Of a stretch of DNA of 64,000 bases, positions 1 through 64,000 are shown one piece after another. The stretch lies in NCBI RefSeq assembly GCF_004168255.1, contig NZ_SEWG01000008.1, positions 62,001 through 126,000 of the forward strand, written 5' to 3'. Both the position numbers and the translations under genes were made by a program. The stretch comes from Mucilaginibacter terrigena. Lineage in GTDB: Bacteria; Bacteroidota; Bacteroidia; Sphingobacteriales; Sphingobacteriaceae. Positions within the stretch are counted from its first letter, which is position 1, and each line of letters opens with the position of its first letter. A model generated the notes under the pieces. It saw nothing but the letters and a program-made list of their open reading frames with translations. It had not been told where the DNA came from and did no database searches.

Positions 1-18
1 CAACGTATAACTTTCTGG

Positions 19-45
19 CTTTCGGACTTTTCCGACTTTCGGACT
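19..45. repeat. Short direct repeat CTTTCGGACT upstream of yicC
   Basis: The 10-mer CTTTCGGACT occurs at 19-28 and again at 36-45, in pyrimidine-rich sequence just upstream of the yicC promoter. It looks like intergenic filler; no regulator is known to me for it. Confidence 0.5.
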
Positions 46-52
46 AAAAAAC

Positions 53-60
53 TATCTTTG
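53..60 (+). promoter_or_regulatory. TAnnTTTG -7 box of yicC (probably leaderless)
   Basis: TATCTTTG matches the Bacteroidetes -7 consensus TAnnTTTG. Only three bases separate it from the ATG at 64, so transcription should begin at or next to the start codon and leave no room for a Shine-Dalgarno site. Confidence 0.75.
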
Positions 61-63
61 CGC

Positions 64-939
64 ATGATAAAATCCATGACAGGGTATGGAATTGCCAGTT
101 ATGACTCCGGCAAAACAAAATATACCGTTGAGATCAAATCCCTGAACAGTAAATTTCTTGAATTATCCCTGCGCCTGCCCAAAATATTTTCTGAAAAAGA
201 ATTTCAGTTACGTAACGATTGCAGCAAGCAGATAGACCGTGGTAAAGTAAACCTTTCTATCAATGTAGAGCAGGCAACCTCCAATGTAAAAGCCGCCGGT
301 ATTGACCGTGAACTGCTTAAACATTATTATAACCAGCTTAAAAGCGTAAGCGACGAGCTTAACGAACCCGGTGGCAACCTGCTGCAGTTAGCCTTAGGCT
401 TGCCCGAAGTTGTTAAGTACGAAGAAGATACCGTATCTGATGATGAATGGAAACTGGTTGAAAAAACTTTTCAGCAAGCTATGGCTGCCTTTCAGCAGTT
501 CCGTAGTGATGAGGGGAATGTATTGGAGCAGGATATTAAAATGCGTATCGGCATTATCCTGAAAAACCTGGAACTGGTTGAGGTTGAAGAACCAAAACGG
601 GTACCTATCATCCGCGAGCGACTGAACCAGTTTTTAAGCGAAGCCGTGGGCGCCGAGAGTATGGACAAAAACCGCTTTGAGCAGGAACTGATCTATTTTA
701 TAGATAAACTTGACATTACGGAAGAAAAGATCCGCCTTAAAGCGCATTGCGAATACTTCATCGAAACATTGAAAAATGCCGATGCTAACGGTAAAAAGCT
801 GGGCTTTATTTCGCAGGAAATTGGGCGCGAAATAAATACATTGGGTTCTAAAGCAAACGACGCTAACATGCAAAAGCTTGTTGTAGGCATGAAAGAAGAA
901 CTTGAAAAAATTAAAGAACAATTACTTAATGTGTTATAA
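64..939 (+). CDS. yicC: YicC family endoribonuclease
   Basis: YicC/YloC family protein of about 291 residues, the usual length. The N-terminal MIKSMTGYG signature and the conserved C-terminal region (GFISQEIGREINTLGSKAND, near residues 241-260) identify it. Family members have recently been characterised as RNA endonucleases. The start is set at the ATG at 64; a TTG two codons upstream lies on the -7 box and is unlikely. gmk follows after 90 bp, an association also seen in Firmicutes (yloC-gmk). Function is inferred from family only. Confidence 0.9.
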   Translation: MIKSMTGYGIASYDSGKTKYTVEIKSLNSKFLELSLRLPKIFSEKEFQLRNDCSKQIDRGKVNLSINVEQATSNVKAAGIDRELLKHYYNQLKSVSDELNEPGGNLLQLALGLPEVVKYEEDTVSDDEWKLVEKTFQQAMAAFQQFRSDEGNVLEQDIKMRIGIILKNLELVEVEEPKRVPIIRERLNQFLSEAVGAESMDKNRFEQELIYFIDKLDITEEKIRLKAHCEYFIETLKNADANGKKLGFISQEIGREINTLGSKANDANMQKLVVGMKEELEKIKEQLLNVL

Positions 940-942
940 AGT

Positions 943-1026
943 TTAAAGGTTTGAATGTTGAAAAGTTGGAATGTTAACTCCACGGCCTACAACATTTAAA
1001 CGTTCCAACATTACAACTTTCCAACA
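943..1026. repeat. Imperfect palindromic intergenic repeat between yicC and gmk
   Basis: The yicC-gmk spacer has words on opposite strands, GTTGGAATGTTAA near 965-977 and TTAAACGTTCCAAC near 996-1010, followed by another TTCCAAC. The arms can fold on each other. There is no poly-T tail, so it is not a standard terminator. It looks like a degenerate member of an intergenic repeat family. Confidence 0.4.
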
Positions 1027-1029
1027 ATA

Positions 1030-1596
1030 ATGAAAGAAGGTAAACTCATCATATTTTCGGCCCCGTCGGGTGCAGGTAAAACCACCATAGTACATCACCT
1101 GCTTGGGCAGATACCGAATCTGGAGTTTTCTATTTCGGCTACTACCAGGCCGGCGCGCGGCGAAGAACAGGACGGTAAGGACTATTACTTCATAAGCCTG
1201 CCCGAGTTTACCCACCGTATAGCAAAAAAGCAGTTTGTAGAGTTTGAAGAGGTTTACACCGGTACCTTTTACGGTACACTTCGTACCGAGATAGAGCGCA
1301 TTTGGGCAAAAGGCAAAACCGTTATTTTTGATATTGATGTAGAAGGCGGTATGCACCTTAAACGCAAGTACGGCGAGCAGGCGCTGGCAATATTTGTACA
1401 GCCGCCATCGCTGGAAGTTTTAAAAGAACGCCTTACCGGCCGCGGTACCGATAGCCCCGAAAAGCTGAAGGAACGCTTTTTAAAAGCTGAAAAAGAACTT
1501 AATTACGCGCCCCAGTTTGATATTATCCTTAAAAATTACGATCTTGAAACGGCTTGCAAGGAAGCGGAGGAATTGGTTACCAATTTTATTGGATAA
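1030..1596 (+). CDS. gmk: Guanylate kinase
   Basis: Phosphorylates GMP to GDP with ATP, in guanine nucleotide synthesis in the cytoplasm. The P-loop APSGAGKTT is at residues 11-19, and the GMP-binding signature TTRPARGEEQDGKDYYF at about 38-54. At 188 residues it has the usual compact length. It reads in the same direction as yicC upstream and nadD downstream, a housekeeping cluster with spacers of about 90-100 bp, so co-transcription is possible but not obvious. Confidence 0.96.
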   Translation: MKEGKLIIFSAPSGAGKTTIVHHLLGQIPNLEFSISATTRPARGEEQDGKDYYFISLPEFTHRIAKKQFVEFEEVYTGTFYGTLRTEIERIWAKGKTVIFDIDVEGGMHLKRKYGEQALAIFVQPPSLEVLKERLTGRGTDSPEKLKERFLKAEKELNYAPQFDIILKNYDLETACKEAEELVTNFIG

Positions 1597-1693
1597 TAGC
1601 TGGCGGTTATCGCTCTAAGCGCTCTTACTTCTACCGCCACACGTTCATATTATTCTTCTACTATGATCCATGAACTATTAACCATCAGCAAGA

Positions 1694-2269
1694 ATGAAGA
1701 TAGGCTTACTATTCGGTTCATTTAATCCTATACATATCGGGCATTTAATTATTGCCAACTACATGGCCAACCATACCACGCTGGATAAAGTTTGGTTGGT
1801 GGTATCGCCCCAAAACCCCTTAAAAAAGTACGGCGACCTGATCAACACTTACGACAGGCTGGAAATGGCCAAACTGGCTACCGATAATGCCACCAATATT
1901 ACCGTAAGCGATGTGGAACTAAAATTACCACAACCGTCATACACTATTGATACCCTTACCCATTTAAAAGAGAAATATCCCGAACACGAGTTTGCGCTTA
2001 TTATGGGATCTGATAACCTGGCAACCATTCATAAATGGAAAAACTATAAGCTGATATTGCGCGATTACCAGGTTTATGTTTACCCGCGCCCCGGCTATGA
2101 AAACGCCGAATTTGCATCGCACCCATCCGTTACCATTACTATGACGCCTCTGATGGAGTTATCGGCGACTTTTATCCGTAAATCGCTGGCCGAGAAAAAG
2201 AATGTGCAATATTTTGTACCGGACGCTGTTTTAAAATTTATAGAGAGTAAAAGTCTGTACAGGATTTAA
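1694..2269 (+). CDS. nadD: Nicotinate-nucleotide adenylyltransferase
   Basis: Transfers AMP from ATP to nicotinate mononucleotide, giving deamido-NAD in NAD synthesis. The nucleotidyltransferase motif GSFNPIHIGH is at residues 8-17, with the HxGH-type histidines at 14 and 17. The second motif appears as SATFIR near residue 160. Length (191 aa) is normal. It lies downstream of gmk, and the toxin-antitoxin module begins 28 bp after its stop, so read-through into that module is possible. Confidence 0.95.
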   Translation: MKIGLLFGSFNPIHIGHLIIANYMANHTTLDKVWLVVSPQNPLKKYGDLINTYDRLEMAKLATDNATNITVSDVELKLPQPSYTIDTLTHLKEKYPEHEFALIMGSDNLATIHKWKNYKLILRDYQVYVYPRPGYENAEFASHPSVTITMTPLMELSATFIRKSLAEKKNVQYFVPDAVLKFIESKSLYRI

Positions 2270-2297
2270 GTTTGTATATTTATAAAAAGGAGTTGCT

Positions 2298-2477
2298 ATG
2301 CTAACAAAGGATAAAGTAAAAGAACTTGTCGATCACATGCCTGATACATTTTCGGTAGATGATCTGGTAGAAAAAATAATCATCCTTCAAAAAATCGAGA
2401 TTGCGCGTAAACAGATTGAAAACGGGGAATTTTTAACCGAAGAAGAATTAGACGCTGAGATTGAGAAGTGGGACTAA
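2298..2477 (+). CDS. Antitoxin of a ParE/RelE-type module (59 aa)
   Basis: A small gene that starts at ATG 2298 behind a good Shine-Dalgarno sequence (AAAAAGGAG, 2285-2293) and ends with TAA at 2475-2477. The product MLTKDKVKELVDHM... has an acidic C-terminal part (EEELDAEIEKW), as in short antitoxins that precede ParE-type toxins in Bacteroidetes. It overlaps the toxin start by 10 nt, which supports translational coupling. It should bind the downstream toxin and autoregulate the pair. The family is inferred mostly from position, since the sequence itself is short and generic. Confidence 0.72.
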   Translation: MLTKDKVKELVDHMPDTFSVDDLVEKIIILQKIEIARKQIENGEFLTEEELDAEIEKWD

Positions 2478-2782
2478 CCATTATTTATTCTCATATCGCA
2501 AGGCGCGACATGAGGGCTATTTATAATTTTATCCGGCGAGACTCCTTATTTTATGCCCAAAAGGAAGTAAAAGATATTCGCACCGCTGTAAAAAAGCTAA
2601 AGTTAAATTCCCAATTGGGTCGAAAATTTGAAGAATTTGATGATGAATTAACTCGCGAACTTATTTTTAAAAATTATCGAATCATTTACGACATAGTTCC
2701 TGATAAGCACATCATCATTCTTTCTATCCATCACCACTCCCGCAGCCTAAGCAACAACCCGGCTTTTACGTCAGAGGATTAG
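2468..2782 (+). CDS. ParE/RelE-superfamily toxin
   Basis: A 104-residue basic protein in the ParE/RelE fold family. The N-terminus (IARRDMRAIYNFI) is the typical first helix, and the C-terminal strands YRIIYDI and IILSIHHHSR fit the ParE pattern YRIxYxI...VxIxxIxHxxR. It begins at a GTG inside the end of the antitoxin gene, with a 10-nt overlap. ParE-like members inhibit gyrase and RelE-like members cut mRNA; the sequence alone does not decide, though the terminal H-x-x-R favours ParE-like. Confidence 0.8.
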   Translation: MGLTIIYSHIARRDMRAIYNFIRRDSLFYAQKEVKDIRTAVKKLKLNSQLGRKFEEFDDELTRELIFKNYRIIYDIVPDKHIIILSIHHHSRSLSNNPAFTSED

Positions 2783-2814
2783 TCTTTCTGCTTTCGCCTT
2801 TCAGCTTAACACTC

Positions 2815-2822
2815 TATCTTTG
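2815..2822 (+). promoter_or_regulatory. TAnnTTTG -7 box of miaE (probably leaderless)
   Basis: TATCTTTG sits four bases before the GTG start at 2827. This spacing predicts transcription from the start codon itself. Confidence 0.7.
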
Positions 2823-2826
2823 CCTT

Positions 2827-3426
2827 GTGAGCGAGAAAACCATCCTTAAACTTCAGTTACCTACCGACCCGCTATGGGTTAAGAACGTTGTAGAAAGCAA
2901 TATTGAAGAGCTGTTAACCGACCATGCGTATTGCGAGCAAAAAGCGGCCACAAATGCTATCACCCTCATCGTTCAAAACCCAAACCTGAGCGATGTGGTG
3001 CAGGAAATGATAGCACTTGCCCAGGAGGAGATGGATCACTTTAAGCGCGTGCACGAAATTTTGCTGCAGCGTGGCTTTACTTTGGGTAAAGAACGCAAGG
3101 ATAATTATGTGAACGAACTACGCAAATTTATCATTGTAGGCGGTGGCCGCGAGGCGCAACTCATAGACAGGCTGCTATTTTCGGCCATGATAGAGGCCCG
3201 CAGCTGCGAACGCTTTAAGGTGCTATCAGAAAATATTAACGACGAGGCGCTTTCTATATTTTATCACGAACTGATGGTGAGCGAGGCAACCCACTACGCC
3301 ATGTTTTTAAGGCTTGCCAAGAAACACGCGGTAGAGATTGACGTAGATGCCCGCTGGAAGGAGTTTTTGGCTTACGAAGCGCAGGTGATCCAGAATTACG
3401 GCAAGGGCGAAACTATACACGGCTAA
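2827..3426 (+). CDS. miaE: tRNA-(ms2io6A)-hydroxylase MiaE
   Basis: A ferritin-like diiron monooxygenase that hydroxylates the isopentenyl group of ms2i6A37 in tRNAs reading UNN codons. Four-helix iron ligands can be seen: the early HAYCEQKAA helix, the E-x-x-H pair in AQEEMDHFKRVH, an E in MIEARSCERF, and the E-x-x-H pair in VSEATHYAMF. At 199 residues it has the length of the family. It starts at GTG 2827 just behind a -7 box. It stands alone, with the neighbouring monooxygenase gene convergent to it. Confidence 0.93.
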   Translation: MSEKTILKLQLPTDPLWVKNVVESNIEELLTDHAYCEQKAATNAITLIVQNPNLSDVVQEMIALAQEEMDHFKRVHEILLQRGFTLGKERKDNYVNELRKFIIVGGGREAQLIDRLLFSAMIEARSCERFKVLSENINDEALSIFYHELMVSEATHYAMFLRLAKKHAVEIDVDARWKEFLAYEAQVIQNYGKGETIHG

Positions 3427-3476
3427 TATAGGTTTGACAAATTTAAAATTGTTAAATCTGGCCAATTCAAATCTTA

Positions 3477-5072
3477 CTAATTGAACCCTGCCACATTACG
3501 TAAATAGTTGTTCATCATTTCAATATCTACTATATCATTCATATAGCAAATATGCATATCCGGGCGGATAATAAGGGCTTTACGCATGCCGGGCTTTAAC
3601 TCAAAGGCTTCAAAAATATGCCAGTTGGTATTTGAGGGCGGCAGGTGAAAAAAGTTTATCCGGCCCTGGTAGTGCTGCGTTATCCATTTGGCAAGGGTAA
3701 ACAAATAGCTTTCCTTTATCTCGCCCAGGGTGATTAGCGTGAAACCCGGTTTACTGCACCAGGCATGGATATCGGTCCTGGTCTTTTTCTTTTCGTCGAA
3801 GATCTCCAGGTACGGCAGGCGGTCGCCGGCTTTTATTTTGGTATCCTGCCCCAGGTGCAGGTTTATTTTGCTATCGCGATAGCTGATGCCTGTTTGCGAT
3901 ACCTGTTTAAAAAAATACCGGCGCGATGTTTCATTTTTCCATACCAGTTTTAACACATTTGGTATAATGTACCGTTTTAACAACCCGCTAAACCAGCTTC
4001 GGGAGGTGATCACATTAAACATACGGTCCGTAGTGCTAAGTAAATCCTTGGCCACAGGCATGCGTTCAATAGCGTAGCTGCTCAGGATGCTGTCTTTTAT
4101 TTGTCTGTTAATTACAGCAGCCAGTTTCCAGCCCAGGTTATAAGCATCCTGCAGACCAGTGTTCATGCCCTGCCCGCCAACCGGTGAATGGATATGCGCG
4201 GCATCGCCAATTAAATAACACCTGCCATCGCTAAACTTTTCGGCCATGCGGTGGTGCAGTTTATAGGTGGTGAACCAGTTAACCTGATCGATCTCTATTC
4301 CAACTCCGGTAATATTTTGCAGTTGTGGCAGCACATCGTTCATTTGCAGGTCTTCCCTTTCTTCCAATCCATCCGGCAAACTGGCTACTATCCTAAACGA
4401 CCGTTCTTCAGGCATCGGGAAAAACCCCGCGAAACCTTTCTTAGCCACAAACAGGTTTACTACCTCGCCATTCATGGCACTGGTCAGCTTAACATCCGCC
4501 AGGTAAAATTTATGCTGATAGGTATCGCCGGTAAACGGGATAGCCAGTTGCTTACGCACCACACTGTGCGCGCCATCGGCACCTATAACGTAATCGCAGG
4601 TAAGCTCATAAGTACTTTCGCCGTTTTGCAGGGTAGCAGTAACAGCGCCTGTATCTTGCTTCAGACCCACAAGGGTAGTTTCCCAGTAAACCGGGCAACA
4701 GGCGGTAGTTAAGTATTCCAGCAGGGTGCGTTCGTTTTTGCTTTGCTGGTACAGGTGAATAAAGGGGAACAGCGTTTGGGTATCGCCCATTTCCTTTAAC
4801 GAGAGCGAAACCAACTGCTCGCCGCCCATATTAAAAGATAAGCCGCCGGCCTGTTTGCCCCCGTTGAGAACTTTATCTATGACCCCTAACTGCCTGTAAA
4901 TTTCCAGTGAACGCGCCTGTACCGCTAATGCCTTAGATTGATTGGTGGGACCTTGCTTAATATCAATAATAACAGGCTGCACACCGTTGCGCAGTAATTG
5001 CGCGGCCATCATCAAACCGGATGGCCCGGCGCCAACTATCAGTACACTGGTATGCCGCGGAAGGGCTATCAT
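3477..5072 (-). CDS. FAD-dependent aromatic monooxygenase (PHBH/phenol hydroxylase type)
   Basis: Group A flavoprotein monooxygenase of 531 residues. Three FAD motifs are clear: GAGPSG at 14-19, DG at 166-167 (GADGAHS), and GDAAHIHSPVGGQGMN at 289-304. The last ~80 residues look like the thioredoxin-like tail common in phenol- and pentachlorophenol-hydroxylase relatives, including rifampicin and tetracycline oxidases. No neighbouring aromatic-degradation genes are present, so the substrate is unknown; antibiotic or quinone hydroxylation are options. The RsmI-like gene lies 6 bp upstream, so the two probably form an operon. Confidence 0.85.
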   Translation of the reverse strand: MIALPRHTSVLIVGAGPSGLMMAAQLLRNGVQPVIIDIKQGPTNQSKALAVQARSLEIYRQLGVIDKVLNGGKQAGGLSFNMGGEQLVSLSLKEMGDTQTLFPFIHLYQQSKNERTLLEYLTTACCPVYWETTLVGLKQDTGAVTATLQNGESTYELTCDYVIGADGAHSVVRKQLAIPFTGDTYQHKFYLADVKLTSAMNGEVVNLFVAKKGFAGFFPMPEERSFRIVASLPDGLEEREDLQMNDVLPQLQNITGVGIEIDQVNWFTTYKLHHRMAEKFSDGRCYLIGDAAHIHSPVGGQGMNTGLQDAYNLGWKLAAVINRQIKDSILSSYAIERMPVAKDLLSTTDRMFNVITSRSWFSGLLKRYIIPNVLKLVWKNETSRRYFFKQVSQTGISYRDSKINLHLGQDTKIKAGDRLPYLEIFDEKKKTRTDIHAWCSKPGFTLITLGEIKESYLFTLAKWITQHYQGRINFFHLPPSNTNWHIFEAFELKPGMRKALIIRPDMHICYMNDIVDIEMMNNYLRNVAGFN

Positions 5073-5078
5073 CTCATT

Positions 5079-5789
5079 TTAGGCATGAAATAGTAAATAT
5101 ATAGCCGGGCGCTTACGCAGGTCGGGCACTTGCTTTAACCATTCGGCTATGGGCATGGTTTTAATAAATTCCGTAGGCGCGGTGATATCGCAGGCAATGC
5201 AAAGCCTTGTTGTGGGCTTGCAGGTTCTCAATACTTCCTGCAGCATACTATCGTTACGGAACGGCGTTTCGATGAATAGTTGTGTTTGCTTATTATTTAT
5301 AGCCAGGGTTTCCAGTTCCTTAATGCGCTTGCTGCGCTCTAATTTATCAATAGGCAAATAACCGTGGAAGGTGAAGCTTTGTCCGCTAAATCCCGATGCC
5401 ATCAGCGCCAGCAAAATAGAGCTTGGGCCAACCAGCGGCACAACCTTTATACCCTTGCGGTGCGCCTCGGCTACGATATCCGCGCCTGGGTCGGCAATGC
5501 CCGGGCAGCCGGCTTCGCTCATCAGGCCAACGTCCTTACCCACAACCAATCCTCTAAAAAACTCCTTTAGGCCGGCGTCGCGGTTGTGTTTACCATAGTC
5601 GTGGATCACCAGCTCGCTTTGCGGGGTTTTAAGTCCGGCCAGCTTTAAAAAACGGCGGGCGGTTTTTTCGTTCTCAACAATGTATTCGTTTACATGGTTA
5701 ATGGTATCAACCAAATAAGGAGTAAACGATTGGGCCGCGGCCTCATCTGCAAGGGGTACAGGTATTAAAAAGAGGGTTCCGTAGGCCAT
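5079..5789 (-). CDS. RsmI-like SAM-dependent methyltransferase (tetrapyrrole methylase fold)
   Basis: The 236-residue protein has the tetrapyrrole methylase fold used by RsmI, which 2'-O-methylates C1402 of 16S rRNA. The SAM-binding region reads MSEAGCPGIADPG, where canonical RsmI has VSDAGTPAISDPG, and the downstream VGPSSILLALMASG block is kept. The N-terminal LFLIPVPLAD replaces the usual VPTPIGN. These differences mark a Bacteroidetes paralogue, so the 16S target is not certain. Upstream of the FAD monooxygenase in the same direction. Confidence 0.8.
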   Translation of the reverse strand: MAYGTLFLIPVPLADEAAAQSFTPYLVDTINHVNEYIVENEKTARRFLKLAGLKTPQSELVIHDYGKHNRDAGLKEFFRGLVVGKDVGLMSEAGCPGIADPGADIVAEAHRKGIKVVPLVGPSSILLALMASGFSGQSFTFHGYLPIDKLERSKRIKELETLAINNKQTQLFIETPFRNDSMLQEVLRTCKPTTRLCIACDITAPTEFIKTMPIAEWLKQVPDLRKRPAIYLLFHA

Positions 5790-5804
5790 AATATTATACG
5801 TTTT

Positions 5805-5841
5805 AAGCCCCCTCTAAATCTCCCCCGTTAGGGGAGACTTT
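5805..5841. repeat. REP-like palindrome, CTCCCC family (copy 1)
   Basis: A 37-bp element with a CTCCCCC-GTTA-GGGGAG core in the spacer between the aminotransferase end and the RsmI-like gene. It is identical to the copy at 7151-7187. Confidence 0.8.
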
Positions 5842-5861
5842 AAGAAAACTGGATTAAATTT

Positions 5862-7118
5862 TTATTTCAATTTCGCAAGCGCCTGGCGGATGCGTGGTAT
5901 CATTTGCTGGATATCGCTTAATGTGCTTGCCCCTACCGATGCCCTGAACCAGGTTACTTCTTCGCCGGTGCCAAATGCCGAGAACGGCACAAAGGCAACG
6001 CCCGCTTCCTTGATCAGGTAGAAATTCACATCCGCCGAGTTGTTTAGTACCTGCCCATCCGGTGTGGTTTTGCCGGTATAATCAACCCTTACGGTTAAGT
6101 AAATAGCACCCATCGGCTCGATAGAATCTACACTTAAGCCTTCCGCTTTTAAGGCCTGGAAACCTTCGTGAAGTGTACTTAAACTGGCCTGAATGTTACC
6201 CTTCAGTTTATCAAGGTAAGTATTAACGTAGGTCTCGTTTTTAAGATATTCGGCCATAGCAACCTGCTCCGCCTTTGGCGACCATGCGCCCATGTGGCCA
6301 ACTATGGCTTTCATATTAGTGATTATTTCGGCCGGGCCAAAGCCCCAGCCCACGCGTACGCCCGTGGCCGCAAAACATTTCGATCCGCCGTCAATAAATA
6401 CGGTGTAATCCTTCAACTCGGGGCGCAGGGTTACCGGGTCGTAATGTTTGTATTCGCCAAAGGTTAATTGCGAGTAGATTTGATCGTATAGTAAATACAA
6501 TGGTTTCTCATCCCCACCACGGCTTTTATTTTCAGCGATCACCAGGTCACAAATTTCTTCCAGGTCCTTTTTGCCAAACATGGTACCTGTAGGGTTTAAC
6601 GGCGAGCATAATGCCAGCATGGTAGCGCCCTTTAAATGCGGGGCAATTTCATCCGCTGTAGGCATAAAGTTGTTTCCGGCACGGGTTTCTACCAAAATCG
6701 CTTCGGCACCTGTCAAGTCGCAATAATGGTTATTGTTCCACGATGGTGTCGGAAAAACCACTTTATCACCCGGGTCAACCAGGGCCAGGTAGGTAGAATA
6801 TATCAATGGGCGTGAACCACCCGATATTAAGATCTGGTTAGCAGCGTACTCCAAACCCATCCTGTTTTTAAGAAACGCCGATACACTTTCGCGCAGGCTC
6901 AGCATCCCATCGGCAGGCGGGTAATTGGTTTGATTATGGTTATAGGCATCAATAATGCCGTCTTTCAGTTCTGTCGGGATAGGATAAATATCAGCATCAA
7001 AATCGCCAATGGTTAGGTTAGCAATGTTTTGTCCCTGCTTTTTTAATTCGTTTATTTCGCCGGCTATTTTTATGATCTCGGAGCCGTGTAAATTTTGCGC
7101 TAATACTGATACTTTCAT
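5862..7118 (-). CDS. Class I/II PLP-dependent aminotransferase (aspartate aminotransferase fold)
   Basis: Fold-type I aminotransferase of 418 residues from the ATG at 7118. An upstream in-frame codon at 7151 falls in the repeat element and is not favoured. Visible PLP motifs: SPLNPTG near 172-178, the PLP-contacting Asp in YDQIY near 212, and the Schiff-base Lys in GGSKCFAATG near 247 followed by VRVGWG. The substrate is not readable; aspartate, aromatic or branched-chain amino acids are possible. It is bracketed by two identical 37-bp repeats in the same orientation. Confidence 0.85.
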   Translation of the reverse strand: MKVSVLAQNLHGSEIIKIAGEINELKKQGQNIANLTIGDFDADIYPIPTELKDGIIDAYNHNQTNYPPADGMLSLRESVSAFLKNRMGLEYAANQILISGGSRPLIYSTYLALVDPGDKVVFPTPSWNNNHYCDLTGAEAILVETRAGNNFMPTADEIAPHLKGATMLALCSPLNPTGTMFGKKDLEEICDLVIAENKSRGGDEKPLYLLYDQIYSQLTFGEYKHYDPVTLRPELKDYTVFIDGGSKCFAATGVRVGWGFGPAEIITNMKAIVGHMGAWSPKAEQVAMAEYLKNETYVNTYLDKLKGNIQASLSTLHEGFQALKAEGLSVDSIEPMGAIYLTVRVDYTGKTTPDGQVLNNSADVNFYLIKEAGVAFVPFSAFGTGEEVTWFRASVGASTLSDIQQMIPRIRQALAKLK

Positions 7119-7150
7119 TGATAGATTAATTACAGGGGGTAAAGATAGCA

Positions 7151-7187
7151 AAGCCCCCTCTAAATCTCCCCCGTTAGGGGAGACTTT
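7151..7187. repeat. REP-like palindrome, CTCCCC family (copy 2)
   Basis: Identical over 37 bp to 5805-5841 and in the same orientation. It lies just upstream of the aminotransferase start. A degenerate related stretch (CCCATCTCCTTC...GGGGGTGAGG) follows at about 7199-7231. Confidence 0.8.
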
Positions 7188-7295
7188 TAAAAAAAAAGCC
7201 CATCTCCTTCAAAGAAGAATTGGGGGTGAGGCAAAAAGGGGAAGGACAAAAGAGCCAAAAGAAGAAAGACCAAAGCAAAAAGCTATTTCAATAAA

Positions 7296-7334
7296 AAAGC
7301 GAAAAGAAACATCAATTGATACTGCTTTTCGCTT
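7296..7334 (-). terminator. Rho-independent terminator of the desaturase gene
   Basis: The inverted repeat AAAGCGAAAAG / CTTTTCGCTTT brackets a 17-nt loop. On the minus strand it is followed by TTTTTTATTG. It lies just beyond the desaturase stop. Confidence 0.75.
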
Positions 7335-7356
7335 TATGCTTTAACCTTTCAACTTA

Positions 7357-8091
7357 TTACAAATATGCTTTCCTCAGCCGGATGATCCGCGCCCAGTGCA
7401 TCAGTTTCATGATAGGATAAACCGGGTCTATCTCGAACCATTTGGCGCCAAAGTTGGCGCTGTTTGGGCGTTTGTGATGGTTGTTCTGGAACAATTCGCC
7501 AAGCATCAGGAAATCAAACGGGGTTGTGTTTTTCGATTTATCGTTGTTATCAAAGTTTGAGTAACCGTATTTATGGCCGCACCAATTTACAATAGCGCCG
7601 TGTAAAGGGCCCATTATAAAATGGATAGGGATCAATAAATACATCCACCATTGTGTGGCAAATACCACGTAAAAGGCAATGTAAAACAAGCCGAATATAA
7701 TGCGCGATACGATAGATGAACCCACGTAATCTAAAAACTTCCACTCGGGGTAGTTACCTTTAAAGCGTTCCTCGGGCTCCTTCAATCTTTTCTCGTGCTT
7801 ACGGTAGCTTATGGCCGTGTAATACATCATCTGGAAAACATCCTTAAAAAAATGCGGCGAATGCGGGTCCTTCTCGGTATCGCTGTAAGCATGGTGCTCG
7901 CGGTGCATTATGGCATAAGCACGCGGGTTTAAATATGATGATCCCTGGAACAGATAAGTCATGATATGAAAGATGCGCTCAAAAAATTTATGGGTAGTAA
8001 ACATTTTATGAGAAGCGTACCTATGCAGAAAAAAAGTTTGGAAGAACAGTGATAAAAACCAGTGCCCTAAAAAGAAAATTAATATGATCAC
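7357..8091 (-). CDS. Acyl-CoA/fatty acid desaturase, membrane diiron type
   Basis: Inserts a cis double bond in acyl chains and so adjusts membrane fluidity. The three histidine boxes of integral-membrane desaturases are present: HRYASHK near residue 23, HREHHAYSD near 64, and NNHHKRP near 204. Hydrophobic segments at the N-terminus and around residues 130-165 fit four membrane spans. At 244 residues it is a short form of the stearoyl-CoA desaturase family. It has its own -7 box and terminator, so it is monocistronic. Confidence 0.9.
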   Translation of the reverse strand: MIILIFFLGHWFLSLFFQTFFLHRYASHKMFTTHKFFERIFHIMTYLFQGSSYLNPRAYAIMHREHHAYSDTEKDPHSPHFFKDVFQMMYYTAISYRKHEKRLKEPEERFKGNYPEWKFLDYVGSSIVSRIIFGLFYIAFYVVFATQWWMYLLIPIHFIMGPLHGAIVNWCGHKYGYSNFDNNDKSKNTTPFDFLMLGELFQNNHHKRPNSANFGAKWFEIDPVYPIMKLMHWARIIRLRKAYL

Positions 8092-8134
8092 AAAAATTAA
8101 ATTTAACGTGGATGTATATTATTTATAATGATTA

Positions 8135-8142
8135 CAAATATA
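8135..8142 (-). promoter_or_regulatory. TAnnTTTG -7 box of the desaturase gene
   Basis: On the minus strand this reads TATATTTG, a perfect consensus. It lies 43 nt upstream of the start, so this transcript has a leader. Confidence 0.65.
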
Positions 8143-8197
8143 CGATTAAAACCCCATTTGGGATTTAAAATTGATGTTTACTAATGTCATTATTACG

Positions 8198-8230
8198 AAA
8201 AAGCCGCTCAGAACATACTAAGCGGCTTTT
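8198..8230 (-). terminator. Terminator of the PA2169-family gene
   Basis: AAAAGCCGCT and AGCGGCTTTT form a 10-bp stem with a T-tract on either strand. It lies downstream of the gene that ends at 8252. Confidence 0.85.
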
Positions 8231-8251
8231 AAAAAGGATTTATTTTGAGGC

Positions 8252-8713
8252 TTATGCCTGGCTATCTCTAAGGGCTTTGATCCTGTCGTGGCCTTCATTT
8301 ATAAGCTGTTGCTGCTGGGCAATAACTGTAGCAAATTGTGGCGATAAACCGTTATCTTCAGATAATGCATCGCGGTACGCTTTTTTAATGGCATCCTCGC
8401 CGCGTTCGCATTCCTCTAAAATACTTTTACGGTCGTGGCCGGTAAAGGTAGCTTTAACATCAAGCCATGCGCGGTGAATGGTACCGGTTGCAGTATTACC
8501 TGTTTCAACCTCGCCACCTGCCTGGCCTACGGCTGCGCTAAGTTCCTGTACGTTGCGGCGGCTATCGCTTGCAAATTGCTCAAATACGGCTTTCAGGTCG
8601 GCATCGCCTTCACCAAGGTCTTTAGCAGCGCGGTCAAAGCCATCTATGCGGTCGTTGTTAATTTCAATTAGGTCGTTTAAAACTTCAACTGATTTTTCTG
8701 TGGTAGTTTCCAT
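8252..8713 (-). CDS. PA2169-type four-helix-bundle protein (DUF2383)
   Basis: A 153-residue, highly helical, charged protein. The N-terminal block VEVLNDLIEINNDRIDGFDRAAKD and the later CERGEDAIKKAYRDAL match the DUF2383/PA2169 ferritin-like bundle. It has no signal peptide. The biochemical role is unknown; members occur with stress-response genes, as here near DUF892, Ku and a permease. It has a terminator downstream and a likely -7 box 77 nt upstream. Confidence 0.82.
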   Translation of the reverse strand: METTTEKSVEVLNDLIEINNDRIDGFDRAAKDLGEGDADLKAVFEQFASDSRRNVQELSAAVGQAGGEVETGNTATGTIHRAWLDVKATFTGHDRKSILEECERGEDAIKKAYRDALSEDNGLSPQFATVIAQQQQLINEGHDRIKALRDSQA

Positions 8714-8790
8714 AGTAGTAGTAATTATAATTTGTTTGGTACTACCTATGCAACCACCATGCCACGGTTAACTTTTAATTATAAAAATTT

Positions 8791-8798
8791 CAAATTTA
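8791..8798 (-). promoter_or_regulatory. TAnnTTTG -7 box, probable promoter of the PA2169-family gene
   Basis: TAAATTTG on the minus strand, 77 nt upstream of the start at 8713. The leader would be long; no regulatory structure is obvious in it. Confidence 0.5.
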
Positions 8799-8882
8799 GT
8801 TGCCCCAACCGCGTATCAGCATAATTAAATTAAGCATAACGATTTTCCAGTATACAAATAGTCCTTTATAAGGAACACCATG

Positions 8883-9563
8883 CTACTTAATGGTATAGTT
8901 TAACAGTTTCGACGTAGCTACAATACCCAATAAGTTTGTATCTGTTTCCAGTAAACCAATGCCTTTGGCCAGATAATAATCATAAGTACCAAAATCTTCA
9001 AATCCGCTTCCCATATCATATTGAACAATAAGTTGGGTATGGATAACATTTTTATAAGTTTTGCCCAGCACAACTTTGGTAATGTCTTTCTCTATGATCC
9101 TTCCCTTTGTGCGGGCAGGTATACTATTAATAAATCCGCTCGGGCTCATTTTAGCGGTCCATTCGCCGTTTACCGGCAAGTTACTGTCCAGGTAATTAAA
9201 CTCTACAACGGTGCCGCTTTGTAATGTTGCGCCCAGTATTTTGTAATTATGGTCGTCAACATAATAGTAACCCACCTCGGCTTCTCTGCCGGCGGTGCTG
9301 CTTTTGGCTTCAAAATAATTAAGCCCGTTTATCGGGGTTATTACGCCTGTTAAATGGATTTCTGAAGTAGCTTTAGTACCGGTGCCGGGGTCGGTTACAT
9401 ACGTCCAGCTGGTACCTTTAGAAGTTGGCATGTAGCTATTAGCAAATGCGTTGTTTTCTGAAGTGCCGTTAGCCTCGTACCCTGTAAAATCCGGCGGGTC
9501 TTTTCTGCAAGAACTCACTAACAGTATAATAGCCGGAAGCAGTATTAGTAAATATTTTTTCAA
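8883..9563 (-). CDS. Predicted lipoprotein, paralogue of the neighbouring lipoprotein
   Basis: The start chosen is the TTG at 9563, giving a classic lipoprotein signal: two lysines, a hydrophobic stretch, then the lipobox VSSC followed by RKD. A TTG start at 9608 is possible but falls inside the upstream gene's terminator hairpin. The mature domain shares blocks with the protein at 9702-10349 (SWTY; VVLGKTYKNVIH; YYLAKGIGLL). It is presumably anchored in the outer or inner membrane facing the periplasm. Function unknown. Confidence 0.75.
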   Translation of the reverse strand: MKKYLLILLPAIILLVSSCRKDPPDFTGYEANGTSENNAFANSYMPTSKGTSWTYVTDPGTGTKATSEIHLTGVITPINGLNYFEAKSSTAGREAEVGYYYVDDHNYKILGATLQSGTVVEFNYLDSNLPVNGEWTAKMSPSGFINSIPARTKGRIIEKDITKVVLGKTYKNVIHTQLIVQYDMGSGFEDFGTYDYYLAKGIGLLETDTNLLGIVATSKLLNYTIK

Positions 9564-9606
9564 ATGATACTTATTAAATGATTTATGAGGATAAAGATAA
9601 ATAAAC

Positions 9607-9638
9607 AAAGCCCGACCCGCAACTGCAGAACGGGCTTT
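9607..9638 (-). terminator. Terminator between the two lipoprotein genes
   Basis: AAAGCCCG / CGGGCTTT form an 8-bp stem around a 16-nt loop, downstream of the lipoprotein gene that ends at 9702. It overlaps the alternative TTG start of the next gene at 9608, which argues against that start. Confidence 0.65.
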
Positions 9639-9701
9639 ATACTATCCGCTTTCGCGGGATGTGATGATAGGTTAGGTGGGCTTAAGTAAGCCCGGCAGGT
9701 A

Positions 9702-10349
9702 TTACTTTATAACGTAGCTTTTCAACTCCGACTTTAAGAGATCCTTTGTAGGTGTTTTTGAATAGATGGCAATAATGCCCACTCCTTTTGCGATGTAAAA
9801 ATCGGTAGTGGCAGTGGTGGTGTAGTTAGCGCCGTTTTTAAATTGAACCTCGCTCACGCTATGCACAACGTTATTATAGGTTTTGCCCGCTACAACTTTA
9901 CTGATACCCTTATCGGCAATGGTAGTTTTAATACGGCTATCAACGTCGCCTGTGCTCAGTACAGTTATAAATGATTCGCCTTTTGCTTTGGTATCATCAA
10001 AGTATGGTATTTCTACCACATCTTCGCCATCTACCGAGCGGGTGGTATAAACATGGTTGTTAATCCCAATGTACTCTTTTTGTTCGTCGCCCTCAGATAC
10101 TACTTTTAGTTCGTAGTACTTTTTTCCATCGAAGGTTTTGGTAATGCCGGTAACCGTGTTAACCGATGTTTCTTTGTCTACCGAGTTTTCGAGGCCATAA
10201 TATTCAGTTTCGTAAGTCCATGCGGAACCTGCGGTTAAAGGCTGATATTCGCCTGCGTTGCCGCCAGGGTTATTGTTATTATCGTTATCCTTTTTACAGG
10301 CGGTAAAAATTGATAAAATTGCTATTAAGGTGAAGATATGTTTTTTCAT
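9702..10349 (-). CDS. Predicted lipoprotein, paralogue of the neighbouring lipoprotein
   Basis: The start at ATG 10349 (MKKHIF...) gives a clean signal peptide with lipobox FTAC, then KKD and an Asn/Gly-rich linker. About 215 residues. The body carries the same blocks as the downstream lipoprotein: SAWTY, VVAGKTYNNVVH and DFYIAKGVGII. An in-frame upstream start at 10373 would only add eight residues ahead of the signal peptide. Surface or periplasmic location is inferred. No function recognised. Confidence 0.78.
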   Translation of the reverse strand: MKKHIFTLIAILSIFTACKKDNDNNNNPGGNAGEYQPLTAGSAWTYETEYYGLENSVDKETSVNTVTGITKTFDGKKYYELKVVSEGDEQKEYIGINNHVYTTRSVDGEDVVEIPYFDDTKAKGESFITVLSTGDVDSRIKTTIADKGISKVVAGKTYNNVVHSVSEVQFKNGANYTTTATTDFYIAKGVGIIAIYSKTPTKDLLKSELKSYVIK

Positions 10350-10510
10350 TTTCTGTTTTAAAATTACCGGCAATAGCCGTTTGTTATATATTTTGATTAA
10401 TTAATAGACCCAAAACCGATATGGTACCTATACCAATTTTGAACCTATATAACCCATGACGGACATTTTAGTGTATGTGTTACACCTGCCATTAATTTTT
10501 TTTAAACAAT

Positions 10511-10541
10511 AAAAAAGGCCGCCCTTACGGGCGGCCCTCTT
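10511..10541 (-). terminator. Terminator of the DUF892 gene
   Basis: GGCCGCCC-TTAC-GGGCGGCC is a perfect 8-bp GC-rich stem with a tetraloop. On the minus strand it is followed by TTTTTTATTG. It lies just downstream of the stop at 10562. Confidence 0.9.
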
Positions 10542-10561
10542 CAATTTAGTTAGTTGTAGTA

Positions 10562-11110
10562 TTATTCTTTTTCGCTTTTGGCAGTTTCATTTATACCACC
10601 TTCGGCAATTTGGGTAAGCAGTCCATCGCAGTTTTTTTCTTCCTGCAGGGTAGCATCCAACAGTTCGGCCGCTTCGGCATAGCCTAATGTGCGGGCCAGT
10701 GTTTTTAACGTACCGTACGATGCAATTTCGTAGTGCTCTATTTTTTGCGCTGCCGATATAATACCTGCATCGCGGGTTAAAGTACCTTTTTCAGTTTCAG
10801 AAATGATCTCTTCCCCTTCTTTCAATAAACCAGCCATCGCTTCGCATTTTACGGCAACGGCTTTTTCATCGATAGATGCAAAAGCGCTCTCCAGGCGGGT
10901 TATCTGGTTCTCAGTTTCTGCCAGGTGATTTTCAATAGCCGTACGCAATTCATCAGAAGTTGCAGCTTTTGCCATTTTAGGTAAGGCTTTTGCCAGGTGT
11001 TTTTCGGCCCAGTAAATGTCCTTTAATTCGTCAAGAAACAATTCGTTAAGTGCCGATTCTTCTACATTGTCTGTAGTTTCGGGAGCTTTTTTTGTTTTAG
11101 TAGTTGCCAT
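10562..11110 (-). CDS. DUF892 (YciE/YciF-like) ferritin-like protein
   Basis: A 182-residue helical protein of the YciF/DUF892 family. It has LNELFLDELKDIYWAEKHLAKALPKM at about 19-44, then repeated E-x-x-H type pairs (HLAETENQ, KIEHYEIASYGTL) that build the diiron-like ferritin bundle. Family members are induced by osmotic and oxidative stress; enzymatic activity is unproven. The N-terminus (TKTKKAPETTDNVEE) is a charged tail. It lies beside Ku and near a DUF2383 protein, in what looks like a stress-protection block. Confidence 0.88.
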   Translation of the reverse strand: MATTKTKKAPETTDNVEESALNELFLDELKDIYWAEKHLAKALPKMAKAATSDELRTAIENHLAETENQITRLESAFASIDEKAVAVKCEAMAGLLKEGEEIISETEKGTLTRDAGIISAAQKIEHYEIASYGTLKTLARTLGYAEAAELLDATLQEEKNCDGLLTQIAEGGINETAKSEKE

Positions 11111-11201
11111 GTGAGTAGATGTTTTATTTTAACTTGTGTATGATATAACACACCTACAGGTTTTAAGTTTTACTTATATGATAATTATTTAATTATAAAT
11201 A

Positions 11202-11972
11202 CTATGCGCCTTTTTTAGTTTTCAGGCTTTCCATCAGTTGTTCATAAAGGTCGTTGCTTTTGGTTTTATGTGGTTTAAGCTTTTTAATAGTAGCCCGTTT
11301 GCCTTTTGATTTTGCCTTGATGATTTTCAATAACTCATCGTTATACTCGTCTTTAAATTTAGATACATCAAAAGCTTCGGCATACTGCTTGATCAGGGCA
11401 AGGCCTACATCAAGTTCCTTTTTGCTGATGTTTACATCATCCGCTATATTCAGTTCGTCGGTATCGCGGATCTCCTGCCCAAAGCGGATACGGGTTATCA
11501 CCAGTACGTTATCAACCGGGTGCACAATGCACAAGCTTTCGGTACTGCGCAGTACAAAACGGGCTAAGCCCGCCTTACCCGATTTTTTGAGGGCCTGCAG
11601 CAGCAGCGCATAAGCCTTATTATTTTTGGTATCGGGTTCGGTATAGTACGATGTTTCGTAAAACATAGGGTTTACATCGGTTATATCAACAAAGCTTTCA
11701 ATTTCCACCACTTTGCTTTTTTCGGGCGCGGCCGCTTCAAAATCGGCCGCTTCTACAATTACGTAATCATCGTTAAGCTTATAACCTTTCACAATTTTAT
11801 CATAAGGCACTTCCTTGTGGGTTTTCTCGTTCACCCGCTGGTAGCGGATGCGTTCGTGGTCGCGCGAATCCAGCATATCCAGGTCGATAGAACTGGTTTG
11901 TACAGCCGAATACAATTTAACAGGTATGCTTACCAACCCAAAGCCAAGCGAGCCTTTCCATATCGATCTCAT
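11202..11972 (-). CDS. ku: Ku protein, non-homologous end joining
   Basis: Bacterial Ku homodimers encircle broken DNA ends and recruit LigD. The N-terminus (MRSIWKGSLGFGLVSIPVKLY) is the family hallmark, and the core GLARFVLRSTESLCIV plus LVITRIRFGQEIRD fit the beta-barrel. Length 256 residues is typical. The Lys-rich C-terminal tail (KAKSKGKRATIKKLKPHK) could bind DNA. No ligD is in this window, so the ligase partner must lie elsewhere or be another ligase. Confidence 0.95.
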   Translation of the reverse strand: MRSIWKGSLGFGLVSIPVKLYSAVQTSSIDLDMLDSRDHERIRYQRVNEKTHKEVPYDKIVKGYKLNDDYVIVEAADFEAAAPEKSKVVEIESFVDITDVNPMFYETSYYTEPDTKNNKAYALLLQALKKSGKAGLARFVLRSTESLCIVHPVDNVLVITRIRFGQEIRDTDELNIADDVNISKKELDVGLALIKQYAEAFDVSKFKDEYNDELLKIIKAKSKGKRATIKKLKPHKTKSNDLYEQLMESLKTKKGA

Positions 11973-12038
11973 AATAAAATAGTTTTAGTACAGGTTACTA
12001 TAACCCTTAAAAAAGCGAACGGTTTTAAAATGAGAATA

Positions 12039-13364
12039 TTAACTGCGCTTAAGGTGCGGCTTACGCCAGGTAACCAGCCGCCAGGCAACTTCGGCAGTAA
12101 GCAGGATGCAGATAGCGAATATGGCGGCCTGTATTGATTTTGGTGTGGATGCAAACGCCCCGGCCAACGCTATAAAATATACACCGAACGGCAATATCAA
12201 TACCATACATAATGCCGCCACATTTAACGGGATCTTAAATGGCCTTTTTACATTGGGTGATGTGATTCGCAGTTTTATTAACGATATATACTCTAACGAT
12301 AAGCCCGCGCCGTAAACGGTTACATCGATAATAAGCAGTTCGGCAAAGGGCCACAGTATCATAAAACTAACTACTATCGAACAAATAATGATAGATACAT
12401 AAGGTGTTTGAAAACGCGAATGCAATACATTAAGCCTTTGCGGCAACAGCCCGTCGCCGGCCATGGCTTTAGGTACGCGCGATACAGATAACAATACTGC
12501 CGCATAAATACCTAACGAACTGGCCATGCCCCCAATAGCCAGTATGGCCCCCAACCAACGGCCGCTTACTATTTCGCCAAGCGCCGGGAAACCATCTTCC
12601 AGGAAGCTACTATGGCTGATGCCTGATTGCTGCGCAGCCATAATGGCGAAGAAATAAACTACCATTACCAATGCAAAGGCAGCAAAACTTGATATAAGGT
12701 ACGAGCGTACGGGCGTTTCAACCTCCTCGGCATAGGTGGTAACGTTATCCCAGCCCAGGCAGTTCCACATTACGGTATATAGGGCTATCCCGAAGGAAGA
12801 GAACGGCAAGCCGTTAAGTGTTTGAGATGGGATACTGATATTATCCCCATGCTGATAAATAACCAATACTATTAATATAATAAGCGGCGATAATACTGCC
12901 GCGCCCAAAAACAAGGCCGTGCGGCCCACCGGCACTATGCCTAAAATATTCAGTATTGCCGATAGCCATACAATAACCAGGCAAACCTGTATGCGATAGG
13001 CTTCTATCCCCGGGAAAAAATACGAGGCGTAGGTTACAAACAGCACGGGGTAAATAGCCAGGTCGACAAAAGTGTAGATCCATGTCCACCACCCTTCATA
13101 AAAACCCCAGCGGGGACCCAGCGCATGCTTAACCCATTTATAATAACCGCCGGTTACGGGCATCATGCTGTTTAGCTCTAACACGGTAAATATGGCGGGC
13201 ACGTCCCAAAGCAAGGGGGTAACCAGCAGTATCAGGAACGCTGCATGTTCACCGGCATAATTCAACAGCGGCTCCAGCCCGTAGGGGCCGCCGGAAACCG
13301 TAAAAAAAACAAGTGCAACAAGCTGAAAGGGCTTTATTTTTCTGGTTAAAACAGGTTGCTGCAT
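12039..13364 (-). CDS. APC-family amino acid permease
   Basis: A 441-residue integral membrane transporter with about 12 hydrophobic segments. The first span carries the unwound-helix motif SGGPYGLEPLL (near 24-34), typical of APC superfamily members, where glycine-rich segments bind the amino acid. A Gly-rich stretch VPKAMAGDGLLP near 297-308 fits the loop after TM8. The substrate cannot be read from sequence. Neighbours are Ku, and upstream a divergent secreted protein gene. No clear -7 box was found upstream. Confidence 0.85.
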   Translation of the reverse strand: MQQPVLTRKIKPFQLVALVFFTVSGGPYGLEPLLNYAGEHAAFLILLVTPLLWDVPAIFTVLELNSMMPVTGGYYKWVKHALGPRWGFYEGWWTWIYTFVDLAIYPVLFVTYASYFFPGIEAYRIQVCLVIVWLSAILNILGIVPVGRTALFLGAAVLSPLIILIVLVIYQHGDNISIPSQTLNGLPFSSFGIALYTVMWNCLGWDNVTTYAEEVETPVRSYLISSFAAFALVMVVYFFAIMAAQQSGISHSSFLEDGFPALGEIVSGRWLGAILAIGGMASSLGIYAAVLLSVSRVPKAMAGDGLLPQRLNVLHSRFQTPYVSIIICSIVVSFMILWPFAELLIIDVTVYGAGLSLEYISLIKLRITSPNVKRPFKIPLNVAALCMVLILPFGVYFIALAGAFASTPKSIQAAIFAICILLTAEVAWRLVTWRKPHLKRS

Positions 13365-13428
13365 AAGGCATAAAAATATTATTTATGTTTTTAATTACCA
13401 CTTGCCTGCAGCATATATTTTAAAAAAA

Positions 13429-13453
13429 CGCGCCTGCGGGCTATCAGCAGGCC
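13429..13453. other. GC-rich hairpin in the divergent spacer
   Basis: GCCTGC-GGGCTATCA-GCAGGC can form a 6-bp stem between the permease and the secreted-protein gene. There is no T-tract. Its role is unknown; it could be a leader structure or an operator. Confidence 0.3.
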
Positions 13454-13615
13454 ATAAACGCCTTAATTTATCAAGTATCAGGGCATATATTATATGTTTC
13501 AACTTTAATTATCACATACGTATTACTACGCATAAAAATATACCAATATGCAGGGATTGTCCCAAAATGCTGATTGTGTGAACTTTACATTCATAAACTA
13601 AACACTAAAAATATT

Positions 13616-14248
13616 ATGAAAAAGTTATTACTAAGCGCGGTATTTGCATTAACACTATGCTTTGCTGCAAAAGCACAGGACGAAACTGTGGCAGAAAACC
13701 CCGCAGAAATTAAAGACACCAAAACATTAACTGTTGACGAGTTAAAAGCACAGCGTGCAGAACTTGTTGCTATGTTAAAATCAGAAGATTTTCAGAAAGT
13801 TTTGGCAAAAGCAGATAATTTAAAAGTACCTAAAGAAGCCGGTATTGCAGGTGTTGATGCTTTAGCCAATATGGTATCTACCATGTTAACCCAGTTAAAA
13901 GAGAACAGGCAGCTTATCCCTCAAATGTATGCCAGTGTAACCGGCCAAACAATTGATGGCTTACCAACCACCGAAGTTAAACCGCTATCGCCAGATCAGC
14001 TGGTAGGTTTTTCAAAACTATGCCTGGCAATGGGTTCAAGCTTGCTTAAATCTTCAAAAGACCTGATCACCCTTCCGGGCGAAATTAAAAGCGCAGGTTT
14101 AATGAAAGGCATTAAAGGTTTAAAATCTTTAATGTATATCAAAAGCAGCATCGGCGCTTTAAAACAAGAAATTTCTTTCAACTCAAAAATGATAAACAAC
14201 CTTATTGCTACTAATAAGCTGGCAATGGCTGCGAACACAACAAAATAA
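13616..14248 (+). CDS. Secreted hypothetical protein
   Basis: The start at ATG 13616 gives a signal peptide (MKKLLLSAVFALTLCFAAKAQ) with a probable cut after AKA; an earlier in-frame start would only put residues ahead of it. The mature part, about 190 residues, is helical and Lys/Leu-rich, and has two hydrophobic stretches (AGIAGVDALANMVSTML and GFSKLCLAMGSSLL). I do not recognise the family. It is probably periplasmic. It stands alone, with a strong terminator downstream. Confidence 0.75.
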   Translation: MKKLLLSAVFALTLCFAAKAQDETVAENPAEIKDTKTLTVDELKAQRAELVAMLKSEDFQKVLAKADNLKVPKEAGIAGVDALANMVSTMLTQLKENRQLIPQMYASVTGQTIDGLPTTEVKPLSPDQLVGFSKLCLAMGSSLLKSSKDLITLPGEIKSAGLMKGIKGLKSLMYIKSSIGALKQEISFNSKMINNLIATNKLAMAANTTK

Positions 14249-14267
14249 AGCTTCTTTATTTAGTTTT

Positions 14268-14306
14268 AAAGAGGGTGCTGCACGGGGGGTGCGGCCCCTC
14301 TTTTTT
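14268..14306 (+). terminator. Terminator after the secreted hypothetical gene
   Basis: AAGAGGG pairs with CCCTCTT, followed by TTTTTGTTTG. It lies 20 bp after the stop. Confidence 0.8.
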
Positions 14307-14314
14307 GTTTGTAT

Positions 14315-14449
14315 GAACCGGGATTCCTGCGATTTTTACGATTAGCAGGATTTCTTAATAAATGTCAGATCGTTTTGTACAAATGCCACCTGGGAGTACC
14401 CGCACCGGATAAATCCTGTTGATCGTATTGATCTGTTTAATCCCGGTTC
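14315..14449. repeat. Long imperfect palindromic repeat with AACCGGGATT / AATCCCGGTT ends
   Basis: The arms GAACCGGGATT (14315) and AATCCCGGTTC (to 14449) are inverted. Inner words AGCAGGATTT and AAATCCTGTT also pair. The interior repeats ATTGATC/CGTATTG-like words. It fills the spacer before the serB-like gene and resembles a dispersed Bacteroidetes intergenic element. No coding content. Confidence 0.6.
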
Positions 14450-14530
14450 CGAACGTGTGCTTATTACACATACCCACCTGCACATCCGCAAAAATTTTGC
14501 ACATTTGCAATTCAGCATCTCGTACCCCAA

Positions 14531-15820
14531 ATGGATCAGTATTTCATTATAGATTTCGACAGCACCTTTACACAGGTAGAAGCTTTAGACGAATTAGCGC
14601 GTATCTCATTAAAAAATCATCCCGACAGGGAAGCTATCTATAAAAAGATAGAAGACCTTACCAACGCCTCGATGGAGGGGCGCCTCTCGTTCACCGAAAG
14701 CCTGGAACAAAGGGTTAAGCTGCTTTGCGCCAACCGCGACCACCTGAAAATGCTGATAACCCATTTAAAAAAGAAAGTTTCCACTTCGTTTTCGCGCAAT
14801 ACCATATTTTTTAAGAACCACCAGGATAAGGTGCTCATTGTATCGGGCGGGTTTAAGGAGTTTATTACGCCCGTGGTTACCGAGTATCATATAAAAAAAG
14901 AAAACATTTACGCCAACACCTTTGTGTTTGATGAGGAAGGCAATATTATTGGGTACGACCGCGGGAACCCCCTATCGCAGGAGGGCGGCAAGGTTAAGTT
15001 GTTAAAAGAATTAAACCTGCCCGGCGAGATCTTTGGTATTGGCGACGGCTACTCGGATTTTCAGCTGAAGGAATCGGGCATGATCAAAAAATTCTTTGCC
15101 TTTACCGAAAATATCGAGCGTAAATCCGTCGCCGAAAAAGCCGACCATATAACCCCCAGTTTCGACGAGTTTTTATACATCAATAAACTGCCAAGGGCCA
15201 TATCCTACCCAAAAAACCGTATAAAATGCCTGGTGGTGGGTAATATAGATGAGGAAGCTTTAGCCCAAATGAAACGCGAGGGCTATAACTTGCGCCATCG
15301 CGATAGCATAGAAGAAAAATATCTTGACGAAGCCGGCGTACTGTTTTGTGATGAAGCAAACCTGCCCAGGCCCGAACAGCTTACCAACGCCGGCCGCTTA
15401 AAGGTAATTGGTTGTTTCGGCCGTGTAAACCGTAAACTGGCCGAGGCTGCCTGTGATAAAGGCATTATTATTTTTGATGACCCAAAAGCCAATCCCCGCA
15501 ATACGGATTTTATCCCCCGCAGGGTGATAGCTTTTATGAACGAGGGTAAAACGCACATGAGCTGCAACTTCCCCGATTTGCAGCCACCACGCATTAATAA
15601 TGCACACCGGCTGATACATATCCACAAGAACGTGCCCGGCATACTGGCGCAGATAAACGAGGTTTTTGCCAACCACAACATCAATATTGTTGGCGAGTTT
15701 TTGGTGACCAACCCGCAAATTGGCTATGTAATTACCGATGTTAATACCGGTTACGATACCCACGTACTAAACGAACTGAAAGCCATTGAACAGACGATAA
15801 AGTTCAGGCTGCTTTATTAG
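14531..15820 (+). CDS. Phosphoserine phosphatase-like HAD domain fused to PGDH fragment and ACT domain
   Basis: A 429-residue fusion. Residues 1-210 form a SerB-like HAD-IB phosphatase: DFDST (8-12), SGG (105-107), Lys154 and GDGYSD (171-176) are the four motifs, all intact. Residues ~230-335 look like the first half of the substrate-binding domain of 3-phosphoglycerate dehydrogenase (LTNAGRLKVIGCFGRVNRKLAEAA), but the NAD-binding Rossmann domain that should follow is absent. Residues ~355-429 are the SerA-type ACT domain (LIHIHKNVPGILAQINEVF). It likely dephosphorylates phosphoserine, with ACT-mediated serine sensing. No frameshift seen. Confidence 0.85.
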   Translation: MDQYFIIDFDSTFTQVEALDELARISLKNHPDREAIYKKIEDLTNASMEGRLSFTESLEQRVKLLCANRDHLKMLITHLKKKVSTSFSRNTIFFKNHQDKVLIVSGGFKEFITPVVTEYHIKKENIYANTFVFDEEGNIIGYDRGNPLSQEGGKVKLLKELNLPGEIFGIGDGYSDFQLKESGMIKKFFAFTENIERKSVAEKADHITPSFDEFLYINKLPRAISYPKNRIKCLVVGNIDEEALAQMKREGYNLRHRDSIEEKYLDEAGVLFCDEANLPRPEQLTNAGRLKVIGCFGRVNRKLAEAACDKGIIIFDDPKANPRNTDFIPRRVIAFMNEGKTHMSCNFPDLQPPRINNAHRLIHIHKNVPGILAQINEVFANHNINIVGEFLVTNPQIGYVITDVNTGYDTHVLNELKAIEQTIKFRLLY

Positions 15821-15883
15821 GGAGTTAGTTCATGGGCTATGGTTCATGGATCATGGTAACTGCTATTAACCATCAACTATAAG

Positions 15884-16354
15884 CTATTCCTCAACCAATG
15901 GTACCACCAGCACCGGCACATGCGAGTTACGTACCACCGTTTCGGCAACACTGCCCATCAGCAGCCTGTCTATACCCGTGCGGCCATGTGTGCCTATAAC
16001 GATAAGGTCGGCCTTAAACTCTTTGCTGCAGCTTAAAATGCCGTCCGCTGTAGATCCATATTCGTTAAAATGGGTAACCTGCAATCCTTTAGCATATTTT
16101 TTTACCGTGCGCTCTATAACGCTTTCGGCTTGGTCTTTCTGGATGTCCAACAAATTCATTTCGTTGTAATTGGCGGTTTCTATCGGTAAACCCATAAGAT
16201 TATCGGCGTTGCTCTCGGGCGTTATAGCCGGCTCAACAATGTGCACCAGGCCAACATGGGCATTAAAGGTATGGGCTATATCAAAGCCGTATGATGCGGC
16301 GTATTCGGCAAATTTGCTGTCGTCTATCCCGATAAGTATCTTGCTGATCTTCAT
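15884..16354 (-). CDS. Universal stress protein, UspA family
   Basis: A 156-residue cytoplasmic UspA-type protein. The nucleotide-binding signature G-x2-G-x9-G-S appears as GTHGRTGIDRLLMGS near residues 127-141. The N-terminal strand KILIGIDDS carries the conserved Asp pair. ATP-binding members bind ATP and are induced by starvation or oxygen stress. It stands between the SerB fusion and the CLC gene, transcribed toward the former. Confidence 0.92.
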   Translation of the reverse strand: MKISKILIGIDDSKFAEYAASYGFDIAHTFNAHVGLVHIVEPAITPESNADNLMGLPIETANYNEMNLLDIQKDQAESVIERTVKKYAKGLQVTHFNEYGSTADGILSCSKEFKADLIVIGTHGRTGIDRLLMGSVAETVVRNSHVPVLVVPLVEE

Positions 16355-16426
16355 GGCTATGAGGGTTCTGGTTTACCATTACTAAACAAACGGCGGTAAA
16401 TATGTTTTAGCAAAAAATGCAAATGA

Positions 16427-17755
16427 CTACAGCCTGTATTTGCCGAACATGCGTTTCAGATACTTGGTTTTCGCCAGTTCTGTTTTAGATAAAGCCGTTT
16501 TTTGGGCCAAATAAATGCCGCCATCCCCGCTGAAAAAGTACGCCGTGAAACATGCTATGGCGAAGAAGATGGCATACTCGCCACCGAAAAGTTCAATCCC
16601 CATTAAGGTACAGGCAATTGGTGTGTTGGTTGCCCCAGCAAACACAGCTATGAAACCAAGGGCTGCGAACAAACCAACCGGCGCGTTCATTAACTCAGCA
16701 AGGCTATTGCCTAACGTGGACCCAATATAAAACAGCGGCGTAACCTCTCCCCCTTTGAAACCTGTACCTAAAGTAATGGCCGTGTAGATCAACTTCCAAA
16801 GCCAGCTAAAAGCATCTGCCCCGGCGTGCTGAAAGGCCGATACGATGGTTACCGCGCCGGGGTATTCGGCATCAACCCCAAGGCTTAAGTAATCGGGCTT
16901 GCCTAAAATATAAGTAAGAGTGATGATAACCAATCCCCCGATAATGGGTATTACCCAAGTGATTTTGATCCACTTAAGCGAGAAATTTTTTACCATGTGC
17001 ACGGCCCTGGCAAAAGCATAACTTACCCCGCCAAATACAGCAGAGGCTACCACTACTTTGCCTAAAAGCCACAAACCAAGTGGCAAATGGATGCCATAAA
17101 ATGTTTGGCCGGTATTTACAATATCGATGTGGTAAAGCGTATGATGAATACCCCATAACGATACCGTAATATCGCCCACATAACCCGCTACAAGGCAGGC
17201 AAAGAAAGATCTGTACGGGATGCGCCCGATGGCTATTACTTCCAGCGCGAAGATCGTCCCAGTTAACGGTGTACCAAATACTGCCCCAAAACCTGCTGCA
17301 ACGCCTGCTGTAAGGATCACCTTTTTATCACCCCCATCCAGTTTAAATAAGCTGCCAAACCAATTGGCAAGGCTACCGCCGATTTGCACCGCTGTGCCCT
17401 CGCGCCCCGCAGAGCCGCCGAACAGATGCGTTATAACCGTAGTAATTAATATAAGTGGTGCCATACGTTTGGGCACACCGGCACCGGGCTGATGGATCTC
17501 GTCGATAATGAGATTGTTGCCGCGTTCGGCACTCGCACCGTACCATTTATAAAGCAGGTGGATAACCGCACCTGCGGCAGGCAGCAGGTACAAAAGCCAG
17601 GTATGCGCAAAGCGGAAATGGATTGCCCAACTTAGCAGCCACAGAAAAAAGGCCACCATACTGCCAATAGCCACAGCTACGGGAGTGGTGACAAGCATCC
17701 AGCGGACAAGATATTTTAAAAGCGAAACGAGATTGGAAACGATATTTTTAAACAT
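16427..17755 (-). CDS. CLC-family fluoride/proton antiporter (CLC-F type)
   Basis: A 442-residue CLC transporter. It has GNNLIIDEIH at 79-88, where Cl-selective CLCs carry GSGIP, GREGT at 117-121 with the gating Glu119, and KGGEVTPLF at 334-342. These replacements mark the fluoride-exporting CLC-F (EriC-F) lineage, in which the Ser of GSGIP is replaced by Asn or Met. A fluoride riboswitch lies directly upstream, which makes the fluoride substrate very likely. It should expel cytoplasmic F- using the proton gradient. No C-terminal CBS domains are present, as usual for this clade. Confidence 0.92.
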   Translation of the reverse strand: MFKNIVSNLVSLLKYLVRWMLVTTPVAVAIGSMVAFFLWLLSWAIHFRFAHTWLLYLLPAAGAVIHLLYKWYGASAERGNNLIIDEIHQPGAGVPKRMAPLILITTVITHLFGGSAGREGTAVQIGGSLANWFGSLFKLDGGDKKVILTAGVAAGFGAVFGTPLTGTIFALEVIAIGRIPYRSFFACLVAGYVGDITVSLWGIHHTLYHIDIVNTGQTFYGIHLPLGLWLLGKVVVASAVFGGVSYAFARAVHMVKNFSLKWIKITWVIPIIGGLVIITLTYILGKPDYLSLGVDAEYPGAVTIVSAFQHAGADAFSWLWKLIYTAITLGTGFKGGEVTPLFYIGSTLGNSLAELMNAPVGLFAALGFIAVFAGATNTPIACTLMGIELFGGEYAIFFAIACFTAYFFSGDGGIYLAQKTALSKTELAKTKYLKRMFGKYRL

Positions 17756-17757
17756 AA

Positions 17758-17794
17758 CCTACGTGCAAATAAATAAACAACTTATTTGGGTAGG
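17758..17794 (-). promoter_or_regulatory. Possible expression platform: aptamer 3' end can pair with the start-codon-proximal GTAGG
   Basis: On the minus strand the aptamer ends ...GCCTAC (17795-17790) and the RNA just before the ATG reads GTAGGTT (17762 down to 17756). CCTAC and GTAGG are complementary. Pairing would mask the only purine-rich sequence near the start, so the aptamer may switch translation. There is no T-tract for a terminator. This is inference from base pairing. Confidence 0.45.
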
Positions 17795-17840
17795 CGTCAT
17801 CAGCTTTGCAGCGGTTCAAGTAGGCAGAACACCATTGCCT
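17790..17840 (-). ncRNA. Fluoride riboswitch (crcB motif)
   Basis: The minus strand reads GGCAATGGTGTTCTGCC, then AACCGC, then CTGATGACGCCTAC. These match the conserved blocks of the fluoride aptamer (GGCGATGGTGTTCGCC, AACCGCC, CTGATGACGCCTAC) with only a compensated stem change: GGCA pairs with TGCC. It lies upstream of the CLC-F gene, and the -7 box is 13 nt before its 5' end, so the RNA starts at the aptamer. It should turn expression on when fluoride is bound. Confidence 0.95.
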
Positions 17841-17853
17841 TGTTTGTATAACA

Positions 17854-17861
17854 CAAATATA
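17854..17861 (-). promoter_or_regulatory. TAnnTTTG -7 box of the fluoride-exporter transcript
   Basis: TATATTTG on the minus strand. Transcription beginning 4-7 nt downstream would enter the riboswitch after only a few bases. Confidence 0.75.
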
Positions 17862-17906
17862 GTTTTTTGATTGAACTTGGGTTACTTATCAGCCAAATAT
17901 TTATTA

Positions 17907-18413
17907 ATGCTTATGGGGATCAAACAAGAAACAGTAAACCTGAATTTTAAATGGAATAAATTTTCCAAAACCACTAAGGTCTTTTTGATCAGCAGCTTCA
18001 TATTTGCTTTTTCGCTTATTAGATTTAGCTTCAGTACCGAATATATCGGCTATTTTGCCGGTGAATGTAACGGGGTATGTAAAGTGAATTATACCATCAC
18101 CTCTAACAAATTAATTATTGATAATTTTAATAATGATAACGGCAAGAATACACATAAGGTAATAAAGGGTGACTTCGACGGCCTTAAATTTAACGCGCCA
18201 TTTTTGCTGCTGTCAAACATCACAGGCCGCTTTGGTTGTCCCGATTGCGATGATGGTGGTGGATATGTTATGGGCTATAAATTTTTGTGGATGCACTTCA
18301 GTTTTGAGTTTGACAGGGATTCCTCGCCCTGGTATTTTAGCGGTGCGGTTGCCATTATAAAGGAAAGGCTTAAAAAAATAGACGAGTTGGCGGCATCTCG
18401 ATCTAATCCCTAA
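17907..18413 (+). CDS. Hypothetical membrane-anchored protein with CxxC motifs
   Basis: About 168 residues from ATG 17907 (ATG 17913 is also possible; an in-frame TTG at 17871 is less likely). One hydrophobic segment (FLISSFIFAFSLIRF) near the N-terminus would anchor it, leaving a soluble domain outside. The domain contains CNGVC and CPDC, which could bind metal or form disulfides. No family recognised. It is divergent from the fluoride exporter, and its stop is 6 bp before the -7 box of the dioxygenase gene. Confidence 0.6.
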   Translation: MLMGIKQETVNLNFKWNKFSKTTKVFLISSFIFAFSLIRFSFSTEYIGYFAGECNGVCKVNYTITSNKLIIDNFNNDNGKNTHKVIKGDFDGLKFNAPFLLLSNITGRFGCPDCDDGGGYVMGYKFLWMHFSFEFDRDSSPWYFSGAVAIIKERLKKIDELAASRSNP

Positions 18414-18419
18414 ACTTTC

Positions 18420-18427
18420 TATCTTTG
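18420..18427 (+). promoter_or_regulatory. TAnnTTTG -7 box of tryptophan dioxygenase (probably leaderless)
   Basis: TATCTTTG, with four bases to the ATG at 18432. Confidence 0.75.
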
Positions 18428-18431
18428 TCCT

Positions 18432-19385
18432 ATGAGTATCTCGCCCGAAATAGAACAACGACTTACCCTGCTGCAGGAAAAATATAATGCCATGGGCCAG
18501 GACATGACCTCGTACCTGGATGGCCTGCTGCATGCCGACTTTTTAACCTATTGGGATTACATTCACCTGGATACGCTTTTGAGCCTGCAAAGCCCAAAAA
18601 CGCCCTTCCCTGATGAAGAGATCTTTATCATGTACCACCAGATAACCGAGCTGCACTTTAAGTTGGTACTGCACGAGTGCAAGCAGCTATCGGGTGCCGA
18701 AAACCTTACCGCAGCATTTTTTACCGCACGTTTAAAACGCATTAACCGCTACTTTGAGGCGCTCACGCACTCGTTCGAGATCATGGTGGATGGTATGGAT
18801 AAGGAGCAGTTTTTGCAATTCAGGATGAGTTTATTGCCGGCCAGCGGTTTCCAAAGCGGGCAGTACCGCCTGATAGAGATCTACGCTACCGATTTTATCA
18901 ACCTTGTAGCCCCCGATCACCGCCAGGCGTTAGCTTCGGCACCTGTTGAGGAGCAATTTGAACAGATCTACTGGAAGTACGGCGCTACCGAATTATCTAC
19001 CGGTAAAAAAACGCTTACACTTAAACAGTTCGAAAAAAAATACGCTAAAACATTTATCGAACTGGCTAAAAATGTTGTGGATACCAACTTTAACGCCCTG
19101 CTGCAGCAACTAAAATACAAAGGCGAAAGCACAACCGCTTTAGAAGACGAATTAAGGCAGCTGGATGTTAATGTAAACGTTAACTGGCCCCTGTGCCACT
19201 ATAAATCGGCCGTGCGTTACCTAAACCGCGACCCTGAGGATATCAAGGCAACCGGCGGCACCAACTGGCAAAAATACCTGCCTCCGCGTTTTCAGCGCCG
19301 CATATTTTATCCATCGTTATGGAATGCCGAACAGTTGGAGAACTGGGGCAAAGCCTGGGTTGAGAAAACAATTAGCGAGTTGTAG
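18432..19385 (+). CDS. kynA: Tryptophan 2,3-dioxygenase
   Basis: A heme enzyme that opens the indole ring of tryptophan to N-formylkynurenine, the first step of the kynurenine route. Signatures: YWDYIHLDTLL near 37-47, EIFIMYHQITELHFKLVLHE near 60-79 (the heme-pocket helix), SGFQSGQYRLIEIY near 139-152, and a C-terminal ATGGTNWQKYLP. At 317 residues it is of the bacterial divergent type. No kynurenine-pathway partners are adjacent; ilvE follows after 92 bp. Confidence 0.93.
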   Translation: MSISPEIEQRLTLLQEKYNAMGQDMTSYLDGLLHADFLTYWDYIHLDTLLSLQSPKTPFPDEEIFIMYHQITELHFKLVLHECKQLSGAENLTAAFFTARLKRINRYFEALTHSFEIMVDGMDKEQFLQFRMSLLPASGFQSGQYRLIEIYATDFINLVAPDHRQALASAPVEEQFEQIYWKYGATELSTGKKTLTLKQFEKKYAKTFIELAKNVVDTNFNALLQQLKYKGESTTALEDELRQLDVNVNVNWPLCHYKSAVRYLNRDPEDIKATGGTNWQKYLPPRFQRRIFYPSLWNAEQLENWGKAWVEKTISEL

Positions 19386-19413
19386 CCTATTTGTTAATTT
19401 GCTGTAATATAGC

Positions 19414-19472
19414 GTTGAAAATGGCGCAAAAGTTAAAAAATCGCCCGAAAATTTCTAACTTGCCATTTTCGC
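19414..19472. other. Imperfect inverted repeat between kynA and ilvE
   Basis: GAAAATGGCGCAAAAGTT (19417-19434) pairs imperfectly with AACTTGCCATTTTC (to 19470). It could be a weak terminator or a leader structure for ilvE. No T-tract is present on the plus strand. Confidence 0.35.
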
Positions 19473-19477
19473 ACTAA

Positions 19478-20554
19478 ATGCATACTGCCATGACCGATAC
19501 ACTGGACATAAAGATCACCAAAACACAACATTCCCGTTTAGCTGAAACGGATTTTAGCAACCTGCCCTTCGGTAAGGTTTTTTCTGACCACATGTTTGTG
19601 GCCGATTACGCCGATGGCGAGTGGAAGAATTTTGAGATACTGCCATACGGCCCTATCCTGATGAGCCCGGCTATTTCTGCGCTGCATTATGGCCAGTCGT
19701 TTTTTGAAGGTATTAAAGCCTACAAACATGCCGACGGAACGGTTTCTATCTTCCGCCCGGACAAGAACGCTATCCGCTTTAATAAGTCGGCAGAGCGCCT
19801 GTGCATGCCTACCCTGCCCGAAGAAGTTTTTGTACAAAGCATAGCCGCGCTGGTTGATATTGACCGCGAGTGGATCCCCGGCAAGGCCAACCATGCGCTA
19901 TATATCCGCCCGTTCATGTTCGCTACCGATCCATTTTTGGGCGTAACGCCATCGGCTACCTATAAGTTTATAGTTATCATTGGCCCAACCGGCCCGTATT
20001 TTTCAAAAGCCCTTAGGGTTAAAATTGAAACGCATTTTACCCGCGCTGCCGAAGGCGGTATGGGTTTTGCCAAAGCTGCGGGTAACTATGGCTCGGCCAT
20101 GCTGCCTGCCCGCAAAGCTGCCCAAGAGGGTTTTGACCAGCTGATATGGACAGACGCAAAAGAGCATAAATATGTTGAAGAAATGGGCGCCGCTAACGCC
20201 ATGTTCCTGTTAGATGGTAAGCTAATTACCGCCGAAGCAAAAGATACCATACTTGATGGCGTAACCCGCGATACGGTGATCGCCCTGGCTAAAGATTGGG
20301 GTATCCCGGTTGAGGAGCGCAAGGTTTCTGTCGCCGAGCTGATTGAAGGTGCCAAAAATGGCAAACTGACCGATGCCTTTGGCGCCGGTACTGCCGCAAC
20401 AATCGCCCCTGTTGGCTCTATCAGTGTTGATGGTGAAGAATATCCGCTTAGCGACCCTGCTACAAGGGCCTTTTCGCAAAAGGTATTATCCACGCTTGAT
20501 GCCATCAAATACGGCCGCGCCGAAGACACCCACGGCTGGAATTATATTGTATAA
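19478..20554 (+). CDS. ilvE: Branched-chain amino acid aminotransferase (fold type IV)
   Basis: Converts branched-chain 2-oxo acids to Val, Leu and Ile with glutamate as donor. Typical landmarks: ALHYGQSFFEGIKAY near 67-81, RPFMFATDPFLG near 144-155, the PLP lysine in GFAKAAGNYG near 195-204, and the EMGAANAMFLLDG block near 235-247. 358 residues. The ATG at 19478 is used; a second ATG four codons later is an alternative. A clear terminator follows. Confidence 0.95.
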   Translation: MHTAMTDTLDIKITKTQHSRLAETDFSNLPFGKVFSDHMFVADYADGEWKNFEILPYGPILMSPAISALHYGQSFFEGIKAYKHADGTVSIFRPDKNAIRFNKSAERLCMPTLPEEVFVQSIAALVDIDREWIPGKANHALYIRPFMFATDPFLGVTPSATYKFIVIIGPTGPYFSKALRVKIETHFTRAAEGGMGFAKAAGNYGSAMLPARKAAQEGFDQLIWTDAKEHKYVEEMGAANAMFLLDGKLITAEAKDTILDGVTRDTVIALAKDWGIPVEERKVSVAELIEGAKNGKLTDAFGAGTAATIAPVGSISVDGEEYPLSDPATRAFSQKVLSTLDAIKYGRAEDTHGWNYIV

Positions 20555-20574
20555 TTTGATCTATCAGATATCGA

Positions 20575-20604
20575 GATCCCCGTATGAAAATGCGGGGATT
20601 TTTT
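20575..20604 (+). terminator. Terminator after ilvE
   Basis: ATCCCCG-TATGAAAATG-CGGGGAT followed by TTTTTTG. It separates ilvE from the convergent methyltransferase gene. Confidence 0.85.
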
Positions 20605-20607
20605 GTT

Positions 20608-21354
20608 TTATAAGGTAGCCTTCACCACTATATAAGGCGACAGTGCCTTACTATCTATTGGTACAAGTTTGGTGAATACTTTACCGGCCACCCATATAGC
20701 TTTAACAATGGCTTTTGAAAGCGCCTTTTGTTCCGATTTGTTTTCCAGCCATACGGTAAACTTGCCGTGGTAATAGGTTTCGATATCTTTTAAGCCCAGG
20801 GCTTTGCAGCTATCGCGCAGCAGGTTAAGGTCCATGCTGTTGATGTTGTGTTTATCGTAGTTGTCCTTGTCAAAATTCTTTTGCACCCAGCCGTTAACAC
20901 TTTTAAAATTGGGCAGGGTGATAAACAGCGTGCCGCCCGGCTTTAAAAATTTAAGGTGTTCGTTAATTATGAATTTGGTATCGTTAAAATGCTCTATCAA
21001 ACCAAAGGAAAGCACCATGTCATACTTTTCGGCAGGCTGGTAGGTGAACAGGTCGGCTTCGATGATACTGATATCGCCGGGCTGCAGGTCGTTAGCGGCC
21101 AGCAGTTTGTTTACCAGCTCGGGATGGATAAAATAATCCAGCAGGGTGGTTTTTAAATGCCGATATTTTTTTAGGTAGATGGAGTAATAGCCGGGGAAGC
21201 CGCCGAGTTCAATAGAATTTTTTATGCCTTTTTCGGCAATTAGCTTAGCCAGTATATCGCCAAAAACATAATTGGGCTTCAGTTTAAATATAAGCCCCTT
21301 GCGCGATTCCCAAAATGATTTCCAGAACGGGCGGTCGGTTAAATTATTCTCCAT
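20608..21354 (-). CDS. Class I SAM-dependent methyltransferase
   Basis: A 248-residue methyltransferase with a Rossmann-like SAM fold: IELGGFPGYYSIYL (motif I variant, near 45-58), an acidic residue after LLDYF, DMVLSFGLIEHF (near 116-127) and the GGTLFITLPNF strand (near 149-159). The N-terminus contains WKSFWESRKG. It precedes no known pathway gene, but lies 6 bp from an acetyltransferase gene in the same direction in a polysaccharide region, so it may methylate a sugar or lipid. Substrate unknown. Confidence 0.82.
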   Translation of the reverse strand: MENNLTDRPFWKSFWESRKGLIFKLKPNYVFGDILAKLIAEKGIKNSIELGGFPGYYSIYLKKYRHLKTTLLDYFIHPELVNKLLAANDLQPGDISIIEADLFTYQPAEKYDMVLSFGLIEHFNDTKFIINEHLKFLKPGGTLFITLPNFKSVNGWVQKNFDKDNYDKHNINSMDLNLLRDSCKALGLKDIETYYHGKFTVWLENKSEQKALSKAIVKAIWVAGKVFTKLVPIDSKALSPYIVVKATL

Positions 21355-21360
21355 TAAATA

Positions 21361-21879
21361 TTAAATATGGGCTTCGGTTTTTTGCTCCAATATGCGCGCC
21401 GGATTGCCCACGGCAACGCTGTTATCGGGTATATTTTTTATTACTACCGCGCCCGCCCCAATAATCACGTTATTACCCACGGTTACATCGCCAATAATAC
21501 AAACGTTTGCGCCTACATCAACATTATTACCCAAACGCGGGCAATTAGTAAAGGTGCCGTCGGCAAGTTTTTTATGGCCTATGGTAACGCTGTTACGCAA
21601 AACGCAGTTATTGCCAATAACAACGCCCTGGTTTACCACCAGCGCCTGGCCGTGATAAACAATAAGGCCTTTGCCGGCGGTAAGTTTGCGGGGCAGCTCG
21701 ATACCCAGATGCCACTCTACAAACAGGCGGTAAAGCACCAGGTGCCAGCAAAAAAGTATCTTTAAAAGGATGTGGCGGTTTACAATCTGTACCGAACGGA
21801 ACAAAAACAACACAAATCGCCCTTTTATATTGCCCCGGTTGGCGCTCCAATCCTGGAATAAATAAGCGAAAAAGTTCAT
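21361..21879 (-). CDS. Hexapeptide-repeat acyltransferase (serine acetyltransferase/WcaB-like)
   Basis: A 172-residue protein. The C-terminal half is a left-handed beta-helix with hexapeptide repeats (GNNCVLRNSVTIG, GNNVDVGANVCIIG, GNNVIIGAGAVVIKNIP) ending in the AVGNPARIL motif. The N-terminus carries helices with hydrophobic residues. This is the form seen in polysaccharide-modifying serine-acetyltransferase-like enzymes; with glycosyltransferases next door it probably acetylates a surface sugar. It lies 6 bp upstream of the methyltransferase gene and 52 nt downstream of a -7 box. Confidence 0.85.
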   Translation of the reverse strand: MNFFAYLFQDWSANRGNIKGRFVLFLFRSVQIVNRHILLKILFCWHLVLYRLFVEWHLGIELPRKLTAGKGLIVYHGQALVVNQGVVIGNNCVLRNSVTIGHKKLADGTFTNCPRLGNNVDVGANVCIIGDVTVGNNVIIGAGAVVIKNIPDNSVAVGNPARILEQKTEAHI

Positions 21880-21931
21880 CCTTGCTTCGTGGTTTGCTGT
21901 TAAACTCCATTATTGATGCGAATGAAGTATT

Positions 21932-21939
21932 CAAAAGTA
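21932..21939 (-). promoter_or_regulatory. TAnnTTTG -7 box of the acetyltransferase-methyltransferase operon
   Basis: TACTTTTG on the minus strand, 52 nt upstream of the acetyltransferase start. Confidence 0.6.
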
Positions 21940-21992
21940 AAATTTTTAATTTTAGTATCATTATACTTGCCCCGATAAATGATATCTGCTGA

Positions 21993-23267
21993 ATGAAGGT
22001 TGCACTCATAAACACATCCGACTCGGGCGGCGGCGCTGCCGAGGCCTGCATGCGCCTTTTAAAGGCCCTGCAATTGCAGGCGGTAGATGTAACCCTGGTT
22101 GTTCAGCATAAAAAACGCGCGGACAGCGCGGTTTATAGTGTGGAGCGTAACCTGTTTGGCAAATTGCGTTCAAAAGTAAACTTCCTTAGGGAACGGCTGC
22201 CGTTCATGTGGTTTCATGAGCGTGACAGATCGGTGCGGTTTGCCTTTTCAACAGCTAACGCGGGAACGGATATCAGCAGGTCGAAGGTGATACAGCAAGC
22301 AGATATTATTCACCTGCACTGGACAAACTCGGGCTTCCTTTCCGTAGGTGATCTTAAAAAACTCCTTGCACTTAACAAACCCGTAGTGTGGACACTGCAC
22401 GATATGTGGGCCTTTACCGGCGGCTGCCATTATTCGGGCCCATGCAACCATTTTAAAAATCAGTGCGGCAACTGCTACTTCTTACGCGAGCCGGAAGATG
22501 ACGACCTATCGCACGACGGATGGCTGCACAAAAAGGATATGCTTAGTATTGCCAAAAACCTGTCTGTAGTAACTTGCAGCAATTGGCTGGCGGGTGTAGC
22601 CAAACAAAGTACCCTATTACAAAATCACAGCATTCAGGCTATTCCTAACCCCATCGATACCGAACTTTTTTCGCCCGGAGATAAAGCCGCTGCAAGAGCA
22701 AAATGGGGCATCGATCCATCGGCAAAAATCATACTGTTTGGGGCTGCCAACATCAACGACAGGCGCAAGGGCATCAGCTTTCTGGTAGATGCCTTACATT
22801 TCCTGAAAAACGAACCTGCACCAGATACTCCTGTAGAAATAGTGATATTTGGCAAGAACAAACATTTTGACACCTCTGCATTGCCTTACCCGGTGCACCA
22901 GTTAAATACCATTACTTCGCCGGCAGACCTGGCCGAAATATACAGCATGGCCGATGTTTTTGTATCGCCATCGGTAGAAGACAACCTGCCCAACATGATC
23001 ATGGAAGCCATGAGTTGCGGCACACCTGTGGCAGCCTTTAACACCGGCGGTATCCCCGACCTGATAGACCACCAGGTAAACGGTTACCTGGCCGAGTTTA
23101 AATCGCCTATTGACCTGGCCGCGGGCATCAACGATATATTAAACTCCGGCAACCATAATGCCTATGCCGCTGCCGCAAGGGATAAGGTTACACATATGTT
23201 CAATAACGAGAAGGTTGCCGGGCAATATATTAAGTTGTATCAATCTATCCTAACTGCCCATTCTTAA
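21993..23267 (+). CDS. Glycosyltransferase family 4 (GT-B fold)
   Basis: A 424-residue retaining GT-B glycosyltransferase. The N-terminal GGGAAEA loop is at residues 11-17, and a Cys-rich stretch GGCHYSGPCNHFKNQCGNC near 149-167 is typical of the WcaC-like capsule subgroup. The C-terminal donor-site signature is SPSVEDNLPNMIMEAMSCG (E-x7-E) near 328-346. It likely adds a sugar in exopolysaccharide or O-antigen assembly at the cytoplasmic membrane. It is divergent from the acetyltransferase. The next small gene overlaps its stop by one base. Confidence 0.9.
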   Translation: MKVALINTSDSGGGAAEACMRLLKALQLQAVDVTLVVQHKKRADSAVYSVERNLFGKLRSKVNFLRERLPFMWFHERDRSVRFAFSTANAGTDISRSKVIQQADIIHLHWTNSGFLSVGDLKKLLALNKPVVWTLHDMWAFTGGCHYSGPCNHFKNQCGNCYFLREPEDDDLSHDGWLHKKDMLSIAKNLSVVTCSNWLAGVAKQSTLLQNHSIQAIPNPIDTELFSPGDKAAARAKWGIDPSAKIILFGAANINDRRKGISFLVDALHFLKNEPAPDTPVEIVIFGKNKHFDTSALPYPVHQLNTITSPADLAEIYSMADVFVSPSVEDNLPNMIMEAMSCGTPVAAFNTGGIPDLIDHQVNGYLAEFKSPIDLAAGINDILNSGNHNAYAAAARDKVTHMFNNEKVAGQYIKLYQSILTAHS

Positions 23268-23581
23268 TGAAAAAAATAAAGAATATTATCTGGGTAGCAT
23301 TTTTGGGATATTTTATATATAAAGTGGCTTTAAATTCATTTACAGATAATTTTCTTGGGGACGAGCCTCAAATTACAAAAGCAATAATTGTTGATGAAAA
23401 GAATTATATGGAAAACCAGCCTGTAAAACCCAGGTTCTCCTATTCATATTCCTTCACTGTTAATAGCAAAGAATATAGAGGTAATTCACATGATACAACG
23501 CTCGCAGTTGGTGATACCGTTGAAGTGAAATATAATAAAGAACATCCGGGCATAAATAAACCATTGCACCCAAAAGAATAG
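23267..23581 (+). CDS. Small membrane protein, DUF3592-like
   Basis: A 104-residue protein starting at the last base of the glycosyltransferase stop (TAATG). It has one N-terminal membrane span (IIWVAFLGYFIYKVAL), then a beta-rich part with YSYSFTVNSKEYRGN and VGDTVEVKYNKEHPG, a pattern known from DUF3592 proteins. Function unknown. Codon use is more AT-rich than its neighbours. It is wedged between two glycosyltransferases and is probably co-transcribed with them. Confidence 0.65.
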   Translation: MKKIKNIIWVAFLGYFIYKVALNSFTDNFLGDEPQITKAIIVDEKNYMENQPVKPRFSYSYSFTVNSKEYRGNSHDTTLAVGDTVEVKYNKEHPGINKPLHPKE

Positions 23582-23614
23582 ATTACTTATCCTAATACTT
23601 ATAAAGATAGATAT

Positions 23615-24364
23615 ATGAAACCAGTGCTATCGGTAATCACCATCGTTTATAACAATTCGCGGGATATCGAGCGCACCCTGCTTTCGGTGCTTAACCAAAC
23701 CTACGGCGCAATAGAATATATTGTAGTTGATGGCGCATCAAACGATGGTACGCTGGAAATTATTAAACGATACGAGAACCGCATAGCCAAACTCATCAGC
23801 GAAAAGGATAAGGGTATTTACGATGCCATGAACAAAGGCCTTGCCCTGGCAACCGGCGATTATGTGATATTCATGAACTCGGGCGATGAGTTTTACGCTA
23901 ATGATACCGTTGCCAAAGTTTTCGCTACCGCGCCGGATGCCGACATTTACTACGGCGAAACCGAAATGGTGAACGATGAGCGCGAAAGCCTTGGCCGCCG
24001 CCGCCACAAAGCACCTGCAAAATTTACCTGGCGCAGCTTTAAATACGGCATGAGCGTGAGCCACCAGGCTATCTATATCAAGCGGTCGCTTGTTGAACCT
24101 TACGACCCCAAATACCAGCTAAGCGCCGATATCGACTGGATCATCCGCGCAGCTAAAAAGGCAAAAAAGATAGTTAAGGTAGACGGTTATGTAGCTAAAT
24201 ATTTGGTGGGTGGTATGTCCAAAGCTAAACACAAACAAAGCTTACTGGAGCGCTTTGATATTATGAAACGGCATTACGGCCTTGTGCCAACGCTGTTTAA
24301 CCACGCGGTTATCGCTTTTAACCTGGGTTGGTATTGGTTGAGGAATAGAAGGACGAACGATTAA
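23615..24364 (+). CDS. Glycosyltransferase family 2 (GT-A fold)
   Basis: A 249-residue inverting glycosyltransferase. SVITIVYNNSRDIERTLLSVLNQTY covers the N-terminal strand and helix, the first Asp pair is in VVDGASNDGT, and the DxD-equivalent is in FMNSGDEFY near 87-95. The C-terminal basic SKAKHKQSLLERFDIMKRHYG is typical of WcaE-like enzymes. It likely extends a polysaccharide chain. It lies 33 bp after the small membrane protein gene, in the same direction. Confidence 0.9.
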   Translation: MKPVLSVITIVYNNSRDIERTLLSVLNQTYGAIEYIVVDGASNDGTLEIIKRYENRIAKLISEKDKGIYDAMNKGLALATGDYVIFMNSGDEFYANDTVAKVFATAPDADIYYGETEMVNDERESLGRRRHKAPAKFTWRSFKYGMSVSHQAIYIKRSLVEPYDPKYQLSADIDWIIRAAKKAKKIVKVDGYVAKYLVGGMSKAKHKQSLLERFDIMKRHYGLVPTLFNHAVIAFNLGWYWLRNRRTND

Positions 24365-24374
24365 TTTTACTTCT

Positions 24375-24473
24375 ATGTCATTGCGAGGGGCGATAGCGAC
24401 GTGGCAATCTCGTAGCCAGTGCATTAACGCTTAACATTCGACGAGATTGCCACGCTACCGCTCGCAATGACAT
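24375..24473. repeat. Long palindromic repeat with ATGTCATTGCGAG ends
   Basis: ATGTCATTGCGAG at 24375-24387 and CTCGCAATGACAT at 24461-24473 are perfect 13-bp inverted ends. Inside, GTGGCAATCTCGT pairs with ACGAGATTGCCAC. The element follows the GT2 stop by 11 bp. It resembles dispersed Bacteroidetes repeats containing TCATTGCGAGG and CAATCTC. Not coding. Confidence 0.85.
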
Positions 24474-24497
24474 GGTTTTTAACGGGTTCCAAACAAA

Positions 24498-24531
24498 AAA
24501 GAGCGATGAGTTAACCACCCATCGCTCTTTT
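24498..24531 (-). terminator. Terminator of the YfhO-like gene
   Basis: AAAGAGCGATG / CATCGCTCTTT stem around an 11-nt loop, followed on the minus strand by TTTTTTGTTTG. Confidence 0.85.
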
Positions 24532-24549
24532 AATATCGAGATATTATCT

Positions 24550-27024
24550 TTAAGCCTTTTTAGCTTCCGGTTTTTTCTTTTTGCGTTCGGCATATACCGC
24601 GCCGCCCAAAGCCAGTATCAATACTATCGACCCCGCTAACGAGATATTTTCGCCGGCGTAGTATGATGTTGGGTGGAATATAAATTCAACCTTGTGGTTA
24701 CCTGCCGGGATAGTTGCCGCACGTAATAAATAATCGGCACGGTAATATGGTTGCTCCACGCCGTCTATCAGCATTTTCCAGCCTTTATCATAATATATCT
24801 CAGAGAATATGGCCACCTGATTAGCCGTGGAACCTGTTTGATAAGTAAGATGATCGGGCGTATAGGTGGTTAAGGTAATAGTGCTGTTGGCATCAGGGCC
24901 TAAAGGTTTTGCTTCAACAACACTTTTATATTTCTGGTCTATCATGGCTTCGTCTTTGGGATTGAAGCTGCTGATAGCCATCATTTCCTGGTCGGCATCT
25001 TTTACATATTTAACGCTTTTTACAAACCAGGCGTGGCCGCAGGCGGTTGAATTTGCATGCATGCTTGCGCTGCCTGTTTTAGGGTCGGCGGTGATAATGT
25101 ACTTGGTATTCAGCATATCCAACACATCCTGGTTAATGCTTTTGGTAAACTGGTTTTGGATCAATTCATCAAAACGCCTTAAACGTGCCGAATGGAAACC
25201 GCCTACGGTTTTATAGAAATAAGACGAACGCGAATCCTGGAATGGCGCGCCCAGGCTTAAATCCATCACCCTGAAATCAGGGTCCTTATCGCGGATAATG
25301 AACTCGTCTACCTCGCGCGGTACATAGGTGCGGTCAATTTCTTCTTTATCAATAAAGTTCCCATCCTTCAGGTAACGTTTATCAATGCTCCACATATCAA
25401 CCAATATCATACCCATAAACGCAAGGGCGGCAAAGGTTGTACTTATTTTTTGCTTTATTACGATGTAAAGCAAGCCAAAAGCAAGCGCTATAAATATAAG
25501 CGTACGTATGGCATCGCTTCGTTCTAATGTCTCTCGGTCCTGCACCAGCCCGTTAGCAACCTGGTTTGCCATACCAGAGTCGCCCTGGAAAGCCTGCGTA
25601 AGGCCTGATATCAGGGTTTGGTGCTCGGATGATTTAAAGCTCAGGAATAAGCCCGGCAAAACGATCATCAGCAGGGTTAAACCGCCGGTGATATAAAACG
25701 CCAGTTTAACATTTTTGAAAACGTATGGTTTATCGCGGTTAACAAATACCTCGTTCAACGCCAGGAAGCCCAGTATTGGGAAACACAACGAGGCGATAAC
25801 CAGGGTAGACTCCACCGCGCGGAATTTATTATACAGCGGGAAATAATTAAAGAACAGATCGGACAGGAATGGCAGATTTTTACCAAACGACAGGAATACG
25901 CTTAACAGTACTGCCGATAGCAGCCACCATTTGATACGGTTTTTTACGATTAGTAAACCTAATACGAACAGGAAGAACACGATGGCACCAAAATACCACG
26001 GGCCTGATGTGCCCGGCTTATTACCCCAATACATATACTGACCGGCAAATTGCTTTGCCTGTGCAGGATCTACCTGTTTTTCTGTTAATAATTTTACCAC
26101 TTTAGAATCCCCGCTGGCAGGGGCACCACTTGCGCCACCGTAAGCATTAGGGATAAAAAATGTGAATACTTCGGTTACGCTTTGGCTCCAGTTGTAGGCA
26201 TATTCTTTATCGAGGCCGGTGCCGGCGTTTCCGGTTTCGCTTTTTAAGTTTGGTTTACCACGTATGGTGTAATGGCTGTATTCGTAGGTTGTCCATAACG
26301 AGCCCGCGTTTACAATAACCGCCAGTATAGTAGCGGCAGATAAATAAGCTATCGATTTAAAAAACGGCTTTGTTTGCTTTGCCTTTATGGCGTGGTAAAG
26401 TTCGATACATACCAATATGATGATAGCCAATAGCAGGTAAAAGGTCATCTGCACGTGGTTCGATCGTATCTCCATAGCCAGGAAGAACGCAGTTAACGCC
26501 CCGCCGGTAATGTATTGGCCCCTAAGCGTCATGATGATACCTGCCACTATAGGCGCGAAGAATGCTATGGCGTAGGCCTGGTTGGCGTGCCCGGCATCAA
26601 TATAAATAAAGTTATACGATGAAAACGCGAAAGCTACCGCGCCTGCCGCTGCCAGCCAATGGTTTAATTTTAAGGTACAAAACAACAGGTACGCGCCAAA
26701 AAGATACAGCAAAATGGTATCAACCGGGTTAGGGAAAGCTGTTTTTAAAACATCAATTATATGCGTGGTAATGTTTGACCCATATTTAGCCCATATCTGG
26801 TAGCTTGGCATCCCGCCAAACATCTGGTTTGTCCATAACGGGGCTTTGCCGGTAGCGGCCTTAACATCCATTATCTCTTTTTGCATGGCCTGGGCCTGCA
26901 AAACGTCGCCCTGGTACAGGATCTTGCCCTGCATAATAGGGTTAAAGAAATAGGCAAAGGTTAGTACGAAAAATATTGCAGCTACTATAAGATGCCCACT
27001 ATTCCGCTTGATCCAGTTGTTCAT
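24550..27024 (-). CDS. YfhO-family multi-spanning membrane protein
   Basis: An 824-residue protein with a dozen or more predicted membrane spans and a large extracytoplasmic C-terminal domain, the architecture of YfhO-family (PF09586) GT-C-like glycosyltransferases. Conserved early features: GDVLQAQAMQKE near 39-50, then TNQMFGGMPSYQ near 64-75, the Asp being the likely catalytic position. The C-terminal part with GVEQPYYRADYLLRAATIPAG and a last membrane span fits the family. It may attach sugars from undecaprenyl-phosphate donors to wall polymers or lipids. A -7 box lies 33 nt upstream. Confidence 0.85.
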   Translation of the reverse strand: MNNWIKRNSGHLIVAAIFFVLTFAYFFNPIMQGKILYQGDVLQAQAMQKEIMDVKAATGKAPLWTNQMFGGMPSYQIWAKYGSNITTHIIDVLKTAFPNPVDTILLYLFGAYLLFCTLKLNHWLAAAGAVAFAFSSYNFIYIDAGHANQAYAIAFFAPIVAGIIMTLRGQYITGGALTAFFLAMEIRSNHVQMTFYLLLAIIILVCIELYHAIKAKQTKPFFKSIAYLSAATILAVIVNAGSLWTTYEYSHYTIRGKPNLKSETGNAGTGLDKEYAYNWSQSVTEVFTFFIPNAYGGASGAPASGDSKVVKLLTEKQVDPAQAKQFAGQYMYWGNKPGTSGPWYFGAIVFFLFVLGLLIVKNRIKWWLLSAVLLSVFLSFGKNLPFLSDLFFNYFPLYNKFRAVESTLVIASLCFPILGFLALNEVFVNRDKPYVFKNVKLAFYITGGLTLLMIVLPGLFLSFKSSEHQTLISGLTQAFQGDSGMANQVANGLVQDRETLERSDAIRTLIFIALAFGLLYIVIKQKISTTFAALAFMGMILVDMWSIDKRYLKDGNFIDKEEIDRTYVPREVDEFIIRDKDPDFRVMDLSLGAPFQDSRSSYFYKTVGGFHSARLRRFDELIQNQFTKSINQDVLDMLNTKYIITADPKTGSASMHANSTACGHAWFVKSVKYVKDADQEMMAISSFNPKDEAMIDQKYKSVVEAKPLGPDANSTITLTTYTPDHLTYQTGSTANQVAIFSEIYYDKGWKMLIDGVEQPYYRADYLLRAATIPAGNHKVEFIFHPTSYYAGENISLAGSIVLILALGGAVYAERKKKKPEAKKA

Positions 27025-27057
27025 TTAAACTCTTTTAGGGATAATAATTATAATCTT

Positions 27058-27065
27058 CAAAAATA
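27058..27065 (-). promoter_or_regulatory. TAnnTTTG -7 box of the YfhO-like gene
   Basis: TATTTTTG on the minus strand, 33 nt upstream of the start. Confidence 0.55.
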
Positions 27066-27112
27066 GAAAATTGAATGAGATTAGAAACGATAAGTTTTTA
27101 TAAGATATTTAG

Positions 27113-27409
27113 TTAGCACTTACCGGGTTGGGTGCTAAAATAATAGAACAGGAATATCATCAGCAAAATGCTAACCACGTAAACTATAACATTAAGCTTG
27201 TTAAACTCCTCGCGGTTGCGGCGGATGTTGTACACGTTGTATAATGCAAGGCCGGCAATTACAACCCAAAAAAAACTATTAATGGTGGTGCAGCCGGTAT
27301 AAAGCTGTGTTAAAATGGCCAGAACAATACAATTGGTAAGTATTAACAGCACCGTTGGCGGTGTGTTGTTATGGCCGCGCCTGCGTTTGTAAAGCCCTTC
27401 GGGTAACAT
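27113..27409 (-). CDS. Small three-span membrane protein
   Basis: A 98-residue protein with three hydrophobic segments (VLLILTNCIVLAILTQLY, SFFWVVIAGLALYNVYNI, LNVIVYVVSILLMIFLFYYF) after a basic N-terminus. No family recognised. It is 4 bp downstream of the DUF4834 gene, so the two are one operon. Confidence 0.6.
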   Translation of the reverse strand: MLPEGLYKRRRGHNNTPPTVLLILTNCIVLAILTQLYTGCTTINSFFWVVIAGLALYNVYNIRRNREEFNKLNVIVYVVSILLMIFLFYYFSTQPGKC

Positions 27410-27413
27410 TGGT

Positions 27414-27671
27414 TTATTTAATTTCTTCGTAATCTACAAATTCTCCCTCAGAATCAGGTACAGAACTTTTTGCATCGGGTTTATAATCAACCCGGATGCG
27501 GCCATCAGGTTTGGGCTGCTGTTGTTGGTTATAGTTTTGCTGTTGCTGGCGGGCTTGCTCCTGCGCCTTATTAATTACACTGCTAAACAGCATAGGTAAA
27601 AATATACGCACCAGGCTGCGTATGATATATAACGAGCATATAGCTATGATCAGAAAACGTATTAGACCCAT
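27414..27671 (-). CDS. DUF4834-family membrane protein
   Basis: An 85-residue protein with one N-terminal membrane span (FLIIAICSLYIIRSLVRIFLP), then a Gln-rich stretch (EQARQQQQNYNQQQQPK) and the conserved acidic end SEGEFVDYEEI. This fits the Bacteroidetes DUF4834 family. The role is unknown. A perfect -7 box (TATATTTG) sits 19 nt upstream of the start. Confidence 0.8.
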   Translation of the reverse strand: MGLIRFLIIAICSLYIIRSLVRIFLPMLFSSVINKAQEQARQQQQNYNQQQQPKPDGRIRVDYKPDAKSSVPDSEGEFVDYEEIK

Positions 27672-27690
27672 CTGGTTTTTATTTAGCTTA

Positions 27691-27698
27691 CAAATATA
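27691..27698 (-). promoter_or_regulatory. TAnnTTTG -7 box of the DUF4834 operon
   Basis: TATATTTG on the minus strand, 19 nt upstream of the start at 27671. Confidence 0.7.
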
Positions 27699-27740
27699 AG
27701 GATATAACGTATAATTTGTTTCTATAGTTTATATTCCTAA

Positions 27741-27877
27741 ATGTCATTTAGAACGGGCATTGCTTTTATAAGGGCAAGGAGAAATCTTATACAACATGTA
27801 TGCTTGATAGTTTGCAAGTGTATAAGATTTCTCACCATCCTTTGCACAATCCATCCCACCCAGGTTCGAAATAACAG
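27741..27877. repeat. Palindromic repeat, AGAAATCTTATACA family
   Basis: The core arms GAGAAATCTTATACA (27779-27793) and TGTATAAGATTTCTC (27819-27833) are perfect 15-bp inverted copies. The outer arms ATGTCATTTAGAAC and GTTCGAAATAACA also pair. The element fills the spacer between the DUF4834 operon promoter and the end of uvrB. Looks like a dispersed Bacteroidetes element, not coding. Confidence 0.8.
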
Positions 27878-27887
27878 GGAGGTTAAG

Positions 27888-29915
27888 TTACGAAAACTTC
27901 TCCTCCATCATTTTTTCCAGGGCAAACATTTCGTCGCGTAGTTTGGCGGCAAGCAGGAAGTCCATATTTTTTGCTGCCGCGACCATATCCTTGCGGGTAT
28001 TTTCGATGGATTTTTTCAGATCCGGCTTGGTCATGTACTGCACAATCGGGTCGGCGGCAAGGGTCATGGTATCGGTTTCTACATAGGCCTGCTGCACACC
28101 TCCCTTAAAGTCTACCACGGAGGTTTGCTCCATAATTTCTTCTTTGGTTTTGCCAACGGTACGCGGCGTAATGCCATGCTCGGTATTGTATTTTATTTGC
28201 AGTTCGCGGCGGCGGTTTGTTTCGTCCATCGTAATCTGCATCGAGTCGGTTATTTTATCGGCATACATAATCACCCGGCCCCTGTCGTTACGGGCGGCGC
28301 GGCCAATGGTTTGAATCAGTGACCGCTCCGACCGAAGAAATCCTTCTTTATCAGCATCCAATATGGCTACTAAGGACACTTCGGGTAAGTCCAGTCCCTC
28401 ACGCAGCAGGTTAATACCAATTAACACGTCAAACTCACCAAGGCGCAGGCCACGCAATATTTCTACACGTTGCAAAGTTTTCACCTCCGAGTGGATATAA
28501 CGGCATTTAATGCCCAGCCTGTCCATGTATTTAGCCAGTTCTTCGGCCATGCGTTTGGTAAGTGTGGTAACCAAAACACGGTCTCCCATTTTTATGGTTT
28601 TATCCACCTCGTCAAGCAGGTCATCCACCTGGTTTATAACCGGGCGCACGTCAATTATAGGGTCAAGTAATCCTGTCGGGCGTATTACCTGCTCTACCAC
28701 CACTCCGCCCGATTTTTCCAGTTCAAAATCAGCTGGGGTTGCGCTTACATAAATGGTTTGCGGGGCAAGGCGCTCAAACTCCTGGAAGTTTAGCGGGCGG
28801 TTATCCATCGCCGCAGGCAAACGGAAGCCGTAATCAACCAGCGAGATCTTTCTCGACCTGTCGCCACCATACATGGCCCTGATCTGTGGAACGGTAACAT
28901 GGCTCTCGTCAATCACCATCAGGTAATCATCGGGGAAATAATCCAGTAAACAGAAGGGCCGCATCCCCGGTGCGCGACCGTCAAAGAAGCGGGAGTAGTT
29001 TTCGATGCCGCTGCAATAACCCAGCTCGCGGATCATCTCCAGGTCGTAATTAACCCTTTCTTCCAAACGTTTTGCCTCAATGAAGCGGCCGTCATCAATA
29101 AATTGCTTCTTGCGGGTTTCCAGTTCTTCCTGTATAGCCCAAACCGATTGCTGAAAACGCTCGCGGGGGGCAACGTACAGGTTGGCGGGGTAAACCACCA
29201 TATGTGTCATTTTCTCGATGGTTTTGCCGGTGGTGATATCGAAGGTGCTTAGTTCTTCAATATCATCCCCAAAAAAGCTGATGCGGTAGGCATAATCCAT
29301 ATACGCCGGGAAGATATCCACGGTATCACCTTTCACCCTAAACGTTCCTCGTTTAAAATCGGCAGTGGTTCGGGCGTATAAGATCTCCACCAATCTGTGT
29401 AAAAAAGCATTCCTGCTGATGCGTGTGCCTACCGCGAATTTGAATACCGAATTGGCAAAATCCTCGGGGTTACCCATACCATAAATGCAGGATATGGACG
29501 ACACCACAATTACATCCCTGCGGCCGCTCATGAGCGCCGAAGTGGTCCGTAAACGCAATTTTTCTATCTCCTCGTTTATCTGTAAGTCTTTTTCTATATA
29601 GGTGTTTGACGAGGGGATGAACGCCTCGGGCTGGTAGTAATCGTAGTAGGATACAAAGTAGTTCACCGCGTTATCGGGGAAAAACTGTTTAAACTCGCCG
29701 TATAGCTGTGCCGCCAGGGTTTTGTTGTGGCTCAGTATCAGCGTGGGCTTTTGGGTTTGCTCAATTACGTTGGCTATGCTAAAGGTTTTGCCCGACCCGG
29801 TTACCCCCAACAGGGTCTGGAAAGGGTCGCCGTTGTTTACACCTTCAACCAGTTGGCGGATGGCTTCGGGCTGGTCGCCGGTGGGTACGTACTGAGAAGT
29901 TATTTTAAAATCCAT
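27888..29915 (-). CDS. uvrB: Excinuclease ABC subunit B
   Basis: Damage-verification helicase of nucleotide excision repair; it is loaded by UvrA and recruits UvrC. Walker A GVTGSGKT is near residues 38-45, the beta-hairpin YYDYYQPEAF near 91-100, the DESH box near 337-340, and helicase motif VI QTIGRAARN near 537-545. A C-terminal UVR coiled region (IENTRKDMVAAAKNMDFLLAAKLRDEM) is present. 675 residues is full length. A -7 box lies four bases before the ATG. Confidence 0.98.
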   Translation of the reverse strand: MDFKITSQYVPTGDQPEAIRQLVEGVNNGDPFQTLLGVTGSGKTFSIANVIEQTQKPTLILSHNKTLAAQLYGEFKQFFPDNAVNYFVSYYDYYQPEAFIPSSNTYIEKDLQINEEIEKLRLRTTSALMSGRRDVIVVSSISCIYGMGNPEDFANSVFKFAVGTRISRNAFLHRLVEILYARTTADFKRGTFRVKGDTVDIFPAYMDYAYRISFFGDDIEELSTFDITTGKTIEKMTHMVVYPANLYVAPRERFQQSVWAIQEELETRKKQFIDDGRFIEAKRLEERVNYDLEMIRELGYCSGIENYSRFFDGRAPGMRPFCLLDYFPDDYLMVIDESHVTVPQIRAMYGGDRSRKISLVDYGFRLPAAMDNRPLNFQEFERLAPQTIYVSATPADFELEKSGGVVVEQVIRPTGLLDPIIDVRPVINQVDDLLDEVDKTIKMGDRVLVTTLTKRMAEELAKYMDRLGIKCRYIHSEVKTLQRVEILRGLRLGEFDVLIGINLLREGLDLPEVSLVAILDADKEGFLRSERSLIQTIGRAARNDRGRVIMYADKITDSMQITMDETNRRRELQIKYNTEHGITPRTVGKTKEEIMEQTSVVDFKGGVQQAYVETDTMTLAADPIVQYMTKPDLKKSIENTRKDMVAAAKNMDFLLAAKLRDEMFALEKMMEEKFS

Positions 29916-29919
29916 TATT

Positions 29920-29927
29920 CAAAAATA
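29920..29927 (-). promoter_or_regulatory. TAnnTTTG -7 box of uvrB (probably leaderless)
   Basis: TATTTTTG then AATA and the ATG at 29915. Confidence 0.75.
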
Positions 29928-30110
29928 GTGATTAGTGAGCAGAGATTTGTGATTAGGCTGTCAAGATTGCTAAGCTTTTTAGTTGCGGCATCTATTAACC
30001 TTATTCAAATATCTCACCGGTTGATGACAACCTTATGTCAGCATGTTTTTATACAACCAATTTATTTGCAGAATGATTGTTTAATTCCGTCTATTTCGCA
30101 GTATTTAAGA

Positions 30111-30152
30111 GAAAGCCTCTCTCCAACCCATCTCCAAAGGAAGGGGCTTTAA
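30111..30152. repeat. Degenerate copy of the CTCCCC REP-like family
   Basis: GAAAGCCTCTCTCCAACCC...CCAAAGGAAGGGGCTTT follows the same AGCC-TCTCC...GGGGCTTT plan as the better copies at 5805, 7151, 45639 and 49059. It lies in the uvrB-upp spacer. Confidence 0.5.
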
Positions 30153-30208
30153 AATATATTTGTAATAAAGTTTACATTTCCAAAAGCTGTAAATCTGTAT
30201 ATTTAACC

Positions 30209-30862
30209 ATGCCAATTCATACGTTCATCCTTAATAAAACAAACAGCATTGCCAACCAGTTTTTAGCCGAACTGCGCGATGTAAACGTACAACAGGATAA
30301 ATACCGTTTCCGCAAGAACCAGGAGCGGCTGGGCGAGATACTGGCTTACGAGATAAGCAAAACCCTTATTTATGAGACTACCGATGTGCAAACTCCCCTT
30401 GGCAGCGCAAGTGTTAACTTAGCTACCGAACAACCAGTTGTAGCAACCATATTGCGCGCCGGCCTGCCCTTTCACCAGGGATTTATCAATTTTTTTGACC
30501 GGGCCGACAGCGCTTTTGTAACAGCCTGCCGTAAAGTTAAAAAGAGCGGCGCGTTCACCATACAGGTAGATCATATCTCAAACCCGGGCCTGGAAGGTAG
30601 AACCCTGATCATGTGCGATACCATGCTGGCCACTGGGCATAGCATAGTGATGGTTTGTAAAGAAATATTGGCGCAATACAACCTAAAAGCCCTGCATATT
30701 GCCGCCGTAATTGCCAGCACCGAGGGTATTGCCCATGTACGCGCCAACCTGCCAAAAGTGCAGCTATGGGCCTGCGCCGTTGACGATGAAATGACCAGTA
30801 AGGCTTACATCGTTCCGGGCTTGGGTGATGCGGGCGACCTGGCTTTTGGGGAGAAGGTGTAA
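30209..30862 (+). CDS. upp: Uracil phosphoribosyltransferase
   Basis: Salvages uracil with PRPP to UMP. The start is ATG 30209 (MPIHTFILNKTNS), which gives 217 residues, the Bacteroidetes length; the in-frame sequence upstream runs through repeat DNA. Motifs: ATILRAGLPFHQGF near 83-96, the PRPP-loop MCDTMLATGHSI near 132-143, and the C-terminal uracil-binding AYIVPGLGDAGDLAFG near 199-214. Confidence 0.95.
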   Translation: MPIHTFILNKTNSIANQFLAELRDVNVQQDKYRFRKNQERLGEILAYEISKTLIYETTDVQTPLGSASVNLATEQPVVATILRAGLPFHQGFINFFDRADSAFVTACRKVKKSGAFTIQVDHISNPGLEGRTLIMCDTMLATGHSIVMVCKEILAQYNLKALHIAAVIASTEGIAHVRANLPKVQLWACAVDDEMTSKAYIVPGLGDAGDLAFGEKV

Positions 30863-30928
30863 AAGGGTTTTATTTATGAATTTACTTATTTAATTAAGCC
30901 TTATTGAAAGATATTTACGATTAAAAAA

Positions 30929-32533
30929 ATGAAAATATATCTCGTTATTATTGCTATGCTTTTAAGTCAGGCAATTTTTGGGCAAAGTAATATCGCTAAA
31001 GTAGATAGCCTTATGTCACAGCTAATCCGCTACAAAGTTTTTCGCGGATCAATCCTGGTAGCTCAAAACGGAAAGATAATTTTCAAAAAAAGTAACGGGC
31101 TTGCAAACATTGGTACTAAAGATTTTATAACTGACAATACACCCTTTTACTTAGCTTCTGTTAGTAAAACATTTACCGCAGTTGCAATAACTCAGCTGAT
31201 TGAAAAAGGGAAATTAAATTTTAATGATAACCTTAAAAAGTTTTACCCAAATTTCCCGGCTGAAAATATAACCGTCAAAGACCTTCTTGCTCACACATCT
31301 GGCATAGCAGATTATATTGCCGATCTTTATATCCCATATTGGGATGAAAACAAAATCCCCGACAGCTTACATAAGATAAGTTCTAATAAAGAGGTTATTG
31401 CTTTTTTATTAAGAAAGTATCCGGGCAAGCACTTCGAAACCGGAAAGTATCAGGAATACATGAATACAAATTATGTAATACTTGCTTCAATTATCGAAAA
31501 AGTTTCAGGGCAATCTTATACGGATTATTTGCATGAGCATATATTCAGCCCTTACAATATGCAACACTCTTTTGTTTATTTTCAGGATAGTATACCTAAT
31601 CATGCTATAGGGTACAAATACTCCTTTTATAAAGACACCGCCAAATCCAACAATCTGGGGATTTTGAATGGCGTTTATGGTGATGGCGGGCTATATTCAA
31701 CAACCGAAGATCTATTGAAGTTTATTAATGGTTATTTTTCGGGGAGATTGGTTTCAACAAAAATGGTGAACACCGCCACCGTTTCAATAAACTTAAATAT
31801 GGGCCCGCCAATTATTACCAAAGGGCTAATAGTGTTATTATTAGGACTTGGATTAACTTGGTTTGCGCGGCGTAAAAAGTGGTGGTGGATAGGTACATTT
31901 TCAATAGTTGCTATAGGCATAGTTATTATTTCAATAGGGATATCTTTCAAAAAAAGCGATATACCTGATTATGGTTTAGGCTGGCAAACTAAAAATTACA
32001 ATAACGAAGCGGTAGCGTACCATACCGGCGGATGGGGTGGCGCAAACAATATAATTTGGCATGAAAAATCGGGTTTAACTATAATTGTTCTTTCTAATAA
32101 CGGGATTTGTCCGTCTTATGATTTGGCGTTGGAAATATCTAACATATTCCATAATAAACCTTATAAATGCCCCACACCCCCTATAGCCTCATTTTATTGC
32201 CGCGAAATAATTAAAAATGACGACACGAGCAAAGCAATCCATGTATCTAAATCTATCTGGGAAAACGATATTAAAAATATTAAACGTCGCTATCAGCAGG
32301 AAGAATCCGATCTTAACGAAGCGGGTTATGAGTTTCTTAAATTAAACAAGATACCTGAAAGTTTAGCGGCTTTTCGCTTAAACACCCAGTTGTTCCCAAA
32401 TTCGTGGAACGCGTTTGATAGTTATGGGGAAGCACTAATGGCAGCCGGCAAAAAGCCGGAATCTATTGCGGCTTATAAAAAGTCTTTAGAATTAAATCCG
32501 TCAAATAAGAACGCCGCCGACAAAATCAAATGA
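30929..32533 (+). CDS. Class C beta-lactamase-type serine hydrolase with membrane insert and C-terminal TPR
   Basis: A 534-residue secreted protein with an N-terminal signal (ends near FGQ, residue 19). The serine hydrolase (PF00144) motifs are intact: SVSK at 77-80 with catalytic Ser77 and Lys80, YMN at 177-179, and HTGG at 365-368. Between the second and third motifs sits an insert of two hydrophobic segments (about 299-312 and 320-338) joined by a basic ARRKKWWW turn. The tail (~465-534) is TPR-like (AFDSYGEALMAAGKKPESIAAY). It probably acts on D-Ala peptides or esters in the periplasm. The region is AT-richer than its neighbours. Confidence 0.85.
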   Translation: MKIYLVIIAMLLSQAIFGQSNIAKVDSLMSQLIRYKVFRGSILVAQNGKIIFKKSNGLANIGTKDFITDNTPFYLASVSKTFTAVAITQLIEKGKLNFNDNLKKFYPNFPAENITVKDLLAHTSGIADYIADLYIPYWDENKIPDSLHKISSNKEVIAFLLRKYPGKHFETGKYQEYMNTNYVILASIIEKVSGQSYTDYLHEHIFSPYNMQHSFVYFQDSIPNHAIGYKYSFYKDTAKSNNLGILNGVYGDGGLYSTTEDLLKFINGYFSGRLVSTKMVNTATVSINLNMGPPIITKGLIVLLLGLGLTWFARRKKWWWIGTFSIVAIGIVIISIGISFKKSDIPDYGLGWQTKNYNNEAVAYHTGGWGGANNIIWHEKSGLTIIVLSNNGICPSYDLALEISNIFHNKPYKCPTPPIASFYCREIIKNDDTSKAIHVSKSIWENDIKNIKRRYQQEESDLNEAGYEFLKLNKIPESLAAFRLNTQLFPNSWNAFDSYGEALMAAGKKPESIAAYKKSLELNPSNKNAADKIK

Positions 32534-32593
32534 TGGGCTCTACTACAGAAGTTTTGCTCACTATTCATACATCAAGATACAATTAAACAGAGC

Positions 32594-33319
32594 ATGCCTC
32601 AATCTGAAATCGTAAATCGTAATTCTAAAATATACCGCCACATCTTCTTTGATCTTGACCACACCATCTGGGATTTTGACAAAAATGCCGAAGAAACCCT
32701 GCACGAGCTTTACGGCACTTATAAGTTAAAAGATATTGGTCTGCACTCGGCCGACTTGTTCATTGAAACCTACACCCGCCATAACCACCGCCTTTGGGCT
32801 CAATATCATTTAGGAGAGATCAGCAAGGATGAGTTGCGCGAGGAACGTTTCAGATCGACGTTCATCGAACTTGGCGTACAGCCCGAACTGATGCCCGCTG
32901 ATTTTGAGGACGCTTATGTAAACCTGGGGCCAACCAAAACCAACCTGTTCCCCCACGCGCACGAAACGCTGGCCTATCTGCAAAGCAAATACACGCTGCA
33001 TTTGATCTCGAATGGCTTTAAAGAATCTACCGAGGTAAAGGTAGCGGGCACCAACCTGGCGCCATACTTTAAAAACATTATCATATCCGAGGTTGTCGGC
33101 GTTAACAAACCCGATCCGCTGATATTTAAACATGCCATTGAATTGGCCGGCGCAACCGTTGAAGAAAGCCTGATGATCGGCGATAGCATCGAAGCCGATA
33201 TCCGCGGGGCAATGGGCGTAGGTATGGATGCCATCTATTTTAACCCTTTCAATTTGGAAAAACCGGATGATGTACCGTTGCAAATCGGTAATTTAAAAGA
33301 GTTGATGGTATTGTTGTAA
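32594..33319 (+). CDS. YjjG-type noncanonical pyrimidine nucleotidase (HAD)
   Basis: HAD-superfamily 5'-nucleotidase, 241 residues. DLDHT is at residues 20-24, the motif II Ser in LISNGF near 138, Lys in VVGVNKPDP near 174, and GDSIEADIRGA near 198-208. The WDFDKNAEET cap entry is characteristic of YjjG. It dephosphorylates noncanonical pyrimidine monophosphates and helps keep them out of DNA. The first ~13 residues are encoded by a short intergenic repeat (see findings), so the start may be an artefact or a recent capture. Confidence 0.88.
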   Translation: MPQSEIVNRNSKIYRHIFFDLDHTIWDFDKNAEETLHELYGTYKLKDIGLHSADLFIETYTRHNHRLWAQYHLGEISKDELREERFRSTFIELGVQPELMPADFEDAYVNLGPTKTNLFPHAHETLAYLQSKYTLHLISNGFKESTEVKVAGTNLAPYFKNIIISEVVGVNKPDPLIFKHAIELAGATVEESLMIGDSIEADIRGAMGVGMDAIYFNPFNLEKPDDVPLQIGNLKELMVLL

Positions 33320-33332
33320 GTTTTTATTATTG

Positions 33333-33340
33333 TAAATTTG
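33333..33340 (+). promoter_or_regulatory. TAnnTTTG -7 box of the hicBA module (probably leaderless)
   Basis: TAAATTTG, then AAT and the ATG at 33344. Confidence 0.75.
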
Positions 33341-33343
33341 AAT

Positions 33344-33571
33344 ATGAAACAACGTACATACCGTATATTACTCACTCCTGAAGAAGAAGGGGGATTTAGT
33401 GTTTCTGTTCCCGCATTACCCGGTTGCTTTACCCAAGGTGAAACTATTGATGAAGCAATTGAAATGGCGAAAGAGGCAATAAACTTATATGTAGAAAGCC
33501 TTGAGGCTGATGGCGAACCCGTACCAGATGATAATAACAGCCTTGAATATTCGCTTACACTTGCTTCATAA
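33344..33571 (+). CDS. hicB: HicB-family antitoxin
   Basis: A 75-residue HicB protein. The partial RNase H-like fold is seen in YRILLTPEEEGGFSVSVPALPGCFTQGETIDEAIEMAKEAI, the family signature. It lacks the DNA-binding C-terminal extension of longer HicBs, so autoregulation by itself is doubtful. Start set at ATG 33344 just after a -7 box; the TTG two codons earlier is part of the box. hicA begins three bases after the stop. Antitoxin-first order is the reverse of the E. coli locus. Confidence 0.9.
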   Translation: MKQRTYRILLTPEEEGGFSVSVPALPGCFTQGETIDEAIEMAKEAINLYVESLEADGEPVPDDNNSLEYSLTLAS

Positions 33572-33574
33572 TAA

Positions 33575-33775
33575 ATGAAGTCTTACACTCCTAAACAAAT
33601 TGTTACCATTTTGCTGGCTAATGGCTTTGAATTGAACCGTGTTAATGGAAGTCATCATATTTTTGTAAATCGCAGCAATGGGAAAAGAACAATAGTTCCG
33701 ATGCATGCAAAAGACCTTAAGAAAGGAACATTACACTCCATACTCAAACAAGCGGGTATTGATTTAAAGGACTAA
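33575..33775 (+). CDS. hicA: HicA-family mRNA interferase toxin
   Basis: A 66-residue double-stranded-RNA-binding-like toxin. The catalytic His is in NGSHHIF (residues 24-30), and the last block VPMHAKDLKKGTLHSILKQAGI is canonical. It degrades mRNA and tmRNA when free of HicB. Tightly coupled to hicB. Confidence 0.93.
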   Translation: MKSYTPKQIVTILLANGFELNRVNGSHHIFVNRSNGKRTIVPMHAKDLKKGTLHSILKQAGIDLKD

Positions 33776-33784
33776 TTTTAATTC

Positions 33785-34315
33785 ATGAACCTAACCAAAG
33801 AGCGCCGTGCCATTGATGCCGCATTAGATACCTACCGCCAATTGCTGGATGGTTTTACTGACGAACGTTTTATGGAAACACCCCCAATGGGTGGCTGGAG
33901 CTACTCCGAGGTTTACGATCATATCTTAAAATCCAGCCTGGGATCAAGCATAGCTTTAGAGCGCTGTACGCACAATAATTGCCCGCCCACTAAAAACGGC
34001 CCCAACTTTTGGGGGCATTATCTTTTAATAACCGGCCTGTTCCCGCCGGGTAAAATAAAAGTGCCCGAAGAAGTAGCCGCCAAAATAGCGCCCAATAAAA
34101 TTGATAGGGAAGAAGCCAGGAACCTGTTAATAAAAACCCGTAAACGGATAGACGGCGTTACCGCTCTTATAAACGACGCGCCAAAAAATGCCCGTTGGCA
34201 GCACCCGCGTTTGGGCATGCTTAATGCCGCACAATGGTTCAGGTTTATTCGCGTGCATTTGCAGCACCATTTAAAACAGCTGGAGCGGATCAAAAACAGT
34301 TTTGCAAAGGGGTAA
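33785..34315 (+). CDS. DinB-superfamily protein
   Basis: A 176-residue four-helix protein. The three metal-ligand histidines of the DinB fold are visible: H in YDHILKSS near residue 46, and two in RVHLQHHLKQLE near 160-165. The first helix has a Trp in GGWSYSEVYDH. DinB-like proteins include bacillithiol or mycothiol S-transferases and hydrolases; the substrate here is unknown. It follows hicA by 9 bp and may be co-transcribed. Confidence 0.8.
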   Translation: MNLTKERRAIDAALDTYRQLLDGFTDERFMETPPMGGWSYSEVYDHILKSSLGSSIALERCTHNNCPPTKNGPNFWGHYLLITGLFPPGKIKVPEEVAAKIAPNKIDREEARNLLIKTRKRIDGVTALINDAPKNARWQHPRLGMLNAAQWFRFIRVHLQHHLKQLERIKNSFAKG

Positions 34316-34320
34316 GTTTA

Positions 34321-34435
34321 CTCACCCGGCCATCGCTACGCAAGCGTAAAGAGGGATTTAAAATATTCATCCATTTTTAATCCTTTTGCGTAGCAGAGAG
34401 GGTGCGCATCCCGATAGCTATCGGAACGGGGTGAG
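34321..34435. repeat. Palindromic repeat with CTCACCC / GGGTGAG ends
   Basis: CTCACCC (34321) and GGGGTGAG (to 34435) are inverted, as are GCTACGCAA (34335) and TTTGCGTAGC (34385). A CCCGATAGCTATCGG palindrome sits near the right end. It begins 5 bp after the dinB-like stop. Confidence 0.75.
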
Positions 34436-34437
34436 CA

Positions 34438-34783
34438 AAAGATGCCTGATGTTCACGTTCACGTTTGCAAATGCAGGCACTTATTTACAAGTAGCTCATA
34501 ATCAAATGTTCACGCGTTAAACTACTGTCAAAACGCTGACACCAATTTATTCAAATATTATGTTAGGCGGGTTTAGATAGGTGATAGGCTATTCTTTTCG
34601 TGCGCCGGCAAAATTTCACGCCCTTTTCATATAATAATGGTAACTTGTATTATTAAGCAGGTTGTAATGGCCTGCATAAACCCGGTTTCAAATTATTTTT
34701 GTTTGTTAAGTAACCTTTTACATTTAACACAGTCTTAACACTATAATAATTTGATTATCGGACATTTGTAAAAATAAGGAAAG
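34438..34783. other. Non-coding stretch before the 36-residue gene
   Basis: No gene, tRNA fold or riboswitch core was found. It contains AT-rich words and an AATAAGGAAAG ribosome-binding site near 34773 for the small gene that follows. GACATTTG at 34761-34768 resembles a -7 box with one mismatch. Confidence 0.4.
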
Positions 34784-34894
34784 ATGAATTTTGAATTTAC
34801 TTACTTGTTTGTAATAGGACTACTGGTACTGCTTGGTGCATTTTATCTGAGCCCTTACGAACTTAAGGTTAGCGAAGACGACGAGGAGGAATAG
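34784..34894 (+). CDS. Small membrane protein, 36 aa
   Basis: A 36-residue reading frame with a good ribosome-binding site (AAGGAAAG). It encodes a single hydrophobic helix (TYLFVIGLLVLLGAFYLS), then a basic-to-acidic tail ending EDDEEE. The composition and single helix look like a real small membrane protein, of the kind often missed by gene finders. Function unknown. It is 62 bp upstream of the LpxH-like gene. Confidence 0.55.
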   Translation: MNFEFTYLFVIGLLVLLGAFYLSPYELKVSEDDEEE

Positions 34895-34956
34895 CCCCCG
34901 TTTGCAGCTGCCGGCATTTATATATTAACGGCTATTTGGTTAGCCTATAAACTTTA

Positions 34957-35811
34957 ATGGCAAAACGCGAAGTAGATATAGTCATCATCTCTGATGTACA
35001 TTTAGGCACATACGGGTGCCACGCCAAAGAACTCCTTAAATATCTTAAAAGTATCAAGCCCAAAATGCTTATCCTCAACGGGGATATCATCGATATTTGG
35101 CAATTCAGCAAATCGTACTGGCCCGAAACGCACATGAAGGTGGTGCGCCGCATCCTTAAATTTGTTACCGAAGGTGTGCCCGTGTACTACCTTACCGGCA
35201 ACCACGACGAGATGCTGCGCAAGTTTACCGATTTTAACCTGGGCACCTTTCAACTGTTAGATAAGATAGTACTTAATATCGACGGCAAAAAAGCATGGAT
35301 CTTCCATGGCGATGTGTTTGATGTTACCATGCAGCACTCTAAATGGCTGGCCAAAATGGGCGCTGTTGGGTACGATACGCTGATACTCATCAACAGCCTT
35401 ACCAACTGGCTGCTTACTGCCATGGGCAGGCCTAAGATGAGCTTCTCGCAAAAGATAAAGGCTAAGTTTAAGGACGCGGTGAAATTCATTAACCAGTTTG
35501 AGCAAACCGCCGCCGACCTTGCGGTAGAGAAGGCCTACAGCTACGTTATTTGCGGACACATCCACCACGCCGAGATCCGCACCATTCAATCTACCGAACA
35601 AACAGGCTCTGTGCTGTACCTCAACAGCGGCGACTGGGTAGAAAGCCTTACCTCGCTTGAATACCACAACAACGAGTGGAAAGTTTTTAAATACCTGCCG
35701 GATGATTTTAGGCAGGACAACGACGAAGACGACCTAACCGATGCCGAAGACCTGGACGCCAAACTGGATGTACGCACCTTGCTGGAACGATTTAAGCAGG
35801 AAGCGAAGTAA
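34957..35811 (+). CDS. LpxH-like metallophosphatase
   Basis: A 284-residue calcineurin-like phosphoesterase. The metal motifs are in order: SDVHLG near 13-18, NGDIID near 41-46, TGNHDE near 78-83, FHGDVFD near 117-123 and CGHIHH near 191-196. This set and order fit UDP-2,3-diacylglucosamine diphosphatases of the LpxH class. It may make lipid X for lipid A; the acidic C-terminal tail (DDFRQDNDEDD) is outside the catalytic core. A glycosyltransferase follows after 146 bp. Family is certain, exact substrate inferred. Confidence 0.85.
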   Translation: MAKREVDIVIISDVHLGTYGCHAKELLKYLKSIKPKMLILNGDIIDIWQFSKSYWPETHMKVVRRILKFVTEGVPVYYLTGNHDEMLRKFTDFNLGTFQLLDKIVLNIDGKKAWIFHGDVFDVTMQHSKWLAKMGAVGYDTLILINSLTNWLLTAMGRPKMSFSQKIKAKFKDAVKFINQFEQTAADLAVEKAYSYVICGHIHHAEIRTIQSTEQTGSVLYLNSGDWVESLTSLEYHNNEWKVFKYLPDDFRQDNDEDDLTDAEDLDAKLDVRTLLERFKQEAK

Positions 35812-35957
35812 TAATGTATTAAAGTGATATTAATTAGCCTATGGTCGGTGTTATCACCGCACCATTAACTTAGTCCAAACATAAGTTTACCTGCTATTCA
35901 TCATTTAATGATCTTGTATACATATTTCTTTACTAAATTGCCCGCAATTATCTATCT

Positions 35958-36944
35958 ATGAAAATATTGTTCGGTATACAGGGTACAGGGAATGGCCATA
36001 TTAGTCGTGCCCGCGAAATTGTGCCCCTGTTGCAGCAATATGGCGAGGTGGACCTGCTGGTGAGCGGCACCGAAGCCGAGGTAAGCCTCAGTCAGCCATT
36101 AAAGTATCGTTTCCATGGTTTTAGCTTTGTGTTTGGCAAAAACGGCGGGGTTGATAACTGGGCCACTTTCAAGATCATGAACCTGCGCCAGCTTTGGAAG
36201 GATATGCACAACATCCCCCTAAACCAGTACGACCTGATCATTAACGATTTTGAGCCTGTTAGCGCCTGGGCATGCCGCCTGCAAAAGGTACCGTCGGTTT
36301 CATTGAGTCACCAATGCTCTTTCGTATCAAAAAACACTCCCCGCCCATCTAAATGGAACTACGCCGAATGGCTGTTTAAATATTATTCGCCCACCACGCA
36401 CCATATAGGCTTCCACTTTGAGCGGTACGATGATTTTATCCATACCCCGGTTATCCGCAGCGATATCCGCAATATGGTAACCAGCAACCTGGGCCATTAC
36501 ACGGTTTACCTGCCTGCCTACAACGACAAAACCCTTATAAAGCACTTAAAGGAGACTAATGCCGAATGGCATATCTTTAGCAAACGTACCAAAACAGCCT
36601 ACCGCGAGGGCACCGTTAACGTGTTCCCAATAAACAACGAGGCCTTTAACAACAGCCTGGCCAGTTGCGCCGGCCTGCTTACCGGCGGTGGTTTCGAAGG
36701 CCCGGCCGAAGCATTGTTCCTGGGTAAAAAGGTATTAATGATACCCATGCGCGGGCAGTACGAGCAGCAATGCAACGCCCTATCGGCATCTAAGCTGGGG
36801 GTCGAGGTGGTGCACACCATTAATCACGATTTTGTTGGGCGCATTAACAACTGGCTGGCAGACGACCGCCGCATTCCGGTTGATTTCCCCGATGAAACCG
36901 CGCAGATCGTAGATAACATGGTGAAGACATACGCCAGGCAATAA
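35958..36944 (+). CDS. GT-B glycosyltransferase (MurG/UGT-like)
   Basis: A 328-residue GT-B protein. The N-terminal GTGNGHISRA loop at residues 10-19 is typical of the MurG-like PF13528 group. The donor-site strand GGGFEGPAEALFLGKKVLMIPMRGQYEQQCNA near 241-272 is the C-terminal signature. It acts at the membrane on lipid- or sugar-linked acceptors. It is downstream of the LpxH-like gene, which suggests glycolipid synthesis. Confidence 0.82.
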   Translation: MKILFGIQGTGNGHISRAREIVPLLQQYGEVDLLVSGTEAEVSLSQPLKYRFHGFSFVFGKNGGVDNWATFKIMNLRQLWKDMHNIPLNQYDLIINDFEPVSAWACRLQKVPSVSLSHQCSFVSKNTPRPSKWNYAEWLFKYYSPTTHHIGFHFERYDDFIHTPVIRSDIRNMVTSNLGHYTVYLPAYNDKTLIKHLKETNAEWHIFSKRTKTAYREGTVNVFPINNEAFNNSLASCAGLLTGGGFEGPAEALFLGKKVLMIPMRGQYEQQCNALSASKLGVEVVHTINHDFVGRINNWLADDRRIPVDFPDETAQIVDNMVKTYARQ

Positions 36945-37080
36945 AAGATACCAGAGATAAGAATCAAGAGACAAGATAAAATCATATAAGCGTTGGCCCG
37001 TGCAATCCGATAGCTAACGAATCCCTTTTAACAGTAGGCTGCGAGGTGGAGGTTTATATACTCTGCCTAACTTTAGCAGC

Positions 37081-38631
37081 CTATGGCTTTTTAATCATCT
37101 GTCGGAGCGCGTCGTTAATTTTATTTAACGACTCGTTTAGCCTTGCAGCCTTTTCTGCCTTTAGCCTTTCCTTTTCGGCGTTTTGCCTTTCTATTTCCAA
37201 TTCGCTAAGCCTGGCTTGTTCCATTCTTTCTGCTTCAACTCTTTTTCGTGTGGCTTCAACATTATTATCGTGTATTCTAAACTGATTCTCTAACAATACT
37301 TTAGAATAGTATTGCGTATACTCAGAGGCATCGAATTCATCAGCCAACGATTTTAAATACGCTTTATCGCTACTGTTAACAAAAAAGGGGGCAGTAAAGT
37401 CTGTTGTTAAAGGGATCTTTAGATAAACTTGTACCAAGGTATTTGTTGGTGACAGAAAGTAAAAATAGAAATCGCTGGCAGTTGTATCAAAAGTGTACCT
37501 TTTCAAACTTTCATTGTAGCTTATTTTGTTTAAATAAGTTTTAGTAATATTTTTTGCGACCTCTTTTTCGGTGCCGGAATTATGAAGTTTGATCAAATCG
37601 GCCAGCGTGGGCGTCGGAGCAAGCTTAAGCCTGGTATCAATATCGTTCAATTCCGGGTGTATTGTAAATATAATTTTGGGGGCGCTGCCATCCACCTCAC
37701 AATCTATATTTTTATTAGTGTACGAATTTATGCTACCGTTGCCAAGTGTGCCGTTATATGTCCAGGCCGATAAATTAAACGCTTTTTTTAATTTACTAAA
37801 CGCGATCAGGTCGGTAGACCTAAAAACAATTTCGTTTACTGACCATAACTTATTCACCGAGAATTGAATGGAAAGAGACTTGCTAAAATAAGCCGTGCTT
37901 TCCGAGCCGTACCTTTTACCGGTTTTCCTATCCACAAAGTGCGATTCCATCGACTTATAAAAAAATGTATACCCCAGCTTTTTAACAAAATTTATTGCCT
38001 GATTAATAACATCATCGCTTTTATGGTTCAGGGCTAAATTGCTTACATCAAAAGCTTGCGAAGATTCGGGCGAATAGGTATCGCCTTGTTTAGCAACTTC
38101 CGCTGTTATAGAATAATACATTACAGGTTTTTTATCTTCAACCCCCTCTGCCGAAACTATATTGGCAAAAATATTCCCATTTCTGTAAGTAGTATCATTA
38201 TTGCCTTCGTTTAATATTTTCCAGGCGGCAAATCCCAGCAACTTTTTTATTTCGGTATACTGTTTTTCATCGCTTATAAAAAATAAAAGTTTAGAGATCC
38301 TTTTATCAGCCGAAAACTCCGTTACGCGCGCGCTTAATCCTTTACTAAAATACAGCCTGTGTTCAGTTCCTATTTCATCTATCTTATCATTACTGCCGAA
38401 GTTAAAATCATATATAGGCCTCTCATCTAACCCGGTCAAAACAATTTTAAGTTTTTTAAACTCATCGTTTAAAACTTGTACGGCATCGTCGCCATTCATA
38501 TTAAAAAAATCTATTGATCTTGAAGCGGGTGCTATTGCTACCTTCTTTTTAACGGGCGCTTTAACCTGGGCCCTCAGTTGATTATTAAACGCAATACTTA
38601 GCAAAGCGGCAATAAATAATATCTTTTTCAT
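37081..38631 (-). CDS. Secreted protein with duplicated domain and coiled-coil tail
   Basis: A 516-residue protein with a signal peptide (ends near RAQ, residue 22). Two similar domains follow: YFSKGLS...ISKLLFF...IKKLLGFAAWK at about 94-138, and YFSKSLS...VNEIVF...LKKAFNLSAWT at about 248-291. The last ~60 residues (ATRKRVEAERMEQARLSELEIERQ...) form a charged coiled coil. No known family recognised. Probably periplasmic. It stands alone and is convergent with the GT-B gene. Confidence 0.7.
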   Translation of the reverse strand: MKKILFIAALLSIAFNNQLRAQVKAPVKKKVAIAPASRSIDFFNMNGDDAVQVLNDEFKKLKIVLTGLDERPIYDFNFGSNDKIDEIGTEHRLYFSKGLSARVTEFSADKRISKLLFFISDEKQYTEIKKLLGFAAWKILNEGNNDTTYRNGNIFANIVSAEGVEDKKPVMYYSITAEVAKQGDTYSPESSQAFDVSNLALNHKSDDVINQAINFVKKLGYTFFYKSMESHFVDRKTGKRYGSESTAYFSKSLSIQFSVNKLWSVNEIVFRSTDLIAFSKLKKAFNLSAWTYNGTLGNGSINSYTNKNIDCEVDGSAPKIIFTIHPELNDIDTRLKLAPTPTLADLIKLHNSGTEKEVAKNITKTYLNKISYNESLKRYTFDTTASDFYFYFLSPTNTLVQVYLKIPLTTDFTAPFFVNSSDKAYLKSLADEFDASEYTQYYSKVLLENQFRIHDNNVEATRKRVEAERMEQARLSELEIERQNAEKERLKAEKAARLNESLNKINDALRQMIKKP

Positions 38632-38969
38632 GTAATCGTGTTTCGGTTATAATGTGGTCAGGTATTGGCTAACGCGATAATTTTTGCTATCCGGCGGGCA
38701 GAAGCTGCCATCTGTAACCATGCTAATTTAACCCATAGGTAACGCCAATTATATACCCACTATTGGTTATTTTTAAACTTATTCCTGTAACGCCCTACAA
38801 ATTAGTTATTTATTTTATATTATAAATAGATATTTAATAGTATGATTAATAAGGCACTTTACGCGTCTGCCAAAATTACACCTAAGGTTAAAGGCCTGCA
38901 CACTTGCAATAATCAATTATGCCCTAACCGCTTTTTTGTGCTAATTTTGCGGGCAATAGCCAACCCCGT
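38632..38969. other. Divergent intergenic region
   Basis: This spacer separates two divergent genes. Apart from the -7 box at 38942-38949, I see no RNA structure or gene. The middle is AT-rich. Confidence 0.5.
38942..38949 (+). promoter_or_regulatory. TAnnTTTG -7 box of the DUF6427 gene
   Basis: TAATTTTG, 20 nt before the ATG at 38970. Confidence 0.65.
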
Positions 38970-39956
38970 ATGATCAGTATTTTTAAGGTATTTAACCCGC
39001 TTAACGTTTTATGGCTGGCCATTTTAATGTTTATACTGCGCATTGGCTATGTGGCGCAGGTACCTGATAAACTCGAATTTACATTTGTTGAGCCATTTGC
39101 CCGCCTGCTAGTGCCTGTATCTTACGAGTACGCGTTTTCGCCTATGGCAAACGTTTTTTTAGCCGGGGTACTTATTCTGGCGCAGGCGTTGCTGCTTAAC
39201 TACCTGGTAAACCATTTTAATTTATTGGGCAAGCCTACGTTTTTGCCATCGTTAATGTATGTAACCTTAACGTCGTTGTTTAGCCCTTTTATGATGCTCA
39301 GCGCGCCGCTCATCTGCAATTTTTTGGTGATATGGATGCTGTTTAAGCTATTTAGTTTTTATAAAGGTGACGATGCAAAATCAACCGCGTTCGACCTGGG
39401 GATGATCGTTGCCATTGGCTCTATCATATACCTGCCCTACGTTTACCTGTTTTTAGCTATCTGGATAGCGCTGATCATTTTTAAACCATTTAACTGGCGC
39501 GAGTGGGTATCGGGTATATTAGGCTATTTTACTGTCTTCTTTTTCTTCGCCGTGTTTTATTACCTTAATAATAAGCTGGGTAATTTTTATCATATATGGG
39601 CGCCGCTGGGCACCAGGTTCCCAAACAGTATAAACATTAATTATTATAACTACCTGGTGCTGGTGCCTGTAGTGCTTATTATAGTGCTGTATTTTTTTAA
39701 ACTGCAGCAAAACTACTATAAAAGCTATGTGCAGGTCCGCAAATCATTCCAGCTGCTTTTTTTTATATTTTTAATTGGCGGCCTGTCGTTCTACGTAAAA
39801 TCCGAATTTAACCTCAACCACTTTTTGTTGTGTGCTGTGCCTGCAGCCGTGTTTTTCTCGTACTATTTCATCAACGCCAACATCAGGTGGCTGTACGAAA
39901 GCTTGTACTTATTGCTGCTTATCAGCATCATATATTTTCAGTTTAACACTTTTTAA
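38970..39956 (+). CDS. DUF6427-family multi-spanning membrane protein
   Basis: A 328-residue integral membrane protein with eight or more hydrophobic spans. The early FNPLNVLWLAILMFILRIG and the IYLPYVYLFLAIWIALIIFKPFNWREW block match the Bacteroidetes DUF6427 family. No charged catalytic cluster was seen. Function unknown. It reads into purQ after 45 bp. Confidence 0.7.
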   Translation: MISIFKVFNPLNVLWLAILMFILRIGYVAQVPDKLEFTFVEPFARLLVPVSYEYAFSPMANVFLAGVLILAQALLLNYLVNHFNLLGKPTFLPSLMYVTLTSLFSPFMMLSAPLICNFLVIWMLFKLFSFYKGDDAKSTAFDLGMIVAIGSIIYLPYVYLFLAIWIALIIFKPFNWREWVSGILGYFTVFFFFAVFYYLNNKLGNFYHIWAPLGTRFPNSININYYNYLVLVPVVLIIVLYFFKLQQNYYKSYVQVRKSFQLLFFIFLIGGLSFYVKSEFNLNHFLLCAVPAAVFFSYYFINANIRWLYESLYLLLLISIIYFQFNTF

Positions 39957-39989
39957 CTTTTACATTCGTTCAAATTTCATAGGTTATAT

Positions 39990-39997
39990 TAGTTTTG
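39990..39997 (+). promoter_or_regulatory. TAnnTTTG -7 box of purQ (probably leaderless)
   Basis: TAGTTTTG, four bases before the ATG at 40002. Confidence 0.7.
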
Positions 39998-40001
39998 TAC
40001 C

Positions 40002-40694
40002 ATGAAATTTGGTGTAGTAATTTTCCCAGGCTCCAATTGTGATGAGGATATCATCCACGTTCTTGAAAATGTAATGGGCCAGCAGGTAGTGCGGTTATGG
40101 CATAAAGACCATGATTTGCAGGGCGCTGAGTTTATTGTGTTGCCGGGCGGCTTCTCTTTCGGCGATTACCTGCGCTCGGGCGCAATTGCCCGTTTCTCGC
40201 CTATTATGCAGGAGGTTATACAGTTTGCGGCAAAAGGCGGCAAAGTGTTAGGCATTTGCAACGGTTTCCAGATATTGACAGAGGCAGGCCTTTTACCGGG
40301 CGCGTTGCTGCACAATAAAAACCGCAAGTTTATTTGCCGCAACATCCACATGAAGACGCAAACCGCTAACTCGCTGGTTACGCAGCTTATCGACCCGCAA
40401 CGCGCATTAAAAATACCTTTGGCCCATGGCGAGGGTAATTATTTTGCCGATGCAGATGTGCTGAAGGCTATAAATGATAACGACCAGGTGCTGTTTCGCT
40501 ATTGCGACGAGGCCGGTAATATCACCACCGAAAGCAACCCTAACGGCTCTATAGAAAATATTGCCGGCGTAACTAACATTACCCGCAACGTGTTTGGCTT
40601 TATGCCCCACCCCGAGCGTGCGTCTGAAAGCCTGGTAGGTAACGAGGATGGCCTTGCTATTTTCGAATCGATATTGTCACTGGCTAAAGCTTAA
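40002..40694 (+). CDS. purQ: Phosphoribosylformylglycinamidine synthase glutaminase subunit
   Basis: Class I glutamine amidotransferase of 230 residues that feeds ammonia to PurL for FGAM synthesis in purine biosynthesis. The nucleophile Cys is in LGICNGFQ near 85-92, the oxyanion region is VLPGGFSFGDYLR, and the catalytic His/Glu pair is in MPHPERASE near 205-213. A stand-alone PurQ implies the PurS/small PurL three-subunit enzyme; those genes are elsewhere. coaX starts directly after its stop. Confidence 0.95.
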   Translation: MKFGVVIFPGSNCDEDIIHVLENVMGQQVVRLWHKDHDLQGAEFIVLPGGFSFGDYLRSGAIARFSPIMQEVIQFAAKGGKVLGICNGFQILTEAGLLPGALLHNKNRKFICRNIHMKTQTANSLVTQLIDPQRALKIPLAHGEGNYFADADVLKAINDNDQVLFRYCDEAGNITTESNPNGSIENIAGVTNITRNVFGFMPHPERASESLVGNEDGLAIFESILSLAKA

Positions 40695-41438
40695 ATGCTA
40701 AACCTGGTTATTGATATTGGCAACACTTTTACCAAGGTAGCCGTTTTTAATAACGATGGCCTGATTAAAGTGGAGCAATACCAGCAGCCAACCCGGGCAG
40801 ATATCGATGGCTTTTTAAATGATCATAAAATTGACCGGGTAATCATATCATCTGTAAAAACAGAAAAACAACCCTGGCAAGCCCTGCTGGAAAACAAGTT
40901 TGCGGTGGTATATTTTAACAGCGGCATAACTGCAGGCATAAATAATCATTACAAAACACCCCAAACACTTGGCGCCGACAGGCTGGCAGCGGTAATAGGG
41001 GCCAATTATTTATACCCGGGTGTAAACAATTTGGTTATAAGCGGGGGCACCTGCATCACTTATGACTTTATTGATGCCGGCGCAAATTATTTTGGTGGCA
41101 GTATATCACCGGGGTTAAATATGCGTTATAAAGCCGTTAACCACTACACCGCGGCGCTTCCGTTAATTGAAGCCGATAAAAATTTTACAGCGGCGTATGG
41201 TGACGATACTGCATCCGCGATACTATCGGGTGTGCAAAACGGGATAAAATACGAGCTGGAAGGTTTTATTAATAATTATACAAATACAGCAAAAGGGTAC
41301 AACATTATACTAAGCGGGGGCGATAGTATTTTTTTTGATACTCTATTGAAAAATAGCATCTTTGCCCCCTATATTAAAATTGAGCCTTACCTGGTTCTTA
41401 AAGGATTAAACGCAGCTATACAAAAGCATAATGATTAA
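40695..41438 (+). CDS. coaX: Type III pantothenate kinase
   Basis: Phosphorylates pantothenate, the first step of CoA synthesis; CoaX enzymes are not feedback-inhibited by CoA. 247 residues. The phosphate-loop DIGNTFTK (residues 6-13), GADRLAAVIGA (near 95-105) and SGGTCITYDFID (near 116-127, with the catalytic Asp) match. The ATG follows the purQ stop with no gap, and the next gene starts 8 nt before its stop, so all three are translationally linked. Confidence 0.95.
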   Translation: MLNLVIDIGNTFTKVAVFNNDGLIKVEQYQQPTRADIDGFLNDHKIDRVIISSVKTEKQPWQALLENKFAVVYFNSGITAGINNHYKTPQTLGADRLAAVIGANYLYPGVNNLVISGGTCITYDFIDAGANYFGGSISPGLNMRYKAVNHYTAALPLIEADKNFTAAYGDDTASAILSGVQNGIKYELEGFINNYTNTAKGYNIILSGGDSIFFDTLLKNSIFAPYIKIEPYLVLKGLNAAIQKHND

Positions 41439-42735
41439 ATATATAAGGTTCGTAATAATACTGTTCTTATTTACTGCAACGGCAATTGGCGTAAAGGCAC
41501 AATCAACTTCTACCACCAGTTCGCCTTATTCGCGATATGGCATTGGCGAGATCAGCCCCATGCTGCTTCCTCAAAATGTTGCAATGGGCGGTATTGGGGT
41601 AGCAACCAACCGTATCAATAACTTTTCTACCATAAACCCGGTTAACCCTGCTTCGTACGCTGCAATTGGCTTAACCGTAATGGATATAGGCTTATACGGC
41701 AAATTTAACACCCTCGAAAAAACGGGGCAAAAATCTCAAACCAACTCCAACTTCAGGCTTAGCCATATTGCATTTGGCATACCGCTTTCAAAACGCTCGG
41801 CTATTAGCTTTGGCTTAATGCCATACAGCGAAGTAGGCTATAATTACAGGCAGATAAGCCAGCTTGCACCCGATACCATTGCTAATTATATCTACAGCGG
41901 CGATGGTGGCTTGTCTAAATTTTATTTAGGCTATGGCTTTGGCATAGGTAAGCATTTATCAATTGGTGCCAATATATCTTACATATTTGGCAGCCTTAAA
42001 GAAACACAATCAACAGAGGTGCCTGCATTGCCCGGTTTTTTAAACTCGCGCATTGAAGAAGGCAATAGCATAAGCGGTTTAAATTACGATTACGGCATCC
42101 AGTACGCTATAGATCTTTCCGAAAAAAGGCATCTTACATTTGGTTACTCGGCATCTGCAAATACAAAACTTAATACAGTTAACAGCTATATTGTAAGCAG
42201 CTATTACAGGGATGCTAACGGCGATGAAGGTGTTGCTACCGATAGTATCATCAACAATCAACAGCCATCAGCCAAAATACAGCTGCCAATGGTAAATCGT
42301 TTCGGGGTATCTTTCCAAAGTGATGGTAAATTTTTAATTGGCGCCGATTACACCATGAGCAATTGGTCGAAACTTACTGTAGCCGGGGTTAATAAAGGGC
42401 TTCGCGATAGCAAAACATTTAATTTAGGCGGCCAGTTTACCCCCAACATCAATTCTTTATCAAGTTATTTTGCCGCGGTTGATTATCGTTTAGGTTTTAT
42501 TTACGATCAAACCTATCTAAACGTAAACAATACCGATATTAAGCGCTATGCTGCTACGTTTGGCTTGGGTTTACCTTTAAGGTCTAATAACTCCAGTTTT
42601 TATAAAATAAACATTGGTGCCGAAATTGGCAAACGCGGCACACTGGTAAACAGCCTGGTTAAAGAAAATTATATTAACGTACACTTATCATTTAGCATTA
42701 ACGATAAGTGGTTCCAGAAATACAAGTTTGATTAA
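41431..42735 (+). CDS. Outer-membrane beta-barrel protein (OmpP1/FadL-like)
   Basis: A 434-residue protein with an N-terminal signal ending near KAQ. The mature start SSPYSRYGIGEISP and the repeated amphipathic strands with aromatic ends (LYGKFNTLEK, FYLGYGFGIGKHLSIGANISYIFG) indicate a beta-barrel. The pattern is that of Bacteroidetes FadL/OmpP1-type proteins. The C-terminus ends in a strand plus YKFD. It overlaps coaX by 8 nt, and lptC follows after 9 bp. Substrate unknown. Confidence 0.8.
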   Translation: MIKYIRFVIILFLFTATAIGVKAQSTSTTSSPYSRYGIGEISPMLLPQNVAMGGIGVATNRINNFSTINPVNPASYAAIGLTVMDIGLYGKFNTLEKTGQKSQTNSNFRLSHIAFGIPLSKRSAISFGLMPYSEVGYNYRQISQLAPDTIANYIYSGDGGLSKFYLGYGFGIGKHLSIGANISYIFGSLKETQSTEVPALPGFLNSRIEEGNSISGLNYDYGIQYAIDLSEKRHLTFGYSASANTKLNTVNSYIVSSYYRDANGDEGVATDSIINNQQPSAKIQLPMVNRFGVSFQSDGKFLIGADYTMSNWSKLTVAGVNKGLRDSKTFNLGGQFTPNINSLSSYFAAVDYRLGFIYDQTYLNVNNTDIKRYAATFGLGLPLRSNNSSFYKINIGAEIGKRGTLVNSLVKENYINVHLSFSINDKWFQKYKFD

Positions 42736-42744
42736 CACGGCATA

Positions 42745-43320
42745 ATGCAAAACAGGTTAAAAAAACTGTGCATTTATTTACCGGTTGTTTTTACAGGCCT
42801 GTTTTTGAGCGCCTGCGAAAACGATATAAACAAGGTAAAAGCAATAGCTGCCGCTGATGCTACCAAACCTATACAGATAACTACCGGGGCTAATATAATC
42901 CTAAGCGATTCGGCTTTGGTAAAGGCCCAGCTTACTGCCCCGCTGCTTATACAATACGATACCAAAGAAAACCCCTACCAACTAATGCCTAAAGGTGTTA
43001 AGGTTGTTTTTTACAATCCCCAAATAAAAGAAGATGCCAATATAATTGCCGATACCGGTTATTATTACAGCCAGAAAGACCTGATAATATTTAAAAAGAA
43101 TGTAGTGGCAACAAGAAACGACGGCACTGTTTACCGGTCGGAAGAGTTGCTATGGGATAAGAATAAAAAACAGGCTTATTCAAACAAAAAAGTGGTAATG
43201 ACAAAACCTAATGGCGATGAAATGAGAGGTACCAGTTTTGTAACCGATGATAAACTACAAAATCCCAAGTTTCAAAATTCTACCGCCATCATTCATGTCG
43301 ATGGCAGCATGCAGCAATAA
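42745..43320 (+). CDS. lptC: LptC-like LPS export lipoprotein
   Basis: LptC relays LPS from the LptBFG transporter to the periplasmic bridge. The 191-residue protein has a lipoprotein-type signal (lipobox LSAC) in place of the Proteobacterial membrane anchor. The OstA-like fold is seen in the strands ADTGYYYSQKDLIIFKKNVVATRNDG and VYRSEELLWDKNKKQAYSNKKVVMTKPNGD. It lies 9 bp after the beta-barrel gene, in the same operon. Confidence 0.85.
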   Translation: MQNRLKKLCIYLPVVFTGLFLSACENDINKVKAIAAADATKPIQITTGANIILSDSALVKAQLTAPLLIQYDTKENPYQLMPKGVKVVFYNPQIKEDANIIADTGYYYSQKDLIIFKKNVVATRNDGTVYRSEELLWDKNKKQAYSNKKVVMTKPNGDEMRGTSFVTDDKLQNPKFQNSTAIIHVDGSMQQ

Positions 43321-43418
43321 CAAGCCCCTGAATTTTACGCAAATTTTTGTGTTATAGAATTTTAGTAAAAATTGTATCTTGCGCCTCTTTTTGAGAAATA
43401 TAAAATATATATAGTTGT

Positions 43419-45524
43419 ATGGGTATAATGAGTTTTTTGCGGGAGCGAATGGGAAAGATTCTCGCAGGGGTTATTGGATTGGCGCTTTTTGCGTTTATTG
43501 TAGGCGAGGTGGTACAATCAGGTGGTGCTTTTTTCAGGGGCGATGTTAACAACATTGGCCAGGTAAATGGCGAAAATATCCCTTATGTTAAATTTAGCGA
43601 AAGGTTAGAGCAAAGCACGCAGCAGTTTAAACAACAGTCTGGTCAAAGCCTTACACCTCAAATTACAAACTACATCCAGGAAACCACCTGGAACCAGTTT
43701 TTAACAGAACTATTGTTAAATAAAGAGATAAATAAATTAGGCCTTATTGTTGGGCCCGACGAAAGGCAGGCGATGATAAGCGGGAACAACCCCGATCCGC
43801 AGATACAGCGCCAGTTTGTTGGCGCCGATGGCCAGTACGATAAAACCAAACGCGATCAGTTTTTAAATTACCTGCAATCGCCTAAGGTTGACCCTACGCA
43901 GTTAAAAGCCTGGGCCGATTTTGTTATTCAGTTAGAAGAAGCAAAAAAACAGCAAAAATACATGGCATTGGTAACCAACGGCCTGTATGTAAACTCGCTT
44001 GATGCGCAGGACGATTATATTGCTAAAAATAAATTAGCGAATTTTAAATATACAGTACTTAATTATGCATCAATACCTGATGCTAACGTTAAATTAACTG
44101 ATGCTGATTACAGCACCTATTATAACGAGCACAAATCGGAATTTAAAAACCCGCAGGAACTGCGCAGCTTTGAATACGTAAGCTTTAACGCGGCCCCGTC
44201 TACTGCTGATACCGCTGCTGTAAAAGCACAGGTTGATAAATTGGTAACCGACTTTAAAGCTACCAACAACGATTCGCTTTTTGTACAGATCAACTCTGAA
44301 ACAAAAGCACAGCTTGCATACATGAAAAAAGGCCAGCTGGAGCCAAGGTTAGATTCTGTAATGTTTAGCGCTGATAAAGGTTTTATTTACGGCCCTTATT
44401 TATCAAACGGCAGCTTTAAAGTAGCTAAGCTTGTTGATGCGAAGATTGGCCCCGACTCTGTAAAAGCAAGGCACATTTTGTTAAACCCTACTACCGAAGG
44501 TGGTGTTGACAGGGCAGTTGCCAAAGCCGATTCGCTTAAAAAACTTATTGCAGCCGGCAGGCCGTTTGCCGAGCTTGCTAAAAACTTTTCTGTTGATAAA
44601 GTAGCTAACGAAAAAGGCGGCGACCTTGGCACTTATGGCCGTAACACAATGGACCCTGTATTTGAAGCCGCAACTTTTGACGCTAAAGTTGGCGACATAA
44701 AAGTTGTAACTACCCAATTTGGCGTTCATATCGTTCAGATCTTAGATCAGAAAGGCTCATCAAAAGTGGTTAAAGTAGCGGTGGTTGATAAACCATTATT
44801 GCCAAGCACCAAAACAACCGCCGCGGTTTACGCCAAAGCACAAGCTTTTTTAAGCTCATTAACGCCTGAAAACTTTGACGCGCAAGCTAAAAAAGCGGGC
44901 TTAACCATTAAAAATGCTGAAGATGTTAATGCTACCGCTGCAAGCGCATTAGGCTTAGATAACGCCCGCGAAGTTGTAAAATGGGCGTTTAAATCAGAAA
45001 AAGGCACTTTCTCTGACCAGGTGTTCTCTGTTGGCGACCAGTACGTGGTTGCACGTGTATCGGCTATAAAACCTAAAGGTGTTTTACCGTTAGATGTTGT
45101 AAAAAAACAAATTGAGCCGATGGTTCGCATCCAGGTTAAGGGTAAACAGCTTACCGATAAATTACAGGCTGCCTTAAACGGCGCTTCGGGTATTGACCAG
45201 GTTGCTCAAAAAGCAGGCAGCACGGTTGTTCCGTTACAAAACATTGTATTTGCTAACCCGGTAATACCAGGTGCAACAGCCGAGTATAAGGTTATAGGTA
45301 CCGTATTTGGTTCGCAGCCAAATAAACTGTCAAAACCTGTAGCGGGCCAGCAAGGTGTTTACGTATTTACATTAGATAGCTTTACTAACCCTGCGCAGCT
45401 TACAAACAACGTTAGGGAGAAACAACAGATAGGCCAGGCGCTTGCACAACGCTCGCAAGGCCAGGTGCTTGATGCCCTGAAAGATAAGGCGAATGTAAAA
45501 GATAACAGGGCTAAGTTCTTGTAA
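43419..45524 (+). CDS. PpiD/SurA-like peptidyl-prolyl isomerase
   Basis: A 701-residue membrane-anchored periplasmic foldase. A single N-terminal span (ILAGVIGLALFAFIVGEVV) follows MGIMSFLRERMG. It then has a SurA-N-like chaperone region and a parvulin (PpiC) domain near 350-445 (KARHILLNPT...AAGRPFAELAKNFSVDKVANEKGGDLGTY). The remaining C-terminal half has a second, degenerate parvulin-like stretch. It assists outer-membrane protein folding and follows lptC. Confidence 0.9.
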   Translation: MGIMSFLRERMGKILAGVIGLALFAFIVGEVVQSGGAFFRGDVNNIGQVNGENIPYVKFSERLEQSTQQFKQQSGQSLTPQITNYIQETTWNQFLTELLLNKEINKLGLIVGPDERQAMISGNNPDPQIQRQFVGADGQYDKTKRDQFLNYLQSPKVDPTQLKAWADFVIQLEEAKKQQKYMALVTNGLYVNSLDAQDDYIAKNKLANFKYTVLNYASIPDANVKLTDADYSTYYNEHKSEFKNPQELRSFEYVSFNAAPSTADTAAVKAQVDKLVTDFKATNNDSLFVQINSETKAQLAYMKKGQLEPRLDSVMFSADKGFIYGPYLSNGSFKVAKLVDAKIGPDSVKARHILLNPTTEGGVDRAVAKADSLKKLIAAGRPFAELAKNFSVDKVANEKGGDLGTYGRNTMDPVFEAATFDAKVGDIKVVTTQFGVHIVQILDQKGSSKVVKVAVVDKPLLPSTKTTAAVYAKAQAFLSSLTPENFDAQAKKAGLTIKNAEDVNATAASALGLDNAREVVKWAFKSEKGTFSDQVFSVGDQYVVARVSAIKPKGVLPLDVVKKQIEPMVRIQVKGKQLTDKLQAALNGASGIDQVAQKAGSTVVPLQNIVFANPVIPGATAEYKVIGTVFGSQPNKLSKPVAGQQGVYVFTLDSFTNPAQLTNNVREKQQIGQALAQRSQGQVLDALKDKANVKDNRAKFL

Positions 45525-45547
45525 CAAAAATTTAAAGTAATTTTGCA

Positions 45548-45587
45548 TCCGGCACCAACGTTATAGTTAGTGCCGGATTTTTTTATT
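45548..45587 (+). terminator. Terminator after the PpiD/SurA-like gene
   Basis: TCCGGCAC / GTGCCGGA stem with a 12-nt loop, followed by TTTTTTTATTT. Confidence 0.85.
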
Positions 45588-45697
45588 TAAGCGGGGGTTA
45601 TTTCCGCTCACTTTAACTTCCCAAAAGGAAGTCGTAAAAAAGTCTCCCCTATCGGGGGAGATTTAGAGGCGGCTAATTGCCGGATTTTTTTATTTAA
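45571..45697. repeat. 20-bp direct repeats flanking an 87-bp REP-containing insert
   Basis: TGCCGGATTTTTTTATTTAA occurs identically at 45571-45590 and 45678-45697. The first copy includes the right arm and T-tract of the terminator. Between them lies an 87-bp insert containing AAGTCTCCCCTATCGGGGGAGATTTAGAGG (45640-45669), a CTCCCC-family palindrome. Such a duplication could be left by insertion of a mobile repeat. Confidence 0.7.
45639..45674. repeat. REP-like palindrome, CTCCCC family (copy 3)
   Basis: AAAGTCTCCCCTATCGGGGGAGATTTAGAGGCGGCT, in the reverse orientation of the copies at 5805 and 7151, with a four-base loop change. Confidence 0.8.
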
Positions 45698-45703
45698 CGC
45701 ATC

Positions 45704-46219
45704 ATGGAAATACAGGAAAACATCATCAATAAAGTTGCGCAAAGCGGCCTGGTCACTTTAGACCCTGCCCAGTTTTATGCACCCGGCGAGCGCGTGGTTT
45801 ATGATATTAAAGATAACCTGTTCCATGGCCTGATGCTGCGCGAGAAAGATTTCCGCGAGTTTGTAAAAACGCACGACTGGGCCCAATACCAGGGTAAAAA
45901 TGTAGCGGTTACCTGCACTGCCGATGCCATTGTACCTGCCTGGGCATATATGCTGCTGGCAAACCGTTTGGCACCTTACGCCCGGCAGGTTGTTTTTGGT
46001 GATGCCGATGTATTAGAAACCGTGCTGTTTGTAAAAGAAGTTGCCGCGCTTGATGTTGAGCAATACCGCGACCAGCGCGTTGTTATCAAAGGCTGTGGCG
46101 ATGTCCCCGTACCTGTATCGGCTTATGTAGAGCTAACACAAAGGCTAACACCTGTTGCAAAAAGCCTGATGTTTGGCGAGCCCTGCTCTACCGTACCTAT
46201 TTATAAACGCAAGGATTAA
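45704..46219 (+). CDS. DUF2480-family protein
   Basis: A 171-residue cytoplasmic protein. The conserved features are LREKDFREFVKTHDW, AIVPAWAYMLLANRL and VVIKGCGDVPVPVSAYVELTQRL. Bacteroidetes-specific family of unknown function. The start ATG is seven bases after the second 20-bp direct repeat. Confidence 0.82.
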   Translation: MEIQENIINKVAQSGLVTLDPAQFYAPGERVVYDIKDNLFHGLMLREKDFREFVKTHDWAQYQGKNVAVTCTADAIVPAWAYMLLANRLAPYARQVVFGDADVLETVLFVKEVAALDVEQYRDQRVVIKGCGDVPVPVSAYVELTQRLTPVAKSLMFGEPCSTVPIYKRKD

Positions 46220-46253
46220 ACCGTGCCGCGGTAATTGCGTCTATATCAATCAA

Positions 46254-47030
46254 ATGAAGAAATACTATTTAATCCTGATAATGCTTGCCTGCTTTTCGGC
46301 CGCGTTTAGCCAGGAAGTTACCAAAACAAACGAGGTTGCCTTCCAGGCGGGCGAACAGATAACATACAAATTAAAATACGGGATATTTACCGCGGCCGAG
46401 GCCGTTATTAAAGTAGAGAACAGCCCCGTAAAGTTTAACAACCACCCCGCGCTGCATATTTTTGCAGATGCCAAAACTGCCGGCACGTTTAACCTGCTTT
46501 TTAAGGTGCGTAATAAGTACGAAACGTTTATTGATCCGCACACGCTGATGCCGTACTACTATTCGGAACAACGGCAGGAAGGCAGCTACAAGCATAGCGA
46601 TAAGGTTACCTTTGACCATGATAACGGTGTAATAACCGCCGATAAAGGAAAATTTCCTTTTAAAGGCAATGTATTTGATTTTTTATCGGCTTATTACTTT
46701 GCCCGCAATATTGATGTTTCTAAATTAAAGACCGGCGATAAACTAAACATGCGCTATTTTTTGGAAGACGGTATCCATACCATGACTATTACTTTCATCG
46801 GGCGCGAACAGGTGAAGTGCGGGTTGGGCACTTTTAACTGTTTAAAGTTTAACCCAACTATTATCCCCGGGCGCATCTTCAGAAAAAATAGTAAGCTATA
46901 TTTGTGGATAACTGATGATAAGAACCGCATCCCCGTTAAGGCGCATGTAGAACTTGTTGTTGGCAGCCTGGTAATGGACCTTACGCAGGCCAGCGGACTT
47001 AAATACCCGCTAAACCCGGTAAAAAAATAA
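46254..47030 (+). CDS. DUF3108-family secreted protein
   Basis: A 258-residue protein with a signal peptide (LILIMLACFSAAFSQ). The mature part FQAGEQITYKLKYGIFTAAEAVIKVE and the C-terminal GLGTFNCLKFNPTI...LWITDDKNRIPVKAHVEL are the typical DUF3108 pattern, in which a beta-sandwich binds a hydrophobic ligand. The start is ATG 46254; an in-frame start at 46173 lies inside the DUF2480 gene and would put the signal peptide internally. It is co-directional with its neighbours and probably periplasmic. Confidence 0.82.
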   Translation: MKKYYLILIMLACFSAAFSQEVTKTNEVAFQAGEQITYKLKYGIFTAAEAVIKVENSPVKFNNHPALHIFADAKTAGTFNLLFKVRNKYETFIDPHTLMPYYYSEQRQEGSYKHSDKVTFDHDNGVITADKGKFPFKGNVFDFLSAYYFARNIDVSKLKTGDKLNMRYFLEDGIHTMTITFIGREQVKCGLGTFNCLKFNPTIIPGRIFRKNSKLYLWITDDKNRIPVKAHVELVVGSLVMDLTQASGLKYPLNPVKK

Positions 47031-47035
47031 AACAA

Positions 47036-47599
47036 ATGATCGAAGTAGGAAGCGTGTTACTGCACGAGGATGTTATCAAAAATAATTTTGTTTGTAATTT
47101 AAACAAGTGCAAAGGCGCATGCTGCCTGGAGGGCGACTCGGGCGCGCCGCTCAATCATGATGAACTACAGATCCTTGACGATATCTATCCAAAAGTAAAA
47201 CCCTACATGACCGCCAAGGGCATTGCCACCATTGAAGAGGTTGGCACCTATGTAGTAGATTTTGAAGGCGATTACACCACCCCCTGTGTTGAGGTGAATA
47301 AAGAATGTGCGTATGTAATATGGGAAAACGGTATTACCAAATGCGCTATCGAAAAAGCATATGAGGAGGGTGCTGTTGACTGGCAAAAACCGATCTCGTG
47401 CCACCTGTACCCTATCCGTATCACCGCCTACCCCGAATTTGACGTTTTAAATTACGACCGCTGGAGCATTTGCAGCCCTGCCTGCTCTTTTGGCGATGAA
47501 CTGCAGGTAAAAGTGCACGAGTTTTTAAAAGGCCCTCTTATTCGCAAATACGGCGAAGACTGGTACCGCGAGCTGGAAGATACGGTAGCGGGGATCTAA
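47036..47599 (+). CDS. DUF3109-family cysteine-rich protein
   Basis: A 187-residue protein. The N-terminal CNLNKCKGACC (near residues 20-30) and later Cys residues (PCVEVNKEC, CHLYP, CSPACSFG) are the conserved cysteines of DUF3109, likely zinc or iron-sulfur ligands. It is 5 bp downstream of the DUF3108 gene. Function unknown. Confidence 0.85.
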   Translation: MIEVGSVLLHEDVIKNNFVCNLNKCKGACCLEGDSGAPLNHDELQILDDIYPKVKPYMTAKGIATIEEVGTYVVDFEGDYTTPCVEVNKECAYVIWENGITKCAIEKAYEEGAVDWQKPISCHLYPIRITAYPEFDVLNYDRWSICSPACSFGDELQVKVHEFLKGPLIRKYGEDWYRELEDTVAGI

Positions 47600-47658
47600 T
47601 CTTTTTTCACCATACCGAACAACGAATTCCAAATATCCAATACCGAATTAAGAAGCTG

Positions 47659-47762
47659 CCGCGGGCTTTCAGCCCGTGGTGTAGCACAAAGTTAGCTTTC
47701 AGCTGATGTAAGCAGAATGCTTACATCAGGCAATATCACGAGTTACGCTACGCTAAACTCGC
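47659..47762. repeat. Repeat with three hairpins
   Basis: Three perfect or near-perfect hairpins sit in a row: CGGGCTTTCAGCCCG (near 47662-47676), CTGATGTAAGCAGAATGCTTACATCAG (47703-47729) and CGAGTT...AACTCG (47739-47762). The layout resembles RAYT-associated palindromes of Bacteroidetes. It lies between the DUF3109 gene and gmd; no open frame of note. Confidence 0.7.
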
Positions 47763-47876
47763 GACAGCAATAACTAAGAATATAGGTTCCGCTATTAGCC
47801 TTATAGCATTTGTCCATCATCATATACAAGCTTTTACAATTAATTTAAATAATATTGCAGTTTATAATATTTGTTA

Positions 47877-49013
47877 ATGAAAAAGGCTTTAATAACGGGT
47901 ATAACCGGGCAGGACGGTGCATATTTAGCTGAGTTTTTGCTAAAAAAAGGATACGAGGTGCATGGTATCAAACGCAGGTCGTCATCATTCAATACCGACC
48001 GCATAGACCACCTTTACCACGACCCGCACGAAAGCGGTGTTAAATTACAGCTGCACTACGGCGACCTTACCGATGCCATGAACTTAACCCGGCTTATCCA
48101 GGAGATACAGCCCGACGAGATCTATAACCTTGGCGCGCAAAGCCACGTTAAGGTAAGTTTCGATTCGCCCGAGTATACCGCCAACGCCGATGGCCTTGGT
48201 GTATTGCGCATATTAGAGGCCATCAGGTTATTAGGCCTTACCCATAAAACACGTTTATACCAGGCGTCCACTTCAGAGCTTTACGGTTTGGTGCAGCACG
48301 TTCCGCAAAGCGAAACAACGCCTTTTTACCCGCGGTCGCCATATGCCGTGGCCAAACTTTATGGCTACTGGATCATTGTAAACTATCGCGAAGCATATCA
48401 AATGTATGCCTGCAACGGCATACTGTTCAACCACGAGAGCCCTATACGCGGCGAAACGTTTGTTACCCGCAAAATTACCCGCGCGGTTGCCAAAATTGGC
48501 TTAGGCCTGCAGGATTGCCTGTATATAGGCAATTTATCGGCACAGCGCGACTGGGGCCATGCAAAGGACTACATTGTTGCCATGTGGCTGATGTTGCAGC
48601 AGGACAAGCCGGAAGACTATGTAATAGCAACAGGTGTTACCACTACTGTGCGCGAGTTTATTAAAATGGCTTTCGGCGAGTTGGGTATCGATATAGAGTT
48701 TAGCGGCAAGGATGAGAACGAGAGAGGTGTTATCATCGATATCGACCAGCAAAAAATTGAAGAGTTAGGCTTAAACGCCGATGCCTTAAAGTTTGGGCAA
48801 ACCATTGTAAAGGTTGATCCAAAGTATTTCAGGCCTACCGAGGTGGACCTTTTGATAGGTGATCCGTCGAAAGCTAAAAAACAATTAGGCTGGGAACCCG
48901 GTTATGACTTGCAAGCCCTGGTTACCGATATGGTACACTCTGACCTGCACCTGGCAAAGAAGGACGAGCATATGAAAAAAGGGGGCTTTAAAACATTAAA
49001 CTATTTTGAATAG
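47877..49013 (+). CDS. gmd: GDP-mannose 4,6-dehydratase
   Basis: Converts GDP-D-mannose to GDP-4-keto-6-deoxymannose, the precursor of fucose and rhamnose sugars. Rossmann motif [14 protein letters not shown] near residues 7-20, the active-site T/S and YxxxK in SPYAVAKLY (near 152-160), and the GDP-mannose motif [12 protein letters not shown] near 35-46. The start is ATG 47877; the TTG two codons earlier is less likely. No GDP-fucose synthase (fcl) is nearby. A Wzi-like gene follows, so a capsule or exopolysaccharide role fits. Confidence 0.96.
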
Positions 49014-49025
49014 CTTAATACAATA

Positions 49026-49095
49026 AAGTCCCACCCCTCCCGGCAGGGAGGGCTTTAAAAAAGTCTCCCCTGCCGGGGGAGATTTAGAGGGGGCT
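49026..49095. repeat. REP-like palindrome, CTCCCC family (copy 4)
   Basis: AAGTCTCCCCTGCCGGGGGAGATTTAGAGGGGGCT follows a CCCTCCCGGCAGGGAGGG palindrome. The core matches the copy at 45639 with a different loop (TGCC). Confidence 0.8.
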
Positions 49096-49120
49096 AAATT
49101 AGTTTACAATTAGCATTATT

Positions 49121-50737
49121 ATGAAGAGAATATTTATCAGCATAACGCTTTTACTGATCACCGCGGGTGTTGCCCGTTCGCAATCGGTATATCAGCCGTA
49201 CTCGTACGATTTTTACCAGAAGTTTAATGCCGATGCATATTCAACCAAAACCCGCCTGCATACCGCAATAAAACCATTTTTTGTAGATGACTCGCTGCTG
49301 ATGCACCGCTACGATTCGATCATGAATTATGGCAGCGATGGTGCAAACACCAGCATATTATACCGCAAGCTGTTTAACGGGCATTTAGTTGATGTAAAAG
49401 GCGCAAACTCTACCTTTTACGCCGATCTGCTGCCGGATTTTAACGTTGGCCGCGATCTTTCAAACAAACGTAATACTTATTTAAGTTCGCTTGGCCTGCA
49501 ATTTGGCGGTACAGTTGGCAAAAAGTTTTACTATAATGTATCGGGTTATTTAAACCAGGCCCGGGTGCCCGATTACCTATCTACCTACATCAGGCAGGTG
49601 GGCATTGTGCCGGGGCAGGCATATGCCAAAACATTTAACAGCAACGCCAACGATTACTCGTGGGAGTATATTACAGCTACAGCATCGTACACACCTGTTA
49701 AATATTTAAACATTAGCGCGGGGCGCGATAAAACCTTCATAGGCGATGGCTACCGTTCGATGCTGCTGTCTGATTACGCATCCCCATACCCATTTTTTAA
49801 ATTAACAGCCAACCTTGGCAATGTAAAATATATGGCCATGTGGGCCTACTTTAATGACCCTGCCGGCACCAGCGACCGGAATATGGACCGTAACAAATGG
49901 GGTATATTCCATTACCTCGACTGGAACGTAAACAACCGCCTGTCGTTTGGCTTTTTTGATTCCATCATATGGAGCAACGTAGACGACCAGGGGCACACCC
50001 ACGGTTTTGATTTCAGCTACATAAACCCGGTAATATTTTTAAGGCCGGTAGAAGCCGCTAACGGCTCGCCTGATAACGCGCTGATAGGCTTTACAACTAA
50101 ATACAAACTAACCGATGGGCTAACCGCTTACGGCCAGTTTTCGCTCGATGAATTTACAGCTAAAGAATTTTTCTCGAACCCCGGTTATTCAAACAATAAA
50201 TTTGGGTACCAGGTAGGTATAAAAGGTGCCAATTTGTTTGGGGTTACCAACCTTAATTACCTGTTAGAAACCAACACGGTAAGGCCATACACCTATTCGG
50301 AAAGGGCCAGTATATTAAACTACTCGGCCAACAGCGAGCCGCTGGCGCATCCCTGGGGGGCCAACTTCCGCGAGGTGGTTGCGCTGCTAAACTATTCGTA
50401 CAAACGGTTTGACCTGATGGGCGAGGTTGATTACGGCCGCTATGGTTTGGATATGAATGGTATAAACTACGGCAAGGATATTTTTCAGAATTACACCACG
50501 CCATTAGCCAAATACGGTAACGTTATTGGCCAGGGCTTAAAAACAAATATGGTTTACCTGCAAGGCAAAGTTGGTTATATACTAAACCCTAAATACAACC
50601 TTAGGCTGGAACTTGGCGGCATTTACCGAACCGAAAAAAACAGCGACTTTAACAGCAAAACCGCAATGGTAACCTTTGGCGTGCGCAGCTCGTTCCGCCA
50701 GATCTATACCGACCTGGCCAGTTACAAAACGCATTGA
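49121..50737 (+). CDS. Outer-membrane Wzi-like beta-barrel
   Basis: A 538-residue protein with a signal peptide ending near RSQ and many amphipathic strands. SAGRDKTFIGDGYRSMLLSDYASPYPFF near 199-226 matches the conserved strand of Wzi capsule-attachment barrels, and the barrel runs to the C-terminal AMVTFGVRSSF strand. Next to gmd, it may anchor or pass a fucose- or rhamnose-containing polysaccharide. The family call rests on short motifs. Confidence 0.7.
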   Translation: MKRIFISITLLLITAGVARSQSVYQPYSYDFYQKFNADAYSTKTRLHTAIKPFFVDDSLLMHRYDSIMNYGSDGANTSILYRKLFNGHLVDVKGANSTFYADLLPDFNVGRDLSNKRNTYLSSLGLQFGGTVGKKFYYNVSGYLNQARVPDYLSTYIRQVGIVPGQAYAKTFNSNANDYSWEYITATASYTPVKYLNISAGRDKTFIGDGYRSMLLSDYASPYPFFKLTANLGNVKYMAMWAYFNDPAGTSDRNMDRNKWGIFHYLDWNVNNRLSFGFFDSIIWSNVDDQGHTHGFDFSYINPVIFLRPVEAANGSPDNALIGFTTKYKLTDGLTAYGQFSLDEFTAKEFFSNPGYSNNKFGYQVGIKGANLFGVTNLNYLLETNTVRPYTYSERASILNYSANSEPLAHPWGANFREVVALLNYSYKRFDLMGEVDYGRYGLDMNGINYGKDIFQNYTTPLAKYGNVIGQGLKTNMVYLQGKVGYILNPKYNLRLELGGIYRTEKNSDFNSKTAMVTFGVRSSFRQIYTDLASYKTH

Positions 50738-50753
50738 AAAAATTCACACTAAC

Positions 50754-50788
50754 AAAAAGGGAGCAAGATAATATCCGCTCCCTTTTTT
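50754..50788. terminator. Bidirectional terminator between the Wzi-like gene and the tilS operon
   Basis: AAAAAGGGAGC / GCTCCCTTTTTT stem around an 11-nt loop, with T-tracts on both strands. Confidence 0.85.
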
Positions 50789-50807
50789 GTTAATATCATT
50801 TTAAGGC

Positions 50808-51293
50808 TTACGCCTGTTTCATTTCGCCTTTTATGGCCCGCAAAAACTCGTTGGCGTGCTGCGATCCGATGATGTAAACAAGGCCATCCCTGTCGGTTAG
50901 GTGAATGGCGTCGTTGCCGGCCGCGTAAAAGCGAATGGTGCCTTTGGTATGCAAATTATATACCGGGTTGTTAAACAAATACCTGCTGTACGATCCCTTC
51001 TCTACCTTCACAATACTGTTCAGGTCGATCTTTACCCGGCGGGTGCTCCACAGGCCGTCGAGCAAAATACTTTTGTTAATTACCCGGGTGCTAAAGTGCA
51101 GCAGGAAACCCATTATAATGGATATGATGATGATAACGAAGCCTACGATGGCTAAAAGGTCGCCGTTGCGTTCGCGCTCGTCGGTAAAAAAATATGCAGC
51201 AAAACAAAACATAGCCAAAACCAGGCGAATGGTAATAGGTATCCACTCGCGGCCCAGGTATTGCTTTTCAATAAAAACCGATTTATCGCTCAT
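50808..51293 (-). CDS. Two-span membrane protein with PH-like C-terminal domain
   Basis: A 161-residue protein with two hydrophobic segments (IRLVLAMFCFAAYFF and LLAIVGFVIIIISIIMGFLLHF), then a beta-rich part (VKIDLNSIVKVEKGSYSRYL...TIRFYAAGNDAIHLTDRDGLVYIIGSQ) resembling a bacterial PH domain. Unknown function. The start overlaps the tilS stop (ATGA), so it is translationally coupled to tilS. Confidence 0.65.
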   Translation of the reverse strand: MSDKSVFIEKQYLGREWIPITIRLVLAMFCFAAYFFTDERERNGDLLAIVGFVIIIISIIMGFLLHFSTRVINKSILLDGLWSTRRVKIDLNSIVKVEKGSYSRYLFNNPVYNLHTKGTIRFYAAGNDAIHLTDRDGLVYIIGSQHANEFLRAIKGEMKQA

Positions 51294-52624
51294 AATTTAT
51301 ACAGTTCGAATATAGTAACTTTTTTAGTGTTATTACTTACTTTATACCTTTCGCTAAGGCGGTAACCACCTATCCAAATTATATCGCCATTACCGTTTAC
51401 CAGTATTGGTATGGCGCTCTTTTTATGCAGCGGTATTTTTTCATGAATAAAAAAGTCGCTAAGCTTTTGCCGGGTCTTCATTCCCAGCGGATAAAAAGTA
51501 TCTCCTTGTTGCCAGGCACGTAATTTTAACGGGTATATCAGCAATTCCGCATCCACCGATACCGCAAACGGGTTATCCCTGATGATCAGCGGGCTATGAT
51601 CGTGCAGCAAGGTTAGCTTGTAACTGTTATAAATAACGCTTACATCATCCTTAATTATGGCAAACTCAGTATCGGCTTTATCTTTTTTGGGCGATATGAT
51701 AAGCCGGCCCCTATCTACCACTAAAGTAAACGCGGTGCTTTCAAATATCCTGCCTGCATGCTTGCCCAAGGTGGTTAACAGGTCGTCAACCACTGTTTCG
51801 GTAAAGCCGTAACCTTGCAGCAGTTTAAAAAGCAGCAGCCGTTTTGGCGATAGCTTTTTTATCTCGTTTATAGCAATATGCACCTCATTACCCTGGTGTA
51901 TAAGCAACCGTTTTTTCAGGGCATTCACCTGTTGGTTTAGCAGCATCTCCAAATCCCTGAAAATGCGCAGGTTGTTTTCAAAAGTAGCTTCCAGGCCGGG
52001 GTTCAGTTCTTTTAATAAAGGGATAACCTGGTGGCGTATTTTGTTTCTTGCATATTTTACCGAAGCGTTTGACGCATCTTCCACATAGTTTAAACCTTCG
52101 GCAGCAATAATTGTCTGTATTTCGTCGCGGGTTAAAAAAAGCAGGGGGCGCGCCAGCTTGCCGTTTTTGGGTAAAATACCATGCAACCCGGCTATACCTG
52201 TACCGCGCGTAAGGTTTAACAATATTGTTTCGATAGTATCGTTCTGATGGTGTGCAAGCGAAATGGCGTCATAACCTGCTGATAAGCTGATATCGTTAAA
52301 CCATTGGTACCGCATATCGCGGGCGGCCATCTGGATAGATATTTTATTATCGGCAGCGTATTGCTGGGTATCAAAGTTAATGGTATGGAAGCTAACGCCC
52401 AATTGCGTGGCAAGCTGGCGGGTAAATTCCTGGTCGGCATCAGCTTCGGGGCCACGCAGCATAAAATTGCAGTGTGCTATGCCAAAGTTAAAACCCGCGG
52501 CCTTTAATAAGTGGGCCATTAAAACTGAATCCATGCCACCGCTTACAGCCGCCAGTATTTTGCCGGCAGGTGTAAATAAGCTATTTTGTTCAACAAAATC
52601 AACAAAGCGTTTTACAGGAAGCAT
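51290..52624 (-). CDS. tilS: tRNA(Ile)-lysidine synthase
   Basis: Converts C34 of the CAU-anticodon tRNA-Ile to lysidine, needed to read AUA codons. PP-loop ATPase motif SGGMDS is at residues 28-33, with the HHQNDTIETILLNLTRGTG block near 137-155. The C-terminal TilS domain ends near GGYRLSERYKVS. 444 residues is full length. Its -7 box lies four bases before the ATG and faces the divergent OstA-like gene 51 bp away. Confidence 0.95.
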   Translation of the reverse strand: MLPVKRFVDFVEQNSLFTPAGKILAAVSGGMDSVLMAHLLKAAGFNFGIAHCNFMLRGPEADADQEFTRQLATQLGVSFHTINFDTQQYAADNKISIQMAARDMRYQWFNDISLSAGYDAISLAHHQNDTIETILLNLTRGTGIAGLHGILPKNGKLARPLLFLTRDEIQTIIAAEGLNYVEDASNASVKYARNKIRHQVIPLLKELNPGLEATFENNLRIFRDLEMLLNQQVNALKKRLLIHQGNEVHIAINEIKKLSPKRLLLFKLLQGYGFTETVVDDLLTTLGKHAGRIFESTAFTLVVDRGRLIISPKKDKADTEFAIIKDDVSVIYNSYKLTLLHDHSPLIIRDNPFAVSVDAELLIYPLKLRAWQQGDTFYPLGMKTRQKLSDFFIHEKIPLHKKSAIPILVNGNGDIIWIGGYRLSERYKVSNNTKKVTIFELYKL

Positions 52625-52628
52625 ACGC

Positions 52629-52636
52629 CAAAATTA
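52629..52636 (-). promoter_or_regulatory. TAnnTTTG -7 box of tilS (probably leaderless)
   Basis: TAATTTTG, then GCGT and the ATG at 52624. Confidence 0.75.
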
Positions 52637-52662
52637 TTAATTTAATAACCCCCGCAAAAAAC

Positions 52663-52670
52663 TAATTTTG
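52663..52670 (+). promoter_or_regulatory. TAnnTTTG -7 box of the OstA-like gene (probably leaderless)
   Basis: TAATTTTG, five bases before the GTG at 52676. It shares a 51-bp spacer with the tilS promoter. Confidence 0.75.
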
Positions 52671-52675
52671 CCATT

Positions 52676-55381
52676 GTGATAAAATACATTCTTAGTACAT
52701 TTTTTATACTGATAACACTGGCCGTATCGGCACAGAAAAAATCTATTGTACACCTTATCGAGTCAAAAAGCAGCGAGCTTATCAAATTGAACGGCAGGAA
52801 TGTTATTAAAGTTTATAAGGGTGTTTTTCAGCAGGATTATTCTATTATGCGGTCAGACAGCGCCTACTTCTACGCCGAGGATAACGCTTTTGACGCCTTT
52901 AGCAATGTAAATATCACCCAGGGCGATACGCTGAACATTTATTCGGATAAGCTTAATTATAACGGCAATACCAAAGTAGCTATCCTTACAGATAATGTAA
53001 AGATGATTGATAAGGATGCTGTTTTAACCACTAACTATCTTACTTATAACACAGCTACCCGCATAGGCACTTACACTGGCGGTGGCAAACTGATCAATAA
53101 AGACAATACCCTTACCAGCAAAAACGGTTATTATTTTGCTTTTTCGAGGGATTCTTATTTCCGCTACAATGTGGTTTTGATAACACCCGACGCCCTTATA
53201 AAAACCGATACCCTGCGCTACAACAGCGGCAGCCGGATAGCGTATTTTTACGGCCCCACAAACATTTACGATACCAAGGATAAGAAAGACACGCTTTACA
53301 CCGAAAACGGCTTGTACAACACCGTAACCGAGCAGGCTTTCTTCGGCAAAAAAAACCTGTATAAACAGGGTACTAAAACGCTGACCGGCGATAGCTTGTT
53401 TTATGACAAAATAAACGGTTATGGCCGCGCTGTAAAACGGGTTACCTTTCATGACCGCGAACAAAACATAACCCTTAAAGGCGACCTTGCTACTTACTAT
53501 AAAAAAGGCGAACGCACCGTAGTAACGCAAGACCCTTACGTAATTATTGTTACCGAAGAAAAAGATACCACCAAAACAGATACCGTGCATATACAGCCCG
53601 GCGTTAAACAAGCCGACCCCACGGCAGTTAAAGCTTCAGCAACTGTAAAAATGGCCAATGCACTTGCGGTTAAACCTCCCGCAGGTACTGCACCTGTTAA
53701 AAGCCTTCAATTACCGGCAGCAAAGGATATCGATAGCTTAACTAAAGTGGGCCAAGGCGCTTTAAACGCCAATAAGACCGCAGCGGCTAACGTGGTGAAA
53801 AAAGCGGATGCCCTTGCGGTTAAGCCCCGGCCCGGCGGTATACCTGTTAAACCGGGCACAGTACCGCTGCAAGTGATAACCGATAGCGTTGCCAAAACAC
53901 GTGCGGAAAACCTTACAGCCGATGCCAGATCAGTTAAGGGAAAAACGCCGGCTAAAGGCGCGGGGCTATCTGCTTTCCCGATGGGAGATACTGTTGCGAA
54001 AATAAAACCGCCCGGGAAAAAAGTAAAACGCGATTCGATCTACATTTCTGCCGATACGCTGGAAACACAGATATTGACATACAAGGACCTGAAGATAATG
54101 CAGGAGCAGCAACGCCTGCTGAGTATACGCGATACTACTACAAAAGCTAAAAAGTTAAGCGCGGCCGAGCAAAAAAAAGCCGACAAGTTTTTGACCTTAA
54201 ATGCGCCAAAGTGGATAAACGACACGCTACACCTGTACCGCAACTTTTTTGGGAAACCAAAGCCCGTACCTGCAGCAAGCGCACAAGGCAAAAATAAACT
54301 GAAAGATGATGCCGGCGCTTTCGGCACATTAAATAACAACCAACCGGCATCAAAAAACCCTGATGCGGAAGAGGTAGACGACCCTATATTTTTTACCCCG
54401 CCGGTTACCTTAAGCGATACGGCAAGGGTAAGGATCATTAAAGCCTACCACAGCGCCAAGCTTTTTAAATCAGACCTACAGGCTAAGGCCGACTCCATGT
54501 TTTATAGTTACAGCGACTCCACCCTACGCTGTTTTGTAAACCCTTTGATATGGACACAGGGTTCGCAACTTTCTGGCGATACCATAACCATGCAGATGAA
54601 GAATAAAAAGCTGGATAACCTTAATTTGTTCCCCTCATCGTTTATTGTAAATATTGAAAAGGGCGATTCCACAAATTTTAACCAGATAGCGGGTAAAAAA
54701 ATGAAAGGTTTTTTTAAAAGCGATAAACTGGACCGCATGTATATAGTGGGCAACGCCGAGAGCATTTATTTTAGCCGCGATAGCTTGAAGAAAGTGGATG
54801 GCATGCAACGATCATTAAGCAGTAAAATGCGCATTTATTTTAAGAATGGCAGCGCATCAAATATTTTCTTTATCAGTAAGCCCGAGCACAGGTACGGCCC
54901 CTTAGCCAAGTTTACCGAGGATGAGCGGATATTGAAAGGTTTTATATGGAAGCCTAAAGAAAGGCCTGTTTCTAAAGAATCCATCATCCCATCATACAAC
55001 AAAAAAAGGGCGCGTGCACAGGCGGCTGCCGATAAAAAAATCGCCGACGCCAATAAATTAAAATCCGCCAAACCGGGAGATAAGGCAAAAACAGATTCGT
55101 TACAAAACAAATTACCGGCAACCGATAGCACCAAAACAAGCGGGAGCAAAGCAGGTGAAGCTAAAACACCTGCACTAAAAGCCCCGGTGGTAAAAGCAAA
55201 AACGGATAGTGTTAATACCGGGCAGGCACCCGTTATTAAAGCGCCCGCGGTTAAACCCGGCCAGGATAGCACCACTAAAGGCAGCCCGGTACCTGTTACT
55301 AAAGCAGCTGCAGATACCGTTAAACGCAAAACACCCGGTTTTATTAAAGCGAAGAAGGATACTACGGCAACGAGGCCTTAA
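52676..55381 (+). CDS. LptA/OstA-like LPS-transport protein with long low-complexity insert and tail
   Basis: A 901-residue secreted protein of the Bacteroidetes OstA-like family (LptA/LptD-N beta-jellyroll). The signal ends near SAQ (residue 20). The fold runs ~20-300 ([15 protein letters not shown]...[22 protein letters not shown]). A Pro/Ala/Lys-rich insert (~310-445) contains a repeat: [14 protein letters not shown] at 329-342 and [14 protein letters not shown] at 379-392. More OstA-like strands follow, then a ~110-residue tail rich in K, P, A and D. GTG start. It probably forms part of the periplasmic LPS bridge. Its stop overlaps that of rdgB. Confidence 0.85.
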
Positions 55382-55959
55382 GCCTGGATTTTTAAAAACT
55401 GGATAAGCAGGTCAACCGCGCGGCCGCGATGGCTGATGCGGTTCTTTTCGTCCATGCTCATTTCTGCAAAGGTAATATCGTATCCATCCGGTTCAAATAT
55501 TGGGTCGTAGCCAAAGCCGGCGGTACCGCAACGTTCTGTACGGATAGTTCCGTTTATTATCCCATCAAAAAAATATTCCTCACCATTCCATATTAAGGAA
55601 ATTACCGTGCGGAAACGGGCCTTACGATTGTCTATGCCTTTTAGCTTTTCCAGCACTTTATCAATATTCCCCTCGTGGTTGCCATGGGTACCCGCATATC
55701 GCGCGGAAAAAATTCCGGGTTCGTTGTTAAGGGCTTCTACTTCCAGCCCGCTGTCGTCACCAAAACAATTAAGCTTATATTTTTGATAGATGTAATGGCT
55801 TTTGAGGGACGCGTTTTCGTTAAAAGTTAAGCCGGTTTCGGCAATGTCATCATGGCAGCCAATATCATTAAGGTTAAGCAGTTTTATTTTATCGCCTGCT
55901 TTGGCCTGTACCTCTTCTAACTTATGGGCATTATTTGTGGCAAAAACTAATTGCTGCAT
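55378..55959 (-). CDS. rdgB: Non-canonical purine NTP pyrophosphatase (RdgB/HAM1)
   Basis: Removes ITP, dITP and XTP from the nucleotide pool. 193 residues. [12 protein letters not shown] (6-17), the metal site [12 protein letters not shown] (67-78), [10 protein letters not shown] near 81-90 and the C-terminal [10 protein letters not shown] match the HAM1 family. It is convergent with the OstA-like gene, and both stops share a TTAA. One base separates it from the upstream psi-like gene. Confidence 0.95.
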
Positions 55960-55960
55960 A

Positions 55961-56611
55961 TTACAGGGTTTTCATGTGTTCCCAAAAGGTTTTCTTATTA
56001 TCATTGCTGCTCATCATCTCGTCAAAGCTAAAGCTGTACAGCACATGTGTTTTCTTTCCCTGTAAAGGTTTATTAAGCGGCAGGTTACCAATGCCGTCCG
56101 GCATCGAATCGCTCCCCATAATTACCAGCCTGGTGGGTTTAAAATAAGCTGCAAGCGCGGCAAGTTTTACCGGGGCGTATTTGTTAACGTTTAAAATGGC
56201 TACGTCATCAAGCGATAATTCCTTACGTTTAAGGATACTCTCTAAAGCAGGGAGGTGTGCTGCCGCGATATGTTCTTCATTGGGGTAATTAACCAGCACC
56301 AGGAAGTTTTTATTGTTTTTACCCAGATAATTAAATTCGGTATCAGCCGTTTGTACAGTTGGCTGGTGTGTAGTTGAGGTAGCCTCAATGGGTGCCGGCT
56401 GCGCTACGGGCTGTTCTGTTATAACAGGAGTAGCAGGTTCCGCAGCTTCGGCTACCGCTAATGTGGTTTCTGCGGCGGGTTGTTCTGCCGGGTCTGGTGC
56501 ATTTTCAACCGCAGGGGGTATCAGCAGTGCTTTATCTGCTGCAAGCAGGTAAATTTCGTCGTGCATAATGTAACGGAAGGCCTGCGGGTTATCAACTTTC
56601 ATATTTAACAT
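55961..56611 (-). CDS. Possible DNA polymerase III psi (HolD)-like protein with disordered linker
   Basis: A 216-residue protein in three parts: a short hydrophobic N-terminal segment ([16 protein letters not shown], 11-26), a Pro/Ala/Glu/Thr-rich linker (~31-92), and a compact C-terminal domain (~100-216). The domain has [35 protein letters not shown] and a final [17 protein letters not shown]. This order recalls E. coli HolD, which has an N-terminal clamp-loader peptide and a C-domain ending in ...ANPTARAALWQQI. The match is by eye and unproven. ATG 56602 is an alternative start. One base from rdgB, so co-transcribed. Confidence 0.6.
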
Positions 56612-56753
56612 ATTTTAACCAAAAATACCTATTCCTGTTGAAGCATTATAAGCATATTCGTACTACGGCTTAATTATACATTATTATTAATAAATTTTAC
56701 CGAAATTTGCATTTTTAACGGATAAACTATCCGTGATATTAGTTAACAATTAC

Positions 56754-58136
56754 ATGAGAAAAATCGGACTGTCCATTTTAACCTTTTTTATATTTCTGTC
56801 ATTTGCCCAGGCCCAGGTACGTACACTTGATAAAATTGCGGCTGTTGTAGGCGGCAGCATCGTCCTTCAATCAGATATCGAGCTGCAATATGCACAATAC
56901 CTGGTAAGCGGCCAGCGCCCCAACCCAAGTGTTAAGTGCCTTATCCTTCAAACCCAGCTAACACAAAAATTACTTGCCCAGCAAGCAGTTATTGATAGCG
57001 TACAGGTAAAAGACGAGGAAGTTGACAGTGAAGTTGACCGCCGTATGCGGTCTTTTATACAACGCGCGGGTAGCCAGGACAGGTTAGAGCAATTTTTAGG
57101 CCGTTCGATAATTCAATATAAAGACGAGATGCGCCCGGACATTAAAGAATCGCTGGTGGCGCAGCGTATGCGGGCAAAGATCACCGAAAAAGTGAACACC
57201 ACGCCGCAGGATGTAAAAAATTACTTTGAAACAATGGCTAAAGACAGCCTGCCTACTTATAACAAAGAGGTTGAAGTTGGCGAGATCGTTTTTTCGCCTA
57301 AACTGATCAAAGAAGAGAAAGAATTTTACAAGCAAAAAGCCGAAGAATTAAGAGCAAGGATTAAAAAAGGTGAAGATTTTGGCACATTGGCAAGGCTATA
57401 CTCGCAAGATCCGGGTTCTGCTCCGGAGGGTGGCGACCTTGGCTTTTTTGACCGTACGGCAATGGTAAAGGAGTTTACCGCGCAGGCGTTTAAATTAAAA
57501 ACCGGCGAAATATCCCCTGTATTTGAAACCGAAAACGGGTTTCACTTTTTACAAGTGATAGAACGCCGCGGCGAGCAGGTACATGCACGCCATATACTGG
57601 TAATACCAGCCATTACGCAGGCAAGTTTAGACCGCTCAAAAGTTACTGCCGATAGTGTTTATACCCTGCTAACAACAGCCAAAAGCTTTGATTTTTCGAG
57701 CGCTGCGGCATTTTATTCGGATGATAAAGAAACTAAGTTTAACGGTGGCATGATGTTAAATGCTGAGAATGTTCAAACACGTTCTACCTACATCCCAACT
57801 GATAAGCTTGACCCGCAGGTTGCCTTGCTTACCGATACCATGAAAGTAGGTTCGATATCGAAGCCGGCATTATTTACCGACCCGCAAACAGGCAAAAAAA
57901 GCTACAAAATATTGTACCTGAAATCGGTTACTAACGCGCATAAAGCCAACCTTGAACAGGATTTTGCCAAACTGAAAGAGGATGCTACTAACCAGAAACT
58001 TACCCGTACCATAACGCAATGGTTTGATAAACGCCGTAAAGAAACATTTATTAAAATTGATCCCGAGTACCAGGATTGCCCGCCTTTAAAAGGCTGGGTA
58101 TCTGCTGAAACCACCGCCCAAGCCAAAACGGAATAA
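56754..58136 (+). CDS. SurA-like periplasmic peptidyl-prolyl isomerase
   Basis: A 460-residue periplasmic chaperone and foldase. From ATG 56754 the signal peptide is RKIGLSILTFFIFLSFAQAQ; an upstream in-frame ATG at 56733 adds seven residues. SurA N-terminal chaperone region (LDKIAAVVGGSIVLQSDIELQ), a parvulin domain with GEDFGTLARLYSQDPGSAPEGGDLGFF near 210-236, and a second (QVHARHILVIPA). It helps OMP delivery to the Bam complex. MoxR-type gene follows three bases after the stop. Confidence 0.9.
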   Translation: MRKIGLSILTFFIFLSFAQAQVRTLDKIAAVVGGSIVLQSDIELQYAQYLVSGQRPNPSVKCLILQTQLTQKLLAQQAVIDSVQVKDEEVDSEVDRRMRSFIQRAGSQDRLEQFLGRSIIQYKDEMRPDIKESLVAQRMRAKITEKVNTTPQDVKNYFETMAKDSLPTYNKEVEVGEIVFSPKLIKEEKEFYKQKAEELRARIKKGEDFGTLARLYSQDPGSAPEGGDLGFFDRTAMVKEFTAQAFKLKTGEISPVFETENGFHFLQVIERRGEQVHARHILVIPAITQASLDRSKVTADSVYTLLTTAKSFDFSSAAAFYSDDKETKFNGGMMLNAENVQTRSTYIPTDKLDPQVALLTDTMKVGSISKPALFTDPQTGKKSYKILYLKSVTNAHKANLEQDFAKLKEDATNQKLTRTITQWFDKRRKETFIKIDPEYQDCPPLKGWVSAETTAQAKTE

Positions 58137-58139
58137 TAT

Positions 58140-59102
58140 ATGCAATACCGCTCGGATGTTGAGGCTGCTGATGCCCTGAAGAAAGCTTATGAGCAAATTA
58201 GGGCAGAAATTGGTAAAGTTATAGTTGGCCAGGATGAAGTAATTAAGTTTGTACTGATATCCATTTTCAGCAACGGGCATTGCCTGCTTGTTGGTGTGCC
58301 AGGGCTTGCCAAAACGTTACTTGTGCAAACGGTAGCACAGGTGTTAGACCTCGACTTTAAGCGCATCCAGTTCACCCCCGACCTGATGCCTTCTGACATT
58401 ATTGGTTCGGAGATATTGGGCGAAGACCGTAACTTTAAATTTATACGCGGCCCGGTGTTCTCAAACATCATACTGGCCGATGAAATAAACCGCACACCAC
58501 CAAAAACACAGGCGGCTTTATTAGAAGCCATGCAGGAAAAATGTGTAACGGCCGCGGGTGTTACACACACGCTTTCCAAGCCGTTTTTTGTACTGGCTAC
58601 ACAAAACCCTATTGAACAGGAAGGCACCTATCCGTTACCAGAAGCACAACTGGACCGCTTTATGTTTAATGTTGCGTTAAACTACCCTTCGTTTGCAGAA
58701 GAACTGCAGGTGGTTAAAAATACCACAAGCACATTACAGGCCAGTGTTAGCAAACAATTAAATGCCGACCAGATCATTTACTTTCAGCAATTGGTACGTA
58801 ATATCCCCGTTAGCGATAATGTACTGGAATACGCTGTTAAGCTGGTTTCAAAAACCCGCCCAAACAGCGAGTTTGCAAGCCCGCAGGTAAAGCGTTTGCT
58901 AAACTGGGGCGCTGGCCCGCGCGCATCGCAATTTCTTATCCTGGGGGCTAAATGCCATGCTGTGTTAAACGGTAAGTATTCGCCGGATATTGAGGATGTG
59001 CAGGCCGTGGCCAAACCTATACTAAGCCACCGCATAGTACGCAGTTACCACGCCGAAGCCGAAGGATTAACCGCCAATGATATTATCGAGCAGTTGTTTT
59101 AG
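58140..59102 (+). CDS. MoxR-family AAA ATPase
   Basis: A 320-residue cytoplasmic AAA+ ATPase. Walker A GVPGLAKT is near residues 52-59, Walker B IILADEINRTPPKTQ near 111-125, sensor 1 in ATQNPIEQEGTYPLPEAQLDRF near 152-173. MoxR proteins act as chaperones that insert cofactors or activate partner enzymes, often with DUF58 and VWA proteins; none follow here. The start is only three bases after the SurA-like stop. Confidence 0.92.
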   Translation: MQYRSDVEAADALKKAYEQIRAEIGKVIVGQDEVIKFVLISIFSNGHCLLVGVPGLAKTLLVQTVAQVLDLDFKRIQFTPDLMPSDIIGSEILGEDRNFKFIRGPVFSNIILADEINRTPPKTQAALLEAMQEKCVTAAGVTHTLSKPFFVLATQNPIEQEGTYPLPEAQLDRFMFNVALNYPSFAEELQVVKNTTSTLQASVSKQLNADQIIYFQQLVRNIPVSDNVLEYAVKLVSKTRPNSEFASPQVKRLLNWGAGPRASQFLILGAKCHAVLNGKYSPDIEDVQAVAKPILSHRIVRSYHAEAEGLTANDIIEQLF

Positions 59103-59169
59103 GTTGAAATCCTAAAATCAGAAAAGGTTAGGGAAATCTAAAATCGTAATTCTTAAATCTAAAATTCCT

Positions 59170-60033
59170 TTAGTTTTCTACAGTCGAGAAGATCTCCAGC
59201 AGCACATTCCACCTGTGGTTGGCATCTATTTCCCATATGCGCACATAGTTATAGTTATTAACGATATTCCCCTTTTTTATGCGGGCAGTGCCATAGGTAT
59301 ATGCCAGATCGTTACTGGTAGATCGGCCCACGTTTACGGTTTCGCCGGATATGCTGATGCCTTCGTTATCTAAAAACTTCAGGATCTTATCGGTACCGGT
59401 AATGGGTTCAAAACCAGGGAAATAGTAACGTGCTTCGGGGCTTAAAAACTCTTTATATGCAGCCAGCGACGATAATGAAAGCGAGTGATTGAAAGTTTTA
59501 TCTGTTGCAGTTAATATATTTTTACCCGCAAACGGATCTTTACTTGGCGCCTTTTGCTTGCCCAGGTCCGGTTCTTTAAAATCGGTCACTAATTCCTGCT
59601 CAGGCTCGGGATGCTGTATGCCCAGGTCTATCAGCAATTTAAATTTACCATCGGCATCTAACCGCCATACAGAAACATAATCGCCATAAACCTTATCATC
59701 ATCTGATTTGCCATTTTGGTATACATAGGGGCCTGCGGTAAAACCCAGGTCGCCATTGGCAGATATACGTGCAATTTTAGGCTGCCAGCTTAGCTTACCC
59801 GGCTGCTTATCAATACTGTTATAAAACTCGGTAATTTTAACCGCGTTAGGCCTAAAAACAATCCCCTCTGCATCGGTAACAGCTAAAAAGCCCTCCTTAA
59901 TCCCTTTACGTTCTACTAATTTATTAAAATTTTCTTCGGCAGTTACAACCGAGGAAACTTCAACCTTTGTTTGCGACATGGCCGAAAGGCTAAGCCCCGA
60001 TAATATTATAGCAGCTAATAATGATCTCTTCAT
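59170..60033 (-). CDS. Secreted protein with tandem NTF2/SnoaL-like domains
   Basis: A 287-residue protein with a signal peptide (MKRSLLAAIILSGLSLSAMSQ). The start chosen is ATG 60033, since the ten residues before it lie ahead of the signal. Two NTF2-like (DUF4440/SnoaL) halves follow: one with EENFNKLVERKGIKEGFLA...YGDYVSVWRLDADGKFKLLID, the other with DKTFNHSLSLSSLAAYKEFLSPEARYYFPGFEPITGTDKILKFL...WEIDANHRWNVLLEI. No catalytic residue is obvious. Periplasmic, function unknown. Confidence 0.75.
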   Translation of the reverse strand: MKRSLLAAIILSGLSLSAMSQTKVEVSSVVTAEENFNKLVERKGIKEGFLAVTDAEGIVFRPNAVKITEFYNSIDKQPGKLSWQPKIARISANGDLGFTAGPYVYQNGKSDDDKVYGDYVSVWRLDADGKFKLLIDLGIQHPEPEQELVTDFKEPDLGKQKAPSKDPFAGKNILTATDKTFNHSLSLSSLAAYKEFLSPEARYYFPGFEPITGTDKILKFLDNEGISISGETVNVGRSTSNDLAYTYGTARIKKGNIVNNYNYVRIWEIDANHRWNVLLEIFSTVEN

Positions 60034-60129
60034 GGTGACGATAGTATTGTTTTGGTTGGGCAATTTAATATTATTTTAACTGAAACATAAAGCCCGCCGG
60101 GGCAAAATTGTTTTTACGCTTTGCATTAT

Positions 60130-61620
60130 TTATATCCGTATCCAATCGGTGGTACCTTGTTTATTATCGTTTAACTGGAACCCAATATTCTTAAGGCCTT
60201 CGCGTATCTTATCAGATGTTGCGTAGTCCTTATTCGCTTTGGCTTCGTTACGCAGCTTTATAACCAGGTTCATCAGGTCATCGGTATCGGCATTTTCATT
60301 ATCGTCCTGCTTTAAACCTAAAACATCAAAAAAGAAATCGTTGTAGGTTTTTTTCATCCGCTCAAATGTCGCCGCCGTTATCTCGCCCGAGTTACGTGTA
60401 TTAGCCGAGTACGAATTGATCCACTTGGATAGGTTATTTAACGCCTCTAACGTTTTTGGCGAATTAAAATTGTCGTTCATGCTGTGATAGCAATCATCGC
60501 AGAACTCATTTATGGCCTTATCCGTTTCTTCATCAACGCCGGTAACGGCATTCTGTTGAAGCACTGCCAGCTTTTTAGCCGTCTCTGCCAGCTTTTTATA
60601 AAAGATCTCTGCCGCTTCAATAGCCTCGTTACTAAAATCAACCGTACTACGGTAACTGGCCTGCATAAAAAAGAACCTCACTGTCATAGGGCTGTAGCCT
60701 TTCTTCAATAAGGGATGCGCGCCCAAAAATAATTCGTGCGGTAAAAAGCTGTTCCCTAACGATTTTGACATTTTTTGCCCGTTGGTAGTAAGCATATTGG
60801 TATGCAGCCAGTACGATGCCGGGTTTTTACCGCAGCAGGCCACGTTCTGCGCTATCTCGTTGGTATGGTGGGTGGGCATCAGGTCGATACCGCCGCCATG
60901 GATATCAAACTGGTGGCCCAGGTACTTATTGCTCATGGCCGAGCACTCCAGGTGCCAGCCCGGGAAACCCATACCCCAGGGCGACGGCCACTTCATTAAA
61001 TGTTCGGGCTTGGCTTTTATCCAAAGCGCAAAATCAAGTTTGCCGTGTTTCTCGTTCTGGCCACCAAGGCTGCGGGTGTTGTTCAGCATGTCTTCCAGCT
61101 TCCGGCCGTTCAAAATGCCGTAATCCTGCGTTTGGTTGTATTTTTCTACATCAAAGTAAACCGAGCCGTCAACCTCGTAAGCATATCCCTTTGCCAGGAT
61201 ATCTTTAACTAACTCTATCTGCTCTATAATGTGGCCGGTAGCAGTAGGCTCGATACTGGGTGGCAGGGCATTAAATACCTGCATCACACTGTGGAAATCA
61301 ACCGTGTACTTCTGTACAATTTCCATTGGCTCTAACTGGGCTATTTTTGCTTTTTTGGATACTTTGTCTTCCCCTTCGTCACTATCGCCTTCCAGGTGGC
61401 CTGCATCGGTTATGTTGCGCACATAGCGCACTTTATAGCCCAGGTGCAAAAGGTACCTGAAAATAAGATCGAAAGAAATAAAAGTACGGCAGTTGCCTAT
61501 ATGTACATCGCTATATACAGTGGGGCCGCAAACATACATGCCCACATGGCCCGGGTTTAGCGGTATAAATTCTTCTTTTTTACGTGTTAAAGTGTTGTAA
61601 ACAAACAATTTTTGTTCCAT
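60130..61620 (-). CDS. cysS: Cysteinyl-tRNA synthetase
   Basis: Class I aminoacyl-tRNA synthetase that charges tRNA-Cys. The HIGH-like motif is HIGN in CGPTVYSDVHIGN (31-43) and KMSKS lies in NGQKMSKSLGNSF (near 273). Zn-binding residues Cys31, WHLECSAM (near 221) and HHTNE (near 251) are in place. 496 residues is full length. A -7 box precedes the ATG by five bases. Confidence 0.97.
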   Translation of the reverse strand: MEQKLFVYNTLTRKKEEFIPLNPGHVGMYVCGPTVYSDVHIGNCRTFISFDLIFRYLLHLGYKVRYVRNITDAGHLEGDSDEGEDKVSKKAKIAQLEPMEIVQKYTVDFHSVMQVFNALPPSIEPTATGHIIEQIELVKDILAKGYAYEVDGSVYFDVEKYNQTQDYGILNGRKLEDMLNNTRSLGGQNEKHGKLDFALWIKAKPEHLMKWPSPWGMGFPGWHLECSAMSNKYLGHQFDIHGGGIDLMPTHHTNEIAQNVACCGKNPASYWLHTNMLTTNGQKMSKSLGNSFLPHELFLGAHPLLKKGYSPMTVRFFFMQASYRSTVDFSNEAIEAAEIFYKKLAETAKKLAVLQQNAVTGVDEETDKAINEFCDDCYHSMNDNFNSPKTLEALNNLSKWINSYSANTRNSGEITAATFERMKKTYNDFFFDVLGLKQDDNENADTDDLMNLVIKLRNEAKANKDYATSDKIREGLKNIGFQLNDNKQGTTDWIRI

Positions 61621-61625
61621 GTGCG

Positions 61626-61633
61626 CAAACTTA
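61626..61633 (-). promoter_or_regulatory. TAnnTTTG -7 box of cysS (probably leaderless)
   Basis: TAAGTTTG, then CGCAC and the ATG at 61620. Confidence 0.75.
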
Positions 61634-61666
61634 CAATTTTAGGCGTGGAGTTTAATTTGGAAGATG

Positions 61667-62779
61667 TTATTTTAATACCAGTACGGTGCTTAAAGGATAA
61701 TGGTCTGACAATTTTTTCTCGATGATCTTGTATTCCCATACATCAAACTGCGGGCTGGCCATTACGTAATCTATCTGGTAATTTGGGAAAGCGCCATTGT
61801 AGGTACGCCCAAGCCCCGCCCCTTTTAAGCGGAAAGCGTTTTTTAATCCTTTTGCCATTTGGTTTACTGCGAATGATGATGGCGTATCGTTAAAATCGCC
61901 GGATATTATATAAGGGTAGGGGCATTTTTTGGCGTGATCCTTAATGATAAACACCTGCTCGGCACGTTTCTGAAAAGCTGTTTTTAATTTCCAGCCAACG
62001 CGCTTGGTTGCGCTGATATCTGTTTTGCCTTTCGACGACAGGTTACCCAGGTACTTATAATCCTGCGGATCGAAACTGATAGACTGCAGGTGGACGCTAT
62101 ACATACGGAATATACCGCCGTCTTTTTCAACATCAACATATACACACTGGTTACCGCTGCCCTTAAACGCCAGCTGCACCAGCCCGTACGATTTTATAGG
62201 GTATTTAGAAAATATAGCCATGCCAATGGATTCGCTGGCGCTGGTCATGGTGGGTTCAAAATAATAATGACTGGCACGCATTATCCTTTTTACCGAATCT
62301 ATCATATCATACTGGCCTTTTTTACGGGTAAAAAATTCCTGTATGCCAATAATATCCGGCTGCTCCTGGCCTACCAGGTCAAGTATCTCGTGCTTGGTAG
62401 ATATATCGTTTTTTTCGCCATAGCGCTTAAAGTTATGCACGTTATAGGTCATTAAACGCAATTGTTTTTGAGGCGTTGTCTGGCTTGCACCCGCCGGCAG
62501 GCGTATCCCTATATTACCGGTTAAAACATTCCACCCTATTAATATAGCAATCAGCGACAGGCCAATGTACCAGCTTTTGCGAATAAGCCAGTAAAGCATC
62601 ATAAGCAAGTTTGCCACAAGCATGGGTGGGTAGGCCAACCCAAAAAACGCTATAGGCCAAAACTTGCGCGGGTCTGCGTAAGGGGCGAGGTAACCAAGCA
62701 GCAGGGCAATGCACAGCAAATAATTTATCCACAAAAAAACCTTATCAATAAGGGGTAATTTGCTTTTTTTAGCCTTCAT
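61667..62779 (-). CDS. Membrane-anchored endonuclease/exonuclease/phosphatase-family protein
   Basis: A 370-residue protein with three N-terminal hydrophobic segments (~12-92), then an EEP-fold catalytic domain facing the periplasm. The metal site is in MTYNVHNFKRYG (near 113), E in IGIQEFF, the core GDFNDTPSS near 296-304 and the final SDHYPLS. The substrate could be nucleic acid, phosphoinositide-like lipids or another phosphodiester. Its start overlaps the rhomboid gene by 11 nt. Confidence 0.85.
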   Translation of the reverse strand: MKAKKSKLPLIDKVFLWINYLLCIALLLGYLAPYADPRKFWPIAFFGLAYPPMLVANLLMMLYWLIRKSWYIGLSLIAILIGWNVLTGNIGIRLPAGASQTTPQKQLRLMTYNVHNFKRYGEKNDISTKHEILDLVGQEQPDIIGIQEFFTRKKGQYDMIDSVKRIMRASHYYFEPTMTSASESIGMAIFSKYPIKSYGLVQLAFKGSGNQCVYVDVEKDGGIFRMYSVHLQSISFDPQDYKYLGNLSSKGKTDISATKRVGWKLKTAFQKRAEQVFIIKDHAKKCPYPYIISGDFNDTPSSFAVNQMAKGLKNAFRLKGAGLGRTYNGAFPNYQIDYVMASPQFDVWEYKIIEKKLSDHYPLSTVLVLK

Positions 62780-63650
62780 TGTTGTTGCTTGCTCTAAAAA
62801 GGGTTTCTTTTTCGTGTTTGGTAAGGCTATCGTACCCGTTTACCGAAATTTTATCAAGTATGCGATCTATCTCTTCCTGCTTGGGTGTAGATGATGTTTT
62901 GCGTTGGTTACCGTTGTGGCTTACAACTTTCATTTTGGGCTTAGCCGCAGCCAGTTTATTGATGCTGCCTATCCAATCATTACCGCGCTGCAGCTGTTTG
63001 ATGTAGATAAAGCCAAATAAAGCCCCGCCCAGGTGTGCAATTTCGCCGCCGGCATTAGCGCCTGCAATGCCTAAAAAGTCAATTATCACGTAAAACAGCG
63101 CTATCCATTTCAATTTTACCGGGCCAATTAGTATTAATGATATGGTATAATTTGGCAGCAGTGTAGCTGTGGCAATAATAATAGCCATTACACTTGCCGA
63201 TGCGCCAACCAATGGGCCGCCGGCCGCCGCGTTTATACTGGTAAAAGCCGGTAAAAGATTATAACACGCCACAAATAACAGCCCACCCGAAAGCCCGCCT
63301 AACAGATATAAACCTATTGTGCGTTTATTGCCCAGGTATTCTTCAAATATCTGCCCCATCCAATACAACCAAAGCATGTTAAATAAAATGTGCAGCACAC
63401 CCGCATGCATAAACATATAGGTAAACGGTGTCCAGAAACGGTAGAGTAGTTTGGGCAGGGAGGCAGGTAAAAGTAAATATTCGTTGGTGAATGTTAATAC
63501 CAGGCTGTTACCAAACCCTCTGAACAATTGTTCAACTACAGCAAGGATATTTATACCCAAAAAAACAATTACGTTTATACCAATAAGCAGGCTAACTTTG
63601 TTGCCCGATCTTAATAGCTTAAACTGTATATCTTTCCAAAGGGTATTCAT
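62769..63650 (-). CDS. Rhomboid intramembrane serine protease
   Basis: A 293-residue rhomboid with six membrane spans. Asn91 in HILFNMLWLYW, the catalytic Ser151 in GASASV (canonical GxSx) and His206 in AHLGGALFGF form the catalytic set. It cleaves transmembrane segments of substrate proteins. A C-terminal charged cytoplasmic tail (~225-293) ends near NNEG. It overlaps the EEP gene and lies 29 bp downstream of a second rhomboid. Confidence 0.92.
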   Translation of the reverse strand: MNTLWKDIQFKLLRSGNKVSLLIGINVIVFLGINILAVVEQLFRGFGNSLVLTFTNEYLLLPASLPKLLYRFWTPFTYMFMHAGVLHILFNMLWLYWMGQIFEEYLGNKRTIGLYLLGGLSGGLLFVACYNLLPAFTSINAAAGGPLVGASASVMAIIIATATLLPNYTISLILIGPVKLKWIALFYVIIDFLGIAGANAGGEIAHLGGALFGFIYIKQLQRGNDWIGSINKLAAAKPKMKVVSHNGNQRKTSSTPKQEEIDRILDKISVNGYDSLTKHEKETLFRASNNNEG

Positions 63651-63679
63651 ACATCAATTTTATAAATGATTAACCGCTG

Positions 63680-64000
63680 CTAATAGAAATTGTTGGGCTT
63701 TTTTATCCCCCAAAGCTTAATTAACAGGAAGCCAAATAACGCCCCGCCTAAGTGGGCAAAGTGCGCGACATTATCCCCCGCAAAACGGCCCACACCGGTA
63801 AACAACTCTATAGCCACATACCCTATAACCACATATTTTGCTTTAATAGGTACAGGGATAAACATGATCATCATCTCCAAATTAGGGAACAGCATAGCGA
63901 AGCCTACCAGTATACCAAATACAGCCCCGGAAGCGCCCAGTAATGCCCCGCCATAAATATTTTTTAAATCCTCTGCACGTTGGCCATATATCTCATAAGA
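63680..64000 (-). CDS. Rhomboid intramembrane serine protease, 5' end beyond the window
   Basis: Only the last 106 residues are in the window; the reading frame is open to the edge at 64000 and its start lies beyond. The visible part contains the catalytic GASGAVFG motif near 63950 and the HLGGALFGF histidine near the end. A short form that would start at 63895 would lose the catalytic Ser and is unlikely. It is followed closely by a second rhomboid gene, so the two form a tandem. Confidence 0.88.
   Translation of the reverse strand, partial: SYEIYGQRAEDLKNIYGGALLGASGAVFGILVGFAMLFPNLEMMIMFIPVPIKAKYVVIGYVAIELFTGVGRFAGDNVAHFAHLGGALFGFLLIKLWGIKKPNNFY

Follow-up and report, generated by a model that had tools for sequence, protein, structure and literature searches.

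A SerB-SerA fusion without its NAD domain in Mucilaginibacter terrigena: a likely phosphoserine phosphatase with a predicted serine-sensing module

Introduction

Mycobacterial SerB2 is a phosphoserine phosphatase that carries two N-terminal ACT domains in the same chain (PMC4270767, excerpt). It is inhibited by L-serine, and for MtSerB2 this inhibition is reported to be partial and predominantly competitive (PMC10564941, excerpt). In E. coli SerA, a Type II phosphoglycerate dehydrogenase (PGDH), the ACT domains pair, serine is bound by His344, Asn346 and Asn364', and a Gly336-Gly337 hinge leading from the substrate-binding domain (SBD) to the ACT domain passes the serine signal. The same source sets out the roles of Arg60, Arg240 and His292, records altered ACT residues in serine-insensitive cases, and describes Type III PGDHs, which have no ACT domain, as not serine feedback regulated (PMC6300728, excerpt). 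Fusion within the pathway has been described in oomycetes, where one fused enzyme covers the first two serine steps (PMC2705460, excerpt).

The locus considered here lies in a 64,000-nucleotide stretch of the Mucilaginibacter terrigena genome (contig NZ_SEWG01000008.1, positions 62,001 to 126,000), called the window throughout. Like SerB2, the encoded protein joins a phosphatase to ACT in one chain, and the HAD domain of M. avium SerB (5is2) matches the model of the fusion with Z 15.1. It differs in having one C-terminal ACT domain behind a SerA SBD, against the tandem N-terminal ACT domains of SerB2, and an H/N/N triad, against the serine residues E33, R103 and T136 of MtSerB2 (PMC10564941, excerpt). 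With E. coli SerA it shares the SBD fold, the ACT domain and the serine-binding triad, whereas the NAD domain is missing and Arg60 is replaced. Full-length SerB-SerA fusions from other Bacteroidota families have the same domain order and linker (43-51% identity over the first aligned piece) but possess the NAD domain. A SerB-like HAD and an NAD dehydrogenase also share one chain in the glycerol-3-phosphate dehydrogenase of Dunaliella. We take that dehydrogenase to be complete and its chain to be without an ACT domain. By its entry titles (6iuy) it belongs to another dehydrogenase family, and to an alga. In the literature that we searched, outside of which lay supplements and most subscription papers, we found no description of a short or long SerB-SerA fusion.

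Results

The open reading frame at 14531-15820 (plus strand) begins with ATG and runs for 429 aa with zero internal stops, and its product divides into a phosphoserine phosphatase (residues 1-222), a SerA SBD (227-344) and a SerA ACT domain (355-429). A chance frame at this position was ruled out by full-length relatives with identity of up to 97%; those at 81-97% belong to Mucilaginibacter or to Bacteroidetes bins. The features of the gene are:

14531..15820, plus strand: gene encoding the 429-aa short fusion SerB-SBD-ACT; stop-free frame, matched in 240/251 family genomes
14531..15196, plus strand: phosphoserine phosphatase (HAD-IB) domain, residues 1-222; supported by TIGR01488, phmmer, VIA and the HAD residues
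15203..15223, plus strand: linker SYPKNRI from phosphatase to SBD, residues 225-231; across 17 short and long forms, five of seven columns are invariant and two nearly so
15209..15505, plus strand: first segment of the SerA SBD, residues 227-325; phmmer match to SerA 4-112 and fold match, with Arg60 replaced
15482..15514, plus strand: junction where the long form has its NAD domain, at about residues 318-328; from the alignment of short and long forms
15506..15562, plus strand: second SBD segment (C-terminal helix), residues 326-344; from the alignment to long forms, with a helix at 329-337 in the model
15593..15817, plus strand: ACT domain, residues 355-429; PF22629 at E 1.2e-11 and phmmer match to SerA 310-410
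15623..15631, plus strand: H365 and N367, aligned with His344 and Asn346, which bind serine in E. coli SerA (PMC6300728, excerpt)
15683..15685, plus strand: N385, aligned counterpart of the serine-binding Asn364' (PMC6300728, excerpt)

Searches of PDB chains with phmmer matched residues 5-209 to phosphoserine phosphatases (3kd3, human 1nnl and 6hyy). Residues 224-325 were matched by phmmer, weakly, to E. coli SerA 4-112 (i-Evalue 0.0011), and residues 330-429 to SerA 310-410 (i-Evalue 4.4e-17). Pfam placed HAD (PF12710) and ACT (PF22629) in the one frame, both over cut-off, and detected no NAD-binding domain there (no PF02826 match). The SBD model PF00389 reached E 0.033 against residues 224-330 alone, which is under its cut-off, so the SBD would be missed by routine annotation.

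In SerA the NAD domain is nested inside the SBD, and both SBD segments that flank it are present in the fusion, MNEGKTHMSCNFP being part of the second. The NAD domain itself is absent from the alignment of short against long forms and from the AlphaFold2 models, in which the SBD strands and C-terminal helix are formed and a short loop takes the place of the NAD domain. The full-chain model (pLDDT 70.8, pTM 0.46; alignment of 66 of 81 rows, nearly all from one genus) is poor for the ACT domain and for the relative placement of domains, while the C-terminal part folded separately gave pLDDT 68.4 and pTM 0.53. VIA-align placed predicted residues 227-342 on E. coli SerA 7-330 (2p9g; Z 13.4, 2.9 A), and because just 112 residues align across that span, the NAD domain is skipped in the predicted fold; the separately folded part aligned to SerA 2p9e over 116 residues with Z 14.6. 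Together, Pfam, alignment and predicted structures rule out a hidden Rossmann domain.

An earlier sequence-only reading had described this protein as SerB followed by half a PGDH domain and an ACT domain, with intact HAD motifs and a skipped Rossmann domain, and as something other than a bifunctional enzyme. The fusion and the missing NAD domain hold, and the structure prediction that it had proposed shows no Rossmann fold. The word 'half' does not hold: both segments are kept, and the predicted fold aligns to a whole SerA SBD. When compared with the Type II PGDH active site, the fusion has Asp in the Arg60 column, and the positions of Arg240 and His292 lie in the missing domain; Arg60 is lost in 24/24 short forms. 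With the NAD domain absent and Arg60 replaced, no dehydrogenase activity is therefore expected, and loss of bifunctionality in the short fusion is well supported by these comparisons, as the earlier reading had supposed.

The phosphatase motifs are likewise as that reading had them. All eight residues that we checked, D8, D10, E17, R61, S105, K154, D172 and D176 (HAD motifs I-IV and the substrate Glu/Arg, roles that we assume for a HAD-IB enzyme), are present in the window protein. Across a table of 58 rows (24 short, 32 long and 2 split, hence 56 fused), E17 is kept in 57 and the other seven in all 58. Two sequences stayed outside this table: L075, from genome G404, which is truncated at the edge of a contig, and L199, from G348, which has a broken frame and where assembly errors are likely because the SerA and SerC of that genome are also broken. 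Residues 1-216 align with human PSP 6hyy over 203 residues (VIA-align, Z 18.7, 2.8 A). One long fusion, L202 (G374, f2), presents the reverse case: its dehydrogenase residues are intact, while phosphatase positions have changed, with D in place of E17 and Y in place of G106; it sits on a very long branch (2.47) of the phosphatase tree.

Family-level models were less decisive. TIGR01488 is over cut-off on the phosphatase domain, while the SerB equivalog TIGR00338 scores 70.2 bits against a cut-off of 144.15. In 66 chosen genomes searched with TIGR00338 at E up to 1e-6, none exceeded that cut-off, and the model therefore does not cover this clade. In 62 of the 66 a match below cut-off was found, the highest-scoring one lying in the fusion or in the split phosphatase; the remaining matches were partial and lay in frames of 667-920 aa, apart from one that covered 53 positions in a 274-aa frame. 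In the window genome the TIGR00338 search revealed no second convincing SerB, the two other matches being partial (21-22 bits over 52-57 positions, in frames of 681 and 714 aa). Four genomes of family f1 (G129, G142, G233 and G311) had zero TIGR00338 matches at 1e-6; they are 94-99% complete, have serC-serA, lack the fusion, and are four of the 11 fusion-less family genomes and the sole ones among the 66. Given the score under the TIGR00338 cut-off, we go no further than to call the fusion the organism's most likely phosphoserine phosphatase (SerB), at the last step of serine synthesis; that it would have this activity is supported by its being the sole convincing candidate. The excerpt of the GapMind paper states that mutant data for a Pedobacter strain were used and lists no serine gap (PMC7311316), and these Pedobacter data may already cover the SerB role of the gene.

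Within the family sample, f1, which we take to be Sphingobacteriaceae, the fusion is matched in 240/251 genomes, with one match per genome, and the matches listed run from residue 1-4 to 429 in frames of about 430-500 aa. It is found in 68/72 other genomes of the genus, the four without it being 58-86% complete. The same architecture, which the sequence-only reading had proposed to look for in relatives, is thus family-wide, and a deletion in a single genome is ruled out. A full-length SerB-SerA fusion, its second proposed check, occurs in other families: 32/197 genomes of the class hold one in a single frame of 612-732 aa, and G404 holds a 33rd that is interrupted by contig ends. Among these 197 genomes the short form is carried by seven from family f1 and by two from family f14, and in one of the f14 pair the frame is broken. 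In two genomes (G347 and G479; L211 and L212), a phosphatase of 221-223 aa and an ACT-bearing SerA are adjacent separate genes, possibly a pre-fusion state or the result of fission.

The search of 296 phylum genomes revealed a short form of 431 aa (L216:7839-9134, 60% identity) in G724, which belongs to a different family, f36. In a quick tree it nests in the f1 clade (SH-aLRT 95 for 21 f1 rows plus G724), and horizontal transfer of the whole unit is likely because of that position; in the other f36 genomes with a match, that match was confined to a SerA-ACT-like frame (410-487 aa). The phylum search also returned additional long fusions and apparently unfused phosphatases in G685, G730, G738 and G741, all of which lie outside the alignments.

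Since other families have full-length fusions, we conclude that the NAD domain was lost from a fusion: by these alignments, the short form is a SerB-SerA fusion that has lost its nested NAD domain, leaving a closed SBD and ACT. When a tree was built from the phosphatase domain, with the split genes as root, short forms from f1 fell into one clade (98/93) placed among long forms. A phosphatase-plus-ACT tree, built without L202 and the two split genes, rejected the union of f1 and f14 short forms (AU p 0.0048; p 0.0137 in a quick tree with the f36 copy added). A single origin of all short forms is thereby rejected, and on this topology family f14 is a case of independent NAD-domain loss. In both trees the branch leading to the f14 row is long, so its exact placement is unsure.

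Dehydrogenase function appears to be eroded in some long forms as well. Four of the 32 aligned long forms, L078 (f25), L200 and L201 (f11) and L206 (f42), have lost Arg60 and Arg240, and all of these but L078 have lost His292 as well. In the remaining 28, Arg60, Arg240 and His292 are kept together with Asn108 and Glu269, which we take to be dehydrogenase residues of SerA too. Four switches between a kept and a lost dehydrogenase are required on the best tree, or three if only its well-supported branches are counted, and the ACT site persists through each of them; support for placing f11 together with f1 is weak (64/32).

The three parts of the protein have diverged unequally. For this comparison the long group was limited to intact fusions, leaving out L202 as well as the four long forms in which dehydrogenase residues are lost. 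Mean identity between short and intact long forms is 51% in the phosphatase (75% within short, 58% within intact long), 57% in the ACT domain (69% and 63%) and 27% in the first SBD segment (58% and 67%). Among Mucilaginibacter, dN/dS is 0.009 for the phosphatase, 0.022 for the SBD and 0.011 for the ACT domain, calculated from 12-13 unsaturated, non-independent pairs. From the shift in SBD identity combined with low dN/dS we conclude that constraint on the SBD changed with the excision and that the domain is again under selection.

These values bear on whether the short form is a decaying SerB-SerA remnant retained for its phosphatase only. In favour of such decay are the relatives that are full fusions and an SBD without its active-site arginine. 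Set against this are the low dN/dS of both SBD and ACT, a stretch from residue 222 to 360 that measures 139-141 residues in 22 of 23 family rows and 136 in the remaining one, retention across the family and a case in which the entire unit appears to have been transferred horizontally, so that decay is hardly credible. The earlier reading had also seen no decay, which agrees with the low dN/dS in all three domains and with the stop-free frame.

The serine triad of E. coli SerA (His344, Asn346 and Asn364) corresponds to H365, N367 and N385 in the window protein and is kept in 56/56 fused proteins. Together with the ACT-less separate SerA described below, this lends indirect support to the serine-sensing role that the earlier reading had suggested, and leads us to predict that the SBD-ACT part is a serine-sensing module. 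The Gly336-Gly337 hinge is missing from the window protein and from all 17 aligned rows, intact long forms included, and the signal path therefore need not match that of E. coli. The kept triad residues could also serve ACT folding or dimerisation alone. The leftover SerA part would then be a scaffold for dimerisation or stability only, with no serine regulation, a reading to which the pairing of ACT domains in E. coli SerA (PMC6300728, excerpt), the absence of the hinge glycines and the spacer-like SBD, the fastest-diverging of the three parts, all lend some weight. We nonetheless regard it as rather unlikely: the serine-contacting residues persist in every aligned fused protein although Arg60 has gone from every aligned short form, standalone phosphatases of 221-223 aa exist in G347 and G479, and ACT residues are altered in serine-insensitive cases (PMC6300728, excerpt).

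In the window genome, serC and serA lie side by side (G000:C1:436356-438466), on contig C1 and apart from the fusion gene on contig C8. The free SerA, of 317 aa, matches PF00389 and PF02826 and has no ACT domain by Pfam, which makes it Type III. We defined a free SerA as one scoring at least 224 bits to that of the window genome (the next matches, at most 156 bits, are fusions or other dehydrogenases). Of 25 family genomes with the short form that were examined, 24 have one, and it adjoins serC in 24/24; the genome without it, G128, is 71% complete. That the free SerA lacks ACT was established by Pfam in the window genome and from frame lengths of 315-345 aa elsewhere. Free SerA is also present in both f14 genomes, in each of the four genomes whose long fusion has lost dehydrogenase residues, and alongside other long fusions in 18 genomes, of which the 17 scored for residues are all intact; it is absent from 11 genomes with intact long fusions and from the two split genomes. 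Counted by family, dehydrogenase loss occurs in 5/11 with free SerA and 0/3 without, which is the expected direction and is not significant (Fisher one-sided p 0.23).

The co-occurrence of the short form with a serC-linked SerA lacking ACT would also suit a module that works in trans, the SBD-ACT part docking on the free Type III SerA (or on SerC) to give serine feedback at the first step, with the phosphatase as a regulatory subunit. The ACT model matched, PF22629, is of the kind found in the AHAS small subunit, which we take to be a family of regulatory subunits. The fusion gene is not adjacent to serC-serA, and we consider this arrangement improbable.

An operon with serine genes was rejected, as the neighbours are an amino-acid permease, an open reading frame without a Pfam match, a universal stress protein (Usp), a chloride channel and others. 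The Usp gene (window 15884-16354, minus strand) is convergent with the fusion, and a Usp-like gene is found in the flank of 75/80 named loci. Upstream of the fusion, at 10562-11972 on the minus strand, a DUF892 gene stands beside a bacterial Ku gene (DNA end joining); Ku occurs in the flank of only 10/80 named loci, with flanks of at most 4 kb.

Discussion

The explanation that we favour, and think probable from the comparisons above, is that the fusion is a phosphatase with an inherited serine-sensing module, by which feedback has shifted to the last step of the pathway. An ancestral SerB-SerA fusion lost its NAD domain, and the allosteric part of SerA would have stayed on SerB. Two ACT domains would pair as in E. 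coli SerA, and L-serine would bind between them at H365, N367 and N385'; we propose an ACT-bridged dimer because the dimer interface of the NAD domain is gone. Movement would then pass through the SBD to the phosphatase and slow it, although the path by which ACT would reach the active site is conjectural because the models are weak on the ACT domain and on domain arrangement. Serine feedback, lost at the first step with an ACT-less SerA, would in this way act at the last. Mycobacterial SerB2 demonstrates that serine can act on a phosphoserine phosphatase bearing ACT domains, there by way of different residues and in the opposite domain order (PMC10564941, excerpt). Against such a shift stand the 17 genomes that hold a free SerA plus a long fusion with intact dehydrogenase residues, the non-significant link by family between free SerA and dehydrogenase loss, and the partial, predominantly competitive nature of the inhibition in MtSerB2.

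Considered more broadly, these genomes provide a natural series, from separate serB and serA through full fusions and fusions with residue loss to two independent NAD excisions, with the ACT serine site in every aligned fused protein. This poses a general question: can an allosteric module be kept, and passed to the adjoining catalytic domain, once its own catalytic domain dies? If our preferred explanation is correct, automatic annotation of these fusion genes would be incomplete. Should the module instead act in trans on free SerA, one leftover module would couple the enzyme that opens the pathway to the one that completes it. On the explanation that we favour, serine synthesis in the family would be controlled at its last step.
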